Below are positions 1 to 64,000 of a stretch of 64,000 nucleotides of DNA, piece after piece. Each line of letters opens with the position of its first letter. Position 1 is the first letter of the stretch. Position numbers and translations under genes: made by a program. The DNA is from Diadophis punctatus similis. Taxonomy: Eukaryota; Chordata; Lepidosauria; Squamata; Dipsadidae. Under the pieces are notes generated by a model. It was not told the DNA's origin, ran no database searches, and saw nothing but the letters and a program-made list of their open reading frames with translations. The DNA lies in the NCBI GenBank assembly GCA_023053685.1, contig JALIGW010000004.1:81026398-81090397 (forward strand), in the 5' to 3' direction.

Positions 1-1
1 C

Positions 2-450
2 AAAGCTAGACATGATCGAGTTGCTAAATTAGTCCACTGGTCACTATGTAAAAAATATGACATACCTGTATCTGAAAAGTCATGGGAGCACAAAGTGGAA
101 AAAGTTACCGAAAATGAGACGGTAAAGATCTTGTGGGACTTTCGAATACATTGTCATTTGGAACACAACACGCCAGATATCACAGTTGTCGAGGGCCAAA
201 GAGTACAGTTTATTGATATCACTGTACCAGGAGATGCCAGAGTCGAAGAAAAAGAATTGGAAAAAATTACGAAATACCGCGACCTGGCCATCAAAACTAC
301 ACGGCTATGGACGAAACATGTAACAGTGATACCCATTGTCATCGGGGCACTTGGTACCATGTCTAAAAATTTCACAAAACACATCAAGAAATTGCTGCTT
401 CCTGCAATAACACCAGTGGAACTGCAAAAAACCGCGCTACTCGGAACATC
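2..450 (+). mobile_element. C-terminal fragment of an RLE-type (R4/Dong/R2-like) non-LTR retrotransposon
   Basis: One frame is open from the left edge to the stop at about 481. It reads RHDRVAKLVHWSLCKKYD, then WDFRIHC, a PD pair in HNTPDI, VPGDARVEEKE, and ends LQKTALLGTS before the match is lost near 450. The PD...D...KE spacing and the IPIVIGALG segment resemble the C-terminal region that follows the reverse transcriptase in retroelements with a restriction-enzyme-like endonuclease. No RT motif is in view because the upstream part lies outside the window. Clade assignment is from memory of the family pattern and is uncertain. The tail is replaced by an L2 fragment. Confidence 0.5.
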
Positions 451-1016
451 ATGGTGGTGGGTGTTTCAAGATACACCCACGTAACACCCATACTCCGCCA
501 GTTGCATTGGCTGCCCATTGGTCTCTGGGTACAATTCAAGGTGTTGATCATCATCTTTAAAGCCCTACATGGCTTTGGACCAGGTACCTCCGGGACCGCA
601 TTCTACCTCATACTTCCCTTCGACCGGTCAGGTCCCACAGAGTCGGTCTCCTCCAGGTCCCTTCAACCAAACAATGCCTGCTGGTGGGGCCTAGGGGGAG
701 GGCCTTCTCTGTAGGGGCCCCTGCTCTCTGGAACTAACTCCTCCCAGAGATCCGAATTGTCCCCACCTTGCTGGCCTTCCGAAAAGCCATGAAGACATGG
801 CTCTTCCTGCAGGCGGGGTTTTGAGACAACTTCATCTTGGTCTCCCCCATGTATGTAAGATTTTGTATGCTTTTTTTAAAAAAATGTATTTTAAATTGTT
901 TTAAATTATATTGTTTAGTGGTTCTTCAAATGATGTATGCCGCCCTGAGTCCCCAGGGAGTAGGGCGGCATATAAGAATCCTAAATAAATAAATAAATAA
1001 ATAAATCCTGCTTTAA
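451..1016 (+). mobile_element. L2-type LINE, 3' end
   Basis: The reading frame gives TPILRQLHWLPI followed by FKALHGFGPG, the signature of the end of L2-type reverse transcriptases. It is followed by degraded sequence matching the usual 'ALWN..P..IR..' segment around 720-800. The element finishes with the AGTAGGGCGGCATATAAGAATC-type 3' end and an (AAAT)n tail at 985-1005. It is 5' truncated and carries frameshifts. Confidence 0.7.
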
Positions 1017-1771
1017 AATTAAAGCGCCCCAAAAGATGGCTGACTGACTCAAGGACATCCAATGAAAGAAGCCCATATTTCTGAGTAATTGGTTCCACCC
1101 TCAAGCATCTTTTACTACTAAAAAGTCTTTTTCTATTGTTCAGACAGCATCCGCCTTCCTAATCCATTACTGGAACGAAAGAGAACAAATCTTGACGACC
1201 TCTGTGTAACAGCTTTTTAGGGTTTTTGGAGAGCCTATTATATTCCCTTTCGGTTGTCCCTCCTCAACTTTTCTATCTTTCTGGCTCTGTAAAGAAGTCT
1301 TATTTTTAGTGTCCTGACTGTTGCTCTTTTGTGAACCTGTTCATGTGCGCATGATTCTTAAAAGCATAATAGCCAGAATTATTATTTCTTTTCCATATTT
1401 TGGTCAACCGTCCTTCGGTTTATGCAGCCTAAAGTTGATTTTGCATTTTATTGGCAGCTGCCAGCTCATGCTAAATTACAATTTGCAACTGCCATGTGTA
1501 ATCATTTGTAGTCTGTAATCAATTATAGTTCCAGTATTTTTATAAATATTGTTTAGTAAGATATCTAGCTATCTCATACTTGTATATTTGATCCCTGTTC
1601 CCAATAAAGGCTTCCCATTTGTCTTTATTAACATTTATGATACACTTACTTCAACCCAGATTTCTGAAACAGGGTGCAAATTTTTAGCATTGAGTGCAAC
1701 TACATTCTTTTGCTTCTAATCCTTTTGGACAAATTATGCCATTAAATCAGGGCAATGCATCCCTACATATT
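1017..1771. other. PRKAR2B intron, no recognised feature
   Basis: AT-rich sequence with no conserved reading frame, no clear repeat family and no splice-flanked exon that I could recognise. Confidence 0.5.
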
Positions 1772-1858
1772 TCTCCTCCTCCTCCTCCTCCTCCTCCTCC
1801 TCCTCCTCCTCCTCCTCCTCCTCCTCCTCCTCCTCCTCCTCCTCCTCCTCCTCCTCCT
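1772..1858. repeat. (TCC)n microsatellite
   Basis: About 29 uninterrupted CTC/TCC units. Read on the minus strand it is a (GGA)n array that begins just past the stop codon of the RTE-like LINE next door, so it is probably the expanded microsatellite tail of that element. The poly-proline and poly-leucine frames across it are artefacts. Confidence 0.95.
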
Positions 1859-1861
1859 GCC

Positions 1862-2330
1862 ATATCTGTCATCGGACATTGGCGATTATGTTGGCGATCC
1901 TATTTTTATCAACAGCTGCACGAAAAAGTGCTGTTGAGTTTTGTCCAAACCAGCCCCTTAGATTTTGAAGCCATGAGGTTTTTCTTCTGCTTGGACCTCG
2001 TTTTGTCTTTAATCTTTACTTGGAGGATTAAGTGAAGTATGCCATATTTTTCCGGCTGTCGCATCACATGTCCAAAATATTCTAACTTTGGCTTTTATAT
2101 GGTTTTGATGATTTCCCTTGGCTTTCCCAGGCAGCTAATCACCTCATTTCTGATTTTGTTGACCCAACATATATGTAACAGCTGCCTGTAAATCCACATT
2201 TCAAATGCTTCTGGTCTACTATACTTATGTTACTAAAATTATGGTTGCGTTGCTCTACTAGGAATTCAAGCATATCTTGTTTGTTTTTGAGCATTAATGC
2301 ATTAACAGAGAGAGAGATAATCAAGATCTT
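1862..2330 (-). mobile_element. RTE-like LINE, C-terminal end of the reverse transcriptase ORF
   Basis: The minus strand reads EAFEMWIYRQLLHICW, KPKLEYFGHVMRQPEKYG, then, after one frameshift, WLQNLRGWFGQ and RAAVDKNRIANIIANVR followed by TGA near 1878. The 'EMW...RLLHI.W', 'LEYFGH.MR' and 'I.NVR stop' order is typical of the C-terminus of endonuclease-reverse transcriptases of the RTE type. There is a frameshift and at least one stop, so this is a dead 5'-truncated copy. The stop is followed by the (GGA)n array. Confidence 0.6.
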
Positions 2331-2760
2331 GTAAAGTGATCTTTATACCAATTTATAATGCCTTGGTAAGGCCACACTTGGAATATTGCATTCAGTTTTG
2401 GTCACCACGATGCAAAAAGGACGTTGAGACTCTAGAAAGAGTGCAGAGAAGAGCAACAAAGGTGATTAGGGGACTGGAGGCTGAAACATATGAAGAACGG
2501 TTGCAGGAATTGGGCATGTCTAGTTTAATGAAAAGAAGGACCAGGGGAGACATGATAGCAGTCTTCCAATATCTCAGAGATTGCCACAAAGAAGAGGGAG
2601 TCAAACTATTCTCCAAAGCACCAGAAGGAAAGAGAAGAAGCAATGGATGGAAACTAATCAAGGAGAGAAGCAACCCAAAATTAAGGAGAAATTTCCTGAC
2701 AGTGAGAACAATTAATCAGTGGTCAACTTGCCTCCAGAAGTCGAATAGAAAGATATAATA
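2331..2760 (+). mobile_element. CR1 LINE, C-terminal RT fragment, sense
   Basis: The frame from 2336 reads VRPHLEYCIQFWSP, LERVQRRATKVIRGLE, KRRTRGDMIAVFQYL, LFSKAPEGKRRSNGWK and RRNFLTVRTINQWS, the standard end of the CR1 reverse transcriptase ORF. The element then degrades. It is the longest sense CR1 piece in the window. Confidence 0.85.
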
Positions 2761-3374
2761 GAACGATTACCTGCATTTCAGTGCTTATGTTAAACTCTCC
2801 TGTTCTTAAAGTTCTTATTGAAGAATTTACTATTTGCCTGTACTTGTACTTAACGTTGTGCTCAGAACTAGAAATACGTAGAATTTTTTCCCCCTCTGTA
2901 TTTCCAGCCTGATGGCTCTTCTGCTTATATAAGTGATTTCATGCATTATTTATTGGCCATTGAAATTACCTTAATTTTTCTTTCCACAAAGGAAAAAATG
3001 ATTTAGTGTATGAATAAGATTACCTTTCATCTGACCTTACCAGCCATTTATTTCCATCTTCGCTCTAAAGTAATCTGATTTCCATTTCTTCCTGCAGAAT
3101 AAGCCTATTGTGTTACCCTGACTGATACTGTTGTTCTGAATTCCACTTTATACAAGAAGCATAATGGCCTTAAGAGGCCCGTTCTCCACTTTTCTGGTCC
3201 TCGGGATTAGAGACCATTTGTAAACATGGGCTCCGTTATACGTCTGCTTTGCTTGAAGATATATTATGTCCTTGAATTGTATTCAAATGTTTATATTTTC
3301 TGAAACGAGGTGGCTGACAACAGAAAAAAAGACTTATTTTGCATCGAGGCAACCGTTGGCCAATAGATCCCCTT
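2761..3374. other. PRKAR2B intron, no recognised feature
   Basis: AT-rich sequence without recognisable coding or repeat signatures. Confidence 0.5.
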
Positions 3375-3560
3375 CAGTGGTGGGTTTCAATTTTTTTTTT
3401 ACTACCGGTTCTGTGGGCGTGGCTTGGTGGGCGTGGCAGGGGAAGGATTGTGGATTGACGAGGGGCCTGTTTCCTAGGCTTCAATAATTTCTCTGGCTGT
3501 TTATCTGCCTGCTCATCCAACAGCTACTAAGATTGTTGGACGAGCAGGCACAAAAACAGC
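3375..3560. mobile_element. Truncated hAT-type MITE
   Basis: It starts with CAGTGGTGGG and an ACTACCGGTTCTGTGGGCGT segment, the same left end seen in the complete hAT-type copies at 25663, 31217 and 47686. An inverted pair flanks 3505-3560 (GCCTGCTCATCCAACA and its complement). I did not find the matching right terminus, so the right boundary is approximate. Confidence 0.45.
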
Positions 3561-3659
3561 CAGGGAGTAGGACACACATTGATGTCTCCAAAATGGTATC
3601 CATAAATATATTTGTATACATGTGAAATAAACAAAGGTGAAAGTTGATTAACTGCATCA

Positions 3660-4075
3660 GTCCTCAAACCTCGGAATCTGGTGGGATCTACCTGACTCAC
3701 CAGAGTGGAGAGGCAAGGGATGTTATGGATCCCTTCTCCTAAGGAGGCCCATCTATTCTAGAGGGACCAAGAAGAAAGGTCTTCTCTGTGGTGGCTCCCT
3801 CACTGTGGAACATTATCCCTACGGGGAAAAGATTGGTCCCTACTCTGACACTTGAAGGTCTCCATCCCACCCTGGGGTCCACAGGGCCTGAAGACCTGGT
3901 GATCCCACAGTGGGATGGAGCCCATCAAGTGGCTCCTTTGATTGTTGTTTGCACTGGAGTGTTGGTTATTTCTTTTCTGTTGTTCTCATTGTTGGTATTT
4001 TATCCTTGTAAGCCACTCAGAGTCACTGAGAGTGAGTTGAGCAGCCATGTATATTTTCTTAAACAAACGAAGTGC
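3660..4075 (+). mobile_element. L2-like LINE 3' fragment
   Basis: The frames contain GGPSILEGPRRKVFSVVAPS followed by LWNIIPTGKRLVPTLTLEG, the conserved end of L2-type ORFs, then a LINE 3' UTR with CCACTCAGAGTCACTGAGAG. Frameshifted and 5' truncated. Confidence 0.55.
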
Positions 4076-4334
4076 ACAATTAGGTGAATTCACATCAATA
4101 CCGAAAATGTCCAAGTTCTGTTTTTCAGGAAAAGAACTTACTGAAAAATGCTCTTCTGAATTCATGAATATTCCGATTCTTGTTTGTGATCTGCTAAGGA
4201 ATTAATTTGAATTCTGGAAGAGATTTATGTCTGGAAGAGTTAAAACTATGAGGCGGGAATCCATTTTAGTGACAGAGAAATCCATTTGGTCAACTGACAG
4301 AAGAAAATAACATCAAGGCTGAGAATCGACAGCA

Positions 4335-4415
4335 GTCAACGGCTGTCAACTAGAAAATCAGCGCGCGCACACACACCCTTTTGGCACACGAACCAAAAAA
4401 GGCTCGCCATCACTG
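4335..4415. mobile_element. 3' end of a CAGTGATGGCGA-type hAT MITE
   Basis: Ends GGCTCGCCATCACTG, the right terminus of the family whose complete copy lies at 13967-14379. Only the right portion is recognisable. Confidence 0.5.
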
Positions 4416-5205
4416 TCATAGAGCATTCATTTTCCTTAAATATACATTAAGGAAGGATTATGTTTAATAATTAATAAACACGGTTTATGAATCCCTAGGC
4501 GTAGGGTTATTTTTGTTTATGCTCAAGTATTTGAATAAGCAGAAGTGTAGCATCTCTGGAGCAAGGAACTGAGTTAAATAAACCAAGTTTGTCTTAATTT
4601 AGGACTTTTGAGATTGATAGAAAAATAAGATCTATGTGGAAAATTATTGGCCGAATATTTATGTTACAATAAACTATGAACTGACCTGAACTCTTGTGTT
4701 ATGATAGCAGTCAGCTACCAGATGTGGGATATCAGGAAAAGATGGCATCTGGAATAAATTCAGAGAGACAGTTCATAAAACAGTAAGTTTGGGACAGCTT
4801 TGAAACAAATGATGTAGCTATAATTCTAACAAGCAAATAATTAGTTAGAATGAACCATGGGGTTTTCAAAGAAAACAATACCTTTTCAATTAATTAGTGT
4901 AGGTCTTTTTGTTAAAAAGTTGATCTGTCCGGGAGCAATTTATTATTAATTTCTTTTCAGGGCGAGATGGATGGTATATAAATTTAATTTTAAAAAAATT
5001 TAATGGGAAGATATTTTTACTAGTAAAAAAATAAATTTCAGATGTAGTCAAATATAAAAAAAGGGAATCAATATTCCTAAATTTGAACTCTGTTTTTCTT
5101 CACTGTTGTTATTTATGTGTAGAATGATGTGCAAATTTTATTAATTATTTGAAATCCTTTCAGGGTATTAACTAAGTTTTTAAACTGTGCATGAACTGTG
5201 TTACA
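4416..5205. other. PRKAR2B intron, no recognised feature
   Basis: AT-rich, no repeat family or exon recognised. Confidence 0.5.
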
Positions 5206-5472
5206 ATTTATGTTGCTAAGTGAGACATTTGTTAAGTGAGTTTTGCCCCATTTTACAACCTTTCTTGCCACAGTTGTTAAGTGAATCAGTGGTTAAGTTC
5301 TTACGTGGTTGTTAAGTGAATCTGGCTTCCCCATGGACTTTGCATGTCAAAAGGTCACAAAAGCGGATCACATGACCCCAGGGCACTGCAAAATGTCATA
5401 AATGCGAACCAGTTTTCAAACAGCTGAATTTTGATCATGTGACCATGGGGATGTTGTAATGATCAAAAGTTT
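5206..5472. mobile_element. Tigger-like MITE, partial
   Basis: Contains the internal blocks GTTGCTAAGTGAGACATTTG, GTTAAGTGAATC and GATCACATGACC of the family described at 12774. Both terminal inverted repeats are missing; the right side is cut by the LTR-like segment at 5480. Confidence 0.7.
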
Positions 5473-5479
5473 AAAAAAT

Positions 5480-6139
5480 GGACCCGGGGCGTAGCACAAA
5501 GGCAACACAGCCAGAGAACCGGTATGAGTCCCTTTATTGGCACCAACTTTGCCCCCAACGTCCCGTTTACTCTCCGGCCTGGAGAAAAGCTCTCCCACAA
5601 ACCTGCAGCAGTTTCTAGCTGCAGATACTCCAGTCCAAACGCTGTAAGCAGAATGACTGCAATCAATCACTCCAGCAGGGCAAGATAATGATTCCCAGAA
5701 GCGAAGAATTCACCGCAATAATTCCAGCAAGACAAGATAAGCACACAGAAGCATGACAGTGATTCAAACAGTCAGGAAGAATGCCAAGAATGCAGGCCAC
5801 AACTCTCAACACTATATGAATTCAGCGTTTGTTCCTGACAAACTCCCCTCCCAACTGCCTCTCCTTTAAACTCCATCCCCAGGTGTGCCTTGTGAAAGGA
5901 ATCGGGGGCCCTTTCTTCCCTCGCAAGCCAACGCAACCCACATTGCTCTCTTCTGCGTTCTTCCCTGCACGCCCTAGGATGAGGAGGAGGTGGGCCTTGG
6001 TCTTCATCTGAACCCCCTCTCCCTTGTTCTACCTCGCCCCTGCTCTGCCCAGCCTGACTTTTGTCCTTCCCCAGTTTCTTCCACAGCCAACAGAGCCACT
6101 CTCCCGCTCTCTCAGATTCAGACTCTGACGGGGGCATGA
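5480..6139 (-). mobile_element. Putative solo LTR
   Basis: On the minus strand the segment starts TGTCATGCCCCCGTCAGAGT, has a GCCAATAAAGGGACTCAT polyadenylation-like block about 600 bases later and a pyrimidine and GT-rich U5-like end near 5480. It interrupts the Tigger-like MITE on its left. I could not find a convincing target duplication, so boundaries and class are tentative. The minus-strand ORFs over it look non-genic. Confidence 0.35.
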
Positions 6140-6439
6140 CACATCCTCTTTACTGGTTTTTTACACTCCATTCCTCTCCATCCACACATTTTCATGATGA
6201 TGTAACAGGAAGGCCATTTCCCACTTTCCTAATTCCTGAAAAGTAGGAAATGACATTCCTGGTTACATTGTCATGAAAATCTGTGGATTGAGAGGGTCGT
6301 AAGGAAGAAGTCAGATATGTTTGGATAATCACGAATGGCGCATAAGTAGAAAAGAGATCTTGCCGAATTTTGAGACAAGGAGATGGTGTTAGAAAGCAGA
6401 TAATTATGACCGGATGCTTCTGGTTGTATCAAACCAATT
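6140..6439. other. No recognised feature
   Basis: Contains a short imperfect palindrome around 6198-6275 (ACAGGAAGGCCATTT..., AAATGACATTCCTGGTTAC) but nothing assignable. Confidence 0.4.
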
Positions 6440-6834
6440 CAGGTAGTCTTCAACTTACAAGAGTTCATTTAGTGACCGTTCAAAGTTACAACGGCACTGA
6501 AAAACGTGACTTCTGACCGTTTTTCACAGTTACGAACTTTGCAGCATCCCCATGATCATGTGATCCAAATTCAGATGCTTGGCAGCTAGTTCATACTTAC
6601 GACCGTTGCTGTGTCCTAAGGTCATATGATCCCCTTTTGCGACCTTCTGAAAAGCAAAATCATTGGGAAAGCCAGATTCACTTAACCACTGGGTTACTAA
6701 CGTAACAACTGCGGTGATTAATTAACAGCTGTGGCATGAAAGGTCGTAAAACGGGGTGAAGCTCACTTAACCAGTGTCTCACTTAATGTCAGACATGTTG
6801 GGTGCAATTGTGGTCATAAGTTGAGGAATAACTG
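6440..6834. mobile_element. Tigger-like MITE, near complete
   Basis: Left end CAGGTAGTCTTCAACTTACA, right end TTGAGGAATAACTG as the degraded complement. Internal blocks TTTAGTGACCGTTCAAAGTT and AACGGCACTGAAAAA match the other copies. Confidence 0.8.
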
Positions 6835-7069
6835 TATATCAAAACAGTCCTTGTTTGGAGTTCTGGAAACCTGGAAAAGAGACATGGATTGTATGGATCG
6901 TAGCCAAATGGATCATAAACGCAAACATTGGGCTTTTTGTAAAATTCATACCCGTGATAACGCAACTGGGAATGAACTCCCTTGTCTTTAAATTTGTTCT
7001 GAGAAATAATTAACTTCCAAACCTCAACTTTCAGCTTACACAGGAGAAGAGATCCTCAAACGTGGTAGG

Positions 7070-7359
7070 CAGTGGTGGGATTCCAAATCTTTTCCTACCG
7101 GTTCTGTGAGAGCGTGCTTTGCGCGCGCAGCATTCAAAGACTGCCCTCTGTTTCAGCGCTGGTGAGCTGAGCTGTTGTTTAGCTCAGCTGAGGCGCGGCG
7201 AATCAGCTGAGGTAAAAAATAAGGGCATATAGGACAGGAACGGCGGGGGGCGGGAGGGCGGGGCCAGCCAGAAGGGGCATTTGCTGGTTCTTCGAACTAC
7301 TCAAAATTTCCGCTACCAGTTCGCCCGAACCGGTTCAAATCGGCTGAATACTACCTCTG
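7070..7359. mobile_element. hAT-type MITE, complete, 290 bp
   Basis: Left end CAGTGGTGGGATTCC, right end ACTACCTCTG. A perfect 8-bp direct duplication GTGGTAGG flanks it (7062-7069 and 7360-7367). Carries GGCGGGGGGCGGGAGG and AACCGGTTC blocks shared with the other CAGTGGTGGG copies. Confidence 0.85.
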
Positions 7360-7618
7360 GTGGTAGGCACTGAAGAAGTTAACACAGGGCAATGGTTATG
7401 AGAAATCCTCTCCCGGTACGCACTTGCTTAGTGTGACCTTTTTGCTCAGATGAAATGCCACCGCTGCCAATCTTCCACGGTTGGGGGAGAAGGAGAGCAT
7501 CCTTCTGAAAGGTTTATTAGATAACAAATCTCATCGGTGCTAATCGCCTTGAATGCAACAGGAAGAGATCAGTGCATTTGAAAGACCATCCGAGCTGGGC
7601 CGCCTTGTGAATTGGCAC

Positions 7619-7772
7619 TAGCAATAGCACTTAGACTTTTATACCGCTTCACAGTGCTTTGCAGCCCTCTCTAAGCGGTTTACAGAGTCAGCCTCTTGCC
7701 CCCAACAATCTGGGTCCTCATTTTACCGACCTCAGAAGGATGGAAGGCTGAGTCAACCTTGAGCCAGTCAGA
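7619..7772 (-). repeat. Sauria-type SINE, antisense
   Basis: Reads as the complement of the SINE 3' half: AGCAATAGCACTTAGACTTT, then CCCCCAACAATCTGGGTCCT and GGCTGAGTCAACCTTGAGCC. The tRNA-like 5' part is missing. Confidence 0.8.
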
Positions 7773-7817
7773 AGGTTGTTATGGTGGTTATATAAATGAA
7801 TATAATGAATAACCGGA

Positions 7818-7933
7818 AGGATGGTTGGTTGGTTGGTTGGATGGATGGATGGATGGATGGATGGATGGAAGGAAGGAAGGAAGGAAGGAAGGAAGGAAGG
7901 AAGGAAGGAAGGAAGGAAGGAAGGAAGGAAGGA
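7818..7933. repeat. (GGTT)n(GGAT)n(GGAA)n compound microsatellite
   Basis: Three consecutive tetranucleotide blocks, the last being about 17 GGAA units. Confidence 0.95.
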
Positions 7934-7954
7934 GTACTTAGACTTATATACCAT

Positions 7955-8272
7955 AGAGTCCCAAATTTACGTTGCTAAGCGAGACATTTGTTAAGTGAGC
8001 TTTGCCCCATTTTTATGACGTGATGGTTGTTAAGTGAATCACTGCAGGTGGTAAGTTAGTAACCCGGTAGTTAAGTGAATCTGGATTCCCCCTTGCCTTT
8101 GCTTATCAGAAGGTCACAAAAGGGGATCGCGTGACCCCGGGACACTGCAACCGTGATTGTGGGGGTGGCGCAAAAGTCGTAACTCTGAAAAACGGTCGTA
8201 AGTCACCTTTTTCAGGGCTGTTGTAACTTTGAACGGTCACTAAGCGAGCTCTTGTAAGTCAAGGACTAACTG
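7955..8272. mobile_element. Tigger-like MITE, left end degraded
   Basis: Starts within the ...AAATTTACGTTGCTAAGCGA block and ends CAAGGACTAACTG. Internal GATCGCGTGACCCCGGGACA and AACGGTCACTAAGCGAG match the family. Confidence 0.75.
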
Positions 8273-8375
8273 TACTTCCTTTTTCATACGATTGCACATC
8301 TAAATGGAGAGAGACACCCCAACTTTTCTGATCAGAGCAGAGCCCAGCAGAGAGCAAGGTTGAAGAATCACCAGA

Positions 8376-8677
8376 TCTCTCTCCCTCCCTCCCTCTCTCC
8401 CTCCCTTCCCTTCCCTCCCTCTATCTCTTCCCCTCTCTCTTTCTCTCTCCCTCCTCCCTCTCCCTTCTCTCTCCCTCTCTCCCTCCCTCTTCATCTCCCT
8501 CCCTCCCTCTCCCCCTCTTTCCCCCTGTCCCTCCCCTCTCTCCCTCCCCCTCTCTCCCTCTTTCCCCCTCTCTCTCCCTCCCCCTCCCTTCCCTCTCTCT
8601 CCCCCTCTCTCTCCCTTTCCCTCTCTCCCTCTCTCTCCCTTTCCCTTCCCCTCCCTCCGTCCTTCCCTCTCCCTCCC
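8376..8677. repeat. Polypyrimidine (CT-rich) tract, left part
   Basis: About 300 bases almost purely C and T on the + strand. It continues at 9007 after an inserted LTR, so the two parts were once one tract. The long serine/proline/leucine and arginine/glutamate/glycine frames over it are compositional artefacts. Confidence 0.95.
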
Positions 8678-9006
8678 TGTTGAAATGAGAATGATATCTC
8701 ATAGAGGCGATGTAGGATCTTTTCTTGGAATTCAGACAGTTAGAAATAAAACCGAGATTAAAAGTCTAATAGAAAATGTTTATTTCAGTACAAAAACAAT
8801 AAATCCTGAATAGTTATATCTTTGCTAAGAAACATGACCGTTCAGGTCAACAGCTAAGGCAGAAGAGAATTAATGGTGGATTAGGAATGCACACATGCGC
8901 ACTCATCATATCACGTGTTCTGCTTATATTGGAATGTACCATAATATTAGGATAGGGGTGTATCACCCTGCATAGACATACAACTGACAATATTCACTAC
9001 GTAACA
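8678..9006 (-). mobile_element. Solo LTR inserted in the polypyrimidine tract
   Basis: It runs TGTTG...TAACA and is flanked by CTCCC on both sides (8673-8677 and 9007-9011), though the flank is low complexity. On the minus strand it shows ACTGAAATAAACATTTT, a polyadenylation-signal region. The minus strand aligns by eye along most of its length with 56510-56853 on the plus strand (shared AAGCAGA, CATGTG, GTACTGAAATAAA, ATCTCGGTTTTATTT blocks), so the two are copies of one LTR family. Terminal bases and 5-bp duplication resemble the local copia element, but the family is not identified. Confidence 0.7.
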
Positions 9007-9612
9007 CTCCCCCTCTCTTTCCCTCTCTCCTTCTCTCTCTCCCTTCCTTCCCCTCCCTCCCCCTCTCCCCCTCCCCCTTCCTTCCTTCCCTCTCTCTCTC
9101 CCTCTTTCTCCCTTTCCCTTTCCTTCCCCCTCCCTCCTTCCCTCCCCCTCTCTTTCCCTCTCTCCTTCTCTCCCTTCCTCTCCTTCCTCTCTCTCTCTCC
9201 TCCTCCCCCTCTCTCCCTCCCCCTTCCTTCCTTCCCTCTCTCTCTCCCTCTTTCTCCCTTTCCCTTTCCTTCCCCCTCCCTCCTTCCCTCTCCCTCCCCC
9301 TCTCTTTCCGTCTCTCCTTCTCTCCCTTCCTCTCCTTCCTCTCTCTCTCTCCTCCTCCCCCTCTCTCCCTCCCCCTTCCTTCCTTCCTTCCCTCTCTCTC
9401 TCCCTCTCTCTCCCTCCCTTTCCTTCCCCCCTCCCTCCTTCCCTCTCCCTCCCCCTCTCTTTCCCTCTCTCCTTCTCCCCCTTCCTCTCCTTCCTCTCTC
9501 TCTCCTCCTCCCCCTCTCTCCCTCCCCCTCTCCCCCTCTCTCCCCCTCCCTCTTCCTCCTCTCTCCACCCCTCCCTCGCTCTCCTTCTCCCTCTCTCTTC
9601 CCCCCCCCTCTC
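9007..9612. repeat. Polypyrimidine (CT-rich) tract, right part
   Basis: About 600 bases of nearly pure pyrimidine, with internal higher-order repeats of a unit of roughly 130 bases (CTTCCTTCCCTCTCTCTCTC ... CCCCCTCCCTCCTTCCCT recurs near 9087, 9230 and 9385). Confidence 0.9.
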
Positions 9613-10214
9613 CTGTGGAATAATGTTATCAAGAGGCAGCGAGATCTGTCAGGTGGCATTTTTCCTTGCCATCTCTGCTATCACATACGTCTTGTGGATT
9701 TTATATTTTTCATCTAGATTACAGGTTGCTGTTTGTTTAGCAGTGGGGAAAGAAAAAGACTTGGGTTGAAGTGCCACTTATAGTTTGAATCACCCGTGAA
9801 GCTTTTAGCATGCAGACAGAACAGAAGAAGATAGCATAAAGGGAGATGGGCCACAGTTGGGCTAAAAGCTTTCTAAGTGGTGTCGTGTTGCAGATCAAGA
9901 ATCCTGTGTTTTGGCCTGATCAGAGCCGGCTTATTGGGTTTGCTTTCCGATACTGGGAGTCGGCCTGGCTCGCTCAAAAAATGGTAGCACCGGACTAGCA
10001 TGGGAGAAATTATTGGGGGCCCAATGGGGGAGATAGTCTCGCTGGAGGTGGTTGATGGATGGCAGACCCCCCCTTCCCTCCTTGTGCATCCTGCTCCTTC
10101 CCCTCCCCCCGTCTTTTAATAATAAGTTGTATTTCTGTTGTTATTAGAAACACATAATTTTTATGGTTTGGTTGCTTTTAATGTTGTAAGCAATCCAGAG
10201 TTGCCTTGCGGACA
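9613..10214. other. PRKAR2B intron, no recognised feature
   Basis: Unique-looking sequence; nothing assignable. Confidence 0.45.
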
Positions 10215-10980
<766 letters not shown>

Positions 10981-11579
10981 AGAGACAGAGAGAGATAGTG
11001 ATAATAGACCAACAGACAGGTAGATTCAGCCACTGAACATAGGAAGGGAAGGGTATTTCTGGATATGCAGAATGGATAAATTTAGTAGATTGAAACTCCT
11101 GTTTCAGATAATGGGGCTCAACATTCCAGTTATTAACCTTAAGGAGAATTGTTACCCAGGATACCTTGTAGTTAAAGAACTATGATTTTGTTGGTGCTAG
11201 AGTGTTGCTGTCGGTAGAATTCAGGATGTTCTCCGATACATGCATGAATGCCAAGCCAAGTCAGATGTCAAAGTTAGTCTTCTAAGGCTACTGCTATTAA
11301 GTTTGACATCTGGAATGTGTGCAGAATCCCCTTTGTCTTCCAATTATTTTCAAATTATTTCCTTTATTTATTTCAATCAATCCTGCATATCCTTTTCCCC
11401 CCCCATTTCAGGATACTCATCAAACACATTATAAATGCAAAAGCTAAGCAAGCTTTCCTTTGCAGGAAAGCAAAACAAACGTCAGCAGGCAATATTATAT
11501 TAGTTGTAACTTAAAAACCAAAAAGATGAAAATAAATTAGCATTTATGAATAAACTTGCATTTTTATTTTCATTTTTAG
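10981..11579. other. PRKAR2B intron before exon 3
   Basis: No repeat or additional exon recognised. The last 60 bases supply the acceptor tract of the next exon. Confidence 0.5.
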
Positions 11580-24275
<12,696 letters not shown>

Positions 24276-24584
24276 GGAACGGAGCCCCGCGCAACCTGTG
24301 TATGACAAATAGCACAGTAGTGGTTAGTCCACTGAACATCGTCTTATCTTCCTATAGATGCTAAGCATTGTTCTTGATTTTACAGGGGTTCGATTCCTTT
24401 GCGCCCCTGTCTCAATTATTTTTATTTGCCTTTTTCTTTTGTACAAAGTCATTCAGATGTATTGGTACGTGGAGTAGACGGATTATTAAATGGGCCCGCC
24501 CTTAAAAGCATTTGGTCCGCCAGCATTTCAGCTTTCCAATAACGTCAGGTTCAAAAGCCTTCGGTGGCACTGCACAACCTTCTA
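24276..24584 (+). other. PRKAR2B: PRKAR2B 3' UTR, proximal part
   Basis: Non-coding sequence following the stop codon, with no AATAAA in this stretch. The 3' UTR must continue into or past the MITEs that follow, or end at a variant signal. Confidence 0.6.
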
Positions 24585-25318
24585 CAGGTAGTCCCTGACT
24601 TACAACAGTTCATTTAGTGACCGTTCAGAGTTACAACGGCACTGAAAAAAGTAACTTAGGACCATTTTTCACACTTACGACCATTGTGGCCTCCCCATGG
24701 TCACACGATTTAAATTTGGATGCTTGACAACTGACTCACCTTTATGACGGTTGCAGTGTCCCTGGGGTCATGTGATCACTTTGTGTGACCTTCTGACAAG
24801 AAAAATCAACTTATTTAACAACCGTGTTACTAATATTTAACAACTGCAGTGATTCGCCTAACCCAGGGGTCAGCAACCTGCAGCTCTGGAGCCGCATGTG
24901 GCTCTTTCATCCCTCTGCTGCGGCTCCCTGACGCTCAAAATATGCGTCACAACTGCCAATGTGTGACACATGCTGGCACGCGATTTATTGAGCTTTTCGA
25001 CCCCCAGTAGGCCAACCATGGATAAATCCAAGAAAAGAAAAGTTTCAGAAGAAAACAGAACGTTTAATTCAACTACATATCTAGTTTTGTGGCCGCTCAG
25101 GAAATAGTCAGGCACGGGAAGGGTTTTGTGGCTCCCGGTGTTTTCTTTTCTGTGGGAAACGGGTCCAAACGGCTCTTTGAGTGTTTAAGGTTGCCGACCC
25201 CTGGCCTAACCAGTGTGGCCAGAAAAGTCGTAAAACTGGACAAAACTCACTTAACAAAATTCTCACTTAACAACATAAATTTTGGGCTCAATTGTGGTCG
25301 TAAGTTGAGGATTACCTG
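24585..25318. mobile_element. Tigger-like MITE split by a hAT-type MITE
   Basis: Left end CAGGTAGTCCCTGACTTACA after TA, right end GTTGAGGATTACCTG. The interval 24864-25203 is a complete hAT-type element; removing it and one 8-bp duplication restores an uninterrupted match to the Tigger-like family. Confidence 0.88.
24864..25203. mobile_element. hAT-type MITE (CAGGGGTCAGCAACC family), copy 1, 340 bp
   Basis: Left end CAGGGGTCAGCAACC, right end GGTTGCCGACCCCTG, perfect 8-bp duplication GCCTAACC at 24856-24863 and 25204-25211. Interior matches the copy at 26942 nearly base for base. Confidence 0.93.
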
Positions 25319-25404
25319 TGATGTTATAGATTTGGAAGGATTTTTCACTTGTAAAAAATGTAACGGCTTTCGTAAATCACTTATAAGTCTTTCATTTAAG
25401 TGTC

Positions 25405-25615
25405 GGTGGAGATTCTCGGTCATCCAGGTCGTGGTTGTCCCAAGTGTGGTTTTTCAAAAGGCAACTGGGCTTTCTTGTTTTTTCCTTGAAGATGTTTCGC
25501 TTCTCATCCAAGAAGTTTATTCGGTTCGTAAAGCTTCTTGGAGGGGAAGCGAAACATCTTCAAGGAAAAACAAAAGTCCAGTTGCCTTTTGAAAAAAGCC
25601 CCTTTGGGATATTTC
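25405..25615. repeat. Fold-back repeat with GAAGC...GAAACGTCTTC core, copy 1
   Basis: Arms AAGGCAACTGGGCTTTCTTG...CCTTGAAGATGTTTCGCTTC and GAAGCGAAACATCTTCAAGG...AAAGTCCAGTTGCCTTTT are inverted complements around 25520-25535. Preceded by GGAGATTCTCGGTCATCCAG. Other copies at 56975 and 61205. Family not identified. Confidence 0.7.
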
Positions 25616-25662
25616 ATTTAAGAAGTCCAAGATACCTGGTCTAAACATCTAAACATATGTGC

Positions 25663-26174
25663 AGTGGTGGGTTCCTACCGGTGCGGTCCACTCTATAGCA
25701 CCGTTAGCGGCCCACTGGTGACGTCACAGTACCGGTGCGGTCGGTTGCCGGTGCCTGGGCACCGCCATTAAAAAAAGGTTTTTTAAAAAATTTCTTCTGC
25801 GCATGCCCAGAAGCCGAGCTTTGAGCACTGCGCATGCGCTGCCTTCCTACCCCACAGTAAGTCCAAGCAGGGGAGGATGGCTGAGGGAGCATGTGAGACG
25901 CTGAAAGAACGGGCGGCAGGAGCTATCTCCATTCCCCTCCCTTCAGTAGTCCAAGAAGGCACGAACGCACGGTGATGATCCTAGGCATTTTCGCACATTT
26001 GAGGCTTCTTGAGCTGCTGAGGGGAGGGGGAATGGGCAGCAGGACCTATCTCAGTTCCCCTCCCTTCAGCAGTCTGAGAAGCCACGCCCACCCGGTCACA
26101 TGGCTGGCAAGCTCCACTCACAAAATAAGCCACGCCCACAGAGTGGTAGTAAAAAAATTAGGAACCCGCCCCTG
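25663..26174. mobile_element. hAT-type MITE, complete, 512 bp
   Basis: Left end CAGTGGTGGGTTCCTACCGG, right end GGAACCCGCCCCTG, perfect 8-bp duplication CATATGTG at 25655-25662 and 26175-26182. Confidence 0.92.
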
Positions 26175-26182
26175 CATATGTG

Positions 26183-26933
26183 CAATCTAAACATATGTGC
26201 AAACCGACGATGTCTTTTTATTTTAACTTGTCTAATTGCGAGTCTCTTTTTCAAAGTAACAGGTTTGGGAATAAATCTCCCTTTCTTTTAGCAAACAGCC
26301 GTTAAAACGTTTTCAGAAATAAACTCCTGATTCATCTGACCATCCCCTGACACAACATTGCAGAAGTTTTGTTGGTCAAACCCGTTCCTGTTTGATTATG
26401 TTTTTTTGTAAATTATCCCAGAAGGTACGGCAGAAATAAATTTCGTTTTGTCCACATGTCCAATGAATGTGATAGCTTAAGGTTGTTTAGGGTACCCGAG
26501 TGCACGAACACAGTCTAGGAGAGATTAGATTGTACGTATTTTGATTTGAATCCACGTATTCCAGGTGGCATTTATAAAGATTTTTTAAAAATTGTATTTG
26601 AGAAAAAAACCACGATAAAGCATGGGCTTGTGTTCTGGGTAGATTTTATGACCGCCGTCTGGTCTCAGTCTGTCCGATTATTAGTCCTTTTTTTAAGACC
26701 AAGAATGTTTTATAAGATTTTGTCTTGTCTCAATGAAGGATGCTTGTATACACCTTCCAGAATGTGGGAGGTTTATCATGATGCTGTATAGTTTTCTCGC
26801 TGTTGTGCTTAACTGTGGATGTACTGTTTTCACACCTGAGAACAATTGTTACCTGTGCACTGGTGAAAAGGCAAAATTTGATTTCATGACGGGCTCATTG
26901 TCGCGTTTCAAGAGGCGGAGTCTCCCTTGATTG
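26183..26933 (+). other. PRKAR2B: Possible distal PRKAR2B 3' UTR
   Basis: Repeat-free AT-rich stretch downstream of the terminal exon with three AATAAA hexamers at 26270-26275, 26318-26323 and 26435-26440. If the transcript reads through the MITEs, one of these could be the polyadenylation signal, giving a 3' UTR near 2 kb. This is inference from position only. Confidence 0.35.
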
Positions 26934-26941
26934 GACTAGAA

Positions 26942-27273
26942 CAGGGGTCAGCAACCCGCGGCTCTGGAGCTGCATGTGGCTCTTTCATCCCTCTGCTGCG
27001 GCTCCCTGTCGCTCAAAATATGCGTCACAACCGCCAATGTGTGACACACGCTGGCACGCGATTTATTGAGCTTTTCAACCCCCGGTAGCCCAACCATGGA
27101 TAAATCCAAGAAAAGAAAAGTTTCAGAAGAAAATGTTTAATTCAACTACATATGCTAGTTCTGTGGCCGCTCAGGAAATAGGCAGGGGAAGGGTTTTGTG
27201 GCTCCTGGTGTTTTCTTTTCTGTGGGAAACGGGTCCAAACGGCTTTTTGAGTGTTTAAGGTTGCCGACCCCTG
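26942..27273. mobile_element. hAT-type MITE (CAGGGGTCAGCAACC family), copy 2, 332 bp
   Basis: Left end CAGGGGTCAGCAACC, right end GGTTGCCGACCCCTG, perfect 8-bp duplication GACTAGAA at 26934-26941 and 27274-27281. It sits inside a CR1 tail (TTGGACTAGAAGACCTCCAA once reconnected). Confidence 0.93.
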
Positions 27274-27316
27274 GACTAGAAGACCTCCAAGGTCGCTTCC
27301 AACTTTGTTATTCTAA
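27274..27316 (+). mobile_element. CR1 LINE tail, sense, split by the hAT element at 26942
   Basis: GACTAGAAGACCTCCAAGGT followed by CCAACTTTGTTATTCTAAAT is the sense CR1 end; its left part lies just before 26942. Confidence 0.65.
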
Positions 27317-27475
27317 ATTCCTAATTCACAGATACACCCAGTATTATTATTATTTAACGGATAACACCCAGTAGCCATATGGAAGGTTGATCTTGATTGC
27401 CTTTTGGGGCTGTTCTTCACTTTCCTTTCTTTAGCCTACAACCCTGGTTCTTCCTGGCGGGTTCCTGTCCAAATG

Positions 27476-27851
27476 CAGGTAGTCCTCGACTTACGACGGT
27501 TTGCTTCGTGACCGTTGGAAGTTACAACGGCACTGAAAAAAGTGACTTATGACCATTTCCCCCCCACACTGATGACCGTTGCAGCCTCCCCACGACCACG
27601 TGAATAAAATTCGGATGCTTGGCAAGTGACTCATATTTATGACGGTCGCAGTGTCCCGGGGTCACGTGATCTCCTTTTGCGACCTTCTGACAAGCAAAGT
27701 CTTCTTGGGAAAGGCGGACTCACTTAACAACCCTGTTAATAATTTCATAACTGCAGCAAGTTGTAAAATGGGTCAAAACTCACTTAACAAATGTCTTGCT
27801 TAACGACGTAAATTTTGGGCTCACTTGTGGTCGTAAGTTGAGGACTACCTG
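27476..27851. mobile_element. Tigger-like MITE, complete
   Basis: Left CAGGTAGTCCTCGACTTACG, right GTTGAGGACTACCTG. Full set of internal blocks including TCACGTGATCTCCTTTTGCG. Confidence 0.85.
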
Positions 27852-27942
27852 GATCCTTCCCAATTTAAATTTCTGAGATGATCCGAGGTTAGCTAGGTGC
27901 CATGGTCCAGTGAGGCGGCCTCCTTCTACCGGCATATAGGTA

Positions 27943-28308
27943 CAGGTGGTCCTTGACTTACAATAGTTCATTTAGTGACCATTCAAAGTTACAACGGCCA
28001 CTGAAAAAAGTGACTTGGGATCATTTTTCAGACTTAGGACCGTTGCAACATCCCCATGGTCAGGTGATTTACATTCGGATGCTTGGCAACTGACTCACAT
28101 TTATGACGGTCGCAGTATCCTGGGGTCACGTGATCCCCTTTTGCGACCTTCTGACAAGCGAAGTCAGTGGGAAAGCCAGATTTGCTTAACCACTGTGTTA
28201 CTAACTTAACAACTGCAGTGCTTCGCTTAACGTCCTAAAATGGAGCAAAACTCACCTAACAACAGGAAATTTCAGTTTCATTTGTGATCATAAAGCGAGG
28301 ACTGTCTG
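27943..28308. mobile_element. Tigger-like MITE, complete
   Basis: Left CAGGTGGTCCTTGACTTACA after TA, right AGCGAGGACTGTCTG before TA. Only about 90 bases separate it from the previous copy, in the same orientation. Confidence 0.82.
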
Positions 28309-28429
28309 TATAGTAATTATCGGGTCTTAACTTTCTCTGTTGACTCTGGCAATCAGACTGTCATACCAAAATCTGAACTAGATTGGTTCAAAATTATCCT
28401 GGAGGAAAGACGAACTTATTTCAGTCTTC

Positions 28430-29220
28430 CTTGGGGAAGTCCAACCCCCTGTTTAGGCAGGAAACCCTACACCACTTCAGACCAATGGTTGTCCAATCTC
28501 TTCTTAACAACTTCCAGTGTTGGAGCGTTCACAACTTCTGGAGGCAAGCTGTTCCACTGGTTAATTGTTCTCACTGTCAGGAAATTTCTTCTTAATTCCA
28601 GGTTGCTTCTCTCCTTGTTTAGTTTCCACCCATTGCTTCTTGTCCTGCCCTCAGGTGCTTTGGAGAATAGCTTCACTCCCTCTTCTTTATGGCAGCCCAG
28701 AGGTGAGTTCCTACCGGTGCGGTCCAGTGCGCCGTTCCGGTAGGGACCCGCCGATTGCCCAATTTGCACACGACGGCTCCAGTGCCGTCTTCGCCGGTCT
28801 GTCGCGTGCCGCCAACTTTTTTCCGGAATTTTTCGCCGTTTTTTTGCTTTCATGCATGCGCGGAAGCAAAATCTCACGAGGGGATGCGCGTGCGAGAGAG
28901 ATTTTGGCGAGATTTCGCTTCCCTGCATGCGCGGAAGCAAAAAATCACCAAAATTGCGTGCACGCACACGTCCATTCATGAGATTTCGGCGAGATTTTGC
29001 TTCTGCGCATGTGCAGGAAGTAAAATCGTACGAGGGGGCGCACACAGGTAGCGAGAGCGCGCGCGCAACATGGCAGCGCACCGGTAGCGAGGTAACAGCA
29101 ACTCGCCCCTGTGGCAGCCCCTTAGATATTGGTACACTGCTATCATGTCATCCCTGGTCCTTCTTTTCATTAAACTAGACATACCCAATTCTAGCAATAT
29201 TATTAAACTATATTTAATAG
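28430..29220 (-). mobile_element. CR1 LINE, antisense, split by a hAT-type MITE
   Basis: CCAACCCCCTGTTTAGGCAG to TCTTTATGGCAGCC (28450-28697) and CCTTAGATATTGGTACACTG to ACATACCCAATTCTAG (29120-29195) are contiguous in CR1; the 28698-29111 interval is foreign. Minus-strand translation includes LFSKAPEGRTRSNGWKL and RRNFLTVRTINQWNSLPPEV. Confidence 0.88.
28698..29111. mobile_element. hAT-type MITE, complete, 414 bp
   Basis: Left end CAGAGGTGAGTTCCTACCGG, right end CAACTCGCCCCTG, perfect 8-bp duplication TGGCAGCC at 28690-28697 and 29112-29119. Rich in GCATGCGCGGAAGCAAAA-type repeats, several direct copies within the element. Confidence 0.9.
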
Positions 29221-29789
29221 TTAGCAAATTGTATGGGAAAGTCCTTACATGACAGTATTATTAGTATTATATAATTTATATCATATAGGATGATATAAAT
29301 GTGACAACATTTTTATATAATCTTCTTGATAAAAGTGGTATTATCGATGGATGGGAAACAGTTGTTGTGTTACGATTTGGAAGGAATAATTAGATAGGAA
29401 GGTAACTTATATTGTCACTTTTTTTCCTATGAACACACTGGCACACCTTTAAAAAAATGAAATTCTGATGCCAGAATTAGGCAGCTAAGTTGGTGTCCTC
29501 GATCCAGAGAACTATGCAATTAGTTTAAAAGGCCAGGGAAAGTTTTAGAAGTGTGTTCATTCTAAAATAAAAAAGAAGTCACTCGTACGGAGCAAGCGTC
29601 TTTTAAAACAGATCTTCAAATGCATTCTGATGAAGTACAAAAGTGATTTTCAAAAAAAAAAAACCCTTTAAGAAATTGTCTTATTTAAAGTTCCCTGGTT
29701 CCTGCTCTACCATCAATATCAGTTCTGAACCGTTCACATTAAATATTCACAGTTATTTCATAAAACACTATTATAGCTTTTACATAATA
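29221..29789. other. Intergenic, no recognised feature
   Basis: AT-rich, nothing assignable. Confidence 0.5.
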
Positions 29790-30170
29790 CAAGGAAGTCC
29801 TCGCTTTACAACAGTTTCATTTAGTGACCGTTTAAAGTTACAACGGCGCTGAAAAAAGTGACTTATGGCTGTTTTTCACAGTTACGACCTTTGCAGCATT
29901 CCCGTGGTCACGTGATCCAAATTCAGACTCTTGGCAACTGCTTCATACTTACGCCCGTTGCTGCATTCCAAGGTCACGTGATTTGCGACCTTGTGACAAG
30001 CAAAGTCAACGGGGAAGCCAGGCTCACTTAACAATTGGGTTACTAAACTTATCAACGGCAGCAACTCACTTAACAATTGAGGGAAGAAAGGTCGTAAAAT
30101 GGATCAAAGCTAACAAATGTCTCACCTAACAACAAATATTTAGAGCTCCATTGTGGTGGTAAGACGAGGA
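29790..30170. mobile_element. Tigger-like MITE
   Basis: Left CAAGGAAGTCCTCGCTTTAC, right AAGACGAGGATTCC, both diverged; internal blocks clear. Confidence 0.75.
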
Positions 30171-30387
30171 TTCCAGTTAAACAAAAGAAAGCCCGTTCAA
30201 CTATGGTATATATATTTCAAATGCTCAGTAATCCACATTACATTTGATATATTTAAAGTGCTTCAAACTTCTGGCCTATTATGTAATAACCTTGTTGACT
30301 ATAATGAGAGGGCCCTATCCCATGTGAACACACTTCCCGGTAACTTGAGTCAATTCACTTCATGGTTTAGATTTTTAGATTTATTAT

Positions 30388-30712
30388 TAGAGTTGGAAGG
30401 GACCTTTTGGGTCATCTAGTCCAACCCCCTGCTCAAGCAGGAGTTCCTACACCATTTGAGACAGATGGCAGTCCAGTCTCCCCTTGAAGGTCGCAAGTGT
30501 TGGGGCTCTCACAACCTCCGCTGACAAGCTGTTCCACTGGTTGATCGCTCTCACCGTCAGAAAGTTTCTCCTCACTTCCAGGTTGAATCTCTCCTTGGTC
30601 AGCTTCCATCCGTTATTCCTTGTTTGGCTTTCTGGTGCCATAGAGAACAGCCTGACCCCCTCCTCTCTGTGGCATCCCCTCAAGTATTGGAACACTGCTA
30701 TCATGTTTGGTT
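30388..30712 (-). mobile_element. CR1 LINE fragment, antisense
   Basis: Minus-strand translation MIAVFQYLRGCHREEGVRLF, APESQTRNNGWKLTKERFNL and FLTVRAINQWNSLSAEVV, then the CR1 3' end (complement of AGAGTTGGAAGGGACC). Confidence 0.88.
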
Positions 30713-30763
30713 GGGTTGACAGGGATTTTAATGTACTTTTAGGATTTTTGATGGACAATCCAC

Positions 30764-30874
30764 AGATAACAACCGTGGCAAGGAAGGTCGTAAAGAGGGG
30801 CAAAATTCACATTACATTTCACTTAACAACAGAAATTTCAGGCTCAGTATAGGTCACACGTCGAGGACTACCTG
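30764..30874. mobile_element. Tigger-like MITE, right end only
   Basis: AACCGTGGCAAGGAAGGTCG to GTCGAGGACTACCTG followed by TA. Confidence 0.7.
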
Positions 30875-31021
30875 TATTTGGGGAGATCTCAACAAACGTA
30901 GCTAGGGCACCCTCTCCTGGCTACGATGACTTGTCTTGAGGTCAAAATGTTAAGTTGTTCAGGTAAGAACTGAAGTAGATGCTTTCTAGTATTTATAATT
31001 TTGAGGTTTTTTTTTTAAATC

Positions 31022-31208
31022 TCACCTATATTATTTTTATAAATAACTCAAGGTGGCAAACATACCAATACTCTATTTTCACCACAGCAACAACCTGGTG
31101 AGGTGAGCTGAGAGAGAGAGCGACTGGCTCAAAGTCACCAAGCCGGCTTTCATGGCTAAGGCGGAACTAGAACTCCTGGTGTCCCGGTTTCGAGCCTGGT
31201 GCCTTGAC
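31022..31208 (-). repeat. tRNA-derived SINE (MIR/ACA-like), antisense
   Basis: ACAGCAACAACCTGGTGAGG, GACTGGCTCAAAGTCACCAA and GTTTCGAGCCTGGTGCCTTG are the complement of the SINE family whose sense copies lie at 44626 and 60934. Confidence 0.6.
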
Positions 31209-31216
31209 CCCCAGAC

Positions 31217-31472
31217 TAGAGGTGGGTTCCTACCGGTTCAGACTGGTTCTATAGAACCGTTAGTAACTTGGCGGCCTGGGTCGCTGGAACAGGCAGCGAC
31301 CCAGGCCTGCCACGCCCCTGAGCCAGTTCTCTCAGCGCCATAGGCTCCGCCATCTTGTTTTTTGCTTCTGCGCATGTGCAGAAGCTTTTTTTTAGTATTG
31401 TGCATGCGCACACGAAGCGCGCGTCGCGTCCCAAAGCAAACTGGCAGTAGCAGAATCTGGAACCCACCCCTG
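31217..31472. mobile_element. hAT-type MITE, complete, 256 bp
   Basis: Left end TAGAGGTGGGTTCCTACCGG, right end GGAACCCACCCCTG, perfect 8-bp duplication CCCCAGAC at 31209-31216 and 31473-31480. Confidence 0.9.
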
Positions 31473-31480
31473 CCCCAGAC

Positions 31481-32440
31481 CAAATGTTTACGGGAGTCAA
31501 CGGAGTTTACTCAGAAGTAAACTCAGTGTTATGTTTGGTTGACAAAACATAAAATTAAACCTTTGCATCTCTATTAAAAAGGATCTCGGAAGCAGAGAAG
31601 TTCTACCTGTAACTTTGAGAAACTGAACATAAAAGTTATATTGAACTAAAGGAAAGCAAACAATTTCGTCTGCTTTTGAGCTAGCCAAAAGTGGATCAAG
31701 CTTCCATTAACTACACAAGATTTTCCTGTTTGTGGTTTTTTAGTGAGCTTAGTTTAATTATTTATACTGTGCTTCAAAATTCGGTGAAGTTTAGGCATTA
31801 TTATTTTGATCTACGTATGTATATATGTGTGCGCGCACCCTCTGTTTTATTTTAAGAGCGTTATAATCTCTTCTGCACATTATGGGTGGGAGCAGGAGTA
31901 CAAACGAAAAGAAAAATCTTGAACATATTTCTCCCCGTTTGTGTGCCACTCCCATTTCCTGATTGTTCACGTTCCGTCTTTTTAACTGAGGCCTCTTTTT
32001 TATGGTACCTCCGAATTGTGAAATTTACAATGCACAAAATTAATAAATAACTTTTGAATACAGAATATCTGTCGTGAGTCTGTGGTTCAAGCGTTTTATC
32101 CTTAATTACTAAGAGCACATACCGGCTTTTGAAATGAAACCCAGCGATGATGGAGTCTTAAGGACGGATGTTTAGAAACAACGCACCGTTAAGGCTTGAA
32201 TGAATTTTGTTATATAGATATATATTTATTAGGTCTCCCTCTGCTGGATCTGATTACTGAACACAATCTATGTGAATAATAACATCAGCGTCAATTGTCT
32301 TCCGTGGTAACGTTTCTTCGGAATTGATAGCCTGTATGGAATGATGTTAGTTTTAAAGAATGCCGAAGAACACACTACCATCCGAAGCTGTATTTAGCAA
32401 ATTTGTGTGGCAACCAGATGACTGCAGAAAGGGAAAATTA
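31481..32440. other. Intergenic, no recognised feature
   Basis: AT-rich with a short (TATG)/(TG)/(GC) run at 31815-31840. Confidence 0.5.
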
Positions 32441-33291
32441 CCGTATTTTTCGGAGTATAAGACGCACCGGAGTATAAGTATAGTTTTGGGGGATTAAAAC
32501 AAGGAAAAAAGGCCTCTGCCTCCCAGCAATTTGCCAAACAGCAAACAGCATAGATGATATACACTGTTTGCTGTGTATTTCTGTGCATGTGTGCCTGACC
32601 CATAGAAATAGCAAAGAATTGGTGAAATGTACATTATGCCAGAAAGTTTTCTTAAATGTAGTCACACTAACTCCCAATTATTTAAATAGATCTACTCCAA
32701 GGTAAGTCAGGATTTAACTCAGCTGCTTTATCTTAATACTAAACAGGACACTGTTACATTTCAGACTATACTTGTACAGAGCTGTTAAAATTAATTAAAA
32801 TTTCTGGAAATATACATTATTCTCTATTATTGAAAAGAAGATACAATAGCTGGGCCTCTTGAGAGCAAGCATTTATTTTAAAAAGCTTTTTGTTAAGTTG
32901 TCTAGAACAATAATAAAGCAGTCTTTAAAAAATAAGTCTAATAATTTGAACATTCTACAGACATTTATAGTTATTCACTTATCCCCTTGCATCCAGTTCA
33001 GCAGAAAATAAAAATCTGCGTGTCTCTCCCAGCTATTTGCCTCTTTTGCAGCTAGTTTCAGTTTCATTTTAGCAGGTGGCAAATCAGCTGAGGGTCGGGA
33101 AGCTGCTAACGACTTGCTTGTCTTAACAGGCTCTTTCCTGTTTGCTGCAAACAGGTAAATTGCTGGAAGACAGAGGCCAAAGTGTGGGGGTGGCTGGGTG
33201 GGTGGGGCTACATTCGGTGTATAAGACGCACCCAAGTTTTCACCCTCTTTTTTGGGGTAAAAAGGTGCATCTTATACTCCGAAAAATACAG
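32441..33291. mobile_element. Tc1/mariner-type element with CCGTATTTTTCGG termini, 851 bp, non-autonomous
   Basis: Left end CCGTATTTTTCGGAGTATAA followed by GACGCACC; right end GGTGCATCTTATACTCCG then AAAAATACAG. TA lies outside both ends (32439-32440, 33292-33293). No transposase frame inside; longest frames are short and lack motifs. A second internal GTATAAGACGCACC at 33222 suggests a nested terminus. Confidence 0.8.
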
Positions 33292-33628
33292 TAATGTCTT
33301 TATTAGTCAACCGGTTAGCAATGTTGCTGAACAAAATTAGCTATGTTGCCAATTCATAGCCAGCTAAAAAAATAATTATTTTTGGATGTACTGTGGTGGA
33401 ATGTAGTAAGATGGATTTCCTGGAGGGAGCGGGGTTGCATCCCAAAGGAGTAAGAGGCAACTTAGTGTGGAGATTTTACGTGTAAGAAAGGAGGGTGAAG
33501 ACAGCTCTTCTCTAATAGTTACACAGATAGTAGAGTCCTTAGTCTGGCAAGGCTTTGTTTAGAAGTATGAAAGCAGTAAAATGCTCCGCTTGGAAGAAAA
33601 ACACATCGTTCTTGGTTTTGGGCCTGAT

Positions 33629-33969
33629 AGGTACAGCTTACAACAGCTCCTTTAGTGATGGTTCAAAGTTACAACAGCTTGTAAGACCATGGTAGCATCC
33701 CTATGGTCACATGGTCAAAATTCAGAGGCTAGGCAACTGGCATGTATTTATGACGGTTGCAGTGTCCGGGGGTCATGGGATCCCCTTTTGCGAAGCAAAG
33801 TCAATGGCGAAACCAGATTCACTTAACAACCGTGTTGCTAACTTCAGTGATTCACTTAAGAACTGCATCAAGAAAGGTGATAAAATGGGGCCTGGCTTGC
33901 TTAACGACTGCCTCACTTAGCAACATAAATTTTAGAGTCAATTGTGGTGGTAACCCGAGGACTGCCTGG
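33629..33969. mobile_element. Tigger-like MITE
   Basis: Left TAGGTACAGCTTACAACAGC, right CCGAGGACTGCCTGG. Internal blocks partly deleted. Confidence 0.7.
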
Positions 33970-34799
33970 ACCTACTGGCAGTTTGGGGACAAAGACCATA
34001 AAATCGTTCAGTAGCAGTCGTAATAGTAGTAGCACTGTTATACATCTTGCACTTATAATTAAAAACACTACGGCTACAGAATTTCAGCTGAAACAATAAT
34101 ACAAGACAGTTAATCACTTATAATGGGCGGTTTGTTAATCTGATAAACAAATGTAATAATGTCATCTTTTCCATTTTAACTGGATCCTGTTCCTATTCCT
34201 TTCGTCTGCCCATCCCTCCAGGATATTTTAACTATTTTCCTTTTCCTTTAGGTCTATCTCCTCCTCGACTTCCCCTTTCCCTTTTCATTTGTTTTCCAGA
34301 TAGATGGATGATAGACAGACAGACAGATAGATAGAAGAAAGAAAAAGAAAAAAGAAGAAAAAAGGCAGATGGGATTATTCATAGAGGGATAGATAGAGGG
34401 TAGATATGAACTGAAATTGGTTTATGTTCAGTTTTATTGTGCTTTTGTTCTGATTTTTTGGACAGCCCTGATCATTTTATTGAAGAACAAACAAATGTGG
34501 AAGACTCCAATATTTCGTTCGATGAGGGAGGAAAATCTGTTACTTTCTTTTTCATCCTGTTAACATCCTTGATTCTGTCTCATTATTTCTTTCTGAATCC
34601 CGAAAAGGCCTTGAAAGTTTTGTTTTGCCCTTTTGTAGATTTCCCCCCCCATTCTTATATCCTTTTCAGACGGAATCAGAGCTACGGGACACTTCTTGTC
34701 TCTGTACAGAAATAAACATTACAGACATAAGCCAGATAAAATCTTCTCGGTCCTATTTTATTTAAGCCATCCCACACAGGTTTAGAGGGGTTTTTTTAA
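33970..34799. other. Intergenic, mostly unassigned
   Basis: Contains a short (GATA)(GACA) run at 34302-34335 with AAGAAAAAG-rich sequence after it. A 92-residue frame at 34437 has no recognised motif. Confidence 0.45.
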
Positions 34800-34807
34800 T
34801 GGTCAAA

Positions 34808-34981
34808 CACGGGTGAAATGCTACCGGTTCGGCCCGGTAGTGGCGGCCGCCTGTGGTTCGGAGAACCGGTGGTGGCGGCAGCACGAGACTCCGGCCACCC
34901 TCCCAGACGTCGCCATTTTCTTTCTTTCACCCCCTGCACATGTGCAAAGCTGGTAGGGAAGGTAAGTAGATTTCACCGCTG
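34808..34981. mobile_element. hAT-type MITE (GGTGAAATGCTACC group)
   Basis: Left CACGGGTGAAATGCTACCGG, right GTAGATTTCACCGCTG. Both flanks carry GTCAAA, consistent with a target duplication whose exact register is unclear. Confidence 0.75.
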
Positions 34982-35004
34982 GTCAAACACAATTCATACA
35001 TGAG

Positions 35005-35130
35005 GAGAACTTGTGGCTTAGAGGGTAAAAGCACTGCCTAAACAAGGCAAGCAGCCCAAGTTCGAATCCTAGAAGGGTATGGCTAGCTGATGAGAGCTAA
35101 ATAGCTTGAAATAGATCTGTACTAGTCCAT
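35005..35130 (+). repeat. tRNA-derived SINE, first type
   Basis: GTGGCTTAGAGGGTAAAAGC (A box region) and AAGTTCGAATCCTAGAAGGG (B box), then TATGGCTAGCTGATGAGAGC and GCTTGAAATAGATCTGTACT. Confidence 0.6.
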
Positions 35131-35137
35131 TTGTAGC

Positions 35138-35276
35138 TACTGTGGCCTAGAGGTGGAGCTCTTGCCTCACAATCAGGAGGTTGTGAGTTCGATCCTAGGT
35201 AGAGGCAGATGTAGGGTCTCCTGCTTGGGCAGGGGGTTGGACTAGATGACCTGCAAGGTCCCTTCCAACTCTGTTT
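35138..35276 (+). repeat. CR1-tailed tRNA SINE
   Basis: Head GTGGCCTAGAGGTGGAGCTC with B box GAGTTCGATCCTAGGTAGAG, then a CR1 3' end GGGGGTTGGACTAGATGACC and CCTTCCAACTCTGTT. A SINE whose tail is borrowed from CR1, implying mobilisation by the CR1 machinery. Confidence 0.75.
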
Positions 35277-35884
35277 TATCTGTTAATGTATCATTCTGTA
35301 CCAATAAGCAGTATGTTCGGATGGGTTTTTGTTTAGATGGGTTTAAATAACGTTCCAACACCCTGGAGTATTCCTTTCCAACTTCCTTGTAACTCTTAAG
35401 AGTCTAGTATAGGCTCTTTAAAGTTCATTGCTCTAAAAATAAATGAGGCTGCATTGGGCATAATGTGCCCTTTCTGCCTCCATTATGTTTTGACTTCAAT
35501 AGCTTTAAAATGACTTTGCACTCTGCCGTGTTCTGCTTGCAAAGAAGTCAAGTTTCTCTTATTACTAACTCAGTATCTAAAAAGGTTGCTTGTTTATTTC
35601 AGCTGACTCTAAAATGAATTATGTTTTAGAAAATACAACTATTTTGGGATGCAGAGCTGGTCTGATTTCAGATCCTTCTGCTGTACAACATGTTGGAGGG
35701 AAGCACTTTTCTTGGGGATCAGTGGGGAAAACCCTCAGCTTTTAAGACTAGAAATAATCAGAACAATAAGCCAGAGGGGCAGATTCTCAGTTGTCTGCAA
35801 AAACGCTTCAAGGATAAGTGAATTAATTTTATTTTGCAACGTGCATCTATCTCGAATGCGAGTTGTACTTTTATACTCCTTTAG
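35277..35884. other. Intergenic, no recognised feature
   Basis: No repeat family or gene recognised. Confidence 0.45.
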
Positions 35885-35928
35885 TTCTGCTTAGGTGGGG
35901 CATGGCCAAAAAAAGGTTGGGAACCACT
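35885..35928. mobile_element. hAT MITE right end
   Basis: AAGGTTGGGAACCACTG is a typical hAT right terminus; no matching left end found. Confidence 0.4.
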
Positions 35929-36135
35929 GATCTAGGATTAATTAAACAAGATTTTTTTTTTAAAAAAACTCATTACCGGCTTTCTGCGAGACAAACTAAT
36001 GAAAATCAAATAACAAAATACACAAAACGAGCCTCTAAATTACAAAATGCTGTAAGAACAAACTCTATAAAAAATCCATGCGCTCATCAAACCAGGTGGT
36101 CAGCTACCCAGAATCACAAGTGCTTTGGTGGTTCT

Positions 36136-36611
36136 TGTTAATGTATTAGCAGAGTATTCCTTGTGTTACCAAGGTTGTGCATACAGAAACGTTTAGATTG
36201 AGATCAGTTGTGAATAAGTATTCAGCCACACACAGATACACTAACTTGAATTAAAGTTTACTTTTGAGAAATAGCATGTTCCTATAAACAGTCCAAAGTC
36301 ATACACTTAATAGTCATAATGACAATCCAAGTATTATCCAGTACAAATACATTTTAGCTATAATACATAACTACAACACAGAGAGAAATGCAGAGCATAC
36401 ATACTCTAGGCCTTGCTCTAATGAGAAGCAGAGACTACACTAAGTAGTAGAGACCAAAGACAAACAGAGAGGGACTCCCATAGAAATAAGCTGTGAACTC
36501 TAACTCCCTCTTGTGGCAGTCTGCAACACCTCAGCTAAACAGACACACTTCTGTTAAAAGCTAAAACATATATTGTCCTACCCAATATTAGTTATGGTCA
36601 GGGACCTAACA
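36136..36611 (-). repeat. Copia 3' LTR (element orientation)
   Basis: 476 bp, TGTTA...TAACA, same sequence as 40596-41071. Immediately preceded, in element orientation, by the polypurine tract. Confidence 0.96.
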
Positions 36612-36622
36612 TTCTCCCCTTT
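36612..36622 (-). promoter_or_regulatory. Copia polypurine tract
   Basis: Minus strand AAAGGGGAGAA directly abutting the LTR: the expected plus-strand priming site. Confidence 0.85.
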
Positions 36623-36644
36623 GGGTAGATCAATATATAATACC

Positions 36645-39600
36645 TTACATCTTTAAACCATAGTTTTCACAACACTCTTTGTGTTTAATTGCACCTTGCG
36701 CTTTAGTGAAATGATCTGCAATATTCTGTTCAGTCATGCAGTATTCCAACTTAACCATTTTATTTTGAACACATTGTCTAACATTCAGATATCTCAAATC
36801 AGTATGTTTCGACCTTGTTTTCACAGCTAAACTATTAGCCATACTAATGGCAGATTGATTGTCTTCATACACAATAAATGGCTCCTGTACAGTAATTCCT
36901 ATATCCTTTAACAATTGTTTATAATACACCAATTCTGTACACATTAATGATAAACTCGAGAATTCTGCTTCCATAGTGGATAAACTAATATGTTGTTGCC
37001 TAATAGATTTCCACCCTATTAAAGCATTACCCAACATTACCACTATACCTGATGTTGATTTGCGAGTCATTGCATCAGTAGCAAAACTTGCATCAGCATA
37101 TGCAGTTAACACTAATTCATTTCTCGGTTCTAAATATAAAGAATAATGTATTGTGTGCTTTAGGTATCTAAGTATTCGTTTAGCTGCTTGCCAATGCCTT
37201 TCATTTGGTTCAGCATTATATCTAGCCAGTTGATTTACGCTATAAGATATATCTGGTCTAGACCAATTACTCAAATATGAGAGACTACCAATTAGAGACT
37301 GATATATCTCCTTATCAAACACAGGACATTTAGTATCGCTATTTGTAAATCCCTGATCCATTGGTGTCTTAGCAGTTTTACAATTCTCCAGATTATATCT
37401 TTTTAACAATTGGCTAATCTTCTTAGCTTGCGAAATTTTGAATCCTCTATTTGTCTTCATTATATCAAGACCCAAATAATGTTTAATCTCTCCTAAATTT
37501 CTAATCTTGAACTTTCTTTGTAATTCAGAAACAATATCATTTGCTTCTTGTTCAGTCTTTGTTATAATCGCTATATCATCTGTAAATAATAGCAGCAGAG
37601 AAATCAAACCATCTTTCTCTCTCCTAAATAAACAAGGATCAGCTATACCAGCTTTAAAATCCATGGAAACTAATTCTTTTACAATGCATTTATTCCATTC
37701 ATAACCTGATTGCTTTAAACCATAAAGACTTTTCTTTAATTTCCAATAATCATTTTTTCCATCATCTTTTAAACCTAATGGCTTTCTCATATAAATGGTA
37801 TGTTGTAAAGGTGCATGTAGATATGCAGTTTCGACATCTACATGATTAATTATGCATTTATTTTTAGCTGCCCAAACTAATGCTCCTCTCAATGTATTTG
37901 CTCTCAGACTAGGTGCAAATACCTCATCATAATCCTTATCTGATTGAGCAAATCCCTGAGCAACTAATCTTGCTTTATGGGTAACAGTGCCATCCACACC
38001 AGTCTTTAATTTATACACCCATCTGCAACCTATTGCACGCTCACCTAGTGGTAACCTTACATCTTCATATACCTCAAGATCCTTTAAAGATTTTAATTCC
38101 TTATTCATAGCTTCCTGCCAAGCTACCTGTTCCTTTGTTGGATACAGCTTAAGTTCATTATAATTAGACGGTTCCACATTAATCTGGCATACAATACTTG
38201 CCTGATATCTATCAGGTGGACGTCTCTCCCTAGTTGACCTCCTAGGCAATTTAGTACAAGTTGTTGGAATTTCCTCTTCCTTTTCCTCCCCTAACGAAGT
38301 ATCTTCTACATCATCCATAGATGGTTCCTCTATTGAGGATTCTTTCACTATCCTATCATCAGTACTATTCTTATCAGAATCATCAGGAAACAATGGATCC
38401 TCAACAACAATACTATCTTGTTCCTTGTATTCCTGTTCCAGTTTACTCCATCCAACATGCTCAAGGAATTTAGCACTTGCACTACAATATACTCTAGTAG
38501 TACCTGGCTCCCAGAATCTAAATGATCTATGATTAGATTCATATCCTACAAAACATAATTTCCGTGCTCTATGTTGTCCCTTTCGCCTTACTTGTGTGGG
38601 AATATGCACCCATGCTGGTGCACCAAATGTATGCAAATAACTAAGATTTGGTTTCCTACCATACCAACGGGTAAATGGCAATTCACCAGTTGTTACATTC
38701 ACTACATTGTTCAAAACATGGTTAGCACACATTATAGCTTCACCCCAGAGTCTTTCTGGTAAACCAGAATCTGAAATCATGGTTCTAGACATAGCCTGTA
38801 ATGTCTGACCTCTACGTTCAATATGCGCATTATGTTGTGGCCGAAAAGGAGCAGAACGCTTATGTTCAATACCAGCTCTCTTTAGCATATCTTCAAATCT
38901 CTTATTGGTAAACTCAGTACCATTATCTGTTACTAAACTAACCAGTTTCTTATTCATTTTTCGTTCAACAAACCTTAACCAGTTTACAAAATGCTGATAT
39001 GTTTCTGTTTTTGTTTTCATCAGATAACAGAAACCATATCTAGAAAAATGATCAACTATGCTCAATATATAACAGGCTCCACCTAAACTGGGTTTCTTAG
39101 GGCCAATGAGATCAGCAAATACAACCTCTAATGGTTCCTTGGTTTTAAATCCATTTAACCTGTTTGCAGGAATTACCTTGCTCTTTTCCTGATTGCAAGC
39201 ATTACAATTTAAATATCTTGTACAAGGTTTTAATTTTATACCATTAGATAACTCAACAGTTTTCTTTAAAATTTTGAAATTTAAATGTCCCATACGTCTA
39301 TGGAGCAAATGAATACATTCGTCATGAGGCTTTCTATTTTCATAAACTGAATTGGCCTTATTTAATGGACTATCATGGATAATGTATAAGCCATCATGCA
39401 ACCTTGCAGTAACTCTTTTACCTTGTTTTTCAATTAAACATTTATCTCCCTGAAAAATTACCACAAACCCTGCTTTTACCAATTCTCTCACAGATAGTAA
39501 GTTATATATAAGGTTAGGTACATATAACATTGGTAAATTTTCATTAATACATGAACAATATGCATTACCTTCTCCAGATACTTTCAATTTCCAGCCATTT

Positions 39601-40061
39601 GCTAATGATACATGCTGGTTACTTTTAGTCATATTAACAAATCTCTCTTTACTTTTAGTTATACACTGAGATGCTCCACTGTCTATTATCCAGATATCAT
39701 GGCTTACATTTTTATTTGTACTTGATATAGCTACACTAACATCATTATAAGCTCTCTGCATATTACTAGCATTCTGCCTTTTACCCATTTTACAGAATCT
39801 GGCTATATGACCCTTAGCCCCACAAGAATAACATTTCCTAACAATATAGGCAGTTGAAGACCGTTTTTCTTCCTGTGGTGGTTTCTCTCTCAGCTGTTTT
39901 CTATCTTGCCTTCTTCTAGACTCTTCTAACAGTCTTCCTATTATGCCAGTCAATGTCAGTTCATCTCTGGTCAAAACTTCCAGTGAAGACACATAATCAT
40001 CATAAGAGTCATCCAAAGAAGAAAGAATAATATAAACTTGATGCAACTCTGAAAAAAATCA
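36645..40061 (-). CDS. Copia Pol polyprotein (gag C-terminus, protease, integrase, RT, RNase H)
   Basis: One frame open for about 1,133 codons from 40046 (no ATG; it continues gag after a one-base offset). Counting from 40046: zinc knuckle C72-C75-H80-C85; protease DSGA at 122-125; integrase zinc finger H249/H254/C281/C284; integrase catalytic D312, D374 and E410, with 35 residues between the last two (DD35E); RT with VDVETAYLHA at 736-745 (D737) and FTDD at 821-824 in place of the usual YVDD; RNase H with D985, E1026 and D1062; KHTD and ADHFTK near the end. No internal stop. All catalytic acids are present, so the enzymes look functional apart from how this frame is entered. Confidence 0.95.
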
Positions 40062-40503
40062 GTTCTTTTTCATGTAGCTCTTGTAATGTTCTCTTCATAA
40101 ACTCCAAATGAGCTAACATGTCACCGCCTTTTAACAAACGTGCTCTGAACAGTTTACGTGTAAGATGTATGTGCGCACCAACACTATCTCGAACATAAAG
40201 TCTCTTTAAGGTACTCCAACACTTGGCAGCAGAATCTTCACCATGAATATGGACCAGTTGCTGATCACTCAGTGTCAGTCCAATAATACTAAGAGCCTTT
40301 TCATTATCCCGGTTAAAGTCAGCTATTTTCTTCTTATCTTCATCATTTGTTGGATCCCAAGCTGTTATATCAGGTGGATTATTAACCACAGTCCATAATC
40401 CTTCTTTACGCAAAAGTAAGCTGCACTTCATAGACCAGGAAACATAGTTAGTTCCATCTAACCTGGTTATCAGGGATAAGCTAGTTGACTGTTCTTGTGC
40501 CAT
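40009..40503 (-). CDS. Copia Gag, N-terminal part
   Basis: ATG at 40503 starts MAQEQSTSLSLITRLDGTNY, then SWSMKCSLLLRKEGLW, the Gag signature of copia elements (L.G.NY..W...M...L...LW). The coding sense runs to the T7 run at about 40052-40058, where pol sense continues in the +1 frame; the gag frame itself stops at 40009 after about 14 unrelated residues. The open frame also extends upstream of the ATG to 40572, but that part covers the leader after the primer-binding site. Confidence 0.85.
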   Translation of the reverse strand: MAQEQSTSLSLITRLDGTNYVSWSMKCSLLLRKEGLWTVVNNPPDITAWDPTNDEDKKKIADFNRDNEKALSIIGLTLSDQQLVHIHGEDSAAKCWSTLKRLYVRDSVGAHIHLTRKLFRARLLKGGDMLAHLEFMKRTLQELHEKELIFFRVASSLYYSFFFG

Positions 40504-40579
40504 TGTTAATTTAACAGTAAACCACAAGTTAGCTGTCTGAGTATGAAACTGAATATTCACACTAACTCTCAATATCTCT

Positions 40580-40593
40580 CTGGGCCCATAACC
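40580..40593 (-). promoter_or_regulatory. Copia primer-binding site for half tRNA-iMet
   Basis: Minus strand GGTTATGGGCCCAG starts two bases after the 5' LTR. It is complementary to CUGGGCCCAUAACC, the anticodon-loop part of vertebrate initiator tRNA-Met, not to a tRNA 3' end. Drosophila copia is primed by the cleaved 5' half of tRNA-iMet at this same segment. Confidence 0.88.
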
Positions 40594-40595
40594 AG

Positions 40596-41071
40596 TGTTA
40601 ATGTATTAGCAGAGTATTCCTTGTGTTACCAAGGTTGTGCATACAGAAACGTTTAGATTGAGATCAGTTGTGAATAAGTATTCAGCCACACACAGATACA
40701 CTAACTTGAATTAAAGTTTACTTTTGAGAAATAGCATGTTCCTATAAACAGTCCAAAGTCATACACTTAATAGTCATAATGACAATCCAAGTATTATCCA
40801 GTACAAATACATTTTAGCTATAATACATAACTACAACACAGAGAGAAATGCAGAGCATACATACTCTAGGCCTTGCTCTAATGAGAAGCAGAGACTACAC
40901 TAAGTAGTAGAGACCAAAGACAAACAGAGAGGGACTCCCATAGAAATAAGCTGTGAACTCTAACTCCCTCTTGTGGCAGTCTGCAACACCTCAGCTAAAC
41001 AGACACACTTCTGTTAAAAGCTAAAACATATATTGTCCTACCCAATATTAGTTATGGTCAGGGACCTAACA
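40596..41071 (-). repeat. Copia 5' LTR (element orientation)
   Basis: 476 bp, same as the other LTR. It should carry the element promoter; CAATATATG lies near its start on the minus strand but no TATA box is certain. Confidence 0.96.
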
Positions 41072-41192
41072 GTTCTGCTTCACCATTAAACCATCTTTCC
41101 AACCAGCCACCATGTTTCCAGTGTTTTTCTCCCCACTTGGAACTGAAACAGATGGCTATTTTCTTCCAACAGGGGCAATATATAAATGTATA

Positions 41193-41439
41193 GAGCCGAG
41201 GTGGCGCAGCGGTTAGAGTGGGGTACTGCAAGCCACTTTAACTGACTGTGATCCGCAGGTCAGCGGTTCAAATCTCACCGGCTCAAGGTTGACTCAGCCT
41301 TCCATCCTTCCGAGGTAGGTAAAATGAGGACCCAGATTGTTGGGGGCAATATAAATATACATTGCTTACCGGTGTAAACCGCCTAGAGAGTGCTTGCACT
41401 GTGAGGCGGTATATAAATCTCACAAATAAATAAATAAAA
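41193..41439 (+). repeat. tRNA-derived SINE (Sauria-like subfamily), sense, full length
   Basis: GAGCCGAGGTGGCGCAGCGG head, CAGCGGTTCAAATCTCACCG B box, ATATAAATCTCACAAATAAA end. Very close to the 22616 copy. Confidence 0.9.
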
Positions 41440-41667
41440 CCCACTTTCCTTGCTTAGCCATGGAAACTTTAGGGACTTCCTTGTGGTCCATAAGTCGAGG
41501 ACTACCTGTATAGGATTGTAACATGTGGATGCCCAATTTCTAACTGAACTTGAACGTATCCCTGGAGGGAAATTTTCCAATGTCCTGCAAAGGCTTTGGC
41601 TCATTGACATTCTGCAATTTTCCAAGCCCCACGTTTTCCCAGCAAAAATGAAGAGATTACCCTGCTG

Positions 41668-41874
41668 CTGTGGCCTAGAGGTGGAGCTCTTGCCTCACAA
41701 TCAGGAGGTTGTGAGTTCGATCCTAGGTAGAGGCAGATGTAAGGGTCTCCTGCTTGGGCAGGGGGTTGGACTAGATGACCTGCAAGGTCCCTTCCAACTC
41801 TGTTAATCTGATCCTGCTTGGGCAGGGGGTTGGACTAGATGACCTGCAAGGTCCCTTCCAACTCTGTTAATCTG
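41668..41874 (+). repeat. CR1-tailed tRNA SINE with duplicated tail
   Basis: Head GTGGCCTAGAGGTGGAGCTC and B box as in 35138, then the CR1 tail CTTGGGCAGGGGGTTGGACT ... CTCTGTTAATCTGATC, which is present twice in tandem (41753-41813 and 41815-41875). Confidence 0.8.
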
Positions 41875-42364
41875 ATCTGATGTTACTTCCTCGGTTTGCA
41901 TTCCCCACTTTTCCTAGCGGGCCACAACCAGCTGGGGGGGTGACAGAAATACACGTGTCCCTAAGTTTCTTGTTTACTAATGACCGAGAGCTTTCTGGGA
42001 ATTGTTGTTCCTCAACTCGGTATCGGGCGTTCCTAGAAGAAAAGAGAAAACAACAACGCCCATAACCCTCTTCGGCTCGGGGAGGCGGGCCAAGGTCCAT
42101 TTATTAACGCCTCGTTCAACTTGACTGGCTTCCCCGCAGGCCAATCGAGCGCGCGGAAGACATCAAAACAAGTCTTGTTTTTCTTCAGCTGGACCCCGAC
42201 AAGGCAACGCCGTTGTCCAATGAGCGGAAAGAACCTCCGCGATGGGCGTTCCCGCCAGCCATTCAGAGGCCGAGCCCGATGGAAAAGGGGCGGCGATTTC
42301 GAGCGAGAACGAACGGGGAGAGAGGAGGGAAGGGAAAAAAAAAAAAGCTGTAGGGAGTCCTGTA

Positions 42365-63059
<20,695 letters not shown>

Positions 63060-63304
63060 GTAAAGAGCCTCCGAATTCTGATTTATATTCGATGTATGTT
63101 CACCTCTGGCCTGCTGTTGATGAAATAAATATTTATTCTCTTTGGGTTTTCAATAAAAAAAATATACTTTAGGCTGCAAAATACATACTTTCAGTTTGCA
63201 ATGCAGTGAGTAAGGAAAAAAAAACCTAGTGAGTGTAACGAAACCATTTAGGTACTTCCATTTACACAAGCTTACATGCTTAGCTTGGAATTCATCATTT
63301 AATG

Positions 63305-63440
63305 CAGTGCTCCCCAACCTTGGCAACTTGAAGATATCTGGACTTCAACTCCCAGAATTCCCCAGCCAGCATTCGCTGGCTGGGGAATTCTGGGAGTTGA
63401 AGTCCAGATATCTTCAAGTTGCCAAGGTTGGGAAACACTG
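63305..63440. mobile_element. Short fold-back hAT-type MITE, complete, 136 bp
   Basis: Left CAGTGCTCCCCAACCTTGGC, right GCCAAGGTTGGGAAACACTG, arms complementary to a 10-base loop near 63372. Perfect 8-bp duplication ATTTAATG at 63297-63304 and 63441-63448. Confidence 0.93.
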
Positions 63441-63506
63441 ATTTAATGGCTCCAAACATTTTAGGGAGGCAGTTATGATAGGAGCCAGTAGTAGATTCTA
63501 GATTAC

Positions 63507-63606
63507 CGTATTTTTTGGAGTATAAGACGCATTTTCCCCCTCCTAAAAGAGGCTGAAATTTTGGGTGCGTCTTATACTCCGAATGTAGCCCCGCCCACCC
63601 GCCGAC
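63507..63606. mobile_element. CCGTATTTTTCGG-type mariner MITE, partial
   Basis: CCGTATTTTTTGGAGTATAA left end after TA, then an inverted GGTGCGTCTTATACTCCGAA at 63565 and GCCCCGCCCACCCGCCGACC. Confidence 0.6.
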
Positions 63607-63609
63607 CCT

Positions 63610-63830
63610 TACCCAGTGAATTGACTTTGCTTGTCAGAAGGTCGCAGAAAGGGATCACGTAACCCCCGGGACACTGCAACCGTCATAAATACGAGTCCGT
63701 TGCCCGAGTGTCTGAATGTTGATCACATGACCACAGGGAGGCCGCAATGGCCATAAGTGTGAAAAATGGTCAGAAGTCACTTTTTTCAGTACTGTTGTAA
63801 CTTCGAACTGTTGTAAGTTGAGGACTTCCT
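63610..63830. mobile_element. Tigger-like MITE, right part
   Basis: GACTTTGCTTGTCAGAAGGT to GTTGTAAGTTGAGGACTTCC. Confidence 0.72.
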
Positions 63831-63984
63831 ATATATTCCAACTCCGCACTGATGTTGACAGGTGTACAATGTTCCCCAAAAACATCTTTTCAGTTTTGTT
63901 AAGGCTTTTAAAAAAATAATCCTAGAAATAACCACTGAAAACGTCAATCTTAAAAGAGTTTTGCAACTACTGCTTGCCGTAAGG

Positions 63985-64000
63985 CAGTGATGGCGAACCT
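63985..64000. mobile_element. CAGTGATGGCGA-type hAT MITE, left end at window edge
   Basis: CAGTGATGGCGAACCT matches the left terminus of the 13967 element exactly; the rest is outside. Confidence 0.6.

Follow-up and report, generated by a model that had tools for sequence, protein, structure and literature searches.

Structure and coding content of the insertion

The window (the whole 64,000-nucleotide stretch that was analysed) contains a 4,936-bp insertion on the minus strand, flanked by a 5-bp duplication. Its features, in the direction of the element, are as follows.

41072..41076: target site duplication, GTTCT in plus-strand letters
36136..41071, minus strand: whole insertion, a Ty1/copia LTR retrotransposon of 4,936 bp (identical LTRs, 5-bp duplication, pol domains)
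40596..41071, minus strand: 5′ LTR, 476 bp, TG...CA, matching the 3′ LTR at 476 of 476 positions
40580..40593, minus strand: putative primer binding site (PBS), two bases inward of the 5′ LTR
40012..40503, minus strand: gag, with its ATG at 40503, stopping inside the capsid-type domain (open reading frame; Retrotran_gag_2, E = 2.7e-17, profile positions 2-115 of 172)
40052..40058, minus strand: homopolymer T run, where the open frame switches from the gag to the pol frame
36645..40046, minus strand: pol frame, 1,133 codons, of which the first approximately 90 are the remainder of gag, CCHC knuckle included
39465..39692, minus strand: protease region (Pol_BBD, DSGA; Pfam and motif)
38838..39137, minus strand: integrase core (rve), D374 and E410 spaced by 35 residues (Pfam and motif)
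37359..38075, minus strand: reverse transcriptase (RVT_2, E = 2.2e-60), active-site box FTDD
36777..37097, minus strand: RNase H region (ADAS ... EDNQ ... TDLR; motif only)
36612..36622, minus strand: polypurine tract (PPT) AAAGGGGAGAA, adjoining the 3′ LTR (sequence read)
36136..36611, minus strand: 3′ LTR, 476 bp, matching the 5′ LTR at 476 of 476 positions
36131..36135: target site duplication, GTTCT in plus-strand letters

The first-pass annotation had described 476-bp LTRs without any difference and a perfect GTTCT duplication, and both descriptions held in the program comparison, in which LTR-LTR identity ended exactly at the two boundaries and both flanking 5-mers were GTTCT on the plus strand. 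Its account of a pol open for about 1,133 codons with protease, DD35E integrase, reverse transcriptase (RT) and RNase H was likewise borne out by the open reading frame, the Pfam hits and the motifs. The pol frame spans 1,133 codons from the first start-type codon and 1,137 from stop to stop, with the Pfam domains in the order Pol_BBD, gag_pre-integrs, rve, SH3 and RVT_2. The catalytic motifs DSGA, integrase D374/E410, the DD of RT, and ADAS and EDNQ of RNase H are all present. The position of integrase (rve, residues 304-403) upstream of RT (RVT_2, residues 658-896), the RVT_2-type RT together with a Retrotran_gag_2 domain, and the TG...CA LTRs with a 5-bp target duplication identify the element as Ty1/copia, as originally assigned. 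In the window copy the LTR is followed by CTGGTTATGGGCCCAG, and the putative PBS appears approximately complementary to the internal, anticodon-side half of initiator tRNA-Met, a candidate primer; an Rfam scan at the gathering threshold and a tRNA scan of the window were both empty.

The gag gene of the window copy is broken. The Pfam gag domain lies partly in one frame (profile positions 2-115 of 172) and partly in another (positions 125-171, scoring under the family cut-off), and the gag-pol frame is interrupted inside gag. In contrast, among the 41 copies fetched from the host assembly (window copy counted), 35 had a longest open segment of 1,315 codons or more. The word 'complete' in the first-pass annotation therefore had to be withdrawn, as the break rules out the window copy as an intact element. 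Yeast Ty1 uses a programmed ribosomal frameshift, and the gag and pol frames of the window copy overlap at the homopolymer run; a functional window copy, in which the change between frames is a frameshift of that kind, is nevertheless extremely unlikely, because the break sits within the gag domain rather than past its end and the 35 copies carry the region in a single open segment. The same two observations also ruled out programmed frameshifting as the normal arrangement in the family. Misassembly of the homopolymer T run may account for the break.

Abundance, age and constraint of the family

The host is a dipsadid-like snake, its mitochondrial ND2 being nearest to those of Farancia (87%) and Thermophis (86%), two members of Dipsadidae. 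In its 1.78-Gb assembly, the junction between LTR end and PBS was found at 796 places with at most one mismatch (control, 0), so the element is not a single occurrence, and LTR 3′ ends were found at 1,186 places under the same threshold (control, 0). All 41 pol places that were scored, out of 9,333 first-look candidates, were 98-100% identical over 1,132 or 1,133 residues, five of them with one TGA in pol, and 40 scored LTRs (of 1,356 candidates) showed 96-100% identity. Exact LTR ends on scaffold C1 formed 33 close pairs, 7 singles with the junction and 13 without it; the 41 exact junctions of this scaffold were spread along its length. Hundreds of closely similar copies are thus present in the host genome, and a chance origin of the element is excluded because the family recurs at hundreds of further sites in this assembly.

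The 41 fetched copies are those most similar to the window copy, and young copies are over-represented among them. Their LTR pairs differed at no position in 26 copies, at one in 9, at two in 2 and at three in 1, with three outliers of 9, 12 and 15 mismatches. The outermost 5-mers agreed in 32 of the 41, window copy included, and were nearly all distinct between copies. Mean pol divergence between the copies was 1.02%, the variable pol sites were distributed 60/60/120 over the three codon positions, and dN/dS in pol was 0.208 over 820 pairs. The family has expanded very recently and under coding constraint, and it is probably still spreading. The very recent insertion proposed for the window copy from its identical LTRs was upheld. 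Gene conversion is an alternative source of identical LTRs.

Some copies did arise by duplication: two fetched copies about 50 kb apart (L018 and L019) share identical flanks and represent one duplicated insertion, and tandem arrays are present on scaffold C2. That assembly or segmental duplication, rather than transposition, produced most of the near-identical copies is scarcely credible given the matching 5-mers in 32 of 41 copies, nearly all mutually different, and the distribution of the 41 exact junctions along scaffold C1. The differing matched 5-mers in most fetched copies also ruled out an assembly artefact.

Relatives and origin of the lineage

The search with the full-length protein, whose length filter excludes short proteins, yielded best 120 database proteins only 29-37% identical. 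With the RT-RNase H piece as the query, squamate fragments were matched. The closest named one, a Ty1/copia-type RT of the coral snake Micrurus surinamensis (UniRef, P0122), showed 84% amino acid identity over 63% of the query and has the same FTDD box, but it is a fragment of only 358 amino acids. In the RT tree that the first-pass annotation had called for, which took in 80 of 241 proteins, the element grouped with squamate sequences: the window copy joined Micrurus (100/99); the next to join this pair was an unnamed ENA protein (100/99), followed by the lizard Podarcis raffonei protein LOC128409424 (P0214; 99/98). The Podarcis protein also has F in the RT box but differs in its 41% identity and in having FVDD rather than FTDD.

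The Micrurus protein is nearer to four other places in the host than to the young family. Among 114 host places scored against it, from 4,215 candidates, these four were 86-89% identical and the other 110 were 82-83% identical. The open frames at the four places were 472-631, with stops in two; short frames also occur at some young-family places and are alone no proof of age. L044, the one of the four that was fetched, had an unmatched 5′ part, a pol 87.2% identical to the window copy over 2,199 bases, and LTR remnants at 80-82%. A diverged sister subfamily is therefore present in the same genome, and it is apparently older than the young family.

The RT box of the window copy is FTDD, not YVDD. 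FTDD was found in 40 of the 41 copies and FSDD in the remaining one, both catalytic D residues being retained, whereas the boxes of 120 distant homologues were YVDD (101), HVDD (11), FVDD (4), WVDD (2), CVDD (1) and YVDN (1), with T at the second position in none. The FTDD box, carried here by a clearly successful family, is a naturally occurring departure from an RT motif that hardly varies.

Recently active copia elements in squamates are already known from the literature. Copia makes up 0.47-1.65% of six elapid snake assemblies in Table 2 of PMC8872380, where hydrophiine copia is described as recently expanded and expressed, and a TE-polymorphism table for 28 anoles includes 1,962 copia insertions (PMC7561263). 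These figures weaken the earlier argument, in which the scarcity of copia elements in vertebrates made a fresh copy notable. The hydrophiine case resembles the present one as a recent copia expansion within snakes, but it concerns another snake family and is likened here by description, not by sequence. The GalEa clade, for which PMC3587641 names crustaceans, fishes, molluscs, other invertebrates and red algae as hosts, is likewise animal copia, and one element there has TG...CA ends. The GalEa1-type PBS described in that paper, TGGTAGCAGAGC, complements the 3′ end of tRNA-Met, whereas the window copy has CTGGTTATGGGCCCAG after its LTR and so lacks the GalEa PBS. No GalEa-named protein was among the matches listed in the full-length and RT-RNase H protein searches.

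The known distribution of copia in vertebrates is patchy. This, the small divergence between fetched copies, the low identity of the best full-length database proteins and the published finding that other TEs entered hydrophiine snakes horizontally (PMC8872380) would all fit entry from another animal within the last few million years, followed by a burst. We consider such a recent arrival improbable, because the shorter proteins include a coral-snake RT at 84% identity, the RT tree places the element with squamates, and the host carries a diverged sister subfamily nearer to the coral-snake sequence. The element is also CpG-depleted (0.236; flanks, 0.532 and 0.434, the right flank containing a GC-rich stretch), as expected if the lineage has spent a long time in a methylated genome. 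A recent origin outside the squamates was rejected on the squamate relatives found, the RT tree and the sister subfamily. As the nearest named relatives found are squamate and a sister subfamily is present in the host, the lineage has most likely been resident in snakes for a long time and would have been inherited by vertical descent. An older horizontal transfer from one snake lineage to another may have occurred, since just one close non-host relative was found. Of the two origins first suggested, an active or very recently active lineage was upheld and a recent horizontal arrival was not.

Spread of the family and scaffold C2

Taken together, the insertion is very probably a Ty1/copia element of a very recently expanded family belonging to a resident lineage, with its own gag frame broken. 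Its functional sister copies would have been transcribed from LTR to LTR, translated into a gag-pol polyprotein, reverse transcribed inside particles from a presumed tRNA primer and integrated by a 5-bp staggered cut; the window copy would be a product of such copies, its gag frame now being broken. The family provides a measured case of copia in a vertebrate genome, at hundreds of places, mostly open in the examined copies and accompanied by a diverged sister subfamily, a combination that favours long residence and a subsequent burst over recent horizontal transfer. As a natural system it is tractable for two questions: how copia, generally a small component in vertebrates, at times evades control, and whether it is supplied by a chromosome that does not recombine.

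On the 25-Mb scaffold C2, junction density was higher than on the largest scaffold by a factor of approximately 17 and higher than the genome mean by a factor of approximately 5, the tandem arrays noted above being included among its junctions. It is possible, though we hold it doubtful, that a colubroid-snake copia lineage with the derived FTDD box is currently undergoing a burst and that scaffold C2 is the female-specific W, its reservoir and source. In one snake table, copia was less common on the W than on the Z, contrary to a W reservoir. An enrichment of only about fivefold over the genome mean also weighs against C2 in this role.

Structure and coding capacity of the copia insertion

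The Ty1/copia element of the window is bounded by two LTRs of 476 bp each that differ at no position, and a perfect duplication, GTTCT, borders it on both sides, as the first-pass annotation had described. The LTRs begin with TG and end with CA. The main features are as follows.

36136-41071, minus strand: LTR retrotransposon, 4,936 bp
40593-40580, minus strand: putative primer binding site, just inside the 5′ LTR
36622-36612, minus strand: polypurine tract, immediately before the 3′ LTR

The putative primer binding site may be complementary to initiator tRNA-Met, in its anticodon-side half. The earlier description of pol as open for about 1,133 codons, with protease, integrase, reverse transcriptase (RT) and RNase H, was confirmed: 1,133 codons run without a stop, the Pfam domains follow the copia order (protease region, gag-pre-integrase, integrase core, SH3 and RVT_2), the integrase acidic residues D374 and E410 have 35 residues between them, and RNase H motifs were found. 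The element is not complete as had been claimed, since the switch between the gag and pol frames falls within the gag domain. The gag ATG is located at 40503 in a frame different from that of pol, positions 2-115 of the Pfam gag profile match in one frame and positions 125-171 in the other, and the break sits at a homopolymer T run. Among 41 copies fetched from the host genome, the open segment spans 1,315 codons or more in 35 and is shorter in the other six, the window copy being one of them. The window copy is thus disrupted, in a family whose members are for the most part open.

Outside the element, a perfect 64-bp tandem duplication (41748-41877) lies just beyond its border, GC-rich sequence between 42.0 and 43.5 kb, roughly 1 kb away from the element, could be a promoter, and an exon encoding the HMG-box start of HBP1 is located at 62938-63060 (plus strand), about 22 kb from the insertion.

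Age and distribution of copies in the host genome

Mitochondrial genes of the host lie on contig C419; the closest ND2 proteins were those of Farancia abacura (87% identity) and Thermophis shangrila (86%), two members of the Dipsadidae, followed by Stichophanes (85%) and Hypsiglena (81-84%). The host assembly (1.78 Gb, 419 contigs) was searched with the window pol protein, and 41 of 9,333 first-look candidates were scored. All 41 places were 98-100% identical to the window pol over 1,132 or 1,133 residues, and five had one TGA in pol. The first-pass annotation had proposed counting near-identical copies; the junction, comprising the LTR 3′ end and the primer binding site, was found at 796 genome places with at most one mismatch (0 for the reversed control), and the LTR 3′ end at 1,186 places (control 0). 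On C1, the largest scaffold, LTRs with an exact end occurred as 33 close pairs, as seven singles carrying the junction and as 13 singles lacking it. One of these 13 has an LTR with a junction 6.4 kb away; exact-end solo LTRs on C1 therefore number at most 13, a count that solo LTRs with mutated ends would escape.

LTR pairs of the 41 fetched copies showed no mismatch in 26, one in nine, two in two and three in one, though three of the 26 (L013, L031 and L037) have LTRs that align with gaps, and one LTR of L022 was matched only from position 27 onward. L010, L011 and L027 were outliers with 9, 12 and 15 mismatches in addition to gaps, while their pol was about 99% identical to that of the window copy; template switching (chimeric reverse transcription) or gene conversion perhaps generated these pairs. 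With the three outliers left out, LTR divergence was about 0.09% (16 mismatches in about 18,000 sites). Neutral rates in snakes are roughly 0.7-2.4 × 10^-9 per site per year, at which this divergence corresponds to about 0.2-0.6 million years in a sample that leans young, because the 41 copies were chosen as those most similar to the window copy. At the same rates, the 0/476 mismatches of the window LTRs bound the age of the window copy at about 1.3-4.5 million years. The window element is a real, very young copia insertion of ordinary mechanism. L018 and L019, about 50 kb apart, have identical flanks and represent a single insertion duplicated, which would be a segmental or assembly duplication.

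Pol differed by 1.02% on average among the 41 fetched copies, variable sites numbered 60, 60 and 120 at the three codon positions, and pairwise dN/dS was 0.208 (820 pairs). We infer that the copies would derive from several source lineages maintained as coding.

The first 100 junction places listed were all exact and were taken as complete for exact matches on C1 and on a 25.0-Mb scaffold (C2). C1 carried 41 in 321.2 Mb (0.128/Mb) and C2 carried 55 in 25.0 Mb (2.20/Mb), a 17-fold difference in density, or 14-fold once three arrays were collapsed. The genome mean is 0.447 junctions/Mb at up to one mismatch; as C2 is only about 5-fold above this and C1 lies below it, some of the remaining scaffolds must also be rich in junctions. 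On C2, a tandem LTR-internal array at 1.781-1.808 Mb (L042) has a 4,480-bp period and seven junctions among the matches listed, and an array at 9.62 Mb (L043) consists of LTR plus 295-bp gag units with a 1,354-bp period. C2 may be the W chromosome by analogy with the rattlesnake W, portrayed as a retroelement refuge in PMC9447483. This assignment is weakened by a snake Z/W table in PMC7692289, where Ty1/Copia is rarer on W than on Z (688 copies on Z vs 40 on W; 0.23 vs 0.09%).

Relatives of the element and probable long residence in snakes

The best 120 long database relatives of pol were only 29-37% identical, and the named ones belonged to arthropods, plants and a fungus. With the query restricted to the RT-RNase H piece, the search retrieved a protein of the coral snake Micrurus surinamensis (Elapidae) with 84% identity, an ENA protein with 54% and a protein of the lizard Podarcis raffonei with 41%. 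In the RT tree that the first-pass annotation had suggested, built from 80 of 241 proteins, these three and the window element formed one clade (supports 100/99, 100/99 and 99/98).

When the host was searched with the Micrurus protein, 114 of 4,215 candidates were scored, of which 110 were 82-83% identical to it and belonged to the young family of near-identical window copies. The other four reached 86-89% identity; their open frames measure 472-631, and two of them contain stops. The one fetched, L044, lacks any match to the 5′ part of the element and has LTR remnants of 80-82% identity and a pol 87.2% identical to that of the window copy over 2,199 bases; its aligned protein contains a single stop. 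The host thus carries a diverged sister subfamily, nearer the coral-snake sequence and apparently older than the young family. The observed/expected CpG ratio was 0.236 in the element vs 0.532 and 0.434 in its flanks. Taken together, the squamate relatives, the sister subfamily and the CpG depletion point to long residence in snakes followed by a late burst, and they disfavour the recent horizontal arrival that had been raised as a possibility; a transfer between snakes may still have taken place long ago. The family itself expanded recently in the snake.

The RT box was FTDD in 40 of the 41 copies and FSDD in one. Of the 120 best long homologues, 101 had YVDD, 11 HVDD and 4 FVDD, and none had T at that position. 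FTDD is common to the Micrurus protein and L044, and the ENA and lizard relatives carry FVDD, so that the T probably arose within the snake part of the clade. The context of the integrase glutamate was NGxxER in all 119 aligned homologues, and NAHIER in 40 copies and NVHIER in one copy of the young family.

According to PMC8872380, copia makes up 0.47-1.65% of the sequence in six elapid assemblies, and in hydrophiines it is described as both expressed and expanding. In PMC7561263, a table of TE polymorphisms in anoles includes 1,962 insertions of copia. No description of the window copia family was found in mostly non-subscription literature, the family having no name to search by.

Other repeats in the window include long GATA/CAGA-type microsatellite arrays (10225-10998 and 12146-12674), which we take to be of the kind called Bkm repeats in snakes, and CT-rich microsatellite arrays at 8377-9597, one with a 152-bp period. 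Open frames at 2321-2758 (plus strand) and at 23597-24211, 50033-51185 and 55186-55698 (minus strand) are presumably LINE-like, of CR1 or L1 type as judged by eye.
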